This document shows positions 1 through 64,000 of a DNA stretch of 64,000 nt, piece after piece. How positions within the stretch are numbered: position 1 is the stretch's first letter; every line of letters begins with the position of its first letter. The stretch is from Sphingomonas aracearum (lineage in GTDB: Bacteria; Pseudomonadota; Alphaproteobacteria; Sphingomonadales; Sphingomonadaceae), in assembly GCF_003345355.1 (NCBI RefSeq), contig NZ_QQNB01000001.1, positions 992,001 through 1,056,000 on the forward strand, written 5' to 3'. The position numbers were made by a program, and so were the translations under genes. Under the pieces are notes generated by a model. The model saw only the letters and a list, made by a program, of their open reading frames with translations. It was not told the origin of the DNA and ran no database searches.

Positions 1-2
1 GC

Positions 3-839
3 TTCGGCCTGGCGAACCTGCCGGCCGGAGCGCCGGCGGCGGACCTGCGCCGGATGATCGTCCCCCTTTATCTGTTCCATCGCTACCAGGTGACGGCCGC
101 CGCCAAGCTGATCGGCGGCGTGGATTATCGCTACGCCGTCGCCGGCGACGGGCAGGAGCGCGCGACGGCCGTTCCCCCCGCGCAGCAGCGCGCCGCGTTG
201 CGGTCGTTACTCGTCACGCTGTCCCCGGCAGCGCTGGACCTGCCCGACAGCGTCCTGCCGCTCCTTTCCTCCGTCCAGTCCGGCACCGCCGATCGCCAGA
301 CGGAGATCGAGGTGCTGCCCGGCCGCACCGCCGCCCTGTTCGACTGGCAGCGCGCCGCAGAGGTCGCCGCGGACATCGGCCTCGCCGCGCTGCTCGCGCC
401 CGAGCGGCTCAACCGGCTGGTGCTGCAGGCGGCAAGCGACCCGGCGCAGCCGTCCGTCACCGAACTGCTCGATGCGATCGGCAATGCCGTGTTTGTCCCG
501 CAGGCGGGCGGCAGGCGGGCGGAGATCGCCCGGCAGGTCCGCGCCCGCTATGTGCTGCGCCTGCTCGCTTTGGGCGCCGAGAAGGATCTCTCGCCAACCG
601 CGCTCGCGCTGGTGGCGGATGCCACGCGCCGGTTGCAGGCGCGGCTTGCCTCCTGCCCGGGCACCGGCACGGAACAGGCGCATTGCCGCTACCTGGCGGA
701 CATGCTGGCGGCCACCGGCGACGCCCGCGCGGCCCTGGTCGAGCCGCTTGCGCCGCCGCCACCCGTTCCGCCCGGCGCGCCGATCGGCAGCGACGCGGAC
801 GACTGGTTCGCCGACATCCTGCCCGACCGAGCGCAGTGA
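3..839 (+). CDS. Zinc-dependent metalloprotease, C-terminal part (5' end outside window)
   Basis: The reading frame is open from the first bases of the window and ends at TGA 839, so only about the last 278 residues are present. They match what I remember of the C-terminal region of the large secreted zinc metalloproteases with DUF5117/DUF4953 domains found in sphingomonads, for example the stretch HRYQVTAAAKLIGGVDY followed by the LLAPERLNRL helix. The catalytic HExxH part lies upstream and is not visible. The first in-frame ATG (54) falls inside the conserved region and is not the true start. The next gene begins 33 bp downstream on the same strand. The family call is from recall of similar proteins, without a search. 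Confidence 0.7.
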   Translation, partial: FGLANLPAGAPAADLRRMIVPLYLFHRYQVTAAAKLIGGVDYRYAVAGDGQERATAVPPAQQRAALRSLLVTLSPAALDLPDSVLPLLSSVQSGTADRQTEIEVLPGRTAALFDWQRAAEVAADIGLAALLAPERLNRLVLQAASDPAQPSVTELLDAIGNAVFVPQAGGRRAEIARQVRARYVLRLLALGAEKDLSPTALALVADATRRLQARLASCPGTGTEQAHCRYLADMLAATGDARAALVEPLAPPPPVPPGAPIGSDADDWFADILPDRAQ

Positions 840-871
840 CCTCCTCACCGGACAAGCAGCAAAGGACCTCC

Positions 872-2617
872 ATGGCCGATCTTCGCACCCGTCGCTGGGC
901 CATCGCCCTCCTGCTCGCCGCCACCGCCCTGCCCGCCTCGGCGCAGGAAGAAGGCGCAGTGGCGCAGCGCGGCAGCGGGGGCGACATCGTCGCCTATGAA
1001 CAGATCCACGGCGCCACGCTGGGCCGCGGCGGCATGGTCGCCAGCCAGAGCGCGCCCGCGACACGGGTCGGCACGGAAATCTTGCGCCAGGGCGGCAACG
1101 CGGTGGATGCCGCCATCGCCACCGCTTTTGCCGAAGCGGTGACGCTGCCGCGCGCCGGCAATCTGGGCGGGGGCGGCTACATGGTCGTCCACATGGCCGC
1201 CCGGGACGGCAAGCCGGCGACCACCATCACCATCAACTATTACGGCCTGGCGCCGCGTGCGACCACGCCGTCGCTACTGCTGGGCACGGACGGAAAGCAG
1301 GACCCGTCCAAGGTGATGTCGTTCAAGGGCGTGGCGGTGCCCGGCACCGTTGCTGGCCTGTGGGAAGCGCACCAGCGCTTCGGCACGCTGCCCTGGGCGA
1401 AGCTGGTGGAGCCGGCCATCCGGCTGGCGCGCGACGGCGTGCCCCTCAGCGACGGCGAAGCGGAGGCGACGGCCGGCCGCGCCAAGATGATGGCGCGCGA
1501 TCCCGGCGCCCGCGCGGCCTTCTTCAAGCCGGACGGCAGCCCGTACGCGCCGGGCGAACTGTTCCGCCAGCCCAACCTCGCCTGGTCGCTGGAGCAGATC
1601 GCGAGCCGTGGGCGCGACGGCTTCTACAAGGGCGAGCTCGCCCGCCGGCTCGTTGCCGGGATCAAGGCCGGCGGCGGGGTGATCGACGCGCGCGACCTGG
1701 CCGATTTCAAGGCAGCCGTCGCACCGCCGATCTGGTCCAGCTATCGCGGGCAGCGGATCGCCTACATGCCACCCACCGCCTCCGGGGTCAGTGTGGCGGA
1801 GGCCATGAACATCCTGGAGACCTTCCCGCTCAAACAATATGGCTGGGGCAGCGTCAACACGCTGCACCTCATCTCCGAGGCGATGAAGATCGCTTCTTCC
1901 GACCGGCGCTTCGTGGGCGGCGAGCCGCAGTGGAAGACGCCGGCGATCGGCCTCGCCAGCAAGGCCTATGCGGCGGAGCGGGCCAAGCTCATCACGCTGA
2001 ACGGCTCCCTCACCGCCGCAACGCTGCCGGACGGCAATCCCTACCGCCACGAAAGCCCGGACACGACGCACTTCTCCGTGGCCGACAAGGACGGCAACGC
2101 CGTTGCCAACACCTACACGCTCACCGCCTCCTACGGGGCGCATGTGGTGGCACCGGGCACCGGCTTCCTGCTCAACAACTCGCTGGGCAACTTCGCTTGG
2201 GGCAGCAAGGATCCGGCGCGCAAGGCGACCTGGCCTGCGCCGGGCAAGCGGCTGGGCTCCACCATCACGCCGATGATCGTGTTCCGCGGCGAAAAGCCGT
2301 GGCTCGTCACCGGCACGCCCGGCGGCGGCTATATCATCGCCCCCATGGTGCAGGTCCTGGTCAATGCGATCGACTTCAATCTCAACATCGCCGAGGCGGC
2401 CGAGCGGCCGCGCCTGAACCAGGGCGCTGCCGATGCGCCGCTGGAGCTGGAATCGGGCTTTTCGCCGGACATCATCCCCCTGTTGGAGGCACGCGGCCAC
2501 AAGGTCCGGCTGTCGAACACCATGGGCAGCACGCAGTCGATCATGATCGAAGGCGACAAGTTCATGGGTGCGTCCGACACGCGCCGTCCGGACGCCCTGG
2601 CGCTGGGCGTGCGCTGA
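872..2617 (+). CDS. ggt: Gamma-glutamyltransferase (secreted)
   Basis: A 581-residue gamma-glutamyltransferase, which hydrolyses or transfers the gamma-glutamyl group of glutathione and related peptides in the periplasm. A signal peptide ends near residue 25 (ALPASAQ). The NAVDAAIATAFAEAVTLP and GNLGGGGYM segments belong to the large subunit. The self-cleavage and catalytic threonine is Thr398 in DTTHFSVADKDGNAV, and GTPGGGYI near the C-terminus is the conserved glycine-rich segment. The open frame extends upstream to 683, but the start at 872 gives a proper signal peptide and is preceded by AAAGGACC. It converges on the amidohydrolase gene, 74 bp away. Confidence 0.93.
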   Translation: MADLRTRRWAIALLLAATALPASAQEEGAVAQRGSGGDIVAYEQIHGATLGRGGMVASQSAPATRVGTEILRQGGNAVDAAIATAFAEAVTLPRAGNLGGGGYMVVHMAARDGKPATTITINYYGLAPRATTPSLLLGTDGKQDPSKVMSFKGVAVPGTVAGLWEAHQRFGTLPWAKLVEPAIRLARDGVPLSDGEAEATAGRAKMMARDPGARAAFFKPDGSPYAPGELFRQPNLAWSLEQIASRGRDGFYKGELARRLVAGIKAGGGVIDARDLADFKAAVAPPIWSSYRGQRIAYMPPTASGVSVAEAMNILETFPLKQYGWGSVNTLHLISEAMKIASSDRRFVGGEPQWKTPAIGLASKAYAAERAKLITLNGSLTAATLPDGNPYRHESPDTTHFSVADKDGNAVANTYTLTASYGAHVVAPGTGFLLNNSLGNFAWGSKDPARKATWPAPGKRLGSTITPMIVFRGEKPWLVTGTPGGGYIIAPMVQVLVNAIDFNLNIAEAAERPRLNQGAADAPLELESGFSPDIIPLLEARGHKVRLSNTMGSTQSIMIEGDKFMGASDTRRPDALALGVR

Positions 2618-2691
2618 ACCGGCCCGGCGGGGTTGCCGGCGTCCGCCCCGGCAGGAGGCGGCGCTGGCGTCCAGCTCTCGATCGCCGGCCG

Positions 2692-4161
2692 CTAGCGCGC
2701 GGCCTTGCCCTCGAACGCCGGCGTCGGCTTGCGATAGGTGAGCGCCGGCTGGCGATCGCCGAGCAGCGCCGCATAGCGGAAGCCAGGCCCGCGCGCCGCG
2801 TCCAGCTCGGCCTTGGCGGCGGCCAGCGTCTGCGGGCTCAGAAACAGGTCCGCCGCGGTGAGCGCGATCGTCTTGGCGGCGACCACCGCGCCCTTGAACC
2901 CGATCGACATGCCCGATGCGGCAACCGCCTGCCAGCTATGCGCGGGCGTGCCGGGTACCCAGGTGGCGGTGTTCAGGCCAATCGTCGGCGTCGTCCAGCT
3001 GATGTCGGACACGTCGGTGGAGCCGCCGCCATCGGGGCCGCGATCGGCGAGGTCGGTGCGCTTCACGCTGTCGAGCGGCGGCTGGGTGGGCAGGTTCTTC
3101 TGCATGGCCGTCGCCCAGGCGATCTCTTCCGGCGTCCAGTTCTCGCCACCGACCTGCGTGAGATTGGCGGCCATCACCTTGGCCAGCGTCCGGCTAGCGA
3201 GCATGGAATAGACGCCGCCGGTCACCTCCTGCTCCACCCGGGTGCCGGTCGCCATGGCCGCGCCTTCCGACGCCCTGGTCACCCGCGCCCATACGTCCTT
3301 GACGATCTCGGGATCGGTGTTGCGCACGTAATAATAGCTTTCGGCGAAGTCGGGGACGACGTTGGGCGCCTCGCCGCCGGCGGTGATGACATTGTGGATG
3401 CGCGTGGAGGACGGGATGTGCTCGCGCAGGAAGTTCACCGCCACGTCCATCACCTCGACCCCGTCCAGCGCGGAGCGCCCCTTTTCCGGCGAGGCGGCGG
3501 CATGCGCGCTGGTGCCATGGAAGCGGAACTTGCCCGAGATGTTGGCCATGCTCTTGCCGGTGAAAACGCCGTTGGCGTCTGCCGGATGCCAGTGCAGCAC
3601 GGCGGACACGTCGTCGAACAGGCCGGCGCGCACCAGGTACACCTTGCCCGATCCGCCCTCTTCCGCCGGCGAGCCATAGACGCGAAGCTCGCCCTGCACC
3701 TTGTTGGCGACCATCCACTCCTTGATCGCCACCGCTGCCGCGATGCTGGCCGCGCCGAAGAGGTTGTGCCCGCAACCATGGCCGGCCGCCTTGTTGTCGA
3801 TGGCGGCCCGCGAGGGCACTGCTGACTGCGCCAGCCCGGGCAGCGCATCATACTCGGCGAGAATGCCGATCACCGGTCCGCTGCCCTGCTTGAAGCTGGC
3901 GACAAAGGCGGTGGGCATCCCGGCCACCCCGGGCTTCACGGTGAAGCCGGCGGCCTTCAGCTGCCCCTGCAGCAAGGCGGAGGATTTCGCTTCCTGATAG
4001 CCGACCTCCGACCAGCCCCAGATCGTCCTGGCCGCGCTTTCGAGCTGCGGGGCCCGCTTGTCGATGCCGGCGACAATGGTGCCGCGCTGCGCTTCGGGAA
4101 GTGTCTGCGCCGCGGCCGGCAGCGGCGTCAGCATGGCAAGCAAAGCGTAGCGGAGGGTCAT
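2692..4161 (-). CDS. Secreted M20-family amidohydrolase (AbgB-like)
   Basis: A 489-residue peptidase M20/amidohydrolase, closest by eye to AbgB-type p-aminobenzoyl-glutamate hydrolases and related amide hydrolases. A signal peptide (residues 1-19, ending PLPAAAQ) sends it to the periplasm. Metal-site motifs typical of the family are visible: GILAEYDALPG, GHGCGHNLFG and the SPAEEGGSGK segment with the catalytic glutamate. A later DVSDISWTTPT segment fits the C-terminal metal-site region. The natural substrate cannot be told from sequence. Its start is 20 bp downstream of an Lrp-type regulator gene on the same strand, so the two may be cotranscribed. Confidence 0.85.
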   Translation of the reverse strand: MTLRYALLAMLTPLPAAAQTLPEAQRGTIVAGIDKRAPQLESAARTIWGWSEVGYQEAKSSALLQGQLKAAGFTVKPGVAGMPTAFVASFKQGSGPVIGILAEYDALPGLAQSAVPSRAAIDNKAAGHGCGHNLFGAASIAAAVAIKEWMVANKVQGELRVYGSPAEEGGSGKVYLVRAGLFDDVSAVLHWHPADANGVFTGKSMANISGKFRFHGTSAHAAASPEKGRSALDGVEVMDVAVNFLREHIPSSTRIHNVITAGGEAPNVVPDFAESYYYVRNTDPEIVKDVWARVTRASEGAAMATGTRVEQEVTGGVYSMLASRTLAKVMAANLTQVGGENWTPEEIAWATAMQKNLPTQPPLDSVKRTDLADRGPDGGGSTDVSDISWTTPTIGLNTATWVPGTPAHSWQAVAASGMSIGFKGAVVAAKTIALTAADLFLSPQTLAAAKAELDAARGPGFRYAALLGDRQPALTYRKPTPAFEGKAAR

Positions 4162-4181
4162 GGCTCTTCCTGTGGCAAATG

Positions 4182-4670
4182 TCAGTGGGATGGCTGGTGA
4201 TGATGAAGGGGCAGCGCGGTGGTGCGCTTGATCTCCTCCATTGCGAAGGTGGAGGAGAGGTCCACGATCTTCACCATGGAGATCAGCCGCTTGTAGACCC
4301 GGTCATAGGCGGCGATGTTTTCCACCACCAATTTGAGGAGATAGTCGATCTCGCCCGCCATGCGGTAGAATTCGACCACCTCGTCCAGACCCTGAACCGC
4401 GCCGGCGAAGCGCTGAAACCAGTCTTCGGAATGCTCGCTCGCCTTGACGTGCATGAAGACGATCAGGTCCAGTCCGAGCTTGCGGGCGTTCACCAGCGTC
4501 ACACGGCCGGTGATGACCTGCTCGTCCTCCAGCCGCTTGATCCGGCGCCAGCAGGCATTTTGCGACAGTCCGGTCCGCTCGGCCACGGCGGCGATCGACA
4601 GCGATCCTTCGGTTTGCAGGACATCGAGGATCCTGATGTCCTGTTCGTCCAGCCCGGCAATCGCCGCCAT
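4182..4670 (-). CDS. Lrp/AsnC family transcriptional regulator (copy 1)
   Basis: A 162-residue Lrp/AsnC regulator. The N-terminal AsnC-type helix-turn-helix runs from about residue 8 to 55 (LDEQDIRILDVLQ, AAVAERTGLSQNACWRRIKRLE) and the C-terminal RAM ligand-binding domain follows (FMHVKASEHSEDW, GEIDYLLKLVVENIAAYD). The frame stays open to 4763, but the start at 4670 matches the family N-terminus and has GGGGGAC a few bases upstream. It is very similar to the neighbouring regulator at 4879, so the pair looks like a local duplication. It sits directly upstream of the secreted amidohydrolase and is a candidate regulator of it. Effector unknown. Confidence 0.9.
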   Translation of the reverse strand: MAAIAGLDEQDIRILDVLQTEGSLSIAAVAERTGLSQNACWRRIKRLEDEQVITGRVTLVNARKLGLDLIVFMHVKASEHSEDWFQRFAGAVQGLDEVVEFYRMAGEIDYLLKLVVENIAAYDRVYKRLISMVKIVDLSSTFAMEEIKRTTALPLHHHQPSH

Positions 4671-4878
4671 GCATGTCCCCCCATCCGCAGCACGGCGGCG
4701 TGTCGCCGAGCTCGCGGAAAGCTGCCCCCGTTTGCGCAGACTATCGCCGATCCATTTCAACACAAGCAGGAAGCGTGAATAAAAGTTTCTACTTCTGCCC
4801 CGGATTCTAGATCAGCCTTGCGCGCGCATCTGGCAGGCACCGCGCCATGTCCGGGCTCCCGCGCCTGGGAGCCGCGCT

Positions 4879-5370
4879 TTATTCGTCCGCCTTGAACCGG
4901 TGCGTCAGCGGCAGGGCGGTGGTCAGTTTCAGCACCTCCACCGCGAAGGTCGAGGTCACGTTGACGATGTTCACCGCCTTGGTGAGCCGCTTGTACACCG
5001 CGTCATAGGCGGCGATGTTCTCCACCATGAGCTTGATGAGGTAATCGACCTCGCCGGCCATGCGGTAGAATTCCACGACCTCCGGCATCTCCTGGACCGC
5101 GGCGGAGAAGCGCTCGAACCACTCCTCCGAATGCTCGCTCGCCTTCACATGGACGAAGACGGTCAGGTCGAGGCCGACCTTGGCAGGGTTGACCAGCGTC
5201 ACCCGCCCGGAAATGACGCCTTCGTCCTCCAGTCGCTTGATCCTGCGCCAGCATCCGTTTTGCGAGATGCCGGTGCGCTCGGCAACCGCGGCGATCGAAA
5301 GCGCCCCGTCCTTTTGCAGCACTTCCAGTATCTTGAGATCCGCACTCTCCAGCGTCGACGATCTGGCCAT
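4879..5370 (-). CDS. Lrp/AsnC family transcriptional regulator (copy 2)
   Basis: A 163-residue paralogue of the previous regulator, with the same architecture: HTH (LKILEVLQKDGALSIAAVAE, GCWRRIKRLEDEG) and RAM domain (VFVHVKASEHSEEWFERF, GEVDYLIKLMVENIAAYD). An in-frame ATG lies at 5376, but the GAGAGG sequence directly abuts it. The ATG at 5370 has that Shine-Dalgarno-like sequence 6 bases upstream and is preferred. About 210 bp separate this gene from copy 1, so it may have its own promoter. Lrp proteins often mix in octamers, so the two products could form heteromers; that is inference. Confidence 0.9.
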   Translation of the reverse strand: MARSSTLESADLKILEVLQKDGALSIAAVAERTGISQNGCWRRIKRLEDEGVISGRVTLVNPAKVGLDLTVFVHVKASEHSEEWFERFSAAVQEMPEVVEFYRMAGEVDYLIKLMVENIAAYDAVYKRLTKAVNIVNVTSTFAVEVLKLTTALPLTHRFKADE

Positions 5371-5432
5371 CTTCATCCTCTCGTTCCGGGCGGCGCTCTA
5401 CCGCAAGGGCGCGGCGCCATCCAGACCGGGAG

Positions 5433-6257
5433 CTAGACGGTGGGCAGCAGCGCGCGCCGAAGCATCACGAACGCGATTGCCAGCAGGTAGATGCCGAACG
5501 CGGTTTTCAGCGGGCGCGCCGGGAGCCCATGCGCCGCGGCGACGCCGAGCGGCGCGGTGATCATCGACATCGCCGCCACGGCGGCGGCGGCGGGCATGTT
5601 GACATAGCCGATCGATCCCCAGGGCAGCCCCTGCTGGCCAAGCCCGATCAGGGCGAACCCGATGGCGCTGGGCACCGCGATCAGCGTGCCGACGCCCGAG
5701 GCGGTGGCGATCGCACGGTGGATGGTGCGGCCGCACAGCGTCATCATCATGATCGCCAGCGTGCCGCCGCCGATGCCCAGCAGGGACGAAAAGGTGCCAA
5801 GGCCGGCGGCGAAGCCGATCCGCATCGTGCCGCCCGGCATCCTGTCCGTGAGCACCCGGTCGCCGAGTTGCGGCACGAGGAAGTTGATCGACATTGCGGC
5901 GACGCCTGCGCCGAAGATCACCGTCAGCACCTGCCCGTTTACATGATCCGCCAGCAGCACTCCCCCAGCGCAGCCCAGCACGATCCAGGGCGCCCAACCG
6001 CGCAGCACGTCGAACTCGACGGCATTCCGCCGTGCATGCGCCCGCAGGGATCGAAGCGACGTGACGATGATCGTCGCCGCCGACGTGCCCACCGCGACAT
6101 GGGTCAGGTGGTGGGGATCGCCGCCAAAGAGCGGCAGCACGAGCAGCAGGGCCGGCACCACAACAAAGCCGCCCCCGATGCCGAACAGCCCCGCGGCAAA
6201 GCCGGCCGCCAGGCCGGCGCCGATCAACGCAAGTGCTGGAACCATGATGTCGAGCAA
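5433..6257 (-). CDS. TauE/SafE (TSUP) family membrane exporter
   Basis: A TSUP-family permease of about 274 residues with seven to eight hydrophobic segments and the glycine-rich repeated motif of the family (GLFGIGGGFVVVPALL near the N-terminus and FSSLLGIGGGTLAIMMM in the second half). Members export or import sulfite, sulfonates and other organic acids; the substrate here cannot be predicted. The frame is open to 6371. I prefer TTG at 6257, which has GGGGGA 7 bases upstream; ATG 6245 is the alternative. It is divergent from the Tat aminotransferase gene. A second TSUP permease lies at 26043. Confidence 0.85.
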   Translation of the reverse strand: MLDIMVPALALIGAGLAAGFAAGLFGIGGGFVVVPALLLVLPLFGGDPHHLTHVAVGTSAATIIVTSLRSLRAHARRNAVEFDVLRGWAPWIVLGCAGGVLLADHVNGQVLTVIFGAGVAAMSINFLVPQLGDRVLTDRMPGGTMRIGFAAGLGTFSSLLGIGGGTLAIMMMTLCGRTIHRAIATASGVGTLIAVPSAIGFALIGLGQQGLPWGSIGYVNMPAAAAVAAMSMITAPLGVAAAHGLPARPLKTAFGIYLLAIAFVMLRRALLPTV

Positions 6258-6564
6258 GGCGCATTCCCCCTGTGTTCGCCGGCAAGTGACGGATGCGCCG
6301 AAACGATGGTCCGGCGGCGTGGCTTGTGTCGGGCGGTGTCGTCTGCCGGGCACAGCCGAGGCGTGCCCCAACGATCTTGCTCTCCCCTCTGATCGCCGCG
6401 GTCCCCCGTCCGCCCTTGCGACAGCTCGAACATTGTTGGCTCACCGACCGAAGAAAGCAAGGAAAAATCTACAAAGGGGCCGTGGCGCAAAAGATCGTTC
6501 TATCCTGCATTGACAATGTCCGATTTTCCCTCCACGTTGCTGCAACGCACAAAAGGGGGTTCAG
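6258..6564. promoter_or_regulatory. Intergenic region between divergent tauE-like and aminotransferase genes
   Basis: A 307-bp region with no convincing ORF. It must hold promoters for both divergent genes. Two short palindromes stand out near the aminotransferase side: AACATTGTT at about 6429-6437 and CATTGACAATG at 6508-6518, the latter containing a TTGACA hexamer. Such AT-rich imperfect palindromes are plausible regulator sites (for example for the nearby Lrp proteins), but there is no direct evidence, and no clear -10 box follows at the right distance. Confidence 0.35.
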
Positions 6565-7719
6565 ATGATCGAAGCCGACGCCCGCGAGGACCTGCTTGTC
6601 CGCGGTTATTCCCGTCGCCAGCTTGGCCGCATCGCGGCGCTGATCGGTGGCGGTGCCATGCTCGCCCCGCTCGCCGATGCGGCGCAGGCGCAGAGCAATG
6701 CCGCGCGCGGCGTGGCGGGGGCGGTGCAGATCGGCGCCAACGAATGCTGGACGGGTCCGTTTCCGGAAGCGGCCGCCGCGGCGGCGCAGATCCTCGCCCA
6801 GGGCAATCGCTACGATCCGGGGGATCACCGCGGCGCCCTGTTGAAGACGGTGGCGGCGGTCGAGCAGGTGCCGGAGGAACGTATCCTGGCCTGGCCGGGC
6901 TCAGGCGATCCGCTGGTGCGCTCCGTGATCAGCTTCTGTTCGCCGACGCGCGGGCTGGTCACCGCCGACCCCACCTTCGAATCGGCATGGCGTGCCGCGA
7001 CCTGGCTGGGCGCGCCGCTAGCCAAGGTGCCGATGCAGCCGGGCAAGGGCGCGGACGTGCGCGCCATGCTGCGGGCGAACCCGGATGCCGGGCTCTATTA
7101 TATCTGCACGCCCAACAATCCCACCGGCACGGTGACCCCGATCGCCGACATCGCGTGGCTGCTGGCGAACAAGCCCGCGCAGTCCGTGGTCCTGGTCGAC
7201 GAGGCGTATCTGCATTTCTCCGACGCGCCCAGTGCGCTACCGCTCGCGGCCGCGCGGGGCGACGTGGTGGTGATGCGCACCTTCTCCAAGCTGTTCGGCA
7301 TGGCCGGCATGCGGCTGGGGCTCACCTTCGCGCACCCGGACCTGCACAAGAAGATGATGCGCTACGATGGGCAGCAGGTCACGGGCACGCTGCCGATGAC
7401 CGCCGTGGCTTGCGGCAACGCTGCCTATCCGATGGCGGACGCGATCCGTGCCCGGCGGGCGGAGATGATCGCGGTCCGCGAGGCCACGGTCGCGCGGCTC
7501 GCGCGGCACGACCTGCGCGTTCACCCGAACAGCCAGGCGAACATGATCATGGTCGATTGGAAGACCCGCAAGGCCGCGGAGATGCAGGCCGCTTTGCTCG
7601 CGCGCAAGGTGCAGATCGGGCGCAGCTGGCCGATCTGGCCGACGGTGTCGCGCGTCACCATCGGCTCGGTCGCGGACATGCGCGCGTTCAACGATGCAGT
7701 GGACGCCGTCCTCGCCTGA
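6565..7719 (+). CDS. Tat-exported PLP-dependent aminotransferase (class I/II, HisC-like)
   Basis: A 384-residue fold-type I PLP aminotransferase resembling histidinol-phosphate and aromatic aminotransferases. Core motifs are intact: YYICTPNNPTGTV (substrate/PLP loop), VVLVDEAYLHF (PLP aspartate) and RTFSKLFGMAGMRLG (Schiff-base lysine). Unusually for an aminotransferase it begins with a twin-arginine-like leader: YSRRQLGR, a hydrophobic stretch, then a likely cleavage site near ADAAQAQ at about residue 45. A folded, cofactor-loaded enzyme is the kind of cargo Tat carries. The start at 6565 has AAAAGGGGG upstream. Periplasmic location is inferred from the leader only, and the substrate is unknown. 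Confidence 0.85.
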   Translation: MIEADAREDLLVRGYSRRQLGRIAALIGGGAMLAPLADAAQAQSNAARGVAGAVQIGANECWTGPFPEAAAAAAQILAQGNRYDPGDHRGALLKTVAAVEQVPEERILAWPGSGDPLVRSVISFCSPTRGLVTADPTFESAWRAATWLGAPLAKVPMQPGKGADVRAMLRANPDAGLYYICTPNNPTGTVTPIADIAWLLANKPAQSVVLVDEAYLHFSDAPSALPLAAARGDVVVMRTFSKLFGMAGMRLGLTFAHPDLHKKMMRYDGQQVTGTLPMTAVACGNAAYPMADAIRARRAEMIAVREATVARLARHDLRVHPNSQANMIMVDWKTRKAAEMQAALLARKVQIGRSWPIWPTVSRVTIGSVADMRAFNDAVDAVLA

Positions 7720-7749
7720 GGCGATGGTCGGATCGCGCGATGCGTTCCG

Positions 7750-7773
7750 CCGGGCTGACCAGCAACAGCCCGG
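7750..7773. terminator. Hairpin between convergent aminotransferase and glmS
   Basis: CCGGGCTG (7750-7757) and CAGCCCGG (7766-7773) form a perfect 8-bp stem with an 8-base loop. It lies between the two convergent stop codons. There is no strong T-run, so it is only a candidate bidirectional terminator. Confidence 0.5.
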
Positions 7774-7794
7774 TAGTCCCCCGCGCGTTCGACG

Positions 7795-9618
7795 CTACTC
7801 CACCGTCACCGACTTGGCGAGATTGCGCGGCTGGTCGACATCCGTGCCCTTGGCCACGGCGACGTGATAGGCCAGCAGCTGCACCGGCACCGCATAGACG
7901 AGCGGGGCGATCAGCGGATGGACCTTGGGCATGGTGATGGTCGCCAGGCAGTTCTCGCCGGCTGCCTGCACCCCGTCATAGTCGGAGATCAGGATCACCC
8001 TGCCGCCGCGCGCCTGCACTTCCTGCATGTTGCTGACGGTCTTGTCGAACAGCGGGCCGGAGGGCGCGATGACGATCACGGGCACCGCATCGTCGATCAG
8101 CGCGATCGGCCCGTGCTTCATCTCGCCGGCAGCATAGCCCTCGGCATGGATGTAGCTGATCTCCTTGAGCTTCAGCGCCCCTTCCAGCGCCAGCGGATAG
8201 TCGGTGCCGCGGCCGAGATAGAGCACGTCGCGGGCTGCCGCGACGCTGTGCGCCATCGCCTCGATCGATTCGTCATAGGCAAGCGCGCCGTTCAGCGCGG
8301 CCGGCGCCTCGGCGAGGTGCCGCACGATCGACTTCTCGTCGGCCGGGGTCAGCCTGCCCTTGGCCCGCGCGAGATTGGCGGCCAGCGCGGCGAGCACGGC
8401 GAGCTGGCAGGTAAAGGCCTTGGTGGAGGCCACGCCGATCTCCGGCCCGGCATGCGTCGGCAGCAGCAGGTCCGCCTCGCGCGCCATGGTGCTCGTCGGC
8501 ACGTTGACGACGGCGGCGATCTTCTGCCCTTCGGACTTGGCGTGGCGCAGGGCCGCCAGCGTGTCGGCGGTTTCGCCCGACTGGCTGATGACGATCATCA
8601 GACCGCCCTCCTCCATCACCGGGGCGCGGTAGCGGAACTCACTGGCGACATCGAGATCGACGGGCACGCGCGCGAACTGCTCGAACCAGTATTTCGCGAC
8701 CATGCCGGCATAAAAGCTGGTGCCGCACGCCACGATCGTCACGCGGCGGATCGCCGACAGGTCGAAGTCCGGGATCGGCAGCGTGACCCGCTCCTCCATC
8801 CGCTGGAGGTACGAACGCAAGGTCTGGGCGACGACGATCGGCTGCTCGTAGATCTCCTTGAGCATGTAGTGGCGATGATTGCCCTTGGAGACGAGCTCGC
8901 CCGTCACGCCGGAGATCGTCACGGGGCGCTCGACGGGATTGTTCTCGCGGTCGAAGATCTGCGCGCCCTCGCGGGTGATGACCACCCAGTCGCCTTCCTC
9001 GAGATAGGCGATGCGCTGCGTCAAGGCGGCGAGCGCCAGCGCGTCGGAACCGAGATAGGTTTCGCCATCGCCGTAACCGACGACCAGCGGCGAGCCGAGC
9101 CGCGCGCCGACCAGCAGGTCCGGATGCTGGCGGAACAGGATCGCGAGCGCAAAAGCGCCGTGCAGGCGGGGCAGCACCTCGCGCACGGCATCGGCCGGCG
9201 CCATGCCCGCTTCCACCTTCTCGCTGACGAGATGCGCGACGACCTCGGTATCGGTTTCGCTTTCCAGCGTGCGGCCGCGTGCGGTGAGTTCGTCGCGCAG
9301 CGGCTTGAAGTTCTCGATGATGCCGTTGTGCACCAGCGCCACTTCGCCCGTCGCATGCGGGTGCGCGTTGTTGGTGGTGGGGCCGCCATGCGTCGCCCAG
9401 CGCGTGTGCGCGATGCCGGTCGATCCGGGCAGCGGATCGCCCTGCAGCACCTCCGCGAGGTGGATCAGCTTGCCCGACGCGCGCCGACGCTCGATCCGGC
9501 CGTCCACCGCGGTGGCGATGCCCGCCGAGTCATAGCCGCGATATTCCAGCCGCTTGAGGCCATCGAGCAGCCGATCCGCCACCGGCGTCGCGCCGACGAT
9601 GCCAACAATTCCACACAT
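7795..9618 (-). CDS. glmS: Glutamine--fructose-6-phosphate aminotransferase (isomerizing)
   Basis: A 607-residue GlmS, the first enzyme of UDP-GlcNAc synthesis, which makes glucosamine-6-phosphate from fructose-6-phosphate and glutamine in the cytoplasm. The N-terminal glutaminase domain starts with the nucleophile Cys2 (MCGIVGIVG) and contains HTRWATHG. Two SIS sugar-isomerase domains follow (CGTSFYAG, ISQSGETADTLAALR, LGRGTDYPLALEGALKLKEISYIHAE). It ends with the usual DQPRNLAKSVTVE. Length and motifs are normal. It is the last gene of a glmU - secreted protein - glmS operon. Confidence 0.97.
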   Translation of the reverse strand: MCGIVGIVGATPVADRLLDGLKRLEYRGYDSAGIATAVDGRIERRRASGKLIHLAEVLQGDPLPGSTGIAHTRWATHGGPTTNNAHPHATGEVALVHNGIIENFKPLRDELTARGRTLESETDTEVVAHLVSEKVEAGMAPADAVREVLPRLHGAFALAILFRQHPDLLVGARLGSPLVVGYGDGETYLGSDALALAALTQRIAYLEEGDWVVITREGAQIFDRENNPVERPVTISGVTGELVSKGNHRHYMLKEIYEQPIVVAQTLRSYLQRMEERVTLPIPDFDLSAIRRVTIVACGTSFYAGMVAKYWFEQFARVPVDLDVASEFRYRAPVMEEGGLMIVISQSGETADTLAALRHAKSEGQKIAAVVNVPTSTMAREADLLLPTHAGPEIGVASTKAFTCQLAVLAALAANLARAKGRLTPADEKSIVRHLAEAPAALNGALAYDESIEAMAHSVAAARDVLYLGRGTDYPLALEGALKLKEISYIHAEGYAAGEMKHGPIALIDDAVPVIVIAPSGPLFDKTVSNMQEVQARGGRVILISDYDGVQAAGENCLATITMPKVHPLIAPLVYAVPVQLLAYHVAVAKGTDVDQPRNLAKSVTVE

Positions 9619-9633
9619 GTGCTTTGCGTCCGA

Positions 9634-10056
9634 TCACTGGAGAATGCGGATCTGGTCGGCGGTGGCGACTTCGATCCGCGTCTGAAAGGTCTGCGTGCCA
9701 TCCCGGCGGGGGAAGGCGACGCGCTGGGCGGCGCCGGTCACGCGGATGCGCTTGCCCGTCAGCATGTCCGCGGGATGCCCGCCGAGCTGCTTCGTCAGCG
9801 CGTTCACCGCCTCGGCATGGAGCACCACGGTGAGGTTCGTCGCCGCGTGATAGTCGGCATCGGAGTTCAGATAAACGTCGTAGCCGCTTGCCCCGGTGGA
9901 GCCGACCTGAAACTCGAACGTGCCGCTCACCGGCCCGGCACCCGGCGCAGCAGCCGCCGCGACGGCTTGCGCCGGGGTCAGGGTCGCGCTCTGCGCGGCG
10001 ACGCCTTGCGGCGCGAGGCCCGCCAGGGCGAGGGAAACAGCAATGGTCAGCTTCAT
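9634..10056 (-). CDS. Secreted protein of unknown function between glmU and glmS
   Basis: A 140-residue protein with a clear signal peptide (MKLTIAVSLALAGLAPQGVAAQ). The mature part begins with an alanine-rich stretch and then a region rich in beta-strand-forming residues (GTFEFQVGSTGASGYDVYLNS, TGKRIRVTGAAQRVAF). This is reminiscent of small OB-fold-like periplasmic proteins, though I cannot assign a family. Its ATG overlaps the glmU stop by 4 bp (ATGA), and glmS starts 15 bp after its stop. It is therefore embedded in the amino-sugar operon. No function is claimed. Confidence 0.75.
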   Translation of the reverse strand: MKLTIAVSLALAGLAPQGVAAQSATLTPAQAVAAAAAPGAGPVSGTFEFQVGSTGASGYDVYLNSDADYHAATNLTVVLHAEAVNALTKQLGGHPADMLTGKRIRVTGAAQRVAFPRRDGTQTFQTRIEVATADQIRILQ

Positions 10057-11414
10057 TTCTTTTCCGCCTTCTTCGCCTGCATGTGTGCCCGAAACCGTGC
10101 CGCCCAGCCGGGCTTGATCACCGACTCAGGGCGGACCAGCACCAACGCGTCGCCTTGCACGTCGCGGGTGACGACCGATCCGGCGGCGACGATGGCACCG
10201 TCGCCGATCGTGACCGGAGCCACCAGCGCGCTGTTGCTTCCAACAAAAGCGCCCTGACCGATCGATGTCCGGTGCTTGAAAAAACCGTCATAATTGCAGG
10301 TGATGGTGCCCGCGCCGATGTTCGCGCCCGCGCCGATGCTGGCATCGCCCAGATAGGTCAGGTGGTTCGCCTTGGCGCCCGCGCCCAGCGTCGCGTTTTT
10401 CAGCTCCACGAAATTGCCGACATGGCTTTCGGGCGCCAGCACCGCGCCGGGACGCAGCCGCGCGAACGGCCCGACGGTCGCCCCCTCGCCCACCGTTGCG
10501 CCCTCAACATGGCTGAAGGCGCGGATCGCCACCTTGTTGCCGATCGTCACGCCGGGCCCGAAGAACACGTTGGGTTCAATCGTCACGTCGCGCCCGATCC
10601 GCGTGTCGTGCGCGAACCACACGGTGTGCGGCGCGATCAGGGTCGCCCCGGCGGCCATCGCCTCGGCGCGACGACGCTGCTGCCAGACCTCCTCCACCAT
10701 CGCCCGTTCGGCCCGGCTGTTGACCCCGGCGACCTCGTCCGCCTCCGTCTCGATCACCCTGGCCCAGCGCCCCTCGGCGATCGCGAGCAGGACGATGTCC
10801 GGCAGGTAATATTCGCCGGCCGCATTGTCGTTGCCGACCTGCTCCAGAAGGCGCCACAGGTCCGCGGCGCGCACCGCCATCAGGCCGGAATTGCAGAGGT
10901 CCACGGCGCGCTCCTCGGGGGTTGCGTCCTTGAACTCCACCATCTTGGCGATGCGGCCGTCCGATCCGGCGACGATCCGGCCATAGGCGGCGGGGTCGGC
11001 CGGGCGGAAGCCGAGCACCACCGCGCTGGGCGTGCCGTCTTCGTGCAGGGCCTCCAGCATGCGGCGCATGGTTTCGGGCCGCACCAGCGGCACGTCGCCG
11101 TAAAGGACCAGCACGTCGCCGTCGAAATCCGCCAGTGCGGCCTTCGCCTGGAGAACGGCATGGCCGGTGCCGAGCTGCTCGGCCTGCAGCGCGGTGGCCG
11201 CGCCCACCGGCGCCACCGCCGCCTCCACCTGCTCCCGCCCGGCGCCGGTCACCACCACCGTGCGCGCCGGCTCCAGCGCGCTCACCGCGTCGATCAGGTG
11301 AAGCAACATCGGCCGCCCCGCGATCGGATGCAGCACCTTGTGCAGGTCGGACTTCATGCGGGTGCCCTTGCCGGCGGCAAGGATCACGGCGGCGACGGGA
11401 GACGGCGTCTGCAT
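10053..11414 (-). CDS. glmU: Bifunctional GlmU (GlcN-1-P acetyltransferase / GlcNAc-1-P uridylyltransferase)
   Basis: A 453-residue bifunctional enzyme that makes UDP-GlcNAc for peptidoglycan and LPS. The N-terminal pyrophosphorylase domain has AVILAAGKGTRMKS near residues 8-21, LYGDVPL and the later NSG motif. The C-terminal left-handed beta-helix carries many hexapeptide repeats (VTIGNKVAIRAFSHVEGATV, GAGANIGAGTITCNYDG) with the acetyltransferase active-site region. The frame is open to 11642; the ATG at 11414 gives the normal N-terminus. It heads the operon with the secreted protein and glmS, and is divergent from gph with a 61-bp shared promoter region. Confidence 0.97.
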   Translation of the reverse strand: MQTPSPVAAVILAAGKGTRMKSDLHKVLHPIAGRPMLLHLIDAVSALEPARTVVVTGAGREQVEAAVAPVGAATALQAEQLGTGHAVLQAKAALADFDGDVLVLYGDVPLVRPETMRRMLEALHEDGTPSAVVLGFRPADPAAYGRIVAGSDGRIAKMVEFKDATPEERAVDLCNSGLMAVRAADLWRLLEQVGNDNAAGEYYLPDIVLLAIAEGRWARVIETEADEVAGVNSRAERAMVEEVWQQRRRAEAMAAGATLIAPHTVWFAHDTRIGRDVTIEPNVFFGPGVTIGNKVAIRAFSHVEGATVGEGATVGPFARLRPGAVLAPESHVGNFVELKNATLGAGAKANHLTYLGDASIGAGANIGAGTITCNYDGFFKHRTSIGQGAFVGSNSALVAPVTIGDGAIVAAGSVVTRDVQGDALVLVRPESVIKPGWAARFRAHMQAKKAEKK

Positions 11415-11475
11415 GGCCCGCGCTAGTGACACGATAATCTTGCCATTGCCATACCGATGCTGTCTGTGCGCGGCG

Positions 11476-12138
11476 ATGCGCGCCCCGCCTTTCTCCATCG
11501 TCGGCTTCGACCTCGACGGCACGCTGGTCGATACCGTGCCGGACCTTGCCGGCGCCGTGAACCATGTGCTGGCGCAGGCGGGACGCGCGCCGCTGGACGA
11601 GGACACCGTGCGCGGCCTGGTGGGCGGCGGCACGCGGCACATGCTCGAGCTGGCGCTGGCGAAGACCGGCGGCGCGGACGAGCTGCTGCTGGAACGGCTC
11701 CTGCCGGAGCTGCTGTCCTTCTACGAGGCGCACATCGCCGATGCTTCCCGCCCCTTTCCGGGCGCGGGCGAGGCGCTTCGGGCGTTGCGGGCCGAAGGCG
11801 TCCGGCTTGCCGTCGTCACGAACAAGATCGGCCGCCTGTCCCGCCGATTGCTCGAGGCGGTCGACCTTCTGGACCTGGTCGACACGGTGATCGGCGGGGA
11901 CGAGGTGGAGCGCCAGAAGCCGGACTCCGCCCCGCTGACCGCCATGGTCGAGCGGCTGGGCGGCGGACGGGCGGCATTCGTCGGCGATTCGATCTACGAC
12001 ATGGCGGCGGCGCGCGCGGCAGCGCTGCCGGCGGTGGCGGTCTCGTTTGGCTACCGGGACCGTCCCGCGGAAGCGCTGGGCGCAGACGCCCTGATCGACA
12101 GCTTTGCCGAGCTGTTGCCGGCGTTGGAGAAACTATGA
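11476..12138 (+). CDS. gph: HAD-family phosphatase, phosphoglycolate phosphatase type
   Basis: A 220-residue HAD hydrolase. Motif I is FDLDGTLVDT with the nucleophile aspartate, motif II is VVTNK, the motif III lysine lies in ERQKPDSAPL, and motif IV is VGDSIYD. Length and cap domain fit Gph, which removes 2-phosphoglycolate; other HAD substrates are possible. The upstream frame is open, but ATG 11476 gives the canonical start. The stop overlaps the next ATG (ATGA). Confidence 0.85.
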   Translation: MRAPPFSIVGFDLDGTLVDTVPDLAGAVNHVLAQAGRAPLDEDTVRGLVGGGTRHMLELALAKTGGADELLLERLLPELLSFYEAHIADASRPFPGAGEALRALRAEGVRLAVVTNKIGRLSRRLLEAVDLLDLVDTVIGGDEVERQKPDSAPLTAMVERLGGGRAAFVGDSIYDMAAARAAALPAVAVSFGYRDRPAEALGADALIDSFAELLPALEKL

Positions 12139-12515
12139 CGCGGCAACGCCTGTTCCAACTCGCTTTCTGGGCGGCGCTGATCGGCGCGTGCGTGATGGCG
12201 ACCCTGCCCAAGCCGCCGCACACGCCGCTGGATCCTTATGGCGACAAGGTGCAGCACATGGCCGCCTTCGCCGTGCTCGCCGCGCTGAGCGCCCTTGGCT
12301 ATTCCCGCACGCCGCTGATGCGGTTGGCCGAGCGATTGAGCTTTCTCGCCGCACTGATCGAACTGGTGCAGTCGATGCCGGTCCTGCATCGCGATTGCGA
12401 CATCCGGGACTGGATCGCCGACACGCTGGCGATCGGCGCGACCCTGCTGCTGGTCGCGCTGGCCCGCCGGCTCAGGGGCGGCGCCACTTGGTCCAGAGGT
12501 GACGCGCCAGCATGA
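12135..12515 (+). CDS. VanZ-like small membrane protein
   Basis: A 126-residue membrane protein with about three hydrophobic segments. The DPYGDKVQHMAAFAVLAAL segment is typical of VanZ-family proteins, as is DWIADTLAIGATLL near the C-terminus. VanZ-like proteins have mostly unknown roles at the cell envelope. Translation is coupled to gph by a 4-bp overlap. Its 3' end overlaps the convergent nucleotidyltransferase gene by 44 bp, so the ends of both transcripts are antisense to each other. Confidence 0.75.
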   Translation: MTRQRLFQLAFWAALIGACVMATLPKPPHTPLDPYGDKVQHMAAFAVLAALSALGYSRTPLMRLAERLSFLAALIELVQSMPVLHRDCDIRDWIADTLAIGATLLLVALARRLRGGATWSRGDAPA

Positions 12516-13479
12516 GCGGCGGCATGCGCAGCCAGTGCGAGCGAACGTAGAAACCAAGACGGGTGAGCGGACGCGTTTCCCGCCCCCAGCCATCGCGCGC
12601 GAGGAGCCGGCGCAGGTAAAGCCGGTCCGCCCCGCGCAGCGATCTGCCTTCGCCGCCATATAGCGCCCCTGCGAGGCGCAGCGCACGATCGACCTCACGC
12701 TGCAGCCCGTGCCGGCAGGCTCTCTCCGCCAGCCCGTCAGTCCCGAACTGGTGGACGAGGCAATGCACGTCCCACAGGTTGCGCAGGCCGCCGGCCAGGT
12801 CGCCATCCGCGAACAGATGCGCCGCGGCGTGGACCAGCATGTCGGCGGGCGACAGCATGCGCAGCCCGTCAGGCAGGGCGACACTGTCCGCCAGCAGCCC
12901 CTCGGCATCCGGCGAGGGCCGCGCCGTCAGCGGCAGGATCGTGTGGTGCACGTCGATCATCCGGTCCCGCTCGCGATGGATCAGCGGCGGCAGTTCGTGC
13001 ATCCACCGGCGGTAATAGGCGTCGTCATACGGGTCCGGCTTCAACCAGGACCAGCCGGCGGCGAGCAGTGCCTCCTCCACCTGCGGCAGGGCGTCGCGCG
13101 GCACGAGGATGTCGAGATCGCCGCACGACCGCCCTTCCCCTGCCCGGAGGCCGCCGGCCAGGAAGGCGGTGCCCTTCAGCAGCACAACCGGCACCCCGGT
13201 TGCAGCGAGTGCCCGGCGGGCCATTTCCGCCTCCCACAGCGCCTGACGCCGGTTCTGCGCGATGGAGGCGGCGGCATCGGCCAGCACGCGCGCCGCCGCT
13301 TGCGGCATCGGCTGGCCGGAAAGCCGCTTCGCCAGCGTGCCGATCAGCTGTTCCGCGCGGGCCATCGCCAGCAGCGCCGTCCACCCGTCACCGTCCAGGG
13401 CCGCCACGCTGGCCGGATCGCGCAACGCGCCCGCGAGCAGCCGGCCATCGCTCACGAGGCGGCTCAAGGGGCGGCTCAC
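12472..13479 (-). CDS. Nucleotidyltransferase-family protein (PF14907-like), HPr-rel-A neighbourhood
   Basis: A 335-residue member of the uncharacterised nucleotidyltransferase family (NTP_transf_5). The polymerase-beta-like core is visible as VVLLKGTAFLAGGL followed by GRSCGDLDILVPRD, with the paired aspartates expected to bind metal, and later RMIDVHH. The frame is open to GTG 13491, but GTG 13479 overlaps the stop of the kinase gene by 4 bp (GTGA), the coupling used throughout this operon. It is the last of four consecutive minus-strand genes with PqqD-like and HprK-like partners. Substrate unknown; a role in modifying a peptide or protein is a family-level guess. Confidence 0.82.
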   Translation of the reverse strand: MSRPLSRLVSDGRLLAGALRDPASVAALDGDGWTALLAMARAEQLIGTLAKRLSGQPMPQAAARVLADAAASIAQNRRQALWEAEMARRALAATGVPVVLLKGTAFLAGGLRAGEGRSCGDLDILVPRDALPQVEEALLAAGWSWLKPDPYDDAYYRRWMHELPPLIHRERDRMIDVHHTILPLTARPSPDAEGLLADSVALPDGLRMLSPADMLVHAAAHLFADGDLAGGLRNLWDVHCLVHQFGTDGLAERACRHGLQREVDRALRLAGALYGGEGRSLRGADRLYLRRLLARDGWGRETRPLTRLGFYVRSHWLRMPPLMLARHLWTKWRRP

Positions 13480-14336
13480 AGGGCCGCCCACAAGGCTTCC
13501 ACCTGCGCCAGCGCCGAGGCGGTATCGGGGTAATCGATGGCCCGCGCCGGAACCTCCTCCGCCAGGCGCCGGGCGGCGACGAAGCCGGGTTCGCCCAGCG
13601 CCACATAATTGGTCGACGCCTGGGTCAGCCGCACGAACACCTCGCTGCGCGCCAGCACCCGCTGCGCCGGCTCGAAGCCGAAGCGGGGGAACAGCAACAG
13701 CGCCGGGATCGCCGGCTCGCGCATCGCCGCAAGGGCGCGCGCGTCGGGCACCAGATGGCGGATGTCGCCCTTGGGCGTGTCCTTCAGCAACGGGCCGAAG
13801 CGGCCATCCGGCACCGCGCGCTCCACCTCGGCGATCGCCTCGTTCTTCAGGCTGACGAGCCGCGGAAAGGCGTGCACCCGTCCGCTTGCCGGATCGACAA
13901 GCGCGAACTCGTCGCCCATGAGGCGCCAGCCCCGCGCGGAAAGCAGCGCCCCAAGCGTCGACTTGCCCGCGCCGGAAATCCCGGTCATCAGCAAGGCCCG
14001 CCCTTCCCGCTCCACCGCCGAGGCATGGAGCAGCAGGTAGCGGCGCTGGCCCAGCGCCATCTGCAGGTTCATCGCCATCTCCGCCGCGAGCAGCCCCTGC
14101 GCCAGCGGCAGCGGCGCCGCGTCCGGGATCATGAAATCCCCGCCGATCATCACCGACGGGCGCAGAAAGCGACGCAGGGGACCCGGCGCGAAGAGACGGA
14201 CGGTGAAGTCCGGCACGCCATCGTCCGGCGCCGGATAGTCGCGGTAGAGCGCGCGCAGCGCGCGGATGGGCTCCGGCCGGTCGGAACCGATGCGAAAGCC
14301 CACCGGGCCGATGCGCAGGGCATGTGCGTGCCTCAC
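13476..14336 (-). CDS. HprK-related kinase A
   Basis: A 286-residue kinase related to HPr kinase/phosphorylase. The P-loop MTGISGAGKSTLGALL is followed by GWRLMGDEFALVDP, which corresponds to the acidic segment of HprK. The N-terminal half (residues 1-120) is divergent. There is no PTS gene nearby, so the target is unlikely to be HPr. The GTG start at 14336 overlaps the stop of the PqqD-like gene by 4 bp. The combination of kinase, PqqD-like protein and PF14907-type nucleotidyltransferase is what is called the HPr-rel-A system; its biochemical role is not established. Confidence 0.85.
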   Translation of the reverse strand: MRHAHALRIGPVGFRIGSDRPEPIRALRALYRDYPAPDDGVPDFTVRLFAPGPLRRFLRPSVMIGGDFMIPDAAPLPLAQGLLAAEMAMNLQMALGQRRYLLLHASAVEREGRALLMTGISGAGKSTLGALLSARGWRLMGDEFALVDPASGRVHAFPRLVSLKNEAIAEVERAVPDGRFGPLLKDTPKGDIRHLVPDARALAAMREPAIPALLLFPRFGFEPAQRVLARSEVFVRLTQASTNYVALGEPGFVAARRLAEEVPARAIDYPDTASALAQVEALWAAL

Positions 14337-14599
14337 CAGCGCTCCACCAGCCCTGCGTCCACCAGCTCCTCCAGCCGCGCCGTCAAGGCGGCGTCGTCGC
14401 GTTCCAGATCGAAGCGGGCGGCCAGCGCCGCGGCGAGCTCCGCCACCGTCCATTCGCCCTCGCCCATCGTGTCGAGCAGCTCCGGGGCAGGCGTGGACAG
14501 CAGGTGGGTGATGCCCGACGGGCGGTGATACAAGGCGGTGAACGCGTCCAACGGCGCGACCAGAAGATCCGCCCGCGGACCGGCGCGGAAGCGCGTCAC
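14333..14599 (-). CDS. PqqD-like peptide chaperone, HPr-rel-A system
   Basis: An 88-residue PqqD-fold protein: LLVAPLDAFTALYHRPSGIT (beta-strands), then PELLDTMGEGEWTVAELAAAL and a C-terminal winged-helix-like part (LEELVDAGLVERW). PqqD-like domains bind leader peptides and present them to modifying enzymes. The likely start is GTG 14599, just after the stop of the Tat-protein gene (14605). There is no ATG in a suitable place. It is coupled to the kinase by a GTGA overlap. Confidence 0.8.
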   Translation of the reverse strand: MTRFRAGPRADLLVAPLDAFTALYHRPSGITHLLSTPAPELLDTMGEGEWTVAELAAALAARFDLERDDAALTARLEELVDAGLVERW

Positions 14600-14604
14600 G
14601 GCGT

Positions 14605-15012
14605 TCAGCCGCGCGGCATCTGCAACGATGCGAAACAGGTGAAGCCGCTGGTGCCGGACTGCAGGTTGCGGATGTAGCTGATATACGCGCGGTTCTGCTC
14701 GTCGCTGTACGTGCCGGGCAGGCGTCCGCCCGAGATCGCGCTGCGCACTTCCTCGCCGGTATAGGCGCGTGCGGGCGGCGCAAACGCGCCCGGCGTGCCG
14801 GCGGCGACCACCTTGCCGTCCGCCGCGATATAGCTGCCCGCGCGACCGGGATCGGGCACGGGAACCTGGCAGGTCAGCACGGAGGCGTTGGTTTGCGCCA
14901 GGGCCGGGCGGATCGACAGCACCGCGCTGGCGCCCACCGCGCCCAGCATCAGCGCACGGCGGCGGGTGGTGCCTTCCGGCGAAGGGGCCTGGTCGCTCAT
15001 CTCGTCCGCCAT
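14605..15012 (-). CDS. Small Tat-exported protein at the head of the HPr-rel-A operon
   Basis: A 135-residue protein with a twin-arginine-like leader (TTRRRALMLGAVGASAVL, likely cleaved near RPALAQ). The mature part of about 95 residues has two cysteines (VLTCQVPVPDPGRAG and, near the end, GFTCFASLQMPRG), so a disulfide is possible. ATG 15012 is the first start; ATG 15000 is an alternative with GGACGAG upstream. It is the first gene of the operon with the PqqD-like, HprK-like and nucleotidyltransferase genes, which makes it a candidate substrate of that system. That role is inference; I do not recognise a named family. Confidence 0.65.
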   Translation of the reverse strand: MADEMSDQAPSPEGTTRRRALMLGAVGASAVLSIRPALAQTNASVLTCQVPVPDPGRAGSYIAADGKVVAAGTPGAFAPPARAYTGEEVRSAISGGRLPGTYSDEQNRAYISYIRNLQSGTSGFTCFASLQMPRG

Positions 15013-15094
15013 AGTCCCAAGCCCTTTCACAATCGTTTCCGGGAGGCAAGCGCACGCTGGCGACGCGTGGCACGTTTCGGTACAGCGGGCCGCC

Positions 15095-16309
15095 ATGCTG
15101 CCCGCCGCCACCCAGCGCACCTTCTCCGCCCTTGTCCTGGTTGCCGTGGCCGCGGGGGCGGTGGCGATGGTGACGCAGGACTGGGCGGCGTCGCTGATCA
15201 CCCTGGTGGGAGGCGTGGCGGCCGTGCTGCTCGGCATCGGCGCACCGGTTTCCCGCGAGGAACTGCCGGGCATGCTGGCCGGGGCGCCGGCCGCGCCGAT
15301 CGGCATGGACGAACTGATCGAAGCGGTGGGGCAGCCGATGCTGATCGTCGCCAACGGGCGGGTGCAGCACGCCAACCAGTCCGCCTGCGCGCTGCTGGGC
15401 CAGCATATCGTGGGCGAGGACGTGCGCCTCGCCATCCGTCACCCGGGCGCGGCGGAGCGGCTCGCCACGGGCGAGCCGTTCGACGGAACCGTCGATCTGG
15501 TCGGCCTGGGGGCGCTAGACCAGCGCTGGCAGATGAAGATCTCCACGGCCGCGGGCGGGCAGAAGATCGTGCACCTTGTCGACCAGACGGGAAGCTATGC
15601 CGCCGAGCGGATGCGCGTGGATTTCGTCGCCAATGCCAGCCACGAACTGCGCACGCCGCTGGCCTCGATCCTGGGCTATATCGAGACGCTGGAAGACGAG
15701 GCCGGCGACGAGCCTGCCCTGCGCCGCCGGTTCCTGAAGGTGATGTTCGATGAGGCACGCCGCATGCAGCGGCTGGTGGAGGACCTCATCTCGCTCAGCC
15801 GGATCGAGGCGGAGAAATATCGCCTACCGGACACGCCCGTGGACCTGCTGGACCTGACCAACGATGTGCATGCCGAACTCGCCCGCGCGGCGGACGGGCG
15901 TGGCGGCGACATCGTGACGGCGCTGGCCGACGACGTGCCCCCCGTTACCGGCGACCGGGCGCAGCTTTCGCAATTGCTGCACAACGTCATCGGCAATGCC
16001 CTGAAGTACGGCCGGCCGGGGACGCCGGTGACGGTGCGCCTCGGCCGCGACGGCCGCATGGTGCGCCTGTCGGTCAGCGACGAAAGCGACGGCATCGCCC
16101 CGGCTCACCTGCCGCGCCTGACCGAACGCTTCTACCGCGTGGATGCCGGGCGCAGCCGGGCGGCGGGGGGCACGGGCCTGGGCCTGGCCATCGTCAAGCA
16201 CATCGTGGAGCGCCATCGCGGCCGCCTGGACATCACCAGCGTGGTGGGCACCGGCACCACCATCACCGTGCTGTTGCCGCCACACGGGAGCGCTGTCACG
16301 AAAGCGTAA
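15095..16309 (+). CDS. phoR: Phosphate-regulon sensor histidine kinase
   Basis: A 404-residue PhoR that phosphorylates PhoB when phosphate is scarce. Two hydrophobic N-terminal segments (about residues 8-45) are followed by a PAS-like domain (near residues 70-170). The H box is NASHELRTPLASILGY and the N box LHNVIGNALKYG; G2 is GGTGLGLAIVKHIV. The G1 box reads VSDESDGIAP, where the first glycine of the usual DxGxG is serine (codon AGC at 16078-16080). The upstream frame is open, but ATG 15095 gives a normal N-terminus. It precedes pstS; the Pho box overlaps its last codons. Confidence 0.93.
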   Translation: MLPAATQRTFSALVLVAVAAGAVAMVTQDWAASLITLVGGVAAVLLGIGAPVSREELPGMLAGAPAAPIGMDELIEAVGQPMLIVANGRVQHANQSACALLGQHIVGEDVRLAIRHPGAAERLATGEPFDGTVDLVGLGALDQRWQMKISTAAGGQKIVHLVDQTGSYAAERMRVDFVANASHELRTPLASILGYIETLEDEAGDEPALRRRFLKVMFDEARRMQRLVEDLISLSRIEAEKYRLPDTPVDLLDLTNDVHAELARAADGRGGDIVTALADDVPPVTGDRAQLSQLLHNVIGNALKYGRPGTPVTVRLGRDGRMVRLSVSDESDGIAPAHLPRLTERFYRVDAGRSRAAGGTGLGLAIVKHIVERHRGRLDITSVVGTGTTITVLLPPHGSAVTKA

Positions 16310-16325
16310 CTGGAGTGTCACACAG
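16293..16325 (+). promoter_or_regulatory. Pho box upstream of pstS
   Basis: Three TGTCA-like half-sites are spaced exactly 11 bp apart: CTGTCAC (16293-16299), GCGTAAC (16304-16310) and GTGTCAC (16315-16321). The outer two fit the PhoB half-site CTGTCAT/C well. The array overlaps the end of phoR, and a TCTATA -10-like hexamer follows at 16341-16346. It lies about 45 bp upstream of pstS, as expected for PhoB activation of the pst genes. Confidence 0.75.
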
Positions 16326-16369
16326 GGCGCGCGTCGGGACTCTATAGCCACGACTCACAACAAGGCCCG

Positions 16370-17416
16370 ATGTTCCGCTCCCTCGCCTTTTCCGCGCTCG
16401 CGCTGCTCGCGACGTCGGCCTGCCACGATCAGGCCAGCGGCGGCACGGGCGCGCGCGCGCAGATTCGCGCGGTGGGCTCCTCCACCGTCTACCCATTCAC
16501 CGCGATGGTGGCGGAGGCGTTCGTGGCGGCAACGCCCGACGCGCGCACCCCGGTGATCGAGTCCACCGGCACCGGCGCCGGCATGAAGCTGTTCTGTGCC
16601 GGCATCGGCGCGGCGCATCCGGACATCGCCGACGCTTCCCGCCGGATCAAGGCGAGCGAATACCGCACCTGCCGGGCGAACGGTGCGGCGGCGTTGCTGG
16701 AGGTCGAGGTCGGCCTGGACGGGATCGCCTTCGGCGAGGCGATGAACGGCCCGCGCCTCGCGCTCACGCCCGCCGACCTTTACCGCGCGCTGGCCGCGGC
16801 GCCGGGCGGCCGGCCGAACACCGCGCGCACGTGGCGGGACGTGAATCCCGCGCTGCCGTCCGTGCCGATCCAGGTCTATGGTCCGCCCGCCACCAGCGGC
16901 ACCCGCGACGCGATGGCCGAGCTGATCCTGACGCGCGGCTGCGAGGAAGCGGACGCCTCGGCTCGGCAGCTCGCGACGACCAGCCCCGATGCGCACAAGG
17001 CCCGCTGCACCCGCATCCGGGAGGACGGCGCCTATGTCGACATGGGGGAGAACGACAACCTCATCATCCAGAAGCTGCAGGCCAATCCGCAGGCGATCGG
17101 CGTGTTCGGCTATTCGTTCCTGGAAGAGAATGAGGGGGCGGTCCGCGGCCTGCCGCTGGACGGCGTGATACCGAGCTACGACGCGATTGCCGACGGGCGA
17201 TACCCCGGCTCGCGCCCGCTCTACATCTACGTGAAGAAGGCGCACCTCGAGGCGGTGCCGGGGCTGGCCGCCTTTCTTGCCGCCTACGCCCGCGCCTGGG
17301 GCCCGGACGGTCCGCTGGTCCGCCGCGGGCTGATCGTGGCGCCCGCCGACGTGCGCGCGCGATCGGCGGCGGTGATCGCCCGCCAGACTCCGCTCGATCC
17401 GGCGACCCTGCGATGA
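16370..17416 (+). CDS. pstS: Phosphate ABC transporter, substrate-binding protein
   Basis: A 348-residue PstS-type phosphate-binding protein. The N-terminal leader ends in LLATSACHDQ; the cysteine suggests a lipoprotein, although the lipobox is not ideal. Phosphate-loop motifs are visible: AVGSSTVYPFTAMVAEAF, ESTGTGAGMKLFCAG, PDIADASRRIK and GPPATSGTRDAMAEL. GVFGYSFLEEN is also typical. The start lies just after the Pho box and the -10-like sequence. The stop overlaps pstC by 4 bp. Confidence 0.93.
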   Translation: MFRSLAFSALALLATSACHDQASGGTGARAQIRAVGSSTVYPFTAMVAEAFVAATPDARTPVIESTGTGAGMKLFCAGIGAAHPDIADASRRIKASEYRTCRANGAAALLEVEVGLDGIAFGEAMNGPRLALTPADLYRALAAAPGGRPNTARTWRDVNPALPSVPIQVYGPPATSGTRDAMAELILTRGCEEADASARQLATTSPDAHKARCTRIREDGAYVDMGENDNLIIQKLQANPQAIGVFGYSFLEENEGAVRGLPLDGVIPSYDAIADGRYPGSRPLYIYVKKAHLEAVPGLAAFLAAYARAWGPDGPLVRRGLIVAPADVRARSAAVIARQTPLDPATLR

Positions 17417-18789
17417 GCGCGCCGACGCTTCTCCTGCTGATCCTGGGCCTGGCGCTGATCGGCTGGCTGGCGGCGCGCACCCGCGCGGCGGCCTTTGCCA
17501 CACGCCCGGGACAGCGCTCGCCCGCCCTGCCGGGGCACCATGCCACCTTTGTTGCGCTGTGCACGCTGGCGCCGGCACTGCTGTTCGTGGCGCTGTGGAC
17601 CACGATCTCGCCGGCGCTGGTGACCGACCGCGTGCTGGCCAGCCCTGCCGCCGCGCAACTGCCCCCGTCCGGGTTCGAGCGCGCCTCGATCCTTTCGGAA
17701 GCGCGCAGCCTTTCCGACCATGGCCTGGGCGCCGCCTTTCACCCGCTCGCCGCCCGCCTCGCCCCGGCCTATGACGAGGCGCAGGGCCATTACGATGCGC
17801 TTGCCGCCGGGATCGCGCTGCTGCTGGCGTTTGGCAGCGGCGCGGCGGCGTGGCTGCGCGTGCGGCCGGGCCTGCGCGCGCGGCGCCATGTGGAGCGCGG
17901 CGTGATGGCGCTGCTGCTTGCCGCGTCGCTGATCGCGATCCTCACCACTGCCGGCATCTTCCTCAGCCTGGTCCTGGAAAGCTGGCGCTTCTTCCAGCTG
18001 GTGCCCGTGGGCGACTTCCTGACGGGCACGCACTGGAGCCCGCAGGTGATCGATCCGGCCGATCCGGGCGGCACGCTGGGCGCCGTGCCGCTGTTCTGGG
18101 GCACGTTCTTCATCGGCGCGGTGATCGCCACGGCGGTAGCCGTGCCGCTGGGCCTGATGAGCGCGATCTATCTCACCCAATATGCCGCGCCGCGCACCCG
18201 CCGCTGGGTAAAGCCGGTGATCGAGGTGCTCGCCGGCGTCCCCACCGTCGTCTACGGCTATTTCGCGGCGCTCACCGTGGCGCCGGCCGTACGCCAGCTC
18301 GGCGTGGCGATCGGCATCGAATCCGCTTCCTCGGAAAGCGCGCTGGCGGCGGGGCTCGTCATGGGCATGATGATCATTCCGTTCGTGTCCTCGATCGCCG
18401 ACGATTCGCTGGCCGCCGTGCCTGCTGGGATGCGCGACGGCAGCCTGGCGGTGGGCGCGACCCTGTCCGAGACGGTGACGCGCGTGATCGTGCCCGCCGC
18501 GCTGCCCGGCGTGGTCGGCGGCATCCTGCTCGCCGTCAGCCGCGCCATCGGCGAGACGATGATCGTGGTGATGGCGGCATCGGGCATCGCCACCCTCACG
18601 CTCAACCCCTTCGCACCCGCCACCACCGTGACCAAGCAGATCGTCGACCTGCTGACCGGGGAGGCGGAGTTCGACAGCGCCAAGACGCTGGCCGCCTTTG
18701 CGCTCGGGCTCACCCTGTTTCTCATCACCCTGCTCCTCAACATAATCGCGCTGGGCGTGGTGAAGCGGTATCGGGAAGCCTATGAATAG
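17413..18789 (+). CDS. pstC: Phosphate ABC transporter permease PstC
   Basis: A 458-residue inner-membrane permease. The N-terminal part (residues 1-170) is an extended region with extra membrane segments, common in alphaproteobacterial PstC. The transporter domain follows (GTFFIGAVIATAVAVPLGL, EVLAGVPTVVYGYFA). The EAA loop that contacts PstB includes LAAVPAGMRDGSLAVGAT. It is coupled to pstS by an ATGA overlap and overlaps pstA by 8 bp. Confidence 0.93.
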   Translation: MSAPTLLLLILGLALIGWLAARTRAAAFATRPGQRSPALPGHHATFVALCTLAPALLFVALWTTISPALVTDRVLASPAAAQLPPSGFERASILSEARSLSDHGLGAAFHPLAARLAPAYDEAQGHYDALAAGIALLLAFGSGAAAWLRVRPGLRARRHVERGVMALLLAASLIAILTTAGIFLSLVLESWRFFQLVPVGDFLTGTHWSPQVIDPADPGGTLGAVPLFWGTFFIGAVIATAVAVPLGLMSAIYLTQYAAPRTRRWVKPVIEVLAGVPTVVYGYFAALTVAPAVRQLGVAIGIESASSESALAAGLVMGMMIIPFVSSIADDSLAAVPAGMRDGSLAVGATLSETVTRVIVPAALPGVVGGILLAVSRAIGETMIVVMAASGIATLTLNPFAPATTVTKQIVDLLTGEAEFDSAKTLAAFALGLTLFLITLLLNIIALGVVKRYREAYE

Positions 18790-20023
18790 CGCCGTGCCCG
18801 CGGACGAGCGCCGGCGCCGGTTGCGGCAGCGCCATGCGGCGGAGCGTCGCTTCCGCCTGGCCGGGGCGGCGGCCGTGCTGATCTCGGCAGGCTTCCTGCT
18901 GTTCCTGCTCGCCACCATGGTTTCGGGCGGCCTGCGCGGCTTCACCCGCACGCAGATCGCCCTGCCGGTGGACTTCGCTGCGGCGGGCCTGCCCCTCGAT
19001 CCCGGGCAGCTGGAAGGGCGCGAGGGCGCAGCGAGCCTCGCCGGCGCCGGGTTCGAGGGGTTGACGGACCATGCCGCCATTGCCGCTTTCGGACCGCACG
19101 GCGCGCGCCTCCTGTCCGATGCCGCCTGGATCAGCGTGCGGAATGCCGTGCGCCGCGATCCGTCGCTGCTCGCGCGTCGCGCGGTGATCCAGGTACCGGC
19201 AGCCTCCGGCATCGACATCGCCTTCAAGGGCCGCGGCACGCCCGAAGCGGAAGCCGAGGTCGCCAGCCTTGCGCGCCGCTCGGCGATCTCGTCTCATTTC
19301 AATGCGGCCCTGTTCTCCGCCGCCGATTCCACCGACGCGGCGGCAGTGGGGGTCTGGGGCGCGCTGAAGGGCTCGCTGCTGACCATGGCGGTGACCCTGG
19401 GGCTGGCCTTTCCGGTCGGCGTGCTGGCCGCACTCTACCTGGAGGAATATGCGCCGCGAAACCGCTGGACGGATCTGATCGAGGTATCGATCAACAATCT
19501 CGCCGCCGTTCCGTCGATCATCTTCGGGCTGCTCGGCCTGGCGCTGTTCCTGAACACGCTCGGCCTGCCGCGTTCCGCGCCGCTGGTCGGCGGGCTGACG
19601 CTGGCGCTGATGACCATGCCGGTGATCGTGATCGCCGGTCGCAACGCGATCAAGGGCGTGCCCCCTTCCATCCGCGACGCCGCGCTGGCGGTGGGCGCCT
19701 CGCCGGTGCAGGTGGTGTTCCACCACGTCCTGCCGCTCGCATTACCGGGCATCCTGACGGGTACCATCATCGGCATGGCGCGCGCGCTGGGCGAGACGGC
19801 GCCGTTGCTGATGATCGGCATGCGCGCCTTTGTCGCCGCGCCGCCCGATCGATTGACCGATCCGGCGACGGCGCTGCCGGTGCAGATTTTCCTGTGGTCC
19901 GACGAGGTGAACCGCGGCTTCGTGGAGAAGACCAGCGCCGCGATCCTCGTCCTCCTCTTCGTTCTCCTCGCGATGAACGGCCTGGCCGTTTACCTGCGCA
20001 ACCGTCTCGAGACCCGCTGGTGA
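18782..20023 (+). CDS. pstA: Phosphate ABC transporter permease PstA
   Basis: A 413-residue PstA with an N-terminal DUF3333-type extension (residues 1-180, one membrane segment and a periplasmic part) before the permease domain ([39 protein letters not shown]). The EAA loop is in [19 protein letters not shown]. The start overlaps the end of pstC, and the TGA overlaps the GTG of pstB. Confidence 0.93.
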
Positions 20024-20790
20024 CCCTTCCCAACCGCTCCAAGATCGAAGCAAAAGGCGTGAGCGTCTTTTACGGCGACAACCAGGCGATCCGTGACGTG
20101 TCGCTGAACATCGACCAGGACCGCGTTACGGCCTTTATCGGCCCGTCCGGCTGCGGCAAGTCGACCTTCCTTCGCACCCTCAACCGCATGAACGACACCA
20201 TCGCCGGCGCGCGGGTGGAGGGCGAGATCCGGCTGGACGGCGACGACATCTACGCGTCCGGCATGGACGTGGTGGAACTGCGCGCGCGGGTGGGCATGGT
20301 GTTCCAGAAGCCGAACCCCTTCCCCAAGTCCATCTACGAGAACGTGGCCTATGGCGCGCGCATCCACGGGCTGGCGCGCTCGCGCGAGGCGTTGGACGCG
20401 GTGGTCGAGCAGGCGCTGACCCGCGCCGGCCTGTGGAACGAGGTGAAGGACCGGCTGAAGGATTCCGGCACGGCCCTGTCGGGCGGCCAGCAGCAGCGTT
20501 TGTGCATCGCCCGCGCCATCGCGGTCGACCCGGAAGTGATCCTGATGGACGAGCCGTGCTCCGCGCTCGACCCGATCGCCACCGCGCGCATCGAGGAGCT
20601 GATCCACGAGCTGCGCGGCCGCTATGCCATCGCCATCGTCACCCACAACATGCAGCAGGCCGCCCGCGTGTCGCAGGTGACCGCCTTCTTCCACATGGGG
20701 CAATTGGTGGAACATGGCGACACCGCGCAGCTGTTCACCAGTCCGCGCGAGGAACGCACCAAGGACTATATCACCGGCCGGTACGGCTGA
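20020..20790 (+). CDS. pstB: Phosphate ABC transporter ATP-binding protein
   Basis: A 256-residue ABC ATPase energising PstCA. Walker A is GPSGCGKST (residues 41-49), the Q-loop lies in [18 protein letters not shown], the signature is [15 protein letters not shown], Walker B is [13 protein letters not shown] and the switch histidine is in [14 protein letters not shown]. The GTG at 20020 is the most plausible start because it overlaps the pstA stop (GTGA) and gives the normal length; the upstream frame is open only by chance. Confidence 0.95.
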
Positions 20791-20801
20791 GAGCGGATTA
20801 G

Positions 20802-21488
20802 ATGATGGAACATACCGTCAAAGCGTTCGACCACGACATCGGCCAGCTGCGCGGGCTGATCGCGCAGATGGGCGGGCTCGCCGAACAGGCGATCGCCCGT
20901 GCGATGGAAACGCTGCGCCGCCAGGATCTGGAAGGCGCGGCCGAGATCGTCGCCGGCGACAAGGCGATCGACGCGCTGCAGATCCAGGTGGAGGCGCTGG
21001 CCGTGCGCATCATCGCCCTGCGCGCGCCCATGGCCGACGACCTGCGCGAGGTCGTCGCGGCCCTGAAGATCGCCGGCGTGGTGGAGCGGATCGGCGACTA
21101 TGCCAAGAACATCGCCAAGCGCGTGCCGTCCATCGAATGGCACAGCGAGGTGGAGCCGCTGTCCGTGCTGCCGGCGATGGCGACCCTGGCGGTGAACATG
21201 GTGCGCGATGCGCTGGACGCCTTTGCCGCGCGCGATGCGGAGGGCGCCACCCGGGTGGCCGCCAGCGACCGCGCGCTGGACGATTTCTACAACTCGCTGT
21301 TCCGGATCCTCGTCACGCACATGATGGAGAACCCGAAGACCATCGGCCAGATGGCGCACGTGCTGTTCATCGCCAAGAATCTCGAGCGCGTCGGCGATCA
21401 TGCCGTCAACGTCGCCGAGATGGTCCATTTCGCCGCAACCGGCGCCCACATGGCCGAGCGCGACCGCGGCCACTCACCCGTTCAGTAA
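20802..21488 (+). CDS. phoU: Phosphate-signalling regulator PhoU
   Basis: A 228-residue PhoU made of two similar three-helix PhoU repeats. The first has MEHTVKAFDHDIGQLRGLI and ALRAPMADDLREVVAALKIAGVVERIGDYAKNIA; the second has NPKTIGQMAHVLFIAKNLERVGDHAVNVAE. PhoU links the Pst transporter to PhoR and turns signalling off when phosphate is plentiful. It lies 11 bp after pstB and 19 bp before phoB, clearly one transcription unit. Confidence 0.95.
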   Translation: MMEHTVKAFDHDIGQLRGLIAQMGGLAEQAIARAMETLRRQDLEGAAEIVAGDKAIDALQIQVEALAVRIIALRAPMADDLREVVAALKIAGVVERIGDYAKNIAKRVPSIEWHSEVEPLSVLPAMATLAVNMVRDALDAFAARDAEGATRVAASDRALDDFYNSLFRILVTHMMENPKTIGQMAHVLFIAKNLERVGDHAVNVAEMVHFAATGAHMAERDRGHSPVQ

Positions 21489-21507
21489 ACCAGGGGGATA
21501 AACGCAC

Positions 21508-22200
21508 ATGGCCCAGGCCCGCATGCTGTTGGTGGAGGACGATGCCGCGCTCGCCGAGCTCGTCGAGTTCCATTTCCGCCGCGAGGATTTCGAGGTGGTG
21601 CGCACCGCCGATGGCGAGGAGGCACTGCTGCTCGCCAAGGAACAGACCCCCGACATCGTCCTGCTCGACTGGATGATCGAGGGGCTGTCCGGCATCGAGG
21701 TCTGCCGTCGCCTGCGTCGCATGGGCGAGACGCAGAACGTGCCGATCATCATGCTCACCGCGCGTGGCGAGGAAGAGGACCGCATCCGCGGGCTGGAGAC
21801 GGGCGCGGACGATTACGTCACCAAGCCGTTCTCCCCACGCGAGCTGGTGGCCCGCGTGGGTGCGGTGTTGCGCCGCGTTCGCCCCGCGCTGGCGGGCGAG
21901 ACGATGAGCTATGCCGATGTCGAGATGGACACGGTGGGCCACAAGGTGCGCCGCAACGGCGAGGTGATCCCGCTGGGGCCGACCGAGTTCCGCCTCCTGA
22001 AGCACTTCCTCGAACATCCCGGCCACGTCTTCTCGCGCGAGCGGCTGCTCGACAGCGTGTGGGGGCATGACAGCGACATCGAGAGCCGCACGGTGGACGT
22101 GCATATCCGCCGGCTGCGCAAGGCGATCAACATCGGCGATCGCCCCGACATCATCCGCACGGTGCGTTCCGCGGGCTATGCGCTGGATTCTGGCGAGTAG
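21508..22200 (+). CDS. phoB: Phosphate-regulon response regulator
   Basis: A 230-residue OmpR/PhoB-type regulator. The receiver domain (residues 3-118) contains the phospho-acceptor in DIVLLDWMIEG and the lysine in DDYVTKPFSPRELVAR. The DNA-binding winged helix (about residues 130-228) has PLGPTEFRLLKHFLEHPGHV and VDVHIRRLRKAI. A strong ribosome-binding site (CAGGGGGATAA) precedes it. It closes the pst-phoU-phoB operon and is expected to bind the Pho box at 16293. Confidence 0.95.
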   Translation: MAQARMLLVEDDAALAELVEFHFRREDFEVVRTADGEEALLLAKEQTPDIVLLDWMIEGLSGIEVCRRLRRMGETQNVPIIMLTARGEEEDRIRGLETGADDYVTKPFSPRELVARVGAVLRRVRPALAGETMSYADVEMDTVGHKVRRNGEVIPLGPTEFRLLKHFLEHPGHVFSRERLLDSVWGHDSDIESRTVDVHIRRLRKAINIGDRPDIIRTVRSAGYALDSGE

Positions 22201-22287
22201 CGCAAAAGAGTCGGACCCATTTGCGCAAAAGGGCGTTGGACCTCCCAGCGATCGTTACGGTCGCGATCAAATCCAGGAGGATTCCTC

Positions 22288-22686
22288 ATGAAGCTCTTTC
22301 TCTTGGGCGCGGCCGCTCTGATCGCTGCTCCCGTCATGGCGCAGGTTTCGTCGTCGGTTGGCTCGAATTCGACCATCACGAACAGCCCGAGCCAGTCGAC
22401 CGACCAGGCCGCTCCCGCCGATCCCTCGACAATGCAGCAGACCCCGCCGACCGACCAGTCGACGCAGACCACCAACGCGCCGGCCGATGGCTCCATGCAG
22501 CCGCCCATGGGCCAGGGCACCATGGGTCAGCCGCCGATGGGCGCTGCGCCGACCGGTGGCCAGATCGTGATGGGTCCGATGAACACCACGCCGCCGCCGG
22601 CCGCCGTGACGAATCCGCCCGTCTGCAAGCGCGGCCAGACCGACGATTGCATCGAGCCGGGTGCCCGCCGCGCGCGTCGCCGCTAA
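22288..22686 (+). CDS. Secreted low-complexity P/T/Q/M-rich protein
   Basis: A 132-residue protein with a signal peptide (MKLFLLGAAALIAAPVMAQ). The mature part is disordered in appearance: S/T/N-rich to residue 40, then rich in P, Q, T, G and M with repeated QPPMGQG-like units. It ends with a short CKRGQTDDCIEPG two-cysteine segment and an arginine-rich tail (ARRARRR). The start has a near-perfect AGGAGG Shine-Dalgarno sequence. It follows phoB by 87 bp and is closed by a terminator hairpin at 22734. No family recognised. Confidence 0.75.
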   Translation: MKLFLLGAAALIAAPVMAQVSSSVGSNSTITNSPSQSTDQAAPADPSTMQQTPPTDQSTQTTNAPADGSMQPPMGQGTMGQPPMGAAPTGGQIVMGPMNTTPPPAAVTNPPVCKRGQTDDCIEPGARRARRR

Positions 22687-22733
22687 GCCCGATCAGCATA
22701 CCGTAGCGTCAAAAGCCTACGTGTTGCGTCGCG

Positions 22734-22764
22734 AGAGCGCTCTCCATAAGGAGGGCGCTCTTTC
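22734..22764 (+). terminator. Rho-independent-like terminator
   Basis: AGAGCGC (22734-22740) pairs with GCGCTCT (22755-22761), extended by inner CTCC/GGAG pairing, and is followed by TTT. It lies 48 bp after the P/T/M-rich gene and just before the SDR gene. Confidence 0.65.
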
Positions 22765-22783
22765 GATTCTGCGAGGAGCTCTC

Positions 22784-23683
22784 ATGTCCATCCGCTTCGA
22801 CAATCGCGTTGCCATCGTCACCGGTGCCGGCGGCGGTCTCGGCCGCGCTTACGCGCTGGAACTCGCCAGGCGCGGCGCCAAGGTGGTGGTCAACGACCTC
22901 GGCGGCAGCCGCGACGGCACCGGCCATTCCGACGCCGCGCTGAAGGTGGTCGAGGAGATCGAGGCGGCCGGCGGCGAAGCCATGTCCAACGGTGGCAGCG
23001 TCACCGAATACGAGCAGATGGTGGAAATGGTCGCGCGCGCCAAGGAGAAGTGGGGCGGCGTTCACATCCTCATCAACAATGCCGGCGTGCTGCGCGACAA
23101 GACCTTCGTGAAGATGGAGCCGGCCGACTTCAAGTTCGTGATCGACGTGCATCTCAACGGCTCGGCCAATTGCGCCAAGGCGGTATGGGAAATCATGCGC
23201 GAGCAGGCTTATGGCCGCATCCTGATGACCGCATCCTCCAGCGGCCTGTACGGCAATTTCGGCCAGGCGAACTATGGCGCGGCCAAGCTCGGCCTCGCCG
23301 GCCTCACCAAGACGCTGTACCTCGAGGGTGCGAAGTACAACATCAAGGTCAACACGCTGGCCCCCACCGCCGGCACGCGCATGACCGAGGACCTGTTCCC
23401 CAAGGAGGCGTTTGACGCCTTCTCGCCGGAAAAGGTCGCCCCCGCGGCGCTCTACCTGGTCAGCGAGGATGCGCCGACCAACGCCATCATCGGCGCCGGC
23501 GCCGGGGTCTTCCAGGCGGCATACGTCACCCTCACCCAGGGCAAGCTGCTGACCGGCGACGAGCTGTCGCCCGAAGGCATTGCGGCGCACTGGGCGGAGA
23601 TCACTGATCGCACCGGCGAGATGGTGCCGCAGGCGGGCGGCGAGCAGTCGATGAGCATCCTGCGCAAGCTGCAGGGCCAGTAA
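22784..23683 (+). CDS. Short-chain dehydrogenase/reductase (MFE-2 N-terminus-like)
   Basis: A 299-residue SDR. The Rossmann glycine motif is VTGAGGGLGRAYALELARRG, followed by VVVNDLGGSRDG. NNAGVLRDKTF and the catalytic SSSGLYGNFGQANYGAAK (Tyr164, Lys168) are intact. The sequence style and the C-terminal extension (EGIAAHWAEITDRTG) resemble the 3-hydroxyacyl-CoA dehydrogenase part of peroxisomal multifunctional enzyme type 2, so a beta-oxidation-type hydroxyacyl-CoA dehydrogenase is likely. ATG 22784 has GAGGAG upstream. Confidence 0.85.
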   Translation: MSIRFDNRVAIVTGAGGGLGRAYALELARRGAKVVVNDLGGSRDGTGHSDAALKVVEEIEAAGGEAMSNGGSVTEYEQMVEMVARAKEKWGGVHILINNAGVLRDKTFVKMEPADFKFVIDVHLNGSANCAKAVWEIMREQAYGRILMTASSSGLYGNFGQANYGAAKLGLAGLTKTLYLEGAKYNIKVNTLAPTAGTRMTEDLFPKEAFDAFSPEKVAPAALYLVSEDAPTNAIIGAGAGVFQAAYVTLTQGKLLTGDELSPEGIAAHWAEITDRTGEMVPQAGGEQSMSILRKLQGQ

Positions 23684-23759
23684 GCACGGCAACCTTGCTG
23701 TGTTGACGATCTAACACACCCGTGACACACTCCCCCCTCCAACAGGGGAGTGCTGTTTC

Positions 23760-24824
23760 ATGTACAGCGAGACGGACATCGATGGCGCGGTCGCCGCAGG
23801 GGCATTGAGCCCGGATGCGGCGGCCGGGTTGCGCAGCTTCGTGGCGACCAGTCGCGCCACACCGGCGGTGGACGAGGAGTCCTTTCGCCTGCTCACCGGC
23901 TTCAACGACATCTTCGTGTCCATCGCCATCGCGCTGGTGCTCGCGGCGGTGGCGTGGATCGGCCAGAGCCTGTGGGCGCCGCTGGGCGGCGTTGCGGTCG
24001 CCGCCGTCGCCTGGGGACTGGCCGAGTATTTCACCGGACGCCGCCGGATGGCGTTGCCGTCGATCCTGCTGCTGCTCGCGTTCGTGGCCGGCGTCGGGTC
24101 GGCGCTGGTGTCGCTGATCGTCCTCAACCACGAGGCGCTGGGTTTTGTCCGCAACCAGCCGGATACCGATGCACAGCGGCAGATCGCCGCGGCGCTGGCC
24201 GCCGGCGTCGCCGCCATCACCGCCGGCGCCGCCTGGCTGCACTGGCGTCGCTTCATGGTGCCGATCACGGTGGCCGCCGGCGCGGTCGCGGTGGTCGGCG
24301 TGGTGCTGGGGCTGGTGACGGCGCTGATCCCCGCCGCGCGCGAGGCGATCTTCCCGCTGGTGCTGCTCGCGGGGCTGGCGATGTTCGCCTTCGCCATGCG
24401 CTGGGACATGAGCGACCGCGAGCGCCGCACCCGCCGCTCGGATGTCGCGTTCTGGCTCCATCTCGCTGCCGCGCCGATGATCGCGCATGCCTTGTTCCAG
24501 ATGCTCGGCATCTTCAACGGGGAGATAGGGCCGGGCATCGCCGCGGTCGTGCTGGTGCTGTACGTCGCGTTTGCCTTTGTCGCGCTGGCGGTGGACCGGC
24601 GGGCGCTGCTGGTGTCCAGCCTCGCCTACGTGCTGTACGCGCTGTACGCACTGTTCCATACCACGGGTGCCGTGGAGCTGGCCTGGGCACTGACCGGCCT
24701 GGTCATCGGATCGGCGCTGCTGACGCTTTCCGCCTTCTGGCAGACCATGAGGCGGCAGGTGGTGGGCGTGCTCGGCGGGCTGGCGCACCGGCTGCCCCCG
24801 GTCGCGACATTGTCGCACGCCTGA
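23760..24824 (+). CDS. DUF2157-like integral membrane protein
   Basis: A 354-residue protein with a short cytoplasmic N-terminus followed by about nine to ten hydrophobic segments (for example SIAIALVLAAVAWIG, LPSILLLLAFVAGVG, LVLLAGLAMFAFAM). The layout resembles the DUF2157 membrane family, whose role is unknown. GGGGAG lies 10 bases before the ATG. The upstream 76 bp include a GTGTT-N8-AACAC palindrome (23700-23717) that could be an operator. A strong hairpin follows the stop. Confidence 0.65.
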   Translation: MYSETDIDGAVAAGALSPDAAAGLRSFVATSRATPAVDEESFRLLTGFNDIFVSIAIALVLAAVAWIGQSLWAPLGGVAVAAVAWGLAEYFTGRRRMALPSILLLLAFVAGVGSALVSLIVLNHEALGFVRNQPDTDAQRQIAAALAAGVAAITAGAAWLHWRRFMVPITVAAGAVAVVGVVLGLVTALIPAAREAIFPLVLLAGLAMFAFAMRWDMSDRERRTRRSDVAFWLHLAAAPMIAHALFQMLGIFNGEIGPGIAAVVLVLYVAFAFVALAVDRRALLVSSLAYVLYALYALFHTTGAVELAWALTGLVIGSALLTLSAFWQTMRRQVVGVLGGLAHRLPPVATLSHA

Positions 24825-24829
24825 ATGGA

Positions 24830-24853
24830 GGGGCTCCCGGGCGGAGCCCCTTC
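24830..24853. terminator. Bidirectional terminator hairpin
   Basis: GGGGCTCC (24830-24837) and GGAGCCCC (24843-24850) form a perfect 8-bp stem around a 5-base loop, followed by TTCC. It sits between convergent genes (23760 gene and DUF2794). Confidence 0.7.
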
Positions 24854-24854
24854 C

Positions 24855-25196
24855 CTATTCGACGATCTTGAGCAGCCGGCGCTCGACCGGCGCGAGGACG
24901 GGGCCAAGGTCATGGCCCCGCTTCAGCACCGCGCCATGCTCGCCAATCAGCGCCCACATGCCTTGCCGCGCCCGCAGCGCCGGGCGTTTCTCGATGCGGA
25001 ACTCGGGTCGTTCGGCCGCGCGGCGGAAGGCGGCGAAGACGGCCGCGTCCTTGCCCAGGTCCATCGCGTAATCGCGCCAGTGCCCGGCCGCCACCATGCG
25101 GCCATACAGGTCGAGGATGCGCGTCAGCTCCGCCCGGTCGAAGCCGACCTGGCTCGGCCGGCCAGCAGCAAGCGGAAAGGGGGTGACGATGCCCAT
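24855..25196 (-). CDS. DUF2794 family protein
   Basis: A 113-residue protein matching the alphaproteobacterial DUF2794 family: VGFDRAELTRILDLYGRMVAAG, then WRDYAMDLGKDAAVFAAFRRAAERPEF and a C-terminal RHDLGPVLAPVERRLLK-like end. No catalytic motifs are obvious and the function is unknown. Its ATG shares one base with the cysE stop (TGATG), so the two are translated from one message. Confidence 0.8.
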   Translation of the reverse strand: MGIVTPFPLAAGRPSQVGFDRAELTRILDLYGRMVAAGHWRDYAMDLGKDAAVFAAFRRAAERPEFRIEKRPALRARQGMWALIGEHGAVLKRGHDLGPVLAPVERRLLKIVE

Positions 25197-25879
25197 CAGG
25201 CGCGATCGCGCTCTTCTTCACCGCGCTCGGCCAGCAGCATGTCGAGCCGGCGCCGCAGCGTCTCGATCTCGCACCGCATGACCTCGAACTTCTGCGTCTG
25301 CGGATCGAACTGCTCGCTACACGGCGTGCCGTAGGGGACAAAGGCAGGACGCGGCATCGCTCCGCCTTCCACCACCGTCGGGCGGGCAGGAATGCCCACC
25401 ATCACCGCGCCGGTCGGCACGTCGCGCGTGACCACCGCATTGGCGCCGACCCGCGCGCCCTGCCCGACGACGATCGGGCCGAGCACCTGCGCGCCCGAGC
25501 CGATGATCGCCCCGTCGAGGATGGTCGGGTGGCGCTTGCCGGGGGCGCCATTGTCCGGGCTCGTCCCGCCCAGCGTCACGCATTGGTAGATGGTGACGTT
25601 GTCGCCGATCTCCGCCGTTTCGCCGATCACCACGAAGCCATGGTCGATGAAGAAATTGCGGCCGATGGTCGCGCCCGGATGGATGTCGATCGCGGTCCAG
25701 GCGCGCGCCACGTGGTTGATGAGGCGGGCAAGGAAGAACAGGCGGGCGCGGTACAGCCGGTGCGCGATACGGTGGAAAGCAAGCGCCCAGACACCGGGGT
25801 AGAGCAGAATTTCCGCGCGGCTGCGCGGCGCCGGATCGCGCGCCTTGATCGAATCGAGATAGGCGATCATGCGCTCCAT
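25196..25879 (-). CDS. cysE: Serine O-acetyltransferase
   Basis: A 227-residue EpsC/CysE-type serine acetyltransferase, which makes O-acetylserine for cysteine synthesis. The helical N-terminus ([19 protein letters not shown]) is followed by a left-handed beta-helix of hexapeptide repeats ([41 protein letters not shown]). Catalytic histidines are in DIHPG and DHG. The frame is open to 26017; ATG 25879 has AGAGGGCAACC upstream. A TSUP permease is divergent from it, which may point to a sulfur theme. Confidence 0.9.
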
Positions 25880-26042
25880 CCGGTTGCCCTCTTCTTCCTC
25901 AAGCCCGGCATCTAGGCATTTCACCGCGCGAATTAAACCCGCGCACCGCGGCAACTTGCCGGAACCAAACCCCATCTTGCTTGTAGGATATCGCTTGTGA
26001 CGGCACCGTCGGCACATCTTCCTTGCGCGGAGCGCTCAACGC

Positions 26043-26813
26043 ATGCCCGATCTTGCCGCTGTCGACTGGTCCGCGATCCTGCCGTTCATTGCCGTCGGGT
26101 TCGCCGCCCAGATCGTCGACGGGGCGCTGGGCATGGCATTCGGCCTCATCAATTCCACCATTCTCGTCAGCGTGCTGGGCGTTCCCCCCGTTGTCGCCTC
26201 GGCGAGCGTGCATGCGGTGGAGACGTTCACCACCGCCGCGTCCGGCATCAGCCATGTGCTGCATCGCAACGTGAATTGGCAGCTGTTCCTGCGCCTGATG
26301 ATCCCCGGCGTGATCGGCGGGGTTCTCGGCGCCTATGTCCTGTCCAGCGTGGATGCGGGCGTCGCCAAGCCGTTCGTCATGGCGTATCTTGCGTGCATCG
26401 GCCTGTACCTCCTGTTTCGCGCCTGGCGCGGCGAGGTCGAGCGGCGCGAGCCGCGGGTGATCGCCCCGCTCGGCCTGGTCGGCGGCTTCCTGGATGCGGC
26501 CGGCGGCGGCGGCTGGGGGCCGGTGGTGACCAGCAACCTGCTGATCCAGGGAACGGAGCCGCGCCAGACGATCGGCACCGTGAACACCGCCGAGTTCTTC
26601 CTGACGAGCACCGTTTCCCTGACCTTCTTCCTTGCGATGGGCTGGAAGGCCTTCACCCTGGCCACGGTGGGGCTGCTGATCGGCGGCATCGCCGCGGCGC
26701 CGCTCGGTGGCTTGCTCGCGAAGCGTGTTCCTGCCCGTCCGCTGATGGCGATCGTCGGCGTGCTGCTTTCCCTGACGAGCGCCTGGACCGTCTACCAGGC
26801 GGTTGCGCAATGA
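26043..26813 (+). CDS. TSUP-family sulfite exporter-like permease
   Basis: A 256-residue TauE/SafE-type permease with seven to eight membrane segments. Family motifs include IVDGALGMAFGLINSTILV near the N-terminus and GFLDAAGGGGWGPVVTSNL in the middle. It is divergent from cysE, so export or uptake of a sulfur compound is plausible but not proven. It is not a close copy of the TSUP protein at 5433. Confidence 0.85.
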   Translation: MPDLAAVDWSAILPFIAVGFAAQIVDGALGMAFGLINSTILVSVLGVPPVVASASVHAVETFTTAASGISHVLHRNVNWQLFLRLMIPGVIGGVLGAYVLSSVDAGVAKPFVMAYLACIGLYLLFRAWRGEVERREPRVIAPLGLVGGFLDAAGGGGWGPVVTSNLLIQGTEPRQTIGTVNTAEFFLTSTVSLTFFLAMGWKAFTLATVGLLIGGIAAAPLGGLLAKRVPARPLMAIVGVLLSLTSAWTVYQAVAQ

Positions 26814-26836
26814 GTACGCTCCGGCGCATCGATTGG

Positions 26837-26879
26837 AATTGATCGACAAAAGCGATCAGTGCAGGACAATCTATCAATT
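26837..26879 (+). promoter_or_regulatory. Nested palindrome, candidate OxyR/LysR operator of ahpC
   Basis: Outer arms AATTGAT (26837-26843) and ATCAATT (26873-26879) are exact inverted repeats. An inner pair, TGATCG (26840-26845) and CGATCA (26853-26858), contains ATC-N9-GAT, the LysR-type T-N11-A box. It lies about 70 bp before ahpC, and oxyR is two genes downstream. It does not match the classical four-part ATAG/CTAT OxyR consensus closely. Confidence 0.45.
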
Positions 26880-26947
26880 TGCCCTGCGCTGCAGCATCCC
26901 TATCTGCGGTGCAGCAATTCATTACCCACCGACACACGGAGAAACGC

Positions 26948-27511
26948 ATGTCGCTCATCGGAACCACGGTGCTCCCCTTCGCCACGACCGCCTACAAGGA
27001 AGGCAAGTTCGTGCCGATCACGGACGCCGACACCCGCGGCAAGTGGGCGGTGTTCTTCTTCTACCCGGCCGATTTCACCTTCGTCTGCCCGACCGAGCTG
27101 GAAGACCTCGCTGACGCGTACCCGACCCTCCAGAAGATGGGCGTCGAGGTCTATTCCGTGTCCACCGACACGCACTTCAGCCACAAGGCCTGGCACGACA
27201 CCTCGCCCGCGATCGGCAAGATCAACTATTACATGCTGGGCGACCAGAACCACGTCATCTCCAACAACTTCCAGATCCTGCGCGAAGGCCAGGGCCTGGC
27301 CGATCGCGGCACGTTCGTGGTCGATCCGGACGGCGTGATCCAGCTGATCGAGGTCACCTCGGAGGGCGTCGGCCGCAATGCGCAGGAGCTGCTGCGCAAG
27401 ATCAAGGCCGCGCAGTACATCGCCGCGCACCCGGGCGAGGTCTGCCCCGCCAAGTGGGAAGAGGGGGAGGAGACGCTGGCTCCTTCGCTCGACCTCGTCG
27501 GCAAGATCTAA
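26948..27511 (+). CDS. ahpC: Alkyl hydroperoxide reductase, peroxiredoxin subunit
   Basis: A 187-residue typical two-Cys peroxiredoxin that reduces peroxides in the cytoplasm. The peroxidatic cysteine is Cys47 in [10 protein letters not shown]; the resolving cysteine is in PGEVCPAKW near residue 166. The frame is open upstream to 26879, but ATG 26948, with GGAGAAACGC before it, gives the standard N-terminus. A palindromic operator candidate lies upstream and a terminator follows, before ahpF. Confidence 0.96.
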
Positions 27512-27541
27512 GCGTTACCTCAGCCCCCTGAGGTCCCAAGG

Positions 27542-27577
27542 CCCGGGGCGAGGCACGCGCTTCGCTCCGGGTTTTTG
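27542..27577 (+). terminator. Rho-independent terminator after ahpC
   Basis: CCCGGGGCGA (27542-27551) pairs with TCGCTCCGGG (27562-27571) with one G-T wobble, followed by TTTTTGTTT. This is the clearest intrinsic terminator in the window and would let ahpC be expressed more strongly than ahpF. Confidence 0.85.
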
Positions 27578-27586
27578 TTTCTCCCC

Positions 27587-27709
27587 GTCATCCCGGCCTC
27601 GTGCCGGGGGCCACTTCGCCGGCCGCAAGCCGGCTCGTGGTCAGCGCGGGACGGAGCCGCGGGCTTTGCTCCGGCGGCACAGTGGACCCCGGCATGAGGC
27701 CGGGGTGAC
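27587..27709. repeat. REP-like inverted repeat pair between ahpC and ahpF
   Basis: Two 28-bp imperfect palindromes lie in opposite orientation at 27587-27614 and 27682-27709. The reverse complement of the first matches the second at about 25 of 28 positions (both fit GTGG-CCCCGGCA-GAGGCCGGG-TGAC). Each arm can also fold on itself. The form is that of dispersed REP-type sequences in high-GC proteobacteria. No transposase is nearby. Confidence 0.7.
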
Positions 27710-27725
27710 CAAGAGGACGGTATCC

Positions 27726-29306
27726 ATGCTCGACGCCAATCTGACGCAGCAGCTCAAGGCCTATCTGGTCAACATCCGCGAGCCCATCGAACTCGTCGCC
27801 AGCCTGGACGACAGCCCGAAGTCGCAGCAGATGCGCGAGCTGATCGACGAGATCGCGGCGCTTTCCGGCCAGGTCTCGGTGGCCGAGGGCCAGGACGCGC
27901 GCACGCCCAGCTTCCTCATCCGCCGGGTGGGCACCGACACGGCCGTGCGCTTCGCCGGCCTGCCGATGGGCCATGAATTCACCTCGCTGGTGCTGGCCCT
28001 GCTCCAGGTCGGCGGCCACCCGTCCAAGGCCGCGCCGGAGCTGCTCCAGCAGGTCCGCGACCTGGACGGCAGCTTCGCCTTCGAAACCTATTTCTCGCTG
28101 TCGTGCCAGAACTGCCCGGACGTGGTGCAGGCGCTGAACCTGATGGCGGTGCTCAACCCCGGCATCACGCACACCGCGATCGATGGCGGCCTGTTCAAGG
28201 AAGAGGTGGACGCCCGCAAGGTGATGGCCGTTCCCACGATCTTCCTCAACGGCGAGCCGTTCGGCCAGGGTCGCATGGAGCTGGAGCAGATCGTCGCCAG
28301 GCTCGACACCGCCGCGGAAGCACGCGCGGCGAAGAAGATCGCGGCCAAGGATCCGTTCGACGTCCTCGTCGTCGGCGGCGGCCCGGCCGGTGCCTCCGCC
28401 GCGATCTACACCGCGCGCAAGGGCATCCGCACCGGTATCCTTGCCGAGCGGTTCGGCGGCCAGGTGCTCGACACCGCCGCCATCGAGAACCTGATCTCCG
28501 TGCCGCACACCGAGGGGCCGAAGCTCGCCGCCGATCTCGAGCGCCACGTGCGCGAATATGAGGTCGACATCATGAACCTGCAGCGTGCCGAGAAGCTGAT
28601 CCCGGCGCGCCACGAGGGCGGCCTGCACGAAGTCGTGCTGGCGAGCGGCGCCAGCCTCAAGGCGCGGACGCTGATCCTTTCCACCGGCGCGCGCTGGCGG
28701 ACGATGAACGTTCCGGGCGAGGACGAGTACCGCAACAAGGGCGTGGCCTATTGCCCGCACTGCGACGGCCCGCTGTTCAAGGGCAAGCGCGTGGCGGTGA
28801 TCGGCGGCGGCAACTCCGGCGTGGAGGCGGCGATCGACCTTGCCGGCATCGTCGCGCACGTCACGCTGATCGAGTTCGACAGCGACCTGCGCGCCGACGC
28901 GGTGCTCCAGCGCAAGCTGGCGACGCTGCCCAACGTGCAGGTCATCACCTCGGCGCTCACCACCGAGGTGCGCGGCAATGGCGAGCAGGTGGTGGGCCTG
29001 ACCTACAAGAACCGCAACACCGACGATCTGCATGAAATCGCGCTGGAAGGCATCTTCGTCCAGATCGGGCTGGTGCCGAACACCGAATGGCTGCGCGATG
29101 CCGTCGCGCTGACCCCGCGCGGCGAGATCGAGGTCGATCATCGCGGCGAAACCTCGCGCCCCGGCATCTTCGCCGCGGGCGACGCCACCACCGAGCCGTA
29201 CAAGCAGATCGTGGTGGCGATGGGCTCCGGGTCCACCGCGGCGCTGTCCGCCTTCGACTACCTCATCCGCCTGCCGGAAGAGGAACTGGAAGCGGTGGCC
29301 GCCTAG
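27726..29306 (+). CDS. ahpF: Alkyl hydroperoxide reductase, flavoprotein subunit
   Basis: A 526-residue AhpF that passes electrons from NAD(P)H to AhpC. The N-terminal tandem thioredoxin-like domain has the SCQNCPD disulfide. The FAD-binding [17 protein letters not shown] starts near residue 218; the NAD(P)H-binding [16 protein letters not shown] and the second redox pair in YCPHCDGPL follow. [19 protein letters not shown] is the C-terminal FAD segment. ATG 27726 has AAGAGGACGG upstream; the longer open frame is a high-GC artefact. Confidence 0.95.
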
Positions 29307-29316
29307 ACGCTAAGGA

Positions 29317-29345
29317 GCGGGCTCTCGCGTGATGCGGGAGCCCGC
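29317..29345 (+). terminator. Hairpin between ahpF and oxyR
   Basis: GCGGGCTC (29317-29324) pairs with GAGCCCGC (29338-29345), and CGC/GCG can extend the stem inward around a GTGAT loop. No T-run follows. It sits directly upstream of the oxyR ribosome-binding site and could act as a weak terminator or attenuator. Confidence 0.5.
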
Positions 29346-29363
29346 CTGCGAGGAGTTGCCGCC

Positions 29364-30266
29364 CTGCCCGCCACCTATCTTCCGACGCTCAAGCAGCTCC
29401 AGTATCTCGTCGCGCTGCATGACCATGGCCATTTCGGCCGGGCGGCGGACGCCTGTTTCGTCACGCAATCCACCCTTTCGGCGGGCATCCGCGAGCTGGA
29501 AACGCTGATCGGCGTCACCCTGGTGGAGCGGACGCGGCGGGTGGTGCGCTTCACGCCGCTGGGCGACAGCATCACCGCAAAGGCGCGCAAGGTGCTGCGC
29601 GAGGCGGAGGAGCTGGGCGACCTGGCGCGCGCCGCGGGCCGCCCGCTGTCCGGCGAGATGCGGATGAGCGTGATCCCGACGATCGCGCCCTTCCTGCTCC
29701 CGCGCATCCTGCCGAAGCTGCGCCGCGATTATCCGGACCTCCGCCTGTTCCTGCGCGAGGAGCCGAGCGCGGCGGCATGCGAGAACCTGCAGAACGGGCG
29801 CACCGACTGCGTGCTGCTCGCCCTGCCCTTTTCCTGCGGCGAGATCAGTTTCGAGCCGCTGTTCGACGATCGGCTCTTCGTCGCGGGGCCGGCGGCCGAG
29901 CTGGGCTCCATCGATCTGGCGATGCCTGCCGACGAGATCGACGAGACGCGTCTGCTGCTGCTGGAGGACGGGCATTGCCTGAAGGACCATGCCCTGGCCG
30001 CCTGCAACCGCCCGGAGCTGCGCGCCGAGGCGACGATGCTGGGCACGTCGCTGCACACGATCGTGCAGATGGCGGACAACGGACTGGGCGTGACCATGCT
30101 GCCGGAAATGGCGATCCGGGCCGGCATTCTCGACCATACCGGCCTGGCCGCGCGACCGCTGGCGGCGGACAATCCCGCGCGCCGCATTGCGCTTGCCTGG
30201 CGCCCCGCCTCGCCGCGAGAAAAGGACTTTCGCTTGCTCGCCGGCGTTCTCGCCGCAGCGCACTAG
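29364..30266 (+). CDS. oxyR: Hydrogen peroxide-inducible regulator OxyR (CTG start)
   Basis: A LysR-type peroxide sensor of about 300 residues. The N-terminal winged helix is LKQLQYLVALHDHGHFGRAA and TQSTLSAGIRELETLIG; the effector domain follows. The two redox cysteines of OxyR are present, nine residues apart, in LEDGHCLKDHALAAC (Cys205 and Cys214 in this numbering). No ATG, GTG or TTG in this frame precedes the HTH. CTG 29364 has GAGGAG 8 bases upstream and would give MPATYLPTLKQ, the normal OxyR start. Calling the first GTG (29523) would remove the DNA-binding domain. Confidence 0.88.
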   Translation: MPATYLPTLKQLQYLVALHDHGHFGRAADACFVTQSTLSAGIRELETLIGVTLVERTRRVVRFTPLGDSITAKARKVLREAEELGDLARAAGRPLSGEMRMSVIPTIAPFLLPRILPKLRRDYPDLRLFLREEPSAAACENLQNGRTDCVLLALPFSCGEISFEPLFDDRLFVAGPAAELGSIDLAMPADEIDETRLLLLEDGHCLKDHALAACNRPELRAEATMLGTSLHTIVQMADNGLGVTMLPEMAIRAGILDHTGLAARPLAADNPARRIALAWRPASPREKDFRLLAGVLAAAH

Positions 30267-30395
30267 CGCCTGGGCAGTGCTAAGTCATACGACAGGCGAT
30301 ACAAAGTTTGCGACGAAAGCCACCAATCGACACTTTACATCGCGCCGCAGCATGACAACTTTGTGAATATCCATTCGCAACGGAGGCACCTGCCT

Positions 30396-31034
30396 ATGAA
30401 CACCCTGTTCCGTCTGACGGCCCTTGGCACCAGTGCGCTGATCGCCGTGGCGCCGCTTGCCGCCAAGGACAAGGACAAGAAGAAGGACCAGCCGCAGCAG
30501 ATCGCCGCCGGCCGCACGCCCATGCCGCAGCCCGCCGAGGAGCCGGCACCGGCGCCGCAACCGGTCGCCGCGCCCGCGCCGACCGCCAGCATCGCCGAGG
30601 CGATCCCCACCACCGGCACCAACGCTACTCTCGCGGCGCTGATCACCCAGGCGCAGTTCGCCGGCACGCTCGGCCAGCCGGGCCCGTATACGGTCTTCGC
30701 GCCCAGCGACGAGGCGTTCACCAATTTCGGCGCGGCCAATCTCGATCAGCTGAAGAAGCCGGAAAATGCGCCCTTCCTGCAGAAGATCCTGCAATATCAG
30801 GTCGTCCCCGGTGAAATCACCGCCGAGAAGCTGAAGGCGCAGATCGCGGCCGGCGGCGGCACCGCGACGCTGACTACGCTGGAAGGCACGCCGCTGACTG
30901 CCAAGGAGGTCAACGGCGTGATCGAGCTGACCGGTGCCGGCGGCAACAAGGCCTATATCAGCAAGCCGGACGTCAAGGAAACCAATGGCGTGATCCACGT
31001 CGTCAACGGCGTGATCCTGCCCAAGCTCGGCTGA
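30396..31034 (+). CDS. Fasciclin-domain secreted protein
   Basis: A 212-residue protein with a signal peptide (MNTLFRLTALGTSALIAVAPLAA), a lysine-rich KDKDKKKD segment, a P/A-rich linker and one fasciclin (FAS1) domain from about residue 70. FAS1 motifs are visible: GPYTVFAPSDEAFTNF and, at the end, NGVIHVVNGVILPK. Such proteins are usually surface or periplasmic adhesion-type proteins. An in-frame ATG at 30363 is less likely; ATG 30396 has GGAGG 9 bases upstream. Confidence 0.88.
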   Translation: MNTLFRLTALGTSALIAVAPLAAKDKDKKKDQPQQIAAGRTPMPQPAEEPAPAPQPVAAPAPTASIAEAIPTTGTNATLAALITQAQFAGTLGQPGPYTVFAPSDEAFTNFGAANLDQLKKPENAPFLQKILQYQVVPGEITAEKLKAQIAAGGGTATLTTLEGTPLTAKEVNGVIELTGAGGNKAYISKPDVKETNGVIHVVNGVILPKLG

Positions 31035-31040
31035 GCATCG

Positions 31041-31073
31041 TCCGCCGCTCCGGTCACACGCCGGGGCGGCGGA
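31041..31073. terminator. Bidirectional terminator hairpin
   Basis: TCCGCCGCTCCGG (31041-31053) pairs with CCGGGGCGGCGGA (31061-31073) with one wobble, a 13-bp stem with a 7-base loop. It lies between the convergent fasciclin and moaE genes. Confidence 0.65.
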
Positions 31074-31097
31074 TGGCGAAGCCGGAGAACAGCGGCG

Positions 31098-31529
31098 CTA
31101 TCGTCGCCAGCGAGCCGCGGCAAGATCGTCGGTGCCCCGCGGTTCCACCCAGGTCGTCGTCCCGCCGCGGGTCTCGCGCTTCCAGAACGGCGCATCCGTC
31201 TTCAGGCGATCGATCAGGAAGGCGCAGGCCTCCAGCGCCGCGCCGCGATGCGCCGATGCGGTGCCGACGAACACGATCCGCTCGCCCGGCGTCATCGGCC
31301 CGACCCGGTGGACGATGCGCACCGCCGACAGGTTCCAGCGCGCTTCCGCCTCCGCCGCCAGCTGCTCCAGCGCGGACTCGGTCGCGCCGGGATAGTGTTC
31401 GAGTTCCAGCTCCGTCACCCCGTCGTCGCCGCGCACCAGGCCGGTGAAGCTCGCCACCGCGCCCACGCCGGCCTCCAGTGCATCCAGTTCGGCGGCGACG
31501 TCGATCGGCGCAGGCGAGACGGTGATCAT
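31098..31529 (-). CDS. moaE: Molybdopterin synthase catalytic subunit
   Basis: A 143-residue MoaE, the large subunit that inserts sulfur into the molybdopterin precursor. Recognisable parts are GAVASFTGLVRGDDG, ELEHYPGATESAL, and the active-site region LKTDAPFWKRE. The open frame runs far upstream, but ATG 31529 overlaps the moaD stop by 4 bp and gives the normal length. Confidence 0.93.
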   Translation of the reverse strand: MITVSPAPIDVAAELDALEAGVGAVASFTGLVRGDDGVTELELEHYPGATESALEQLAAEAEARWNLSAVRIVHRVGPMTPGERIVFVGTASAHRGAALEACAFLIDRLKTDAPFWKRETRGGTTTWVEPRGTDDLAAARWRR

Positions 31530-31783
31530 CCCCCGGTCACCGGCGGGAAGATCGCCACCTCTCGCGCACGGCCGAGCGGCGTGTCGAGCGGCACGAAATG
31601 CTGGTCGATCGCCGCCCGCAACCGGCCGCGATCGGCAAAGGCGGCGGCGTGGCGCTCGCTGCGCCGTGCCAGCCAGTCGAGCAACGCGGCCACCGTGTCG
31701 ATCTCGCCCGGCACGTCCACCAGCTCCGATCCGGTGCCCACCCGCTCGCGCACCCAGGCGAAATAGAGCATCTCGACCGCCAT
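31526..31783 (-). CDS. moaD: Molybdopterin synthase sulfur-carrier subunit
   Basis: An 85-residue ubiquitin-fold MoaD ending in the required diglycine (FPPVTGG), which carries the thiocarboxylate used by MoaE. It begins MAVEMLYFAWVRERVG. It overlaps moaE by 4 bp and lies 3 bp after the pgsA stop, so the three genes form one unit. Confidence 0.92.
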   Translation of the reverse strand: MAVEMLYFAWVRERVGTGSELVDVPGEIDTVAALLDWLARRSERHAAAFADRGRLRAAIDQHFVPLDTPLGRAREVAIFPPVTGG

Positions 31784-31786
31784 GCC

Positions 31787-32353
31787 TCAGTCCATGTGCC
31801 TGAGGCCGATGCGCAGGTAATCCCAGCCGGTGACCAGCGTGAGCACCGCCGCCGCCCACAATGTGGTCAGCCCCAGCGTCTTCAGCCACGCCCAGGCGGG
31901 CAGCGCCCCTGCCAGGATCAACCCGCCCAGCGCGACCAGCTGGAACGTCGTCTTCCACTTGGCGAGGCGGGAGACGGGCACCGAAACCTGGATGCCGCCG
32001 AGAAACTCGCGCAGGCCCGACACGGCGATCTCGCGCAGCAGGATCACCAGCGCAGCGACCAGGTGCACGCCGGTGATGATCGCGCGGTCTTCGAACCGGG
32101 TGCCGACCAGCATCAGGATCACCGCCGCCACCATGATCTTGTCGGCGATGGGATCGAGAAAGATCCCCAGCTTCGACACCGCCCCCTGCGCACGGGCGAG
32201 ATAGCCGTCGAAATAATCGGTCACGCCCATCAGGCAGTAGAGCGCAAAGGCCAGCGCATAGCCGGCCTCCCATTGCGGCCACCACAGGAACCATACGAGC
32301 AGCGGCACCGCGACGATGCGGGACAGCGTCAGAAGGTTGGGCAGCGTGAGCAT
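31787..32353 (-). CDS. pgsA: CDP-diacylglycerol--glycerol-3-phosphate 3-phosphatidyltransferase
   Basis: A 188-residue membrane enzyme that makes phosphatidylglycerol-phosphate. The CDP-alcohol phosphotransferase signature is intact in DYFDGYLARAQG followed by FLDPIADK. Four to five membrane segments are visible. ATG 32353 gives MLTLPNLLTLSRI, the usual PgsA N-terminus; the upstream open frame is ignored. It heads a pgsA-moaD-moaE unit. Confidence 0.93.
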   Translation of the reverse strand: MLTLPNLLTLSRIVAVPLLVWFLWWPQWEAGYALAFALYCLMGVTDYFDGYLARAQGAVSKLGIFLDPIADKIMVAAVILMLVGTRFEDRAIITGVHLVAALVILLREIAVSGLREFLGGIQVSVPVSRLAKWKTTFQLVALGGLILAGALPAWAWLKTLGLTTLWAAAVLTLVTGWDYLRIGLRHMD

Positions 32354-32823
32354 CGCCGCCCCGTTTAGAAGCGCCGTCGCCGGACCGCAATCGCTGGTGG
32401 ACGGGCGGGACGGCGCGGTAAAATTTTTCACGTTCCGCGCGTGTTCTCTTGCGTTTGGCGGAGGCAGCGGAAGTCCGCGCGTCGCGGCCGAACGAGGGGT
32501 TGCAACGGACACCGCACAACGACCCGGAGGTGTGCCTGACGGCAATTAACGACTTGCGCAGCGCGTCCGAATGGCACAATTTGTAGGGGTTGAGTTCGGG
32601 GGCGAGCGCAATCGCTGGTAGATCGAGGGTTGCAACCTTATCTTGCAGGCAGACGTTTCCTGCACCCCGCAACGCGCGGGCAGGCTGATTTCGTTCTCCT
32701 TTTCGCCTCGCGAACTGATATTCTGGGGCCTCGCCCCGATTCGAACGGACCGGGAACACCGGTAGAACGCTGAAAAAGGGCATCGTGATGGATTTCAGGG
32801 ACACCCGGGAGGTGAGCGACACC
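32354..32823. promoter_or_regulatory. 470-bp divergent region between pgsA and nrdA
   Basis: No convincing gene is seen. The region contains two pairs of direct repeats: CGCAATCGCTGGT at 32386-32398 and 32607-32619, and the palindrome GTTGCAAC at about 32496-32503 and 32630-32637. These could be regulatory sites for nrdA or leftovers of a local duplication. No NrdR-box pair could be assigned with confidence. A GATTC (CcrM-type GANTC) site is present near 32739. Confidence 0.4.
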
Positions 32824-34710
32824 ATGGCCATCGAGGCGACCGAAGCGCCGGCGAACACCGCCGCCGCCGCACCCGCCGCCAGCGGCAAGGGCGCCAAGCC
32901 GCGCCTGTTCTCGCTGGAGGTGGACCATTCCCGCGACGCGCTGCTCACCGATTTCGGCAAGGAAACCCTGCGCGACCGCTACCTGCTGCCGGGCGAAAGC
33001 TTCCAGGACCTGTTCGTGCGCGTGGCCTCCGCCTATGCCGACGACCAGGCGCACGCCCAGCGCCTGTATGATGCGATCTCGCAGCTGTGGTTCATGCCGG
33101 CGACCCCGGTGCTTTCCAACGGCGGCACCGGCCGTGGCCTGCCCATTTCCTGCTTCCTGAACTCCGTTCCCGACAGCCTGAACGGCATTGTCGACACCTG
33201 GAACGAGAATGTCTGGCTGGCGAGCCGCGGCGGCGGCATCGGCACCTATTGGGGCAATGTGCGCGGCATCGGCGAGCCCGTCGGCCTCAACGGCAAGACC
33301 AGCGGCATCATCCCGTTCGTGCGCGTGATGGACTCGCTGACGCTGGCGATCAGCCAGGGCAGCCTGCGCCGCGGCTCGGCTGCCTGCTATCTCGACATCT
33401 CGCACCCGGAGATCGAGGAGTTCCTGGAGATCCGCAAGCCGTCGGGCGACTTCAACCGCAAGGCGCTGAACCTGCACCATGGCGTGTTGATTCCGGACGC
33501 CTTCATGCACGCGGTGCGCGACGGTGCGGAATGGCAGCTGAAGAGCCCGAAGGACGGCTCGGTCCGCCAGACGGTGGACGCGCGCTCCCTGTTCCAGAAG
33601 CTGGTCGAGACCCGGCTGCAGACCGGCGAGCCGTATATCGTGTTCGCCGACCACGTGAACTCGACCATGCCGAAGCACCATCGCGATCTCGGCCTCAAGG
33701 TCTCCACCTCGAACCTGTGTTCCGAGATCACGCTGCCGACCGGCAAGGATCACCTGGGCAACGATCGCACGGCCGTGTGCTGCCTGTCCTCGCTCAACCT
33801 CGAGACCTGGGACGAGTGGAAGGACGAGAAGGGCTTTGTGGAGGACGTCATGCGTTTCCTCGACAACGTGCTGCAGGATTATATCGATCGCGCCGAGCCG
33901 GGCATGGAGAAGGCCGCCTATTCCGCCGCGCGCGAGCGCTCGGTCGGCCTGGGCGTGATGGGCTTCCACTCCTTCCTCCAGGCGCGCGGGCTGCCGTTCG
34001 AGGGCGCCATGGCCAAGTCGTGGAACCTGCGCATGTTCCGCCACATCAAGGCGCAGGCCGACGAGGCGAGCATGCAGCTGGCCGTCGAGCGCGGGCCTTG
34101 CCCGGACGCCGCCGACATGGGCGTGATGGAGCGTTTCAGCTGCAAGATGGCGATTGCGCCCACCGCCTCGATCTCGATCATCTGCGGCGGCACCAGCGCG
34201 TGCATCGAGCCGATCCCGGCCAACATCTACACGCACAAGACGCTGTCGGGCAGCTTTGCGGTGAAGAACCCGTATCTGGAGAAGCTGCTCAACGAGAAGT
34301 CGAAGAACACCGATGCGGTGTGGAACTCGATCCTGGAGCGGGGCGGGTCGGTGCAGCATCTCGATTTCCTCTCCGGCGAGGAGAAGGACTGCTACAAGAC
34401 CAGCTTCGAGATCGACCAGCGCTGGCTGATCGAGCTTGCCGCCGACCGCACGCCGTTCATCGACCAGTCGCAGTCGCTGAACCTGTTCATCCCGGCGGAC
34501 GTGGAGAAGTGGGATCTGCTGATGCTGCATTTCCGCGCGTGGGAGCTGGGCATCAAGTCGCTCTACTATCTGCGCTCCAAGTCGGTGCAGCGCGCAGGCT
34601 TCGCCGGCCAGGAAGGCCAGGGCGGCGTGGAGGCGGACAACACCATCCAGACGCCGGTATTCGCCATCGGCGAGACGACGGACTATGATGAGTGCCTCGC
34701 CTGCCAGTGA
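32824..34710 (+). CDS. nrdA: Class Ia ribonucleotide reductase, large subunit
   Basis: A 628-residue NrdA/NrdE-type subunit reducing ribonucleoside diphosphates. The active site is preserved: PISCFLNSV, the radical site NLCSEITLP with Cys and Glu, AVCCLSSLNLE, and the C-terminal redox pair in DECLACQ. An ATP-cone was not seen at the short N-terminus. ATG 32824 is preferred because GGAGGTGA, almost perfectly complementary to 16S rRNA, lies 8 bases upstream; ATG 32788 in the same frame is the alternative. nrdB is 1.4 kb downstream rather than adjacent. Confidence 0.95.
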   Translation: MAIEATEAPANTAAAAPAASGKGAKPRLFSLEVDHSRDALLTDFGKETLRDRYLLPGESFQDLFVRVASAYADDQAHAQRLYDAISQLWFMPATPVLSNGGTGRGLPISCFLNSVPDSLNGIVDTWNENVWLASRGGGIGTYWGNVRGIGEPVGLNGKTSGIIPFVRVMDSLTLAISQGSLRRGSAACYLDISHPEIEEFLEIRKPSGDFNRKALNLHHGVLIPDAFMHAVRDGAEWQLKSPKDGSVRQTVDARSLFQKLVETRLQTGEPYIVFADHVNSTMPKHHRDLGLKVSTSNLCSEITLPTGKDHLGNDRTAVCCLSSLNLETWDEWKDEKGFVEDVMRFLDNVLQDYIDRAEPGMEKAAYSAARERSVGLGVMGFHSFLQARGLPFEGAMAKSWNLRMFRHIKAQADEASMQLAVERGPCPDAADMGVMERFSCKMAIAPTASISIICGGTSACIEPIPANIYTHKTLSGSFAVKNPYLEKLLNEKSKNTDAVWNSILERGGSVQHLDFLSGEEKDCYKTSFEIDQRWLIELAADRTPFIDQSQSLNLFIPADVEKWDLLMLHFRAWELGIKSLYYLRSKSVQRAGFAGQEGQGGVEADNTIQTPVFAIGETTDYDECLACQ

Positions 34711-34814
34711 GGCGCGGGTGACCGGCCTTTGCCAAGGCAAGGGCGGCGACGCCACGGCGGACAGCAGCTTCGGCATAGCCGACGATGTCTGACGGCGTGG
34801 CGTCGGGCCAAGTT

Positions 34815-34868
34815 CCCTCTCCCCTCGGGAGAGGGAGGGAGCCGCGGAGCGGCGGAAGGGTGAGGGCA
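34815..34868 (+). repeat. 54-bp inverted repeat, left copy, framing the DUF559 gene
   Basis: The 54-bp sequence starts with a 9-bp hairpin (CCCTCTCCC, loop CTC, GGGAGAGGG), then a 5-bp hairpin (GCCGC, loop GGA, GCGGC), and ends GAAGGGTGAGGGCA one base before the DUF559 ATG. Its purine-rich end can serve as the ribosome-binding site of that gene. It matches the reverse complement of 35252-35305 at 48 of 54 positions. Confidence 0.85.
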
Positions 34869-34869
34869 G

Positions 34870-35244
34870 ATGCGCCTTTACGCGAAACAGCCGGTTGGCA
34901 CAGTTCCGCGCGCACGGCAGCTCCGGCAGGAAGCGCCGGAACCCGAGCGTCGTCTACTGCGGGGTTTGCGTGAGAGCCTCGGCTATCTGAAATGGCGGCA
35001 TCAAGCACCGGTCGGCCCATTCTACGCCGACATCCTGTGCTTCTCGGAGCAGCTAATCATCGAGGTCGATGGCGACACGCATGTGCGGAAGGAGCTTCAA
35101 GATGAGTCGCGAAGCGCCTTCCTTGCGGGCGAGGGCTTCCGTGTTCTGCGCTTTTCGAACGAGGACGTGATGCACAATCTCGAAGGCGTCCTTCAGGCGG
35201 TTGCAACGACGTTACAAGGCACGAGAAAGGGCAGCGCCGCATGA
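34870..35244 (+). CDS. DUF559 (Vsr-like) endonuclease-domain protein
   Basis: A 124-residue protein of the DUF559 family, a small PD-(D/E)XK-type nuclease fold related to very-short-patch-repair endonucleases. Motifs visible are ARQLRQEAPEPERRLLRGLR, WRHQAPVGPFYADILCF (catalytic Asp) and IIEVDGDTHV (Glu-x-Asp). RFSNEDVMHNLEGVL is the usual C-terminus. The ATG lies 1 base after the left 54-bp repeat, and the stop is 7 bases before the right repeat. It lies between nrdA and nrdB. The cellular role of these proteins is not known. Confidence 0.85.
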   Translation: MRLYAKQPVGTVPRARQLRQEAPEPERRLLRGLRESLGYLKWRHQAPVGPFYADILCFSEQLIIEVDGDTHVRKELQDESRSAFLAGEGFRVLRFSNEDVMHNLEGVLQAVATTLQGTRKGSAA

Positions 35245-35251
35245 ACGACAC

Positions 35252-35305
35252 TGCCCTCACCCTTCCGGCGCTTCGCGCCTCCCTCCCTCTCCCAGCGGGA
35301 GAGGG
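35252..35305 (-). repeat. 54-bp inverted repeat, right copy
   Basis: Reverse-complement copy of 34815-34868 (48 of 54 identical). The differences are the 3-base loop of the first hairpin (GCT instead of CTC), one base in the second loop, and a G-C pair swapped to C-G in the second stem. Both hairpins are thus kept. It begins 7 bp after the DUF559 stop. Confidence 0.85.
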
Positions 35306-35399
35306 CTATGGCCGCGCCGTCAGTCGGAACCGCTCCGCGGCTCCGCTGCCCGCCGCGACGAGTCCCCGGATCGCTCCGCAATCCAGGGCCGTCCGCACT

Positions 35400-35669
35400 T
35401 CACTCCCCGCCTTCTTCCTCGAAAGTCACGGCGACGTCGGCGTTGGCGGACAGGCGGACCTTGTCGCCCTCGACATCGGCGACGAGGCCCTTGGAGATAT
35501 AATGGTGGTGCCCGGCATGGTCGCTGGTCTGTCCGTCGTCGAGCTCGACGCCGGAATCCTTCTTGGTCAGCTTGATGCGATCACCCTCGATGCGGTCGAC
35601 GGTGCCGACATGCACGCCGTCGGCGCCGATCACTTCCATATGCTCCTGGATATCTTCAAAACCGGCCAT
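35400..35669 (-). CDS. DUF2171 domain protein
   Basis: An 89-residue acidic protein of the DUF2171 family: HMEVIGADGVHVGTVDRIEGDRIKL followed by GHHHYISKGLVADVEGDKVRLS. The fold is probably a small PRC-barrel-like beta domain. No signal peptide. The gene is on the opposite strand to nrdA and nrdB. Function unknown. Confidence 0.82.
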   Translation of the reverse strand: MAGFEDIQEHMEVIGADGVHVGTVDRIEGDRIKLTKKDSGVELDDGQTSDHAGHHHYISKGLVADVEGDKVRLSANADVAVTFEEEGGE

Positions 35670-35731
35670 GCGATGGGCTCCTTCGTTACGGTTGCGGCAT
35701 CTGAACGTCTCCCTGCCACGATGGTTGCCGC

Positions 35732-35932
35732 ATGACCCGGCAGGTGCTCGTCATGCTCGCCGTCGCCGCGGTGTTCGCCGTGCTCGGCGTCGGGCTGCTG
35801 CTCAGCCTCCTGCGCCCGAGCGGGCCGGCCAAGGTCTACGCCTTCCGCATGGTCGGCATCATGGCGCTGGCGCTGGGCCTGGCGCTCGGCATGAGCGCGC
35901 TGGCGATGTGGCAATGGAGCGCGGAGGGATGA
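35732..35932 (+). CDS. Small two-helix membrane protein
   Basis: A 66-residue protein that is almost entirely two membrane segments (LVMLAVAAVFAVLGVGLLLSL and VGIMALALGLALGMSALAMW) joined by a short basic loop. No family recognised. Its stop overlaps the start of the next small gene (ATGA), which ends 4 bp before nrdB, so the three are likely cotranscribed. Confidence 0.65.
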   Translation: MTRQVLVMLAVAAVFAVLGVGLLLSLLRPSGPAKVYAFRMVGIMALALGLALGMSALAMWQWSAEG

Positions 35933-36147
35933 GCGCGCTTCTGGCAGTGTGCGGCGGCCCGGCCTTCGCATCCGGGCTGCTCGACATCGTCTATCCGCAG
36001 GCGACCCTTGCCGTGAACCGGCGGGTGGCCGCGGTGCTGCGGCTGCGCAATCCCCGCTTCTCGTCGCTCCGCTCGCTGCGGCTGCAGGGCCTGCTTTCCT
36101 GCGTCTCTGGCGCGCTTATCTATCTTTCCTCGGTTTTGTCGGAGTAA
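35929..36147 (+). CDS. Small protein upstream of nrdB
   Basis: A 72-residue protein with a hydrophobic start (MSALLAVCGGPAFASGLLDIV), a basic middle (RLRNPRFSSLRSLRLQ) and a hydrophobic end (LLSCVSGALIYLSSV). Probably membrane-associated. It overlaps the preceding small membrane-protein gene by 4 bp and ends 4 bp before nrdB. No family recognised. Confidence 0.6.
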   Translation: MSALLAVCGGPAFASGLLDIVYPQATLAVNRRVAAVLRLRNPRFSSLRSLRLQGLLSCVSGALIYLSSVLSE

Positions 36148-36151
36148 CCCC

Positions 36152-37210
36152 ATGTCCCTTCTCGAAGCCCGCAAGCAGTACAAGCCGTTCGAATATCCCT
36201 GGGCCTATGACTTCTGGAAGCGCCAGCAGCAGCTGCACTGGCTGCCGGAGGAAGTGCCGCTGGGCGAGGATTGCCGCGATTGGGCGCAGAAGCTCTCGGA
36301 TCACGAGCGCAATCTGCTGACGCAGATCTTCCGCTTCTTCACGCAGGCGGACGTGGAGGTGCAGGACTGCTACCACGAGAAATACGGCCGGGTGTTCAAG
36401 CCCACCGAGGTGAAGATGATGCTGACGGCATTCAGCAACATGGAGACGGTGCACATCGCCGCCTACAGCCATCTGCTCGACACGATCGGCATGCCGGAGA
36501 GCGAATATGGCGCCTTCCTCGAATATGCCGAGCTGAAGGACAAGCACGACTATCTCCAGAATTTCGGCGTCGACACCGACGAGGATATCGCGCGTACGCT
36601 GGCGATGTTCGGCGGCTTCACCGAAGGCGTGCAGCTGTTCGCCAGCTTCGCCATGCTGATGAACTTCCCGCGCTTCAACAAGATGAAGGGCATGGGGCAG
36701 ATCGTTTCCTGGTCGGTGCGCGACGAAAGCCTGCACTGCGAGGGGATCATCCACCTGTTCCACGCCTTCGTGAAGGAGCGTCAGTGCCTCAGCAAGACGG
36801 TGAAGGACGACATCGCCGACCAGTGCCAGACGACGATCCGGCTGGAGGATGCGTTCATCGATCTCGCCTTCGAGATGGGCCCGGTGGAAGGCATGAAGCC
36901 GCGCGACATCAAAAAGTACATCCGCTACATCGCCGACTGGCGGCTGGGGCAGCTGGGCCTGAAGCCGATCTACATGATCGACGAGCATCCCCTGCCCTGG
37001 CTCACCCCGCTGCTGAACGGGGTGGAGCACGCCAACTTCTTCGAACAGCGCGCGACGGAATATTCCAAGGCCGCGACCAAGGGCCAGTGGAACGACGTGT
37101 GGGACTCGTTCGACAAGCGCCAGAAGGCCAAGGCGCCGGCGCTGGTGGCGAACGAGGATGCGGACCAGGGCGGCGACATGTTCTCGCGGGCTGGCGTCGC
37201 GGCGGAGTAA
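36152..37210 (+). CDS. nrdB: Class Ia ribonucleotide reductase, small subunit
   Basis: A 352-residue di-iron, tyrosyl-radical subunit. Ligand motifs are ADVEVQD, NMETVHIAAYSHLLD (Glu, His and the radical tyrosine), GFTEGVQLFASFAML and DESLHCEGIIHLF. The C-terminus ends FSRAGVAAE, the tail that docks on NrdA. GGAGTAA lies before the ATG. Three hairpins follow the stop. Confidence 0.96.
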   Translation: MSLLEARKQYKPFEYPWAYDFWKRQQQLHWLPEEVPLGEDCRDWAQKLSDHERNLLTQIFRFFTQADVEVQDCYHEKYGRVFKPTEVKMMLTAFSNMETVHIAAYSHLLDTIGMPESEYGAFLEYAELKDKHDYLQNFGVDTDEDIARTLAMFGGFTEGVQLFASFAMLMNFPRFNKMKGMGQIVSWSVRDESLHCEGIIHLFHAFVKERQCLSKTVKDDIADQCQTTIRLEDAFIDLAFEMGPVEGMKPRDIKKYIRYIADWRLGQLGLKPIYMIDEHPLPWLTPLLNGVEHANFFEQRATEYSKAATKGQWNDVWDSFDKRQKAKAPALVANEDADQGGDMFSRAGVAAE

Positions 37211-37223
37211 GCCGCGCCCGCAA

Positions 37224-37318
37224 GGGCGTAGCGCAAGCTACGCCCGAGCCTTCAGGCGGCGCGGCCGGCCGGCGGCGCCCGGGCGCCGTCCGACGACGCG
37301 GGACTTGCTCCCGCGTCG
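37224..37318 (+). terminator. Cluster of three hairpins after nrdB
   Basis: GGGCGTAGC-GCAA-GCTACGCCC (37224-37245) is a perfect stem with a GNRA-type tetraloop. GGCGCCCGGGCGCC (37273-37286) is a self-complementary block. CGACGCGGGA (37294-37303) and TCCCGCGTCG (37309-37318) form a perfect 10-bp stem followed by CCTTCC. They probably terminate or protect the nrdB message. Confidence 0.5.
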
Positions 37319-37415
37319 GCCTTCCCTCCCCGATTAGCGCTGGAGCGGATGCGGGCAGGCAGCCCCGAGCCGCCGCATGCACCGCTCGTTAGCCCTGCGG
37401 CTCTAAGGCAGGGCC

Positions 37416-37631
37416 ATGCCCTTCTCCCGCCTCTTCCGCAGCCGCTGGGCCGCCTTGATCTGGGCGGCGGGAATCTTGTGGACCGCCTATGACGTGGCCA
37501 GCAACATGCCGGACAAGCCGCAGAACAAAGCTGCGGCGAACGGCTCGGTTGCGGCGGAAAGCGATGCCACCGGCGAGGCGGTGAACGCCGCCGATCTGGC
37601 CGTGCTCGCCAACGCCATGGGCGCGCAATAG
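37416..37631 (+). CDS. Small hypothetical protein with one membrane segment
   Basis: A 71-residue protein with an N-terminal basic stretch and one hydrophobic segment (WAALIWAAGILWTAYDVA), followed by a soluble alanine- and asparagine-rich tail. It could be a single-pass membrane protein. No family recognised and no strong operon partner. Confidence 0.5.
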   Translation: MPFSRLFRSRWAALIWAAGILWTAYDVASNMPDKPQNKAAANGSVAAESDATGEAVNAADLAVLANAMGAQ

Positions 37632-37700
37632 CGCTTGCCTGGCGCAGCCCTTGCCGGCCCGGGCGCAGAACGCGCCGAGCGTCCCCGCCTCGGCGACGAC

Positions 37701-38059
37701 CTAGGGCAGAACGGCCGGGCGACGGCGGGCGACGGGGGTTTGCTCGAAGGCGACCAGCGCGCGTAGTTCCTCCACCGACAGCAGCCGCGCAAAGGCGCCG
37801 CCCTTCAGGGCCGCCGCGGCTCGCGCCGCAATCTGCCGCAGCGCCGTCTGCTCCGCCAGCGAAAGGCCGGCGGATCGCGGACCATCTGCTCCGTTTCCTC
37901 CCGCTCCATTCTCGGCAGCAGGGTGGCCGGTGGGCCGAGCCCCGCGAGTTGCCGGCCCAGGCGCCCGGCCTCCGCCGGCGGCGGTGGTGGTACGTTCGCG
38001 GGAGCCGAGGCCTGCACCGCCCGCACCGACACCGCCCGGCCGATCATCGCCTGCCCCAT
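37701..38059 (-). pseudogene. Possible frameshifted remnant of a DUF2059-like protein
   Basis: Two overlapping minus-strand frames together resemble one protein. From ATG 38059 the first frame reads PPPPAEAGRLGRQLAGLGPP and RMEREETEQMVRD. Near 37870-37880 sense continues in another frame as GLSLAEQTALRQIAARAAAAL and LSVEELRALVAFEQTP, which resembles the DUF2059 C-terminal region. The last residues look degraded. A one-base shift would join the halves. The call is tentative because high GC makes long chance frames. Confidence 0.35.
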
Positions 38060-38225
38060 CCGGAACAAGCCAGGCGCCGGGCGCGCGCATGAAAATGGGC
38101 GCGGAGCCGAAGCACCGCGCCCTCCCTTTCGACGGCCCCGATACGCCGGGCCGCATGCACGCAAGGCAGATCGGGCGCTGGTGGGCGGCGAGTGGCAACC
38201 CGCCGCCCTGCCCGGGTCGCCCCGA

Positions 38226-38840
38226 TCAGAAGTGGGTGACGAGGCCCAGCGTCGGACGGAAGCTGTGCGCGTCGCCGCGGGTCTGCACTTCGCCGCGCAG
38301 GCGGATGCCGCTCTCGCCGGTGATGCCGCCCAGGCCGATCGACTTCGGGCCGACCTCGAAGCCGACGCCGTAGGTCATCTCGTGATAGTCGCGGTTCGAG
38401 ATCACGCGATTGTCGGCGAAGTTGGTCCAGCCATAGCCGACCTTGCCGTACAGCAGGCCGCTCTCGCCGGCGCGGAAGCCGAAGCGGCCAGCGGCGCCGT
38501 ACTGCCAGTCGATGTCACCCGACAGGCCCTTGGCGACATTGCCTTCCACGCCGACGAACACCGGGCCCAGCGGCACGTTAACGCCGACCACGCCCTCGAC
38601 CAGCGAGCCGTTCAGCTCGTTGTTGCGGAAGCCGCGCGGGAAGCCCGCGTCGCTCGGCTCGCTGTCGAAGCTCTCCCAGCCGCCCATGATGCCGACATAC
38701 GGCTCGATGCCGAACGCCTTGGAGCCGTCCGGCGCCTGCTCGGTGGTGGTTGCCGATGCATCGGCGGGAACGTCCTGCGCCATGGCGGGAACGGAAACGA
38801 GCGCGGCCATCGCGGCCGCCATGATGGGCAGAGTACGCAT
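38226..38840 (-). CDS. Outer-membrane beta-barrel protein, opacity/OmpW-like
   Basis: A 204-residue protein with a signal peptide (MRTLPIMAAAMAALVSVPAMAQ) and an eight-strand-type beta-barrel pattern with alternating hydrophobic residues (YVGIMGGWESF, YGAAGRFGFRAGESGLLYGKVGYGW). It ends in phenylalanine (GLVTHF), the outer-membrane signal. ATG 38840 has AAGGA upstream; ATG 38858 is an in-frame alternative. Confidence 0.8.
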   Translation of the reverse strand: MRTLPIMAAAMAALVSVPAMAQDVPADASATTTEQAPDGSKAFGIEPYVGIMGGWESFDSEPSDAGFPRGFRNNELNGSLVEGVVGVNVPLGPVFVGVEGNVAKGLSGDIDWQYGAAGRFGFRAGESGLLYGKVGYGWTNFADNRVISNRDYHEMTYGVGFEVGPKSIGLGGITGESGIRLRGEVQTRGDAHSFRPTLGLVTHF

Positions 38841-39059
38841 CAACAGATCCTTCTTCATGTTCTTTCGCGACCCGAGGGCTCTCACGGGCGCTGCAAGCGC
38901 CGGCCGACCGAGTTGTGCGTGAAACCGGCCGAACGCCGGATCGTTGCGCCGCAGCATGGTAAAAAGTCGCGGATTTCCGCGAATGTTGCGAAACTGTCAC
39001 ACTTCCTGTCGAAGGGATGAACGAACCCGAGCAACTTTGCGGCAGCGGCAAGGCAGCTT

Positions 39060-39398
39060 TCAGGAGGCGCGGCGCCGGGTGGGCGCGTGGAAGTCGGCGG
39101 GCTTGTCCGACACCCAGCGCAGGAAGCGGCCGATCTCCGGATGTGCACGCACCGCGTCCAGATCCGGGAAGGTGCGCGCCAGTTCATGGTTGGAGAAGGT
39201 CGCATGGATCGTCCGGTGGCAGATCGGATGCACCGGCACCGTCTCGCGCCCGCCCTGGCTGCGCGGCACGGGATGGTGCCACTCGGTGCGCGTGCCGAGC
39301 GGACGGTCGCACAAGGCGCACCGCTCCGGTGCGATCGCCGCCTCGCGCAAGGCTTTGGCGGCCGCCAGCCCGTTCTTGCGCTTCACCCGTCCCGCCAT
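39060..39398 (-). CDS. HNH endonuclease family protein
   Basis: A 112-residue protein with a compact HNH-type metal site: a CALCDRPL pair of cysteines, TEWHHPVPRSQGG, and HPICHRTIHATFSN. ATG 39398 fits the family size. The gene follows the Crp/Fnr regulator by 20 bp on the same strand. Such small HNH proteins are common; a restriction or repair role is not proven. Confidence 0.8.
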   Translation of the reverse strand: MAGRVKRKNGLAAAKALREAAIAPERCALCDRPLGTRTEWHHPVPRSQGGRETVPVHPICHRTIHATFSNHELARTFPDLDAVRAHPEIGRFLRWVSDKPADFHAPTRRRAS

Positions 39399-39418
39399 GG
39401 GCAGGATATGGGAAGCCG

Positions 39419-40126
39419 TCAGTCGAGGAACAGATATGCCGTGTCGAACTCGGCAAAGCGCTTGAGCGCGGGCCAGTCGGGGATCTGCACCATGCCCTGC
39501 CGGAACTCGGCGAGCCCTTCCTCGCGCAGCTGGCGCAGCATGCGATTGGTGTGCACGGGCGTAAGGCCGGTCGCCTCGGCAATGTCGGTCTGCGTCAAGG
39601 GCAGGTCGAAGCGCAGGCCGCGGGTCATGCCGATACGCTCCAGCCGCACGTACATCTCGCACAGGAGATGGGCGACGCGCTGTGCCGCCGGGCGCACGCC
39701 GATGCCTAGCAGCCACTCGCGATTGATCGCCGCATCGACCAGCGTCGCGCGCCACAGCAACTGGGTCAGCACGGTGGTGCGCGCGGTCAGCGCCCGCACC
39801 TGTTCGTGGCGCACGCTGGCGATGCGCACCGGCGTGATCGTGGCGATCGAATGTTCAAGCCGGCCGAGCGGATAGGAATGAAGGTCCACGAAGTCGCCGG
39901 GGATGTGGATGCCCAAGCTCTGGCGGTTGCCATTGGCGGCATCCTTGTAGCGCTGGACGAACCCGCTGAGCAGCAGGGTGCAGCTGTGCAGGGGCACGTT
40001 CTCGCGCACGATGATCTGGCGGGGCGCAACCTCCTGTGCCGGCCCCATCGCCGCTTCCAGCGCGTCGCGGTCCGCCTGTTCCAGGGCCGGCAGCGGATGG
40101 GTCCGCAAAAACAATGCGATGCTCAT
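39419..40126 (-). CDS. Crp/Fnr family transcriptional regulator
   Basis: A 235-residue regulator with an N-terminal cyclic-nucleotide-binding-fold domain (residues 1-140; ENVPLHSCTLLLSGFVQRYK, IHIPGDFVDLHSY) and a C-terminal winged HTH (LTQTDIAEATGLTPVHTNRMLRQLREEGL). It lacks the N-terminal cysteine cluster of FNR. The type resembles the light- or stress-related Crp/Fnr proteins common in sphingomonads. Targets unknown. Confidence 0.88.
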   Translation of the reverse strand: MSIALFLRTHPLPALEQADRDALEAAMGPAQEVAPRQIIVRENVPLHSCTLLLSGFVQRYKDAANGNRQSLGIHIPGDFVDLHSYPLGRLEHSIATITPVRIASVRHEQVRALTARTTVLTQLLWRATLVDAAINREWLLGIGVRPAAQRVAHLLCEMYVRLERIGMTRGLRFDLPLTQTDIAEATGLTPVHTNRMLRQLREEGLAEFRQGMVQIPDWPALKRFAEFDTAYLFLD

Positions 40127-40197
40127 GCGCCCCTCCCCAGGCGGACGGAACGTGCCGCCCCACGCAACGTTCATAGCGCCGCACGAGGAGCGATGGA

Positions 40198-40392
40198 ATG
40201 CCCGGTGAACGCGTGTACGACACCCCTACCCATGCCGTTGCGGAAAGCGGCGTGGTCCTCCTGGACGGCCCCGACGGGCTCGCCATTTCGCTGACACCGG
40301 CCGCTGCTCGCGCGTCCGCCGCGGCCATGATCGCCGCTGCCGATGCCGCGGAGGCGCAGGGCGGCTCTACGGGCGACCAGCTGCCTTCGTAA
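40198..40392 (+). CDS. Small hypothetical protein
   Basis: A 64-residue protein with a good GAGGAG site 7 bases before its ATG. It begins MPGERVYDTPTHAVAESG, has a beta-like VVLLDGPDGLAISL segment and an alanine-rich helix. It is divergent from the Crp/Fnr gene, and its 3' end overlaps the convergent lipoprotein gene by 26 bp. No family recognised. Confidence 0.6.
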   Translation: MPGERVYDTPTHAVAESGVVLLDGPDGLAISLTPAAARASAAAMIAAADAAEAQGGSTGDQLPS

Positions 40393-41065
40393 CGTCCTTC
40401 ACCTCGATCGCGGAGATCCGCCAGCGGCGCTGATCCGCGCTGGCGCCGTCGACATCGGCCGTCCGGTGCAGCGTCACCGTGCCGATCTGGTAGAAGGGCG
40501 CGCCGCTTTCCTTGAGCCGGGCATAGGGCTGCACCGGAACGGTGACGAACCGCTGGCCCGCACCGGCGTCGATCCGCCCCGGCGCCCCGACATTGGCGTG
40601 ATATTCGCTGAACCGGCCGAAGCTGGCAGCGAAGGCGCGTGCGCTTGCCGGGGCCTGCTGCGCGCGGGGATCCCACAACCGGTAGGCGGCAGCATACTTG
40701 CCCGCCTCGATCAGGGCATAATAGGTCTGCACGACATCCGCGGCCCCCTGGGCGCTGTCAGGCGTGAACGACGCCTCGGACACCGGCGTGCGATCGTCCG
40801 GCAAGCCGCCCGGACGACCGGGCTCGGGCGGTGCCAGCGGCTCGGACCCAGCGCTCGGGGCATTGTCGTTCGGAACCGCGGCGGTCGGCGTGGCGGACGG
40901 GCTCGGCCCCGGTGATTGTCGGTTTGCCGCGGCGGCATAGGAGGCGATGCTGTTCTGCGCGTCGGCAGCGGCATCGTTGATGTCGACCTCCGCATTGTTC
41001 CGGGCCGTCGGCTCGTTGGAGCATCCGGCGACAAGCGCCAGCGCGACAAGAACGGGAATACGCAC
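40367..41065 (-). CDS. Lipoprotein of unknown function
   Basis: A 232-residue predicted lipoprotein: GTG start at 41065, then VRIPVLVALALVAGCSNEP with a good lipobox (LVAGC). A P/A/S-rich linker (residues 45-100) leads to a globular C-terminal domain of about 120 residues (DVVQTYYALIEAGKYAAAYRLW, AFAASFGRFSEYHANVG) that resembles an NTF2-like fold. It is expected at a membrane surface in the periplasm. Confidence 0.7.
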   Translation of the reverse strand: MRIPVLVALALVAGCSNEPTARNNAEVDINDAAADAQNSIASYAAAANRQSPGPSPSATPTAAVPNDNAPSAGSEPLAPPEPGRPGGLPDDRTPVSEASFTPDSAQGAADVVQTYYALIEAGKYAAAYRLWDPRAQQAPASARAFAASFGRFSEYHANVGAPGRIDAGAGQRFVTVPVQPYARLKESGAPFYQIGTVTLHRTADVDGASADQRRWRISAIEVKDVTKAAGRP

Positions 41066-41139
41066 GGGCAACAGCCTTCGGTCTGACAGGAAAGGGGCGA
41101 ACGCAACGCGCCACGCCGGCCGGCGTTCCGCCCCGCCGA

Positions 41140-41775
41140 CTATCCGGAGCGCTCGTGCTTCCAGTTGCGGCGCTTGTTCTCGCCGATCCACCGCATCGCG
41201 TCGGCAAGGCGGCGGGCGCGGGTTTCCGGTCGCTTCGCGCCGGCGACCCATTCGGCGTAGTCGCGCCGTGCGCCGGGCGGGAACGCCTGAAAGAAGGCGG
41301 CGGCGGCCGGATCAGCGGCCAGCGCCCCGGCAAGGTCCGCGGGCAGATCGATCTCTTCGCGAGGCGCTCTCGACCGTGCCGGGGCGCCTGCTTCCGACAA
41401 GGCGGCCGCGGTTCGGACCATTTCGGCGAAGCGGTCGCGCGGCGGCAGGTCGGCAACGCTCCGCAACCGTCCGAACTGGCCCATTGCCTCGCCTTCGCGT
41501 CCGGTGCTCAAGGCGTCCCGCCGCCAGAAGCCGAAGCTGGCATGGGCCCTGAACCCGGCCATGCTGGCCAGCGGCCGCCCGCGATGGACGAAGAACGGCA
41601 TGCCCCATTTGATCGTCTCGGCAAGGCCGGGCAGCGCGGCATGGAGGCGCGTGCGTAGCTCGATCAGGATGGGTCGGGCGAAGTCCGCCTGCCGCTCGAT
41701 ATAGGCATCCACACGCAGATCGACGGCGTGTCCGGCGCTGCCCTCCACGCCCCGCCCAGTCGCTCGTTCCGGCAT
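41140..41775 (-). CDS. YdeI/OmpD-associated family protein (DUF1801-like)
   Basis: A 211-residue cytosolic protein. The N-terminal part is DUF1801-like (LRTRLHAALPGLAETIKWGMPFFVHRGRPLAS), and the C-terminal part has the YdeI/OmpD-associated pattern (FFQAFPPGARRDYAEWVAGAK, ARRLADAMRWIGENKRRNW). ATG 41775 has a strong GGGAGGAG site. Function unknown. Confidence 0.85.
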   Translation of the reverse strand: MPERATGRGVEGSAGHAVDLRVDAYIERQADFARPILIELRTRLHAALPGLAETIKWGMPFFVHRGRPLASMAGFRAHASFGFWRRDALSTGREGEAMGQFGRLRSVADLPPRDRFAEMVRTAAALSEAGAPARSRAPREEIDLPADLAGALAADPAAAAFFQAFPPGARRDYAEWVAGAKRPETRARRLADAMRWIGENKRRNWKHERSG

Positions 41776-41867
41776 GCTGCTCCTCCCGCGACGACGCTGC
41801 GGGAGGGCGAAAGGTGCGTCAACCGCGATGACGGGCGCGGTTGCGACCAACCGCGCCGCCGGCAGCG

Positions 41868-42209
41868 TCAGGGACGAAGCGCAGCGTCGTCGCCGTCTTC
41901 CAGATCCTCCTCGTCCAGGTCGTCCTCGTCGAAATCGTCTTGGAGATCGTCCTCGGCATCCTCATCCTCGTCGGTGAGGGTGTCGTCTTCCTCGCCGACC
42001 TCGTCGTCCGTCATCTCGAGCTCGTCGAGCTGCTCGTCCTCGTCGTCCGCCGCATCCTCGACATCGGGGTCGATGTCGGTCAGGATCGTGCCGTCGGTCG
42101 GCCCGTCGCGCGTCGCCTCGAGGATCTCGGCGCGCTGGCTCTCGTCATAGCCGTCCTCGTCATAGCCGTCGTCCCCGGAACCCTGGCCGTCGATCTGGTG
42201 TCCGCCCAT
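41868..42209 (-). CDS. Extremely acidic protein of unknown function
   Basis: A 113-residue protein with 54 Asp or Glu residues (48%), no lysine and only three arginines. Most of the acid lies in residues 45-107, in blocks such as DEDEDAEDDLQDDFDEDD. There is no signal peptide or hydrophobic segment. A codon-level check shows GAC/GAG codons used in order, consistent with a true gene, though low-complexity frames can mislead. The charge pattern would suit a histone-like-protein or DNA mimic, or a calcium-binding disordered protein; none is proven. Confidence 0.6.
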   Translation of the reverse strand: MGGHQIDGQGSGDDGYDEDGYDESQRAEILEATRDGPTDGTILTDIDPDVEDAADDEDEQLDELEMTDDEVGEEDDTLTDEDEDAEDDLQDDFDEDDLDEEDLEDGDDAALRP

Positions 42210-42286
42210 CGCCTGTCTCCTGTCGGCGCCGCCACGGGGCGACGCCTTCTCGCGGGATCGAACGGCGGTGAACGCCGGCGGTTCCG

Positions 42287-43522
42287 TCAGGCCTGGTGAC
42301 CGTGGAACAGCCGCCCGCGCTCAGCGATCAGCACGACCACCAGCGCCAGCACGCCCACGCTCGTGAAGCCGAGGTAGAGCGGCACCGTGGAGCCGTCGAA
42401 GCTCTGCCCGATCACCGCCCCGATCAGCGCGCCCACCGTCACCGTGGCAAAGCCCTGCACGCTGGAGGCCGTGCCCGCGATCCCGCCCATGTTCTCCATC
42501 GCCATGGCCGAGAAGTTGGAGTTGGCGAGGCCGAAACAGCCCATCATCAGCGCCTGCAGGACGACGAAGCTCCACAGGTTTTCCACCCCGCTCCAGGCGA
42601 TCGCGAGGTGCAGCGCGGCCACCGCGATCAGGCCAAGCAGGGCGGCATGCGAGATCATCCGCGTGCCCAGCCGCATCACCAGCCGCGAGTTGAGGAGGTT
42701 CACGCATGCCATCGCCCCGCCCACACAGGCGAAGAACGGGATCAGCAGGTCGGGGCGGTGGAACACGTCGAACATGATCTGCTGCACGGAATTGATGAAG
42801 CCGTAGAGCCCGCCCAGCAGCAGCATCGCCGCCACGGTATAGCCGAGCGACCAGCGATCGGTGATCGTCAGGCGATAGCCGGCCAGCAGCCGCTCGGGCG
42901 ACAGCGGCTGGCGCCGCGCGACGGCCAGCGTCTCGGGCATGCGCCACACGAACCAGACGAGCACCGCCGCACTGGCGGCGGCGATGAAGCCGAAGATCAG
43001 CCGCCACGATCCCACCTGCAACAGCGCAAGCCCGACCATGGGGGCGAGCACCGGCGCGGCCATGAACACGATGAACGCCAGGCTCATCACCCGGGCCATG
43101 GCGCGGCCGGAATAGCAGTCGCGCACCAGCGCCACCGTCACCACGCGCGCCGCCGCCACCGCCGCCCCGCCGAGCACCCGCGCGCCGAGCAGCAGCACGA
43201 AGCTGCCGGAGATCGTCGCCAGGAGGTTCGCCAAGACATAGGCGACCATGGCGCCGGTGAGCACCGGCTTGCGCCCGAACCGGTCGGCCAGCGGCCCCCA
43301 GGCGAGCTGTGCGACGCCGAAGCCGATCAGAAAGGCGGTGATGATGAACTGTCGCCGGTTCTCCTCCGCCACGTCCAGCGCCGCACCGATCGCCGGCAGG
43401 GCCGGGAGCATGGAGTCGATGCCGAGCGCGGTCAGCGCCATGAGGCAGGCGATGAGCGCCACGAATTCCTTGAAGCCGAGCGGGGCCGAGTCCTGTGTGG
43501 CGGGGGCTGCTTGTCCGTGCAT
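42287..43522 (-). CDS. MFS multidrug/metabolite exporter, Bcr/CflA type
   Basis: A 411-residue twelve-helix major facilitator. Conserved motif A is GPLADRFGRKPVL between helices 2 and 3, and LTALGIDSMLPALPAIG in helix 1 is typical of Bcr/CflA transporters. MENMGGIAGTASSVQGF is the characteristic late loop. It probably exports drugs or small metabolites. It is divergent from the lipoprotein gene at 43620. Confidence 0.88.
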   Translation of the reverse strand: MHGQAAPATQDSAPLGFKEFVALIACLMALTALGIDSMLPALPAIGAALDVAEENRRQFIITAFLIGFGVAQLAWGPLADRFGRKPVLTGAMVAYVLANLLATISGSFVLLLGARVLGGAAVAAARVVTVALVRDCYSGRAMARVMSLAFIVFMAAPVLAPMVGLALLQVGSWRLIFGFIAAASAAVLVWFVWRMPETLAVARRQPLSPERLLAGYRLTITDRWSLGYTVAAMLLLGGLYGFINSVQQIMFDVFHRPDLLIPFFACVGGAMACVNLLNSRLVMRLGTRMISHAALLGLIAVAALHLAIAWSGVENLWSFVVLQALMMGCFGLANSNFSAMAMENMGGIAGTASSVQGFATVTVGALIGAVIGQSFDGSTVPLYLGFTSVGVLALVVVLIAERGRLFHGHQA

Positions 43523-43619
43523 GGCGGTGCCTTTCGCAGATGCAGCATGCCCCGTCACCCCTTCTTGACCCCGGCGACAGGCAGCGTACCATATGGATAA
43601 TACAGCTGGAGACATCCCG

Positions 43620-44117
43620 ATGCGCCTGTTGCTCCTCGCCCCTGCCCTGCTGCTTGCCGCCTGTGACCGGAGCGGCACCGGCACCACGCTGAGCATCAAT
43701 GCCGATGCCGGCGCGGACAACGGCTTCGTCGCGACGGTGAGCAACCAGGGGGAAGTGGCGATCAGCTCGCCGGTCTTCTCCGGAAAGCTGAAACTGCCGA
43801 AGCTCGACATGGATGCCGAGGATTTCGACATGAACGGCGTGCACCTGTATCCGGGTTCCCGGATCACCGGCATCGACGTGCAATCGCGGGGGAACGGCGG
43901 TGACAAGGGCGATGGTCGCGTGCGCGTTTCCTTCAGCAGCCCGGCCGCGCCGCAGAAGGTGCTCGGCTGGTTTCAGGAGCGGCTGAACCATGCCGGCTAC
44001 AAGGTCACGCCCCAGGAGAACGACCTGATCGGCACCACCGACGACAACAAGCCGTTCCGCATGGAGCTGGCCCCCACGGGCGAGGACAAGGCGCGCGGCA
44101 CGATCCTGATTGGCTAG
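43620..44117 (+). CDS. Lipoprotein of unknown function
   Basis: A 165-residue predicted lipoprotein (MRLLLLAPALLLAACDRSG; lipobox LLAAC). The mature domain contains KLKLPKLDMDAEDFDMNGVHLYPG and a C-terminal SSPAAPQKVLGWFQERLNHAGYKV segment. An in-frame ATG at 43593 is less likely, since it would put nine residues before the leader. Family not recognised. Confidence 0.7.
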   Translation: MRLLLLAPALLLAACDRSGTGTTLSINADAGADNGFVATVSNQGEVAISSPVFSGKLKLPKLDMDAEDFDMNGVHLYPGSRITGIDVQSRGNGGDKGDGRVRVSFSSPAAPQKVLGWFQERLNHAGYKVTPQENDLIGTTDDNKPFRMELAPTGEDKARGTILIG

Positions 44118-44168
44118 CCGTCCGGGCGGGACTATGCAGCACGCAAGAACCGCAAGGAACTGCCTGCC

Positions 44169-45122
44169 ATGCTCGATACCCCCTCCGCCCAAGTTCCCAC
44201 CCTGTCGCTGGCCGATCAGGCGCGCGATCCGCAAGGCTTCGCCGCGGCGTTCGGTGCCTCGTTCCAGCGGTTCGGCTTCGCCATCGTCGCCGATCACGGC
44301 ATTCCGCAGGAGCTGATCGATCGCGCCTGGGCCGAAACCGCCGAGCTGTTCCGACTGCCGGAGGAGGAAAAGCGCCAGTATCACGTGCCCGGCGGCGGCG
44401 GTGCGCGCGGCTACACGCCGTTCAAGACGGAGATCGCCAAGGGCGCGAGCGCGGTGGACCTCAAGGAATTCTGGCATATCGGCCGCGAGCTGCCGGCCGG
44501 GCACCGCCTTGCCGACCGGATGGCGCCGAACATCTGGCCGAGCCGCCCGGAAGGTTTCCGCGACACGTTCCTGGAGCTGTTCACCGCCTTCGACCGCGCC
44601 GGCGACCGGCTGTTGTCGGCCATCGCGCTGCACCTGGGGCTGGAGGCGAACTGGTTCGACCGGGCGGTGACCGACGGCAATTCGGTGCTGCGCCTCCTCC
44701 ACTACCCGCCGATCCCCGCCGACGCCGAGGGCGTGCGGGCCGGCGCGCACGAGGACATCAACCTCATCACCCTGCTGCTCGGCGCGGACGAGGCCGGGCT
44801 CGAACTGCTCGACCGCGACACCGGCCAGTGGCTTGCGATCAAGCCGCCGGAGGGGGCAATGGTGGTCAATGTCGGCGACATGCTGCAGCGGCTGACCAAC
44901 CACGTCCTGCCCTCCACCACGCACCGGGTGGTCAACCCGCCGCCGGAGCGCCGCGGCCATTCGCGCTACTCCATGCTCTTTTTCCTTCATCCCGCGCCCG
45001 ATTTCGTGATCGAGACGCTGCCGGGCACGATCACCGCCGACACGCCGAACCGCTACCCGGCGCCGATCACCGCCCATGATTACCTGCACGAGCGGCTGGT
45101 CGAGATCGGGCTCGTTAAGTGA
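44169..45122 (+). CDS. 2-oxoglutarate/Fe(II) oxygenase, isopenicillin N synthase-like
   Basis: A 317-residue oxygenase of the isopenicillin N synthase/flavone synthase-like family. The N-terminal DIOX_N part is RFGFAIVADHGIPQELIDRAW. The iron ligands are the HxD of GAHEDINLITLLL and the distal histidine of LPSTTHRVVNPP; the co-substrate arginine is in HSRYSMLFFLHP. In bacteria these often oxidise small metabolites; the substrate is unknown. Confidence 0.87.
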   Translation: MLDTPSAQVPTLSLADQARDPQGFAAAFGASFQRFGFAIVADHGIPQELIDRAWAETAELFRLPEEEKRQYHVPGGGGARGYTPFKTEIAKGASAVDLKEFWHIGRELPAGHRLADRMAPNIWPSRPEGFRDTFLELFTAFDRAGDRLLSAIALHLGLEANWFDRAVTDGNSVLRLLHYPPIPADAEGVRAGAHEDINLITLLLGADEAGLELLDRDTGQWLAIKPPEGAMVVNVGDMLQRLTNHVLPSTTHRVVNPPPERRGHSRYSMLFFLHPAPDFVIETLPGTITADTPNRYPAPITAHDYLHERLVEIGLVK

Positions 45123-45130
45123 ACGGCGAC

Positions 45131-45162
45131 GCCGCCGGAAACTGACCGCCAGTTCCGGCGGC
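45131..45162. terminator. Bidirectional terminator hairpin
   Basis: GCCGCCGGAAACTG (45131-45144) pairs with CAGTTCCGGCGGC (45150-45162) with a single-base bulge, a long stem with a 5-base loop. It lies exactly between two convergent genes. Confidence 0.7.
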
Positions 45163-45166
45163 CGCC

Positions 45167-46132
45167 TCAGAACCGGAGCGTCAGCGAAGTGCCGCCCGAG
45201 AACGCCGCGGCCCCGGACGACAGCCCGGCGCTGCCATAGGCGGTCAGGCGGAAGTGGCGGCCGATCGGGGCGGAGGTGGCCGCGACGATCTCGTGCGACG
45301 GCTTGATGAAGCGGCTGGTCCGCTCGGCGAAGTCGTAGGAGATCAGCATCACCGTCTCCTCGAACAGGGCGGCAGCGGCGCCCAGCGAGGTGGCGAAGCC
45401 GTCGCGGATGCGCCAGCCGGGCGGATCGCCGAAGATGCGGTACTTGGCGCGCACCACCGGCGTGATCGCCCCCATCGTCCTGGATGCCTCGATCCCGAAG
45501 GCGTAGTCCGTCTTGCCGGTGGAAAGCTGGGTGGAGTCGCCGGCGGTGGGGAGCTTGGCGCGGGCCGACACGTCGATGTTCAGTCCCGCCTGTGCCTCCC
45601 TGAGCGCGAGCCAGGACGCGCCCAGCGTCAGATCGCCGACCCCCTTCCGCTCCCGGCGGCCCATGGGAATGGCGGGGGCGACGACCAGGGGCGTGCCGTC
45701 GATGCCCGTGAAGATCGTGGAGGAGCTGACCACGCGCATCCACGGCAGGGTTGCGTCGATTCGCACCGGCCCGACCCGCTGGCGCAGATTGACCAGCACC
45801 GCTGTGATGTCGCTGCGCGAGGGTGCGCCGAAATCGCCTTCCCACGCCGCCACGCCCATTGTGAGTTCCGTCGTCGCCCCGGAGCTTGCGGCGTCGGGGC
45901 GGTCGGCCAGCACCGCAGGATTCCTTTGCGTGGAGTTTCGCGTGGGATCAGCCGCGTCCGCGGGCCCGCTCTGTGCTTCGGCATGCGCGGAGGGTGCGGC
46001 GATCAGCGAGGCCAGCAGCGCAAGCGGAATCACGGTGGCGAGCAGACGGTCAGCGCTGGCGCAGCGTGCGGATCGCGTCCAGCCCTTCCTTGTGGCTCTC
46101 GTCGGGCCGTTTCCGCGAATTAGCCGGATCAT
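45167..46132 (-). CDS. Outer-membrane beta-barrel-like protein
   Basis: A protein of up to 321 residues ending in phenylalanine (SLTLRF) with repeated amphipathic beta-strand patterns (GATTELTMGVAAWEGDFG, VSARAKLPTAGDST, TDYAFGIEASRTMG), like the phenol-degradation MetA/transporter-type barrels. A hydrophobic leader (ATVIPLALLASLIAAPSAHA) precedes the mature part. ATG 46132 has GGGGAGGAA just upstream but overlaps the preceding gene by 83 bp; a GTG inside ATVIPLA would avoid the overlap. The start is therefore uncertain. Confidence 0.65.
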   Translation of the reverse strand: MIRLIRGNGPTRATRKGWTRSARCASADRLLATVIPLALLASLIAAPSAHAEAQSGPADAADPTRNSTQRNPAVLADRPDAASSGATTELTMGVAAWEGDFGAPSRSDITAVLVNLRQRVGPVRIDATLPWMRVVSSSTIFTGIDGTPLVVAPAIPMGRRERKGVGDLTLGASWLALREAQAGLNIDVSARAKLPTAGDSTQLSTGKTDYAFGIEASRTMGAITPVVRAKYRIFGDPPGWRIRDGFATSLGAAAALFEETVMLISYDFAERTSRFIKPSHEIVAATSAPIGRHFRLTAYGSAGLSSGAAAFSGGTSLTLRF

Positions 46133-46742
46133 TGATTTCCTCCCCTGCGCTGTTTTCTGTTGTCGGAATCGGGCGCTCGCGCCGGGGCGGCGGCGCCGCG
46201 AAGCCGGTGGCACGGGACAGCGGCGGCGCGAACACGGCCGGCCGCGGCTGAACCAGCGCCCTCTTGAGCACCGCGCGGCGGAGAGCGGCCCTGCGCAGCG
46301 CCGGCGCGCGCACGCGCGCTCGCCTCCATGCGCCAGCACGGCGCGGGAGCCAGCGCCGCTTGACGACCCCCGAACGCAGCCGTGGCGGTGCCTTGGCCTG
46401 TTGAGGAAGGAGCTGGCCCGTTGGTGGAACTGCCGAAGCCGGCGGGAGCGGCACGGGACGGGCGGGCGGGCCGATCGGCACCTCCACCCTCGTCGACCCG
46501 TCGGTGGCGCGCAGCGGCATGTCGATCGGGGCGGAGCGGGGCAGCAGCGTGATCGCCAGCGCGCCCGCCGCAGCGACGACCTTCAACCACGCTGGCATCT
46601 TCAAGGTCGGGCGGCGGGAGGGCGGGGTCCAGGATCGGGCAGCCCCGGCCTGCAGGTCCGGCCGGTACATGGATTCGATGAACTGGTAGATCGTCCGGTC
46701 GCCAAGGTCTTCGAAACGCTCGCCCATGAGCGATAATCGCAT
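46050..46742 (-). CDS. Hypothetical single-pass membrane protein
   Basis: A protein of about 230 residues: a cytoplasmic N-terminus (GERFEDLGDRTIYQFIESMYRP), one membrane segment (LKVVAAAGALAITLLP), a proline-rich part and a very arginine-rich middle (RRARVRAPALRRAALRRA). The arginine-rich part may be partly a product of high GC. ATG 46742 is preferred to 46784 or 46727. The 3' end overlaps the next gene by 83 bp if that gene starts at 46132. No family recognised. Confidence 0.5.
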   Translation of the reverse strand: MRLSLMGERFEDLGDRTIYQFIESMYRPDLQAGAARSWTPPSRRPTLKMPAWLKVVAAAGALAITLLPRSAPIDMPLRATDGSTRVEVPIGPPARPVPLPPASAVPPTGQLLPQQAKAPPRLRSGVVKRRWLPRRAGAWRRARVRAPALRRAALRRAVLKRALVQPRPAVFAPPLSRATGFAAPPPRRERPIPTTENSAGEEINDPANSRKRPDESHKEGLDAIRTLRQR

Positions 46743-46959
46743 GTTTTCGCGGGCACTTTCGGGCACTTGCGGGCACCCTCCCAATTGCCGCGGCTACTCA
46801 GGAAGGGGAGGTGGCGGGCCTGACGGCCGGGCGGCAGTCGATCGTGAGAGAAGGCTTGTTCCGGCAACCACCCTTCCGCTAGCGATACGATCGCAACGGC
46901 GCGCCCGCGCTTGTGAAACAACGATCCGCCGCAAGGTGGCGAAAACGGAGGCACCGCCC

Positions 46960-48252
46960 GTGACGACACCGCTTCGGATTGCTCTTGCCGGCCTGGGCAC
47001 GGTGGGCGGCGGCGTGATCCGCCTGCTGGACGCCAATCGCGAGCTGATCGCCAGGCGCGCGGGGCGGGAGATCGAGGTGGTGGCGGTTTCCGCGCGCGAC
47101 CGGACCAAGGATCGCGGGGTCGACCTCACCCGCTTCGAATGGGTGGACGACACCGCCGCACTCGCGCGCGCCGGCAATGCCGACGTGGTGGTGGAACTGG
47201 TCGGCGGATCGGACGGCCCCGCCCTCACGCTGGCGCGCGCCACGCTGGCCGGGGGCAAGAGCTTCGTCACCGCCAACAAGGCGATGATCGCGCATCACGG
47301 CCTGGAGCTGGCGCAGGCGGCGGAGCAGGCAGGAGTTGCGCTGAAGTTCGAGGCGGCGGTGGCCGGCGGCGTGCCGGTCATCAAGGGCCTGCGCGAAGGC
47401 GCTGCGGCGAACGCGATCGGGCGGGTCTACGGCATCCTCAACGGCACCTGCAATTTCATCCTGTCCAAGATGGAAGCGGAGGGCCGCGACTTCGCCGACG
47501 TGCTGAGCGAGGCGCAGGCGCTGGGCTATGCGGAGGCGGACCCGACGTTCGACATCGACGGCGTGGATGCCGCGCACAAGCTGTCGATCCTCGCCAGCAT
47601 CGCCTTCGGCACCCGCCCCGGCTTCGGCGAGGTGGCGACCAGCGGCATCCGCCAGGTCATCGCCGCCGACATCGCGGAGGCCGCGGCGCTCGGCTATCGC
47701 GTGCGCCTGCTGGGCATGGCGGAAGAAGCGGCCAGCGGCCTGTTCCAGCGTGTGCACCCGCATCTGGTGCCGGTCGGCCATCCGCTGGCGCATGTGACGG
47801 GCGCGACCAACGCGGTGGTGGCGGAGGGTAATTTCGTCGGCCGGCTGCTGTTCCAGGGCGCGGGCGCCGGCGACGGACCGACCGCCAGCGCGGTGGTGGC
47901 CGACCTGATCGACATCGCGCGCGGCGAGTTCGGGCCGGCTTATGCCATGCCGGCCGCGGCGCTGGTGGAGCCCCATGCGGCGGATGCGGGCGAGCGGCGC
48001 GGCAAGGCCTATGTCCGCTTCACCGTGGCCGATCGCGTGGGCGTGCTCGCGGAGATCGCGGCGGCGATGCGCGACGCCGGCGTGTCGATCGAAAGCCTGA
48101 TCCAGCGCGGCGTGTCAGCGGACGGCCATGCCCTGGTGGCGATCGTCACCCATGAGGGGCCGGAGCGCGCGGTGGCGCAGGCGCTGGAGAAGCTGCGCGG
48201 TTCGCAAAGCGTGATCGGCCAGCCGATGTGGATGCACATTCTCGGCGAGTGA
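46960..48252 (+). CDS. hom: Homoserine dehydrogenase
   Basis: A 430-residue homoserine dehydrogenase of the aspartate pathway leading to threonine and methionine. The NAD(P)-binding motif is IALAGLGTVGGGVIRLL; the catalytic region includes KFEAAVAGGVPVIKGLREG, GRVYGILNGTCNFILSKM and LGYAEADPTFDIDGVDAAHKL. A C-terminal ACT domain (VRFTVADRVGVLAEIAAAMRDAG) starts near residue 350. GTG 46960, with GGAGG upstream, gives the correct N-terminus; the longer frame upstream is not coding. Confidence 0.95.
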   Translation: MTTPLRIALAGLGTVGGGVIRLLDANRELIARRAGREIEVVAVSARDRTKDRGVDLTRFEWVDDTAALARAGNADVVVELVGGSDGPALTLARATLAGGKSFVTANKAMIAHHGLELAQAAEQAGVALKFEAAVAGGVPVIKGLREGAAANAIGRVYGILNGTCNFILSKMEAEGRDFADVLSEAQALGYAEADPTFDIDGVDAAHKLSILASIAFGTRPGFGEVATSGIRQVIAADIAEAAALGYRVRLLGMAEEAASGLFQRVHPHLVPVGHPLAHVTGATNAVVAEGNFVGRLLFQGAGAGDGPTASAVVADLIDIARGEFGPAYAMPAAALVEPHAADAGERRGKAYVRFTVADRVGVLAEIAAAMRDAGVSIESLIQRGVSADGHALVAIVTHEGPERAVAQALEKLRGSQSVIGQPMWMHILGE

Positions 48253-48260
48253 GCGCGGGA

Positions 48261-48602
48261 TCAGGGCGCGAGTGTGCGAAGCTCCGTGCCGCTGCTGCCG
48301 AAAGTCGCCTTGGCGCTGACGCCGGCCATGCCGCACTCATAAGCGAGCACCCGCTTTTCCTGGCAGTTGGTGGTGCGGGCAAGCAGCCGCTCGCGCTCGG
48401 CAAAGGCGGCCTCGTGCTTCGGGTCGCCGTCCTCGTGCTGGACGAAGGTGAGGCGGTACCGGTCCGCCGTGCGCAAGGCGCAGACGACAACCTCGCCCTT
48501 GTCGGTGGTGGTGCGGCACGGGATCGCCGCCGATGTCTTTGCGCGCAGGTCCGCGGGCACGTTGCCGGTGGCAACGGCCTGCAGCAACAGGATCGGCAGC
48601 AC
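48261..48602 (-). CDS. Secreted hypothetical protein, four cysteines
   Basis: A 113-residue protein starting at GTG 48602 with a short hydrophobic leader (VLPILLLQAVATG). Four cysteines (AIPCRTT, VVCALR, NCQEKR, YECGMAG) suggest disulfides in the periplasm. It lies 11 bp after another small secreted-protein gene and converges on hom. Family not recognised. Confidence 0.6.
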   Translation of the reverse strand: MLPILLLQAVATGNVPADLRAKTSAAIPCRTTTDKGEVVVCALRTADRYRLTFVQHEDGDPKHEAAFAERERLLARTTNCQEKRVLAYECGMAGVSAKATFGSSGTELRTLAP

Positions 48603-48612
48603 CGCCCCGGCC

Positions 48613-48933
48613 CTAGCGCAGCGTCAGCAGGGCGCGCGGACGGGACAGGCAGCGCTGCCCGCCGATAACGTGGCAGTTGCGCCCGTTCTCGGCAAAGGCG
48701 CGGCGCTTGCTGGCGATCAGCGGGTCCTCCGAGGTCATGAACAGGTCGTCCGCCGCCTTGCCGCGCGGCGCGCGGGCGACATGCAGGTCGACAACGGCGG
48801 TGAGAGGCGCGGTGGTCGGCATGGCGGGCTGCACCAGCATCATCGGCCTTGCCCGCACCGCAGACGGCTGGGCCGCGATCCCCACCATGGTCGCGGTGGT
48901 CAGGACCCCCAGTGTAAGCACGCCAACCAGCAT
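48613..48933 (-). CDS. Secreted hypothetical protein
   Basis: A 106-residue protein with an N-terminal hydrophobic segment (MLVGVLTLGVLTTATMVGIAA) and a short mature part with two cysteines near the end (GRNCHVIGGQRCLSRPR). It is likely cotranscribed with the next secreted-protein gene. Family not recognised. Confidence 0.55.
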   Translation of the reverse strand: MLVGVLTLGVLTTATMVGIAAQPSAVRARPMMLVQPAMPTTAPLTAVVDLHVARAPRGKAADDLFMTSEDPLIASKRRAFAENGRNCHVIGGQRCLSRPRALLTLR

Positions 48934-48990
48934 CGCTCCGCTCCCAAACCGGTTGCCAGCCCCGGTCCGGTCACGGCGCGGCCGCGAGCG

Positions 48991-49428
48991 TCAGGGCGCA
49001 GCAGTGACTGGCGACACGCCCAGCCGGGGCAGTTCGACCTTGGGGCAACGGTCCATCACGACCTTCAGCCCGGCAGCCTCCGCGCGGGCAGCCGCCGCCT
49101 GATCGACGACGCCCACCTGCATCCACACCGACTTGGCACCCGCCGCGATGGCCTCATCCACCGCGGCGCCAGCGTCCGCCGAACGCCGGAAGATGTCAAC
49201 CATGTCGATGGGCACACCCACTTGGGATAGATCCCGAAAGACATATTCACCATGGACGTGCTCGCCGGTGATCTGCGGGTTCACCGGGATCACGCGATAG
49301 CCATGGTCCTGCAGCGCCTTCATCACGAAGTTGGACGGGCGCTCCGGCCGGTCGGAGATGCCGACCAGTGCGATCGTGCGCACCTCTTCGAGCAGCGCCT
49401 TGATGTCCTCGTCACGGGTGAGCGGCAC
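48991..49428 (-). CDS. CoA-binding domain protein (YccU-like)
   Basis: A 145-residue Rossmann-fold CoA-binding protein: VRTIALVGISDRPERPSNFVMKALQDHGYRVIPVNP, then VDIFRRSADAGAAVDEAIAAGAKSVWMQVGVVD and a C-terminal DRCPKVELPRL. GTG 49428 is the best start; it overlaps the end of the Mrp gene by 17 bp. Role unknown; many genomes pair it with metabolic genes. Confidence 0.85.
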   Translation of the reverse strand: MPLTRDEDIKALLEEVRTIALVGISDRPERPSNFVMKALQDHGYRVIPVNPQITGEHVHGEYVFRDLSQVGVPIDMVDIFRRSADAGAAVDEAIAAGAKSVWMQVGVVDQAAAARAEAAGLKVVMDRCPKVELPRLGVSPVTAAP

Positions 49429-50380
49429 GTCCTGTCTCCAACCAGCGCGCCACCTCGGCGGCGATTGCATGGAACGCACCCCCTGCCGCGCCGTTCCCGG
49501 CGGCCGGCGGCCGGCCTGCATCGGAAGCGGTGCGGATGGCGATGTCCAGCGGCACGCGGCCGAGGAACGGGATGTCGAGTTCGCGCGCCGCCGCCTCCGC
49601 GCCGCCGTTGCCGAACGGATCGGACCATTCCCCGCAATGCGGGCAATGATAGCCCGCCATGTTCTCGATCAGGCCCACGATCGGCACGTTCGCCTTGCGG
49701 AACAGGTCGATCGCACGCCGCGCATCAATCAGCGCGAGATCCTGCGGCGTGGAGACGATCACCGCCCCGGCCGGGCGATGCTTCTGCACCATGGTGAGCT
49801 GCACGTCGCCGGTGCCGGGCGGCAGGTCGAGCACCAGGGTGTCCTGCAACCGCCAGTCGCCCTCCACCAGCTGCGTGAGGGCGCCGGCCGCCATCGGTCC
49901 GCGCCAGGCGATGGCCTGATCCGGCGGCACCAGCTGACCCATGGAGAGCAGCGGCACGCCGTAGGGCGTCGGCACGGGCAGCAGCTGCTTTTCGTGCGCG
50001 TTCGGCTTGGTGCCCTCCACGCCCATGAGACGCGGCTGCGAGGGGCCATAGATGTCGGCGTCCACCAGGCCGACGCGGCGCCCCAGCGCGGCGAGCGCGA
50101 TCGCCAGGTTGGCCGCCACGGTGGACTTGCCCACCCCGCCCTTGCCGCTGGCCACCGCGATCACCGCCTGGCTCACCCGCTCGCTGGTGAGCAGGATGCG
50201 GATGTTCGGAGCAACGTGTCTCGCCGCCTCCCGCACGCGCGTTTCCAGCGCATCGCGTTCGCCCGCCGCCAGGGCGGTGACGTCGAGAATGATGCTCGCG
50301 CGGTCGCCATCCACGCGCACGGTCGCGCGCGGGCCGGCAATGGGGTCAAGAACGGCGCGCAGGGCAGGCTGGTCGATCAT
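49412..50380 (-). CDS. apbC: Mrp/ApbC-type iron-sulfur carrier ATPase
   Basis: A 322-residue MRP/NBP35-family P-loop ATPase that carries Fe-S clusters to apo-proteins. An N-terminal DUF59-like part (residues 1-80) precedes the deviant Walker A GKGGVGKSTVAANLAIAL, VGLVDADIYGPSQPRLMG, and the cluster-binding CPHCGEWSDPFGNGG. ATG 50380 is preferred over the upstream frame. It is divergent from hflK. Confidence 0.92.
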   Translation of the reverse strand: MIDQPALRAVLDPIAGPRATVRVDGDRASIILDVTALAAGERDALETRVREAARHVAPNIRILLTSERVSQAVIAVASGKGGVGKSTVAANLAIALAALGRRVGLVDADIYGPSQPRLMGVEGTKPNAHEKQLLPVPTPYGVPLLSMGQLVPPDQAIAWRGPMAAGALTQLVEGDWRLQDTLVLDLPPGTGDVQLTMVQKHRPAGAVIVSTPQDLALIDARRAIDLFRKANVPIVGLIENMAGYHCPHCGEWSDPFGNGGAEAAARELDIPFLGRVPLDIAIRTASDAGRPPAAGNGAAGGAFHAIAAEVARWLETGRAAHP

Positions 50381-50451
50381 GGGGCGGGAGATAGGGCCGA
50401 AGCGATGCCTTGCCACTGTTTTTCCGCGCGCGCTTTCTTATAAAGGTCATC

Positions 50452-51606
50452 ATGACCACCCTGCCTCGCTGGCTTCAGCGCATTTCCATCCTCAACGCGG
50501 ACAACAAGGGCCCCTGGGGTAGCGGCGGGTCCGGCAATGGCGGCGGCGGCTCGGGCGAGGGTCCGCGCAATCCCTGGGCGCCGCCCCCCGGCGGCGGACG
50601 CGCCAAGCCCACCGCGCTCGACGAGTTCCTGAAGCGCGCGCGCCCCGGCGGCGGCGGCCCGGGCGGCAACGGCGGCGGCGGTGGCCGCCTCAACCTGCCG
50701 GGCGGCGGCAACGCGCGGACCTTGTGGACGATCGGCCTGGCGCTGATCGTCGGCGTATGGGTGCTGTACACCAGCTTTCATCCGATCAGCCCGTCGCAGC
50801 GCGGCGTGGTGACGTGGTTCGGCAAATATGCCGGCACGCTGGACCCCGGCATCCGCCTCACCCTTCCCGCGCCGATCGCCAGCGTGACCAAGGTGGACGT
50901 GCAGCGCACCAACACCGAGGACTTCCCCGAAGGCGGCGGCACCGGCGGCACGCAGATGCTGACCGGCGACCAGAACATCGTCGACCTCAGCTATTCGGTC
51001 AGCTGGAACATCAAGATTCCGCAGGAATTCGTGTTCCAGATCAAGGACCCGCGCCAGACAGTGCGCGCGGCGGCCGAGAGCGCGATGCGTTCGGTGATCG
51101 CCACGTCCGAGCTGAACGAAGTGATCGGCTCCGGCCAGAACGTGATCCAGAGCCGCGTTCAGGAAGAGCTGCAGCAGATCCTCGACAGCTACAATTCGGG
51201 CGTCAACATCCTGGGCGTCGCGATCAAGCAGGCCGGCCCGCCCGAGCAGGTGGTGGACGCGTTCAAGGACGTGACCGCGGCGCAGCAGGACGCGCGCGGC
51301 GCGATCAACCGCTCGCGCGGCTATGCGCAGCAGGTGATCGCCAAGGCGCAGGGCGAGGCGGCGGCGTTCGACAAGGTTTATGAGCAGTATCGCCTGGCGC
51401 CCGAAGTGACGCGCCGGCGCATGTATTACGAGACAATGGAACAGGTGTTGGCCAAGAGCGACAAGACCATCGTGGAAGCGCCCGGCGTGGTGCCGTACCT
51501 GCCCCTGCGCGGCAACCGGCGCCTGCCGGACCCTGAAATGGCCGCGCCCGAGCCGCAGGCGGTGCAGCCCGCCGCCCCTGCCCCGCAGGCGGGAGGCGCC
51601 CAGTGA
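50452..51606 (+). CDS. hflK: HflK, FtsH protease modulator
   Basis: A 384-residue SPFH/band-7 protein that forms a complex with HflC around FtsH. A long glycine-rich cytoplasmic N-terminus (residues 15-80) precedes one membrane segment (TLWTIGLALIVGVWVLYTSF). The band-7 domain includes PSQRGVVTWFGKYAGTLDPG and AESAMRSVIATSELNEVIG. ATG 50452 is preferred, with AAAGGT upstream. The stop overlaps the hflC start. Confidence 0.94.
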   Translation: MTTLPRWLQRISILNADNKGPWGSGGSGNGGGGSGEGPRNPWAPPPGGGRAKPTALDEFLKRARPGGGGPGGNGGGGGRLNLPGGGNARTLWTIGLALIVGVWVLYTSFHPISPSQRGVVTWFGKYAGTLDPGIRLTLPAPIASVTKVDVQRTNTEDFPEGGGTGGTQMLTGDQNIVDLSYSVSWNIKIPQEFVFQIKDPRQTVRAAAESAMRSVIATSELNEVIGSGQNVIQSRVQEELQQILDSYNSGVNILGVAIKQAGPPEQVVDAFKDVTAAQQDARGAINRSRGYAQQVIAKAQGEAAAFDKVYEQYRLAPEVTRRRMYYETMEQVLAKSDKTIVEAPGVVPYLPLRGNRRLPDPEMAAPEPQAVQPAAPAPQAGGAQ

Positions 51607-52466
51607 ACCGCGCCCTTCTCCGCAACCCGGTGACGCTCGGCATCGCGCTGCTGTTCCTCGTCATCCTGGTAGCCAGCACCTTCAAGATCGTGGACGAGAA
51701 CCACCAGGCGGTGATCCTCCGCTTCGAGGAGCCGGCCGGTACGGTCAACGCCTGGCGTCGCGGCGAGCAGTTCGGCCGCACCGGCGCCGGCATCGTTATG
51801 CGCATTCCGTTCGTCGATCGCCTGGTGATGGTCGACAAGCGCGTGCTGGACATCGACCTCGAAAACCAGCCGGTGCTTTCCACCGATCAGCGCCGGCTGG
51901 AGGTGGATGCTTTCGCCCGCTTCCGCATCACCGATCCGCTGCGCATGGTCGTCACCGCCGGGTCCGAACAGCGCGTGGCGGACCAGCTGCGCCCGCTGTT
52001 CAGCTCCGCGTTGCGCAACGAGCTCGGCCGCCGCCAGTTCTCCGAACTGCTGAGCCCGGAGCGCACGCAGCTGATGGACAACATCCAGGCCGGCCTGCAG
52101 CGCCGCGCCAGCCAGTATGGCGTGGAGATCGTGGACGTGCGCATCAAGCATGCCGACCTGCCCGACGGCAGCCCGCTGGACAGCGCGCTGGCGCAGATGC
52201 GCTCGGCCCGGCAGCAGGAAGCGGCAACGATCCGCGCGCAGGGCCAGAAGGAAGCGCAGATCATCCAGGCCGATGCCGAGGCCCGCGCCGCGCAGGTCTA
52301 TGCGCAGAGCTTCACCAAGGATGCGGACTTCTACGACTTCTACCGCGCCATGCAGTCCTATCGCCACACGTTCGGCGCGGACGGCGATCCTTCCACCCGC
52401 GGCTCCACCTCGCTCGTGCTGAGCCCGAACAACGGCTATCTCCGCCAGTTCCAGGGCGGCCGGTAA
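51603..52466 (+). CDS. hflC: HflC, FtsH protease modulator
   Basis: A 287-residue SPFH protein, partner of HflK. One N-terminal membrane segment (LGIALLFLVILVASTF) is followed by the band-7 domain (IPFVDRLVMVDKRVLDIDLENQ, RNELGRRQFSELLSPERTQLM) and a coiled region (ARQQEAATIRAQGQKEAQIIQADAEA). The GTG start at 51603 overlaps the hflK TGA (GTGA). Confidence 0.94.
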   Translation: MNRALLRNPVTLGIALLFLVILVASTFKIVDENHQAVILRFEEPAGTVNAWRRGEQFGRTGAGIVMRIPFVDRLVMVDKRVLDIDLENQPVLSTDQRRLEVDAFARFRITDPLRMVVTAGSEQRVADQLRPLFSSALRNELGRRQFSELLSPERTQLMDNIQAGLQRRASQYGVEIVDVRIKHADLPDGSPLDSALAQMRSARQQEAATIRAQGQKEAQIIQADAEARAAQVYAQSFTKDADFYDFYRAMQSYRHTFGADGDPSTRGSTSLVLSPNNGYLRQFQGGR

Positions 52467-52518
52467 GTAATCGGCCCGACTGTCGGATCGTTCATATTCA
52501 ATCCTCGTTCAGCATGGC

Positions 52519-52546
52519 GGAACCAATTGGTGCCATCCTGCTGAAA
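52519..52546 (+). promoter_or_regulatory. Possible sigma-E-like promoter before degP
   Basis: GGAACCA at 52519-52525 and CTGAAA at 52541-52546 are separated by 15 bases, roughly as in sigma-E promoters that drive degP in enteric bacteria. It does not match the alphaproteobacterial EcfG pattern. The similarity is weak and may be chance. Confidence 0.25.
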
Positions 52547-52573
52547 CACGGCAGACGAGAGGAACTCCACACA

Positions 52574-54106
52574 GTGCGCTACGCCTACACGATTACCGGT
52601 GCTCTTCTGCTCGGCGGTGCCGCCGCCGCCATGACCTTCCAGCCGACCGCCGCTGCGCAGACCGCGCAAAACGAGCCCGGCGCGATCCAGGCCGCCGCGC
52701 CCAAGGCCGGCGCGCCGATGAGCTTTGCCGACATGGTGGCAAGGCTCCAGCCGGCGGTGGTCAACATCTCCACCAAGCAGCGGGTGACGCAGCAACAGCA
52801 GCAGTTCAACCCGTTCAGCCTGTTCGGCCTCGCCCCCCCCGACCAGGGCGGCGGCGCGCCGGTGACCCGCGAGGCGCAGTCGCTGGGCTCCGGCTTCATC
52901 ATCTCGGCAGACGGCTATGTGGTGACCAACAACCACGTCATCTCGGCCGGTGCGCGCGGTGCCACGGTGGAATCGATCACCGTCACCATGCCGGACCGCA
53001 AGGAATATACCGCCAAGCTGATCGGCCGCGATCCGGCGTCCGACCTCGCCTTGCTGAAGATCCAGGCGACCGGCCTGCCCTTCGTGAAGTTCGGCGACAG
53101 CCGCAACGCGCGCGTGGGCGACTGGATCGTGGCGATCGGCAACCCGTTCGGCATCGGCTCCACCGTGACCGCGGGCATCATCTCGGCGCTGCACCGCACC
53201 ACCGGCCAGGGCGGCGCGTTCGATCGCTTCATCCAGACCGACGCCTCGATCAACCAGGGCAATTCGGGCGGCCCGATGTTCGACCTGAACGGCAACGTGA
53301 TCGGCATCAACTCGCAGATCCTGTCGCCGACCGGCGGCAATGTCGGCATCGGCTTCGCCATTCCGGCGGAAGAGGCCAAGCCGATCATCGACCAGCTGCG
53401 TTCGGGCACCGCGATCAAGCGCGGCTATCTCGGTGTCGGCATCCAGCCGATCAGCGACGACATCGCCACCGCGCTCAAGCTGCCGAAGAACCGCGGCGAG
53501 ATCATCGCCCGGGTCGAGCCGAACGAGGCCGCCGCGCGCGCCGGCATCCGCTCGGGCGACGTGGTGCTGAAGGTCAACGGCAAGGACGTGACCCCGGACC
53601 AGAGCCTGTCCTACCTGGTCGCCAACCTGGCACCCGGCAGCCGCGCGACGCTGGACGTGCTGCGCGACGGCAGGCCGCTGTCGATCAACGCAACGGTGGG
53701 CACCCGCCCGTCCGAGGAATCGCTGCTCAGCGGCGAGGACGGTGACGACGACGGCGCGGTCGGCCCCGACGGCACGCCCGGCGCGCAGGCCGGCCCCAAT
53801 GCGCTCGGCATCACCGTGCGCACGCTGACCCCGCAGATCGCGCGGCAGCTCGGCCTGGAGACCGGCACCACCGGCGTGGTCATCACCGACATCGACCAGT
53901 CCAGCGACATGGCGCAGAAGGGCTTCCAGCCCGGCGACGTGATCACCGGCATCCGCACCGCGGAAGGCGGCGTGCGCGTCACCACGCCGGCAACGCTCGC
54001 GGGCGCGGTGCAGCGCGCCAAGGCCGCCGGCGCGGGCAGCGTGGTGCTGAGCTTCCAGCGCAAGGGCATCCAGGGCGAGCGGCTGATCGGCGTTCGCCTG
54101 AAGTAA
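52574..54106 (+). CDS. degP: DegP/HtrA-type periplasmic serine protease
   Basis: A 510-residue periplasmic protease of the Do family. The leader ends near TAAAQTAQN. The catalytic triad is His121 (TNNHVI), Asp157 (SDLALLKI) and Ser231 (NQGNSGGP). Two PDZ domains follow (GYLGVGIQPIS and NALGITVRTLTP onward). An acidic linker (GEDGDDDGAVGPDG) separates them. GTG 52574 gives a clean signal peptide; the ATG at 52514 would add 20 residues before it. It follows hflKC, another protein-quality system. Confidence 0.92.
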   Translation: MRYAYTITGALLLGGAAAAMTFQPTAAAQTAQNEPGAIQAAAPKAGAPMSFADMVARLQPAVVNISTKQRVTQQQQQFNPFSLFGLAPPDQGGGAPVTREAQSLGSGFIISADGYVVTNNHVISAGARGATVESITVTMPDRKEYTAKLIGRDPASDLALLKIQATGLPFVKFGDSRNARVGDWIVAIGNPFGIGSTVTAGIISALHRTTGQGGAFDRFIQTDASINQGNSGGPMFDLNGNVIGINSQILSPTGGNVGIGFAIPAEEAKPIIDQLRSGTAIKRGYLGVGIQPISDDIATALKLPKNRGEIIARVEPNEAAARAGIRSGDVVLKVNGKDVTPDQSLSYLVANLAPGSRATLDVLRDGRPLSINATVGTRPSEESLLSGEDGDDDGAVGPDGTPGAQAGPNALGITVRTLTPQIARQLGLETGTTGVVITDIDQSSDMAQKGFQPGDVITGIRTAEGGVRVTTPATLAGAVQRAKAAGAGSVVLSFQRKGIQGERLIGVRLK

Positions 54107-54128
54107 GCGACCCGGCTGAAACAGTTGA

Positions 54129-54163
54129 GGGGCCATCCCGGTGCATGCCGGGGTGGCCCCTTT
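54129..54163 (+). terminator. Intrinsic terminator after degP
   Basis: GGGGCCATCCCGG (54129-54141) pairs with CCGGGGTGGCCCC (54148-54160) with one wobble, a 13-bp stem with a 6-base loop followed by TTTG. Confidence 0.8.
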
Positions 54164-54230
54164 GCTGTGCGGCCGGGATGACGAGGGCGATGCGTCGGCC
54201 TAGGATGGCCTCGGGAGCGACGGAGCAAGC

Positions 54231-55877
54231 ATGACAGAAGCAGGCATCTTCATCGGCGCGGAGGCGGGTGGTGCCGCTCCGCAGGTCCTGAACCTCAAGC
54301 GCGCCAATCGCCACGGCCTGATCGCCGGCGCCACCGGTACCGGCAAGACCGTCACCGTGCAGGGGATCATCGAAGGCTTCTCGGGCGCGGGCGTGCCGTG
54401 CTTCGTTGCCGATGTGAAGGGCGATCTGGCCGGCCTCGCCATGGCCGGCTCGCCCGCGTCGAGGGCCCACGAGACATTCGCCGCCCGCGCCGCGGAGATC
54501 GGCATGACCGACTGGTCCTATGCCGCGACGCCCGTGCAGTTCTGGGACCTGTTCGGGCAACAGGGTCACCCGATCCGCACCACCGTGTCGGAGATGGGGC
54601 CGCTGCTGCTCGCCCGTCTGCTCGACCTCAACGAGGTGCAGGAAGGCGTGCTGACCATCGCCTTCCATGTCGCCGATCGGGAAGGGCTGCTGCTCCTCGA
54701 CCTGGACGACCTGCAGGCGATGCTTGCCGAGTGCGCCAACCGCGCGGACGAGCTGACCAGGCAGTTCGGCAACGTCTCCAAGGCCAGTGTCGGCGCCATC
54801 CAGCGCGCGCTGCTGCAACTGCGCGGACAGGGCGCGGATCATTTCTTCGGCGAACCCGCGCTCGCCACCGCCGATCTGCTGGGCACGGACGACACGGGCC
54901 GCGGCCTCGTCAACGTGCTGGCGGCCGACAAGCTGATGGCCGCGCCCAAGCTCTATTCCACCTTCCTGCTGTGGCTGCTGTCCGAGCTGTTCGAGTCCCT
55001 TCCCGAGGTCGGCGATCCGGACAAGCCGGTGCTGTGCTTCTTCTTCGACGAGGCGCACCTGCTGTTCGACAACGCGCCCAGGGCGCTGCTGGAAAAGATC
55101 GAGCAGGTCGTGCGCCTGATCCGTTCCAAGGGCGTCGGCGTCTATTTCATCACCCAGAATCCGATCGACGTGCCCGACGCGGTGGCGGCGCAGCTCGGCA
55201 ATCGCGTGCAGCACGCCCTGCGCGCCTTCACCCCGCGCGACCAGGCGGCGGTGCGGTCGGCGGCGACGACCTTTCGCGCGAACCCCGGCGTGGACGTCGA
55301 AACCGCGATCACCGAGCTGAAGGTGGGCGAAGCGCTCGTCTCGCTGCTCCAGCCGGACGGCGCGCCCTCCCCCGTCGCGCGCGTGCTGGTGAAGCCGCCC
55401 GCCAGCCGCGTCGGCCCGGTAACGCCGCAGGAGCGCGCGACGCTGATCGCCACGGACGCGATCGGCGACAAGTACGACACGGCGGTCGACCGCGCCTCCG
55501 CCGAGGAACTGCTCGCCGCCAAGTCGCACGAGGCCGCCGCCGCCGCGGCCGAAGCGCAGGCGAAGGAAGCGGCGGACAAGCAGGCCGCCGCGCAGGCCAA
55601 GGCCGACGCGCGCGCCGCCAAGGATGCCGAGCGCGAGCGGCTGGCGGCCCAGCGGGAGGCCGATCGCCAGGCCCGGCTCGATCGCCAGGCAGCGCGCGAG
55701 GCGGCGAACTCGCCCTGGAACCGGGCCGTGCAGTCCGCCACGCGCTCCGCCTCCTCCGCCGCCGGGCGGGCCGTGGCGAACGAGGTGACCAAGGCGGTGT
55801 TCGGCTCCGCGCGGGGCGGCGGCGTCGTCGGCGGGCTCGTGCGCGGCGTGCTCGGCGGGCTGTTCAAGGGGCGCTGA
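54231..55877 (+). CDS. HerA-like P-loop ATPase (DUF853)
   Basis: A 548-residue HerA/FtsK-superfamily ATPase of the DUF853 type. Walker A is [15 protein letters not shown] near residues 31-45, [13 protein letters not shown] follows, and Walker B is [42 protein letters not shown] is the arginine-containing segment. Residues 420-500 are a long alanine-rich, charged coiled coil ([17 protein letters not shown]...), and the C-terminus is glycine-rich. Role unknown; DNA pumping or helicase activity is a family-level guess. Confidence 0.88.
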
Positions 55878-55910
55878 GCGGGACTAGGATGGCGGAGAGG
55901 AGTTTCCGCC

Positions 55911-57116
55911 ATGAACCAACCGTCCCGCATCGACTGGAGCGCCGCCGCCGAGGCGGGGCTGCCCGACATCGTCGGGCTGCGCCGCGCCATTCACCGCGAT
56001 CCGGAGATCGGCCTCCACTGTCCGCGCACCGCCGACAAGATCCGTGCGGCGCTGGCCGGCCTGCCGCTCGAGATCCGCGAGGGCCGCTCCACCACCGGGC
56101 TGGTGGCGATCCTCCGGGGCGGCCGCGACAATGGCCGAACGGTGCTGTTGCGCGGCGACCATGACGCCTTGCCGATGCAGGAGGAGACCGGCCTTTCCTT
56201 CGCCAGCGAGGTGGCGAACGCGATGCACGCCTGCGGCCATGATGCGCACACCGCGATGCTGGTCGGTGCCGCACGCGCCCTTTCCGCCCAGCGCGAGGAG
56301 CTGCCCGGCACGATCGTCTTCCTCTTCCAGCCCGGCGAGGAAGGCTATCACGGCGCCCGCTACATGATGGAGGACGGCCTGCTCGACATCGCGCGGCCGG
56401 AGGCGGCGTTCGCGCTGCACCTGTGGCCCAACCTGCCCGCCGGCACCTTCTGGAGCCGTCCCGGCCCGCTGATGGCCTCGGCCGACACGATCCGCTGCAC
56501 GGTGCGGGGGCGCGGCGGACATGGCGCGATGCCGCACGACTGCCTCGATCCGGTGCCGGTCGCCTGCGAGATCGTCACGGCGCTGCAGACCTATATCGCC
56601 CGCCAGGTGCCGGTCACCGATCCCGCCGTGCTGACGATCGCGAAGATCGCGGCCGGCAGCGCGCACAACGTCATCCCGGGCGAGGTGGAGATGCTGGGTA
56701 CGCTGCGCGCCCTGTCCGAGCGGACGCGGGGCCAGATGCACGAGGCGTTCGCCCGCATCGCCACGCACATCGCCCTTGCCCATGGCGCGACGGCGGAGCC
56801 GGGCGTCGAGCCGGGCTATCCGGTAACCGTCAACGATGCGCGCGCCGTGACGCTGGCGCGCGAGGAGGCGGAGGCGCTGGGCGCGCCGTGGCAGGAGATG
56901 GCGCAGCCGATGATGGGCGCGGAGGACTTCTCCTACGTGCTGCGCGAGATCCCCGGCGCGATGACCTTTCTCGGCGCCGCGCCCGAAGGCAGCGACCCGG
57001 GCGCCAACCCGCCGCTGCACAACACGCGGATGGTGGTGGACGAGGCGGTGATGGCGCGCGGCGTGGCGCTGCACTGCGCGCTGGCCGAGCGCTTCCTGCA
57101 TCGCGGCTTCGACTGA
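55911..57116 (+). CDS. M20-family amidohydrolase (hippurate/IAA-amino acid hydrolase-like)
   Basis: A 401-residue cytosolic M20D-type amidohydrolase. Metal and catalytic motifs are intact: LRGDHDALPMQEETGL, HACGHDAHTAMLVGAA, FLFQPGEEGYHGA and the late GAEDFSYV. No signal peptide, unlike the M20 protein at 2692. The substrate (N-acyl amino acid, hippurate or indoleacetyl conjugate) cannot be chosen from sequence. The original cobB start lies 12 bp after its stop, so they probably formed an operon before the insertion. Confidence 0.88.
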   Translation: MNQPSRIDWSAAAEAGLPDIVGLRRAIHRDPEIGLHCPRTADKIRAALAGLPLEIREGRSTTGLVAILRGGRDNGRTVLLRGDHDALPMQEETGLSFASEVANAMHACGHDAHTAMLVGAARALSAQREELPGTIVFLFQPGEEGYHGARYMMEDGLLDIARPEAAFALHLWPNLPAGTFWSRPGPLMASADTIRCTVRGRGGHGAMPHDCLDPVPVACEIVTALQTYIARQVPVTDPAVLTIAKIAAGSAHNVIPGEVEMLGTLRALSERTRGQMHEAFARIATHIALAHGATAEPGVEPGYPVTVNDARAVTLAREEAEALGAPWQEMAQPMMGAEDFSYVLREIPGAMTFLGAAPEGSDPGANPPLHNTRMVVDEAVMARGVALHCALAERFLHRGFD

Positions 57117-57128
57117 GGCGCGCGGCCG

Positions 57129-57245
57129 ATGACGGCACCGCGCTCGATCGTGATCCTCACCGGCGCCGGCATCTCGGCCGAGTCCGGCATCGCCACCTTT
57201 CGCGGACCCGGTGGGCTTTGGGAAGGGCACCGGGTCGAGGATTGA
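57129..57245 (+). pseudogene. cobB: Displaced 5' stub of cobB (38 codons)
   Basis: ATG 57129 opens a frame that is clearly the start of a sirtuin ([19 protein letters not shown], then [10 protein letters not shown]) and stops at TGA 57243-57245 right after HRVED. The sequence then switches to the inserted element. Joining 57241 to 58842 would give an uninterrupted cobB of 235 codons. The stub keeps its original place downstream of the M20 gene and may still be translated, but it lacks most of the enzyme. Confidence 0.85.
57231..57241 (+). repeat. Left junction direct repeat (attL-type core)
   Basis: The 11-bp CGGGTCGAGGA at the end of the cobB stub; identical to 58831-58841. It is the presumed recombination core region; the exact crossover dinucleotide cannot be fixed. 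Confidence 0.75.
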
Positions 57246-57290
57246 TGCTTTTTTCTAACGATAATACGTCGGCTTCCGAAGGGAAGCTCG

Positions 57291-58415
57291 ATGCGTATTG
57301 TGCCGTATCTCCGTTGGTCGCGAGAGAAGCAGGGTTCCGGGTCCACTATTCCCCGGCAGACCGCAACCATCCGCGCCTATGCGGACGAGAAGGGTTGGTC
57401 GCTTCCGCCTGAAGCCGAGTGGTTGCGCGATGAAGGCGTGTCCGGGTTCAAGGGGCACAACATGGCTCCGGCTGGTGCTCTCGGGCAGTTTACCGATCGG
57501 GTGTGCCGTGAAGGCGCCCATGACACGGTTTTGCTGTGCGAGCAGCTTGATCGCTTGAGCCGGAAGAAGCCCGGTGAAGTGCTGGAGTGGTTTTTCCGGG
57601 TCACCAACGCGGGGCTCACGATCGCCCTCGCCGACAACAAGATGCTCGTGGACCAAGCGTCCATCCGCAACCAAGCCGACCAGCTACGGGCGCTTCTTGA
57701 CGACACGGAGCGGGCGAACACGGAGAGCGCTCGCAAGTCGGTGCTGCTACGCGGGGCGTGGGCAGCGATCCGCGACGGCATGGAGGTGCGCAGCGAACGC
57801 CCCGGCACAATCATCGCCGTCGATCACCTCCAGTCGTTGAGCAACCCCGTCGATCGCGGGGTAGATATCACTGTCAAGACAAAGCGCGGGAGCGACACCT
57901 ACGAGCTTACCATGCTCGCCGATGATTTCACGCCCACCGTAGGTAAGTTCCTTGAACATGACTCATTGCTCGGCTCCGTGAAGCGCAAGGTGCATGTGTC
58001 GGCTACCTGTCCCGGATGGCTGGCGCTCTCGCAGTGTCGCCGGTTTTTCGAGCCCGTCCCGGAGAAGGTGGCTGTGCTGGAGCGAATCTTCACGCTCTAC
58101 GCCGAAGGGAAAGCCAAGACCGCCATCGCCCGCATCTTGAACGGCGAAGCCACCCCCACGTTCCGTGGTGGTGATGGTTGGCAGGGATCGGCGGTATTCG
58201 CGGAGCTTGAGCGCAGCATTCTGCGGCAGAGGATCATGGCAGGGTTGGCGCGATCCACGAAACGGTCAGGCCGACCGCCCCTCGACGCCGAGAAGGTCGA
58301 GCGCATCAAGCGCTCCCTCACCAAGGGCGTCAGCATCAACGCCACGGCCAAGAAGCTCAAGGTCGGTGTCGCGACCGTCCATCGGGTAAAACAGCAGATG
58401 GCGCTCGCCGCCTGA
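57291..58415 (+). CDS. Serine recombinase with mosaic architecture
   Basis: A 374-residue serine recombinase. The resolvase-type catalytic domain has PYLRWSREKQGSG with nucleophile Ser10 and EQLDRLSRKKPGE. A large-serine-recombinase 'recombinase' domain follows (residues 225-300: PEKVAVLERIFTLYAEGKAKTAIARILNG, PTFRGGDGWQGSAV). There the sequence changes to an invertase/resolvase-like end: FAELERSILRQRIMAGLARS and a helix-turn-helix (GVSINATAKKLKVGVATVHRV). The zinc ribbon and coiled coil of large serine recombinases are missing. GAAGGGAAG precedes the ATG. It is probably the integrase of the element, or a decayed form of it. Confidence 0.85.
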   Translation: MRIVPYLRWSREKQGSGSTIPRQTATIRAYADEKGWSLPPEAEWLRDEGVSGFKGHNMAPAGALGQFTDRVCREGAHDTVLLCEQLDRLSRKKPGEVLEWFFRVTNAGLTIALADNKMLVDQASIRNQADQLRALLDDTERANTESARKSVLLRGAWAAIRDGMEVRSERPGTIIAVDHLQSLSNPVDRGVDITVKTKRGSDTYELTMLADDFTPTVGKFLEHDSLLGSVKRKVHVSATCPGWLALSQCRRFFEPVPEKVAVLERIFTLYAEGKAKTAIARILNGEATPTFRGGDGWQGSAVFAELERSILRQRIMAGLARSTKRSGRPPLDAEKVERIKRSLTKGVSINATAKKLKVGVATVHRVKQQMALAA

Positions 58416-58619
58416 TCAACGAGCGCGCAGCCACTCCATCGCCTCGTCAAAGGTCATCGTCATTCTCGGCTGCGCGCCTGCCTGCTCGATGCGAGCGAGA
58501 AAGTCCGGGTCGAGTTCTTCACCCCGGCAGATCGGGCATGGCTCATGTGCATAGTTATCCCCGCAGCTTCTATCGTGCTCGCCCATGATCTCGAAGCCTT
58601 TATCGGAGATGCACTTCAT
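58416..58619 (-). CDS. Small Cys-containing protein in the cobB element
   Basis: A 67-residue protein convergent with the recombinase. It contains DRSCGDNYAHEPCPICRGEE (CxnC and CPIC, a possible zinc site) and an acidic C-terminal helix (MTMTFDEAMEWLRAR). The frame is open to 58772, but that longer version is antisense to the new cobB start, and ATG 58619 is more likely. No family recognised. Its position next to the right junction would suit an accessory or directionality factor, but that is only inference. Confidence 0.5.
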   Translation of the reverse strand: MKCISDKGFEIMGEHDRSCGDNYAHEPCPICRGEELDPDFLARIEQAGAQPRMTMTFDEAMEWLRAR

Positions 58620-58695
58620 GCGCGTTACTCGATTAGCGTTCCTCCCCCACGTCAGCCCATTCGCTCGTATCCGCGCCAATGGGTAAGCAGGAGAA

Positions 58696-59436
58696 ATGAC
58701 TGACATGCATAACATCGTGGTCCTGACTGGCGCGGGCGTCTCTGCCGAGTCTGGCATTCCGACTTTTCGCACACACGGCGCGGTCTCCTACTGGGAATAC
58801 GGCGACGAAGACGGCGTTAGAAAAAGACATCGGGTCGAGGACGTATGCACGCCGGAGGCGCTGGCGAGGGATCCGGCGCTGGTGCACCGTTTCTACGACC
58901 TGCGCCGGGCCGCGCTGGCGGGCGTGGCGCCCAATCCGGCGCACGAGGCGCTGGCGCGGCTCGATCGCGCGTGGCCGGGCGAGTTGCTCGTCGTCACGCA
59001 GAACGTGGACGACCTGCACGAGCGCGCGGGCGCCCGGCGGCTGCTGCACATGCACGGCGAGCTGCGCTCCGCCCTGTGCGCGCAGTGCGGGGATCGCCGG
59101 CCGTGGCGCGGCGATCTGCCGCCCGGCTCGATCTGCGAGGAATGCGGTACGCCCGCATTGCGGCCGGACATCGTGTTCTTCGGCGAGATGCCCTATGCCA
59201 TGGACCGGATCGAGCGCGCCCTTGCCCGCGCCGACCTGTTCGTCTCCATCGGCACTTCCGGCGCGGTCTATCCCGCCGCCGGTTTCGTGCAGGTGGCGGG
59301 GCGAGCGGGCGCCCGTACGCTGGAGCTGAACCTGGAGCCCTCCGCGGGCAGCGCGTGGTTCGAGGAGGCGCGGCACGGACCGGCGGCCACGCTGGTGCCG
59401 ACGTGGGTCGACCAGCTGCTTAACCTGAAGCAATAA
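58696..59436 (+). CDS. cobB: NAD-dependent protein deacylase, reconstituted across the element junction
   Basis: A 246-residue class III sirtuin. The first 49 codons (to about 58841) are carried by the element: VVLTGAGVSAESGIPTFR, then an unusual longer loop (THGAVSYWEYGDEDGVRKR) before HRVED. The rest is native: VTQNVDDLHERAG, the catalytic histidine in HMHGEL, zinc cysteines CAQCGD and CEECG, and GTSGAVYPAAGF. FYDLRR carries the YxxR signature of desuccinylase-type sirtuins. The native stub has about 11 fewer residues before HRVED. AGGAG lies just before the ATG; ATG 58705 is an alternative. Confidence 0.88.
   Translation: MTDMHNIVVLTGAGVSAESGIPTFRTHGAVSYWEYGDEDGVRKRHRVEDVCTPEALARDPALVHRFYDLRRAALAGVAPNPAHEALARLDRAWPGELLVVTQNVDDLHERAGARRLLHMHGELRSALCAQCGDRRPWRGDLPPGSICEECGTPALRPDIVFFGEMPYAMDRIERALARADLFVSIGTSGAVYPAAGFVQVAGRAGARTLELNLEPSAGSAWFEEARHGPAATLVPTWVDQLLNLKQ
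58831..58841 (+). repeat. Right junction direct repeat (attR-type core)
   Basis: Second copy of CGGGTCGAGGA, inside the restored cobB frame, followed directly by native cobB sequence (VCTPEALARDP). Confidence 0.75.
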
Positions 59437-59608
59437 AGCGCATTACTACAGCAATGTAGGGGAATTCAGCTCGTCGCCGATATGCCTCGTTCCGGCGCAA
59501 CGGCCCGGTCCGGTTCGGATGGGTAACAAACTTGCGCAGCCCCGGTCTGTTGCTGGCAGTGACGCGTCTTTCGACGGGGCGCGCGCTTCAGCACCCGGGA
59601 GAAAAATC

Positions 59609-60478
59609 ATGTATTACCACGACAAACGGCTGCAATATCCGGTCAAGGTAACGACGCCGAACCCGCAGTTCGCCCGCATGCTGCAGCAGGCGATCGGCGG
59701 CGTGGAAGGCGAGATCCGCGTCTGCATGCAGTATTTCTTCCAGGCCTGGGGCAATCGCGCGCCGACCACCAAGTATCGCGACATGCTGCTGCACACCGCG
59801 ACGGAGGAGATCGGCCATATCGAGATGCTCGCCACCGCCGTGGCGCTGAACCTCGAGACGGCGCCTGCCTCCGCACAGGAAGCCGGCGCGGCGGACGGCA
59901 TTGTCGGCGCGGTGATGGGCGGCGGCAGCGCCAAGGCCTCCATCGAAGGCCTGATCCACAAGAACCTGCTGTCGGCCGGCCTGGCGGCGATGCCGATTGA
60001 TTCGGACGGCGTGCCGTTCAACATGAGCCACATCTATGCCAGCGGCAACGCGGCGGCCGACATGTATTGCAACGTGGCGGCGGAGAGCACCGGCCGCGTG
60101 CTGGCGACGCGCCTCTACAATGCGACGGACGACCAAGGCATGAAGGACATGCTGCACTTCATGATCGCGCGCGACACGATGCACCAGCAGCAGTGGCTGG
60201 CGGCGATCGAGGACATGGGCGGCACCGAAGGCCTGCCGATCCCCAACTCCTTCCCGCAGAGCCAGGAGCACCAGGAGCATAATTACGACTTCTTCGTGAC
60301 CTCGCTCGACGGCCAGTATCCGGAAGGCCGCTGGACCGGCGGGCCGACCATGGACGGCCGCGGCGAGTTCACCGTGTTCCGCAACCAGCCGATGGGCGAG
60401 GAGCCCGTGCTCGGGTCGGCACGCCCCGACAGCGCGGCGCAGGCCGAGCAGATCGGCGAGAAGCCGCAGACGATCTGA
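59609..60478 (+). CDS. Manganese catalase
   Basis: A 289-residue non-haem dimanganese catalase that dismutates hydrogen peroxide. Ligand motifs are VEGEIRVCMQYFFQAWG, TATEEIGHIEMLATAV, CNVAAESTGRVLATRLYN and ARDTMHQQQWLAAIEDM. The C-terminal extension (residues 235-289) is polar. The longer frame from 59519 is not needed; ATG 59609 has GGGAGA upstream. It adds a second peroxide defence besides AhpCF. Confidence 0.92.
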   Translation: MYYHDKRLQYPVKVTTPNPQFARMLQQAIGGVEGEIRVCMQYFFQAWGNRAPTTKYRDMLLHTATEEIGHIEMLATAVALNLETAPASAQEAGAADGIVGAVMGGGSAKASIEGLIHKNLLSAGLAAMPIDSDGVPFNMSHIYASGNAAADMYCNVAAESTGRVLATRLYNATDDQGMKDMLHFMIARDTMHQQQWLAAIEDMGGTEGLPIPNSFPQSQEHQEHNYDFFVTSLDGQYPEGRWTGGPTMDGRGEFTVFRNQPMGEEPVLGSARPDSAAQAEQIGEKPQTI

Positions 60479-60577
60479 CGACCGGGCGGCAGGGGCGGGT
60501 CCTCCTCGTTCCTGCCGCGTGGCCCGGGTGTCCGCTTGCCCGTGACACCCGCCGGCGGCCCGGCTAGTCCCGTTGTC

Positions 60578-61309
60578 ATGACCGTCCCCCGTCCTGCCCC
60601 CCGTCCTGCCCTCGCCTTTCATCACACGCCCGGCACCGGGCCCACCGTGGTGTTCCTGCCCGGCTATGCCTCCGACATGACCGGTGCGAAGGCGCTGGCC
60701 CTGGAGGATTGGGCGAGGCGCACCGGCCGTGCCTTTCTGCGCTTCGATTATGGCGGCTGCGGCCAGTCGGACGGCGCGTTCGAGGACCAGACGCTGGCGG
60801 GCTGGCGCGAGGACGTGGTGGAACTGCTGGAACAGGTGGTGGAGGGCCCGGCCGTGCTGGTCGGCTCGTCCATGGGCGGCTGGCTGATGCTGCTCGTCGC
60901 GCGCGATCGGCCGGAACTGGTCGCCGGGCTCGTCGGCATCGCGCCGGCGCCCGATTTCACCGACTGGGGCTTCTCCATGGACGAGAAGATGAAGCTGTTG
61001 CAGGAGGGCCGGATCGAGCGCGCGTCGCCCTATTCCGATCAGCCCACCGTCTTCACCAGCGGCTTCTGGCAATCGGGCGAGGCCTCCCGGGTGATGTTCG
61101 GGCCGATTGCGATCGACCGGCCGGTGCGCCTGCTCCAGGGCATGGCCGACAAGGATGTGCCGTATCAGCGCACGCTGCGGCTGGCCGAGCTGATCCGTTC
61201 AGCGGACGTGCAGGCGACCTTCATCAAGGACGGCGACCACCGCCTTTCGCGCGACGCCGACATCGCGCTGCTCCTCGCCGCGGTGGAGGATGTGATCGCC
61301 CGTCTATGA
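60578..61309 (+). CDS. Alpha/beta hydrolase
   Basis: A 243-residue alpha/beta-hydrolase fold enzyme. The nucleophile elbow is LVGSSMGGWLMLL, the oxyanion region is VVFLPGYASDMTG, and DKDVPYQ and DGDHRLSR supply the acid and histidine. It resembles short palmitoyl-thioesterase-like (ABHD10-type) hydrolases. The stop overlaps the next ATG by 4 bp. Confidence 0.88.
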   Translation: MTVPRPAPRPALAFHHTPGTGPTVVFLPGYASDMTGAKALALEDWARRTGRAFLRFDYGGCGQSDGAFEDQTLAGWREDVVELLEQVVEGPAVLVGSSMGGWLMLLVARDRPELVAGLVGIAPAPDFTDWGFSMDEKMKLLQEGRIERASPYSDQPTVFTSGFWQSGEASRVMFGPIAIDRPVRLLQGMADKDVPYQRTLRLAELIRSADVQATFIKDGDHRLSRDADIALLLAAVEDVIARL

Positions 61310-62040
61310 TGTTGCTTGCCCTCGCCCTCCTCCAGGCCGCCGCAACCCCCAGCGATGCCGCCACCGAAGCGCGCTATGAGCGCTGCATCGATCTGGCCAC
61401 CACCAATCCGGTCGCGGCACGCAGCGAGGCCGGCAAGTGGCAGTTGGCGAACGGCGGCTGGTTCGCGCACCAGTGCCTGGGCATGGCCTATGCGACGGAA
61501 GGCGGCTGGTCCGCCGCCGCCGTCGAGTTCGAGGCAGCCGCGCGCGCCGCGGAGGTCGCGAAGGACAAGCGCGCGGCGCAATATTGGGCGCAGGCCGGCA
61601 ACGCCTGGCTGGCGGGCGGCGCCAATGACAAGGCGTCGGCGGCGCTGAATTCGGCGCTCTCGGCGGGCACGCTGACCGGCCTGCAACTGGGCGAGGCGCA
61701 TCTCGACCGGGCGCGCGTCCTCTATGCGACAGGCGACCTCGACGGCGCGCGTCGCGATCTCGACGCGGCGCTGGCCGTCGTGCCGGAGGATCCGCTCGCC
61801 TGGCTGCTGTCCGCCACGCTGGCCCGCCGGGCGGGCGACCTGCCCCGCGCCAGAAAGGACATTGCCGAGGCGGAGTCGCGCACCAAGGAAGCGCCCGAGG
61901 TGCAGCTTGAGAAAGGCAACATCGCTGCGGCGAGCGGTGACGAGGCCGGCGCACGCGCCGCCTGGGGCATCGCGGCCGTCGGCAAGGGCGCCGCAGCGGA
62001 AAGCGCCACCCGCGCGCTGGCGCAGTTCTACGCGAAATAG
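61306..62040 (+). CDS. Tetratricopeptide-repeat protein
   Basis: A 244-residue protein with a short hydrophobic start (MMLLALALLQAAATP) and several TPR-like helical pairs (GLQLGEAHLDRARVLYATGDLDGARRDLDAAL, LLSATLARRAGDLPRARKDI). Probably a periplasmic scaffold or adaptor; partners unknown. It is translated together with the upstream hydrolase through an ATGA overlap. Confidence 0.8.
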   Translation: MMLLALALLQAAATPSDAATEARYERCIDLATTNPVAARSEAGKWQLANGGWFAHQCLGMAYATEGGWSAAAVEFEAAARAAEVAKDKRAAQYWAQAGNAWLAGGANDKASAALNSALSAGTLTGLQLGEAHLDRARVLYATGDLDGARRDLDAALAVVPEDPLAWLLSATLARRAGDLPRARKDIAEAESRTKEAPEVQLEKGNIAAASGDEAGARAAWGIAAVGKGAAAESATRALAQFYAK

Positions 62041-62060
62041 CGCGTTCGCCGCGCCGGCGC

Positions 62061-63383
62061 TCAGCGCCGAAAGCTGGCGACGTCGATGCCCAGCCGGTTG
62101 ACCTTGTCGTAGAAGGTCTTGCGCGGCAGCCCGAGCAGGTCGATCGCGCGGGTCACCTGTCCGCCGGTGCGGCGCAGCGCCTCCTCGATCGCGCCTGCCT
62201 CGAACGCGGCGACGCGGGCGGCAAGCGGCGGCAGCGGCGCGGCCTCGCCCTGCGTCGCCCCCTCCATGCCCAGCACCACCGCAAAGGCATGGTTGCGCAG
62301 TTCGCGCACATTGCCGGGCCAGTCATGCGTGCGCAGGCGATCGGCGGCGCCATCCGGCAAGCGCACCTCGCGGCCGAGCTCGGCCCGTGCCTCCGCGACA
62401 AAGGCGGCGAACAGCAGCAGCACGTCGTCTCCCCGCTCCCGCACCGGCGGCACGCGCAGCCGCACCGTGCTCAGGCGGTACAGCAGGTCGGCGCGGAAGC
62501 GACCCTGCTCGACCAGGGCCGACAGGTCGCTCTTGCTGGTCGCCACCACGCGCAGGTTCACCGGCTGCGGACGGTCGGCGCCGATCGGCTGGACTTCCCG
62601 CTCCTCCAGCACGCGCAACAGTCGCGCCTGCATCGCCAGCGGCATGGAATCCACTTCGTCCAGCAGCAGCGTACCCCCGCTCGACGCGACGATGCGGCCG
62701 TCGCGCGCCAGCCGCGAATGCGGCACGCTGTCGGCGGCGTGGCCGAACAGCTCGATCTCGGCGAGCCCCTCGGGCAGCGCGGCGCAGTTCACCGCCACGA
62801 ACGGGCGCGCCCGGCGTGGCCCCTGCCGGTGGAGAAGGACGGACACCAGTTCCTTGCCCGTCCCCGTCTCCCCCTCCACCAGCACGTCGAGGTCCGCCCC
62901 GGCAAGCTGGCGGATGCTGGCGCGCAGCCGGACCATGGCCGGGCTCGCGCCGATCAGCGGACTGTCCGCCTCGGCCGCCGCCATCGCCGCGCGCAAGGCT
63001 CGGTTGTCCAGCACCAGCCGTCGCCGTTCCACCGCACGGGTCAGCGAGGCGACGAGATGGTCGGCGGCGAACGGCTTGGCCAGGAAATCGAACGCGCCAT
63101 CGCGCAGGGCGGCCACCGCCATCGGCACGTCGCCGTGCCCGGTCACCAGGATCACCGGGATCTCGGCATCCACCCCGCGGATGGCGGCGGCGAGTTCCAG
63201 CCCGTCCATCCGCGCCATGCGAATGTCGGTGACCACCGCGCCGGCAAAGTCCGGCGTCACTGCCGCCAGCGCACTTTCCGCATCGGCAAAGGCGGTCACG
63301 TCGAAGCCGGCCAGTTCCAGCAACTGCACCGTCGCCGTGCGCAGGGCGTCGTCGTCCTCGACGAACAGCAAGGTTCCGGTCAT
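62061..63383 (-). CDS. dctD: DctD-like sigma-54-type response regulator lacking GAFTGA
   Basis: A 440-residue regulator: receiver domain (residues 3-120, TDIRMARMDGLEL with the phospho-Asp, FLAKPFAADHL), AAA+ domain (VEGETGTGKELVSVLLH Walker A, GGTLLLDEVDSM Walker B, FRADLLYRLSTVRLRVPPVRERGDD) and a Fis-type HTH (ATRAIDLLGLPRKTFYDKVNRLG-like end). Where GAFTGA should follow ELFGH, the sequence is AADSVPHSRLARDGR, so the loop that contacts sigma-54 is missing. It overlaps the kinase gene by 4 bp. Confidence 0.88.
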   Translation of the reverse strand: MTGTLLFVEDDDALRTATVQLLELAGFDVTAFADAESALAAVTPDFAGAVVTDIRMARMDGLELAAAIRGVDAEIPVILVTGHGDVPMAVAALRDGAFDFLAKPFAADHLVASLTRAVERRRLVLDNRALRAAMAAAEADSPLIGASPAMVRLRASIRQLAGADLDVLVEGETGTGKELVSVLLHRQGPRRARPFVAVNCAALPEGLAEIELFGHAADSVPHSRLARDGRIVASSGGTLLLDEVDSMPLAMQARLLRVLEEREVQPIGADRPQPVNLRVVATSKSDLSALVEQGRFRADLLYRLSTVRLRVPPVRERGDDVLLLFAAFVAEARAELGREVRLPDGAADRLRTHDWPGNVRELRNHAFAVVLGMEGATQGEAAPLPPLAARVAAFEAGAIEEALRRTGGQVTRAIDLLGLPRKTFYDKVNRLGIDVASFRR

Positions 63384-64000
63384 GCGCGCCTCAAGGTGAG
63401 AAGGAAGCTCGCGCCGCCGCCGCCCGGCGCGAGGTGGAGGTCCCCGCCGAACTCGCGGGCGATGTCGCGCGCGATGGCCAGCCCCAGCCCCAGGCCGCCC
63501 GGCCGGGCGGTGGCGAAGGGCGTGAACAGGGTTTCGCGCACCTCCGCCGCCACGCCCGGGCCGTTGTCCGTCACCGCGACGCGGATCGTCTCCCCTTCGG
63601 CGCTTGCCGCGATCCTGACCGAGGCGTCCGGTACGCCCTCCACCGCGTCCAGCGCGTTGGTGACCAGGTTCACCAGCACCTGTTCCAGGCGGATGCGGTC
63701 GCCGCGCACGCGGGCGGTGCGCAGGTCGTCGGGCAACTCGACCCGCAGAACCGCGGCGGCCTGTTCGCCGAGCAGGAGGCGCATGCCGTCGATCACCGCG
63801 TTCAGCGGGGAGTCTCCGCCGGCCGGAGTGCGGCGGCGGGCAAACGCGCGCAGTTCGGCGGTGATTGCGGCGATGCGAACCGTGAGCTGAACGATATGGC
63901 CGAGGTTCTCGCGCGTCCGCTCCGGCCTGTCGCGGTCGAGAAAGGTTTCGCCGTTTTCGGCAAAGGTGCGGATCGCGGCGACCGGCTGGTTGATCTCGTG
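63380..64000 (-). CDS. dctB: DctB-like sensor histidine kinase, C-terminal part (5' end outside window)
   Basis: The frame is open to the window edge, giving the last 206 residues. It begins at the H box (HEINQPVAAIRTFAENGETF) and contains the N box (LEQVLVNLVTNALDAVEG), G1 (VTDNGPGVAAEV) and G2 (PGGLGLGLAIARDIAREFGG). HEINQPxAAIRT is typical of DctB-type C4-dicarboxylate sensors, and the cognate regulator is translationally coupled. The sensor domain lies outside the window, so the ligand is unproven. Confidence 0.85.
   Translation of the reverse strand, partial: HEINQPVAAIRTFAENGETFLDRDRPERTRENLGHIVQLTVRIAAITAELRAFARRRTPAGGDSPLNAVIDGMRLLLGEQAAAVLRVELPDDLRTARVRGDRIRLEQVLVNLVTNALDAVEGVPDASVRIAASAEGETIRVAVTDNGPGVAAEVRETLFTPFATARPGGLGLGLAIARDIAREFGGDLHLAPGGGGASFLLTLRRA

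Follow-up and report, generated by a model that had tools for sequence, protein, structure and literature searches.

How did the conserved gene cobB come to be cut in two by foreign DNA and supplied with a second 5′ end? Sirtuins, to which its product belongs, are highly conserved NAD-dependent regulators. In the 64,000-nucleotide stretch of Sphingomonas aracearum DNA analysed here (the window), the 5′ part of cobB is split off at the HRVED codons by 1600 bp, which confirms the original prediction on this point. The severed part is a 38-aa stub (57129..57245, plus strand) that ends in HRVED and a stop codon. It is an open reading frame with a match to Pfam SIR2 (1.1e-5), and its agreement with the N-termini of 24 native loci identifies it as the native cobB 5′ end and not a paralogue. 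The core CGGGTCGAGGA occurs at 57231-57241 and again at 58831-58841, with a spacing of exactly 1600 bp.

The right end of the element provides a start codon, a ribosome-binding-like AGGAG (58687..58691, plus strand) and 49 in-frame codons, MTDMHNIVVLTGAGVSAESGIPTFRTHGAVSYWEYGDEDGVRKRHRVED (58696..58842, plus strand), which include the NAD-binding GAG-S/TFR motif and are followed by the native rest of cobB (58843..59436, plus strand). The claim that the element rebuilds the gene in frame from its own 5′ end is thus borne out. The resulting 246-aa protein (58696-59436; Pfam SIR2, 4.3e-39) is a class III, CobB/SIRT5-like sirtuin with both parts of the NAD motif present, and is presumably an active enzyme. 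Transcription of cobB would likewise start from the element; a search of 57000-58760 gave no sigma-70-like promoter. Between stub and new start lies a 374-aa chimeric recombinase (57291..58415, plus strand), composed of the N-terminal part of a large serine recombinase (LSR), to about 58181-58194, and a resolvase helix/HTH_7 tail. A resolvase-type segment (58194..58590), in pieces 88-92% identical to sphingomonad ones, covers the recombinase end and a small gene, a 67-aa ORF with no assigned function (58416..58619, minus strand). This recombinase and the 67-aa ORF are the only contents of the window element, in which phage head, portal, terminase, tail and lysis genes are absent, so that the case for a phage origin depends on its relatives.

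Putative attachment sites and a prophage at the same codons

The repeat and the symmetry of its surroundings delimit two putative attachment sites. At attL (57231..57260) the bacterial half CGGGTC and the central GA (57237-57238) are followed by the element half GGATTGATGCTTTTTTCTAACG; at attR (58815..58841) the element half CGTTAGAAAAAGACATCGGGTC, translated as VRKRHRV, precedes the central GA (58837-58838) and the bacterial half. Centred on this GA, the 17-nt arms at 57244-57260 and 58815-58831 form an inverted repeat with 88% complementarity. This inverted repeat at the element ends had not been part of the original prediction. In the window 15 of 22 arm positions pair, and in the element of Sphingomonas sp. 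Leaf242 17 of 22 do so. When the right arm of the window was shuffled 200,000 times, its value was reached 10 times. Pooled over ten elements, 104 of 220 positions pair at register 0, a value that none of 20,000 shuffles reached, and 43-75 of 190-220 pair when the register is shifted by 1-8; individually, symmetry is strong in three elements (14-17/22), moderate in three (9-11) and near chance in four (5-8). The layout of the boundaries, with attP arms inverted about a central GA, is what an LSR would be expected to leave. The translated arm contains the rare codons GTT AGA AAA AGA (in five host genes, AGA makes up 2 of 134 Arg, AAA 3 of 51 Lys and GTT 3 of 139 Val codons). Synonymous variation is reduced in the arm of the GVR-type group (9/36 vs 71/155 upstream); no reduction was found in the VPK quartet (18/42 vs 64/178) or in the wider VPK set (59/142 vs 279/700).

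Sphingomonas sp. Leaf242 carries a 39-kb prophage at the same cobB site, with the order stub, 617-aa LSR, terminase, portal, major head, tape measure, tail, endolysin and phage-type cobB 5′ end. Its LSR combines PF00239, PF07508 and PF13408 (Resolvase, Recombinase and zinc-ribbon domains) and is 72% identical to residues 1-307 of the window protein; PHROGs matches were obtained for nine of ten proteins scanned. We therefore regard it as very probable that the window insert is the relic of a temperate phage whose LSR joined attP to attB within the HRVED codons, fusing a phage sirtuin 5′ end in frame to cobB. With a crossover chemistry of the LSR type, integration would sever the native 5′ end and fuse the phage's own to the remainder. 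The attP half-site would be both bound by the recombinase and translated, so that the protein gains a loop, of the GVRKR or DLVPK type, before HRVED, and selection for a readable cobB would spare the supplied end from the decay that affects the remainder of the element. The window lineage would formerly have harboured a complete phage.

Viral sequence collections gave limited further relatives. One viral contig has phage-like genes at its end, followed by a GVRKKHRVED 5′ end that runs on into host cobB. This contig, by its junction an integrated form, was the single match of the GVR-type att pattern in viral contigs, and the VPK-type pattern had none. A profile of the 5′ end returned 66 viral loci, with a good match only for the best one (71%, 2e-21), on the same GVRKKHRVED contig; this locus, L154 and L208 were read individually. 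An LSR relative from IMG/VR (L054) begins at the LSR, and its record holds no cobB 5′ end; in INPHARED, all 17 phage records were below 60% identity and none reached 80% query coverage. With a further LSR as query, P0134 (43% to that of Leaf242), matches at E <= 1e-50 came from 17 of the 295 genomes of the genus. The place of cobB was known for ten of these, among which the LSR lay at cobB only in the Leaf242 genome (G183); no integrase is therefore known for the VPK type.

The supplied 5′ end and its loop

Near-identical cobB bodies bear very different 5′ ends: Leaf242 and G208 share 0.94 in the body and 0.73 in the 5′ end, G032 and G029 0.93 and 0.65, while in 210 native pairs body and 5′ end differ by at most 0.11. 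With dN/dS values of 0.16, 0.09 and 0.15 in three groups, the supplied ends look to be under purifying selection. A loop 7-11 residues longer recurs in the long forms, and 20 of the 21 from the genus also have the residue pair YW (G258 has VFR and no YW). In structure models, strands 30-36 and 42-46 occur in the long form where a native form has coil; the extra loop, for which the attP half-site supplies part of the coding sequence, is thus predicted to fold into a beta-hairpin next to the NAD-binding motif.

Whether this loop matters to the enzyme is nearly evenly balanced, and we lean slightly towards a neutral N-terminus that may keep cobB working and leave its specificity unaltered; a changed deacylase specificity had been suggested originally. 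GAG-S and PTFR are retained in 15 of 15 aligned long forms, and the FYDxRR segment, which we take to be a class III sirtuin motif, lies in the native part. Against neutrality, a longer loop with YW that recurs in this way is not random tolerance, and in seven close relatives the 5′ end has a dN/dS about 1.8-fold the value for the body. An addiction strategy, also suggested originally, is unlikely, because four genus genomes of 99-100% completeness had no cobB match and the cobB of a further one (G228) looks broken.

Small inserts and the state of the window copy

A long, replaced-type 5′ end was present in 21 of 295 Sphingomonas genomes and in none of 335 other genomes in an order-level sample. 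As front ends of the same type occur in 20 of the 294 genomes other than that of the window, mobile DNA has probably rewritten a conserved sirtuin repeatedly in this genus, in a number of independent replacement events that we infer. The expected related elements at the same motif thus exist, and site-specific insertion at the HRVED codons, indicated by the split gene and the exact core repeat, gains from the recurrence of the arrangement. A stub is recognisable in ten of the 21 long forms. A long N-terminus with no stub, which had been named as speaking against insertion, was seen in the other 11; seven of these have, by flank comparison, an insert of about 700 bp where Leaf242 has its prophage, so that stub loss is likely, and the remaining four lack such an explanation. 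No relative with an empty site and the window's own flanks was found, and we therefore infer the pre-insertion state from other species. For the genes neighbouring the window cobB, no fetched locus matched except copies in the same genome; the neighbouring catalase has matches in 74 of 295 genomes (E <= 1e-90), and it adjoins cobB in none of 34 other genomes with comparable places.

Eight of the ten stub-bearing genus cases are not prophages. Their inserts, with 425-701 bp from stub to new start, hold mainly one ORF each and are without an LSR; they may have decayed from larger elements or be cassettes that were mobilised in trans. The chances are even that small inserts (425-930 bp from stub to new start) are deletion remnants of prophages, retained because cobB needs their 5′ end. 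The truncated LSR of the window copy fits such decay, and selection would shield only the cobB-proximal end. A comparison of the Leaf242 LSR with 19 other regions from the genus and with a set of ten sequences gave no match; this agrees with deletion. It also counts against deletion that none of the eight inserts shows remains of a Leaf-type LSR, although remains of a VPK-type LSR could escape detection. Less compatible with remnants are a near-palindrome 12-15 bases past the junction that is common to five of the eight genus inserts, a dN/dS of 0.18 for the cargo gene in seven close relatives, and the distances in 12 stub cases, of which ten fall within 425-930 bp and the other two are 1.6 kb and 39 kb, without intermediate values. 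Tentatively, and with less confidence than we give to remnants, cobB may be a docking site for single-gene, integrase-less cassettes below 1 kb that phage serine recombinases mobilise in trans and that exchange the NAD-site loop (the hairpin) through a translated attP half-site. Successive cassettes would stack at these codons, every new arrival reducing the earlier 5′ end to a stub; the P0187 contig is a candidate case of stacked inserts. Integron cassettes were also considered, an idea prompted by the mainly single small gene per insert and by flanking repeats such as GCTAACGCCCA and CCACCACTT on some; attC ends were lacking as judged by eye, and the idea was dropped.

The original prediction implied a self-contained recombinase element, and in the window insert an open 374-aa frame with a catalytic domain does adjoin attL. 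An intact, self-mobile 1.6-kb element is nevertheless very improbable: the LSR part ends inside the Recombinase domain (64 of 102 positions of PF07508), Pfam found no PF13408 zinc ribbon, which the 617-aa Leaf242 relative has, and an HTH_7 tail stands in its place, so that the full LSR domain set is lacking. The DNA of this resolvase tail is 88% identical to another resolvase of the same genome, in which the window recombinase has no second copy. Since the protein is chimeric, the window copy is probably a relic, and its recombinase activity would have been lost. An unrelated duplicate as the stub, or ordinary homologous exchange between sirtuin N-termini, conserved enough though they are, is scarcely credible given the same HRVED breakpoint in many genomes, the exact core repeat, arms symmetric about one dinucleotide and a Leaf242 prophage exactly at the junction.

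Relation to known elements

The LSR phages phiC31, Bxb1 and A118 encode Resolvase, Recombinase and zinc-ribbon proteins, have symmetric att sites around a central dinucleotide and carry the integrase next to att. The prophage type at cobB shares these domains, the symmetric att and the integrase position, but to our knowledge the targets of known LSR phages are disrupted and not rebuilt at the 5′ end from the phage side. Cis-mobilizable elements (CIMEs) are att-flanked inserts without a recombinase, many-gene remnants of conjugative elements; the small cobB inserts likewise lack a recombinase but are below 1 kb with mainly one ORF. Integrases of dusA elements are of the tyrosine type, unlike the serine recombinase assigned to the cobB elements by Pfam, and on this general description the dusA family stands apart.

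The original prediction is supported in part; replacement of a protein gene's 5′ end, which it set against the well-known integrases that target tRNA genes, was already described for dusA and prfC. Prophages and genomic islands specific for dusA interrupt this conserved gene at its 5′ end and put element sequence there instead, with a new promoter and N-terminus (PMC4482086, PMC8409611). The cobB insert is similar in that start, translation signal and in-frame 5′ end come from the element. The dusA-type IMEVchUSA3 provides a new N-terminus of identical length, whereas the cobB insert adds a longer loop, and the residues affected by dusA islands are not known cofactor contacts, whereas at cobB the NAD motif itself is involved. 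The SXT element in prfC is a known 5′-end replacement (PMC8409611). It is conjugative and differs from the cobB element in target and recombinase. In the open-licence PMC literature, no paper was found that unites serine integrase, sirtuin and attB, titles and abstract openings among the matches listed gave no integration into cobB, and papers that combine deacetylase, attB, integrase and prophage were unrelated by title; the main text of PMC12884075 mentions neither sirtuin, deacetylase, cobB nor Sphingomonas. What appears new here is the sirtuin as target, the use of an LSR, the rewritten loop at the NAD motif and the tiny inserts.

The small inserts are candidates for a class of very small integrase-less mobile elements, and the junction is a candidate for a doubly constrained recombination site, at which the DNA that a recombinase recognises also codes for a segment of an enzyme close to the active site. 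If mobile DNA repeatedly swaps the cofactor-loop end of a sirtuin across the genus, the natural chimeras would allow a direct test of the role of this loop and of a possible tuning of protein deacylation in the host by phages.

The split cobB gene of the window

The cobB gene of the window was found to be divided by an insert, as the original prediction had claimed. On the plus strand a native 5′ end (the stub, 57129-57245) runs for 38 codons to the HRVED motif and then stops; the stop codon of the upstream gene (ORF 55911-57116) lies 12 bases before its start. A second 5′ end begins at 58696; its reading frame passes HRVED and continues without a shift into the native remainder (the body), which gives a rebuilt sirtuin of 246 aa by ORF reading. 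The start codon and ribosome-binding-like site expected to come with the element are present, AGGAG preceding 58696, and so is the direct repeat at both junctions: an 11-base core, CGGGTCGAGGA, occurs twice with a spacing of exactly 1600 bases. Inverted arms of 17 bases flank the core on its outer side. When the arms are read as a phage site, the symmetry centre is GA (57237-57238, equal to 58837-58838) and 15 of 22 positions pair, a value reached by 10 of 200,000 shuffles. GC content is 0.611 in the insert and 0.69-0.73 outside.

The description of this 1600-bp insert as a recombinase element holds in that it carries a recombinase frame, but the recombinase appears chimeric. In a domain scan the 374-aa product showed a Resolvase domain, positions 1-64 of the 102 of the Recombinase domain, and a resolvase HTH_7 tail; unlike its 617-aa relatives, it lacks a zinc-ribbon domain. 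The DNA of 58194-58415 is 88% identical to the gene of a 218-aa resolvase elsewhere in the same genome, and three other records match parts of the region from about 58231 to 58590 at 89-92% identity. Judging from its sequence, the recombinase would be an inactive chimera, and the insert is most likely a decayed copy. The genome encodes a second large serine recombinase (LSR) away from cobB (G000:C6:761531-763180, loci L003/L129), with an open frame of 587 aa and 32% identity to the Sphingomonas melonis LSR used as search query.

A prophage at the same site and the symmetry of its arms

Another recombinase does occur at the HRVED codons of cobB. After the stub, Sphingomonas sp. Leaf242 encodes a 617-aa LSR that shares 72% identity with residues 1-307 of the window recombinase, and the replaced cobB lies 39 kb further on. 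Nine of ten scanned proteins of this element matched PHROGs families, including terminase, portal, major head, tape measure, tail, helicase/primase and endolysin, and one had no match. Furthermore, an IMG/VR viral contig terminates in a Leaf242-type cobB 5′ end fused to host cobB; among ten scanned ORFs near cobB, clear PHROGs matches were limited to two (an HNH endonuclease and a family whose function is unknown), with a weak match for a third and none for the other seven.

Arm symmetry was compared over the ten elements with a readable core, including that of G228, where cobB is apparently broken; the comparison excluded G029 and G190, whose core has decayed, G148, whose stub is truncated, and genomes lacking a stub. 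Pooled pairing was 104 of 220 at register 0 versus 43-75 (of 190-220) at other registers. Out of 22 positions, pairing was strong in Leaf242 (17, between arms GTTAGAAAAAAACATC and GATGTCTTTTTCTAAC), the window (15) and G228 (14), moderate in G287 (11), G006 (10) and G319 (9), and near chance in G624 (8), G289 (8), G005 (7) and G356 (5). In G228 the stub and body lie at the ends of two contigs (L121, L122) with common IS-like inverted termini; this suggests an IS inside the phage-type 5′ end, and the gene looks broken.

Occurrence of replaced 5′ ends and small inserts

A profile built from seven long (element-supplied) 5′ ends matched 282 of 295 genus genomes. Twenty-one of the 295, our genome included, belong to the long type (best E-value no higher than 6.7e-22, at least 79 bits); all remaining genomes scored 4.6e-20 or worse with this profile. 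The N-termini of all 21 were read. Ten have a recognisable stub, whose start precedes the new start by 1567 bp in the window, about 39.3 kb in Leaf242 and 425-701 bp in the other eight. No stub was found in the other 11, with about 18 kb upstream covered in most but about 2 kb in G312. Seven of these have a flank that matches that of Leaf242 to about 96 bases before cobB, followed by an insert of about 700 bases; G289 has the same locus but a different insert, with a stub. Four genomes of 99-100% completeness (G122, G170, G251, G299) gave no match to cobB.

Among 396 other family genomes, some of them from the same genus, seven from five other genera carry the long type at E <= 1e-21; stubs lie 930 bp upstream in G624 and 654 bp upstream in G356, and none was found in the other five. 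The long type was present in none of 335 other genomes drawn evenly from the order. In a protein search, 69 of the best 120 entries, our own included, were judged long by reading, a share biased upwards by the long query and by restricting the scoring to the 8000 candidates with the most shared words. One record, titled Bacillus sp. 2B10 N11 (L036), has sphingomonad-like DNA, with a sphingomonad-like cobB on another contig of that genome, and is probably mislabelled or mixed. In G125 (L123) a decayed stub lies some 0.9 kb upstream of an intact cobB whose N-terminus is of native type, and the sequence before this cobB resembles that of some inserts; this may be an element whose loop is native-like. 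Three proteins (P0195, P0236, P0292) are native stubs of another type (IDTFR..GGLWE.HRVD); their shared tail, TLCRV..KKVE, may be a third type of att arm, found in other sphingomonads.

The small inserts, judged by eye, mainly hold one small ORF each, which differs from insert to insert. They may be either remnants or cassettes. When eight such ORFs, together with the terminal gene of the Leaf242 prophage, were compared with Pfam, two exceeded the cut-off (PhyH in one small-insert ORF, GNAT in the prophage gene), three had weak matches below it and four had none. The Leaf242 LSR as query had no match in 19 other genus regions or in ten further sequences. Five of eight stub-bearing genus inserts, those of G005, G006, G029, G190 and G287 (loci L006 1097-1112, L008 1120-1135, L069, L063 and L005), have a near-palindrome, CGATAATCGATTATCG with up to 2 mismatches, at 12-15 bases past the attL junction; one additional match was close to an unrelated LSR in G253 (L134).

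Truncated ORFs in public proteins bear on this choice. Of 4842 short hits, the best 120 include six phage-type 5′ ends (P0185-P0190; P0187 on a 392-kb contig) that break off at HRV(E) or immediately after it, and 22 native-type ends that terminate or depart from the native sequence at this place, in some cases perhaps because of frame errors. A further 23 continue as native, and the motif searched is absent from the rest. The six, known from protein records, would be consistent with an insertion that hit a cobB already carrying a replaced end (stacking), or with a circle that contains an attP junction.

Probable exchange and function, and known parallels

The identities of 5′ end and body are strongly at odds among 22 long forms: 0.73 and 0.94 for Leaf242 and G208, 0.65 and 0.93 for G032 and G029 and, in the opposite direction, 0.87 and 0.73 for G287 and G006. 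The difference between the two parts was only -0.107 to +0.096 in 210 pairs of native forms (22 of 24 loci taken, one dropped as its split point was not found, 21 left). Together these patterns are more consistent with exchange at the HRVED codons than with descent. In seven close relatives, pooled pairwise dN/dS, from non-independent pairs and short 5′ ends, was 0.16 (5′ end), 0.18 (cargo gene) and 0.09 (body); the 5′ end gave 0.09 in four genomes with the loop DLVPK before HRVED (VPK type) and 0.15 in four with GVRKR (GVR type). Such low values indicate that the supplied 5′ ends are probably functional.

Read as codons, the attR arm (GGC GTT AGA AAA AGA CAT) encodes GVRKRH. Three of its codons are seldom used in five host genes nearby (GTT 3 of 139 Val, AGA 2 of 134 Arg, AAA 3 of 51 Lys). 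Synonymous variation among same-residue pairs of the GVR group was 9/36 in arm codons versus 71/155 upstream; this reduction was not seen in the VPK quartet (18/42 versus 64/178) or the wider VPK set (59/142 versus 279/700). AlphaFold models of both forms were built from the same 56 homologues. The long form has strands at 30-36 and 42-46, which we read as a predicted beta-hairpin, and the native form has coil; block pLDDT was 84-89 for 31-50 and 70 for 21-30 in the long form, and 75 for 31-40 and 55 for 21-30 in the native form. Among solved structures, E. coli CobB is the closest.

Replacement of the dusA 5′ end by islands, with a new promoter and N-terminus, is proposed in PMC4482086 and was measured in PMC8409611, which also cites prfC/SXT as a case. 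In dusA islands and cobB elements alike, the 5′ end of the target gene is replaced by mobile DNA, so this kind of event is already known; new are the sirtuin target, the recombinase class, the change in the cofactor loop and the tiny inserts. Replacement of sirtuin 5′ ends is real, recurrent and phage-linked, and a phage origin of the window insert is highly probable.
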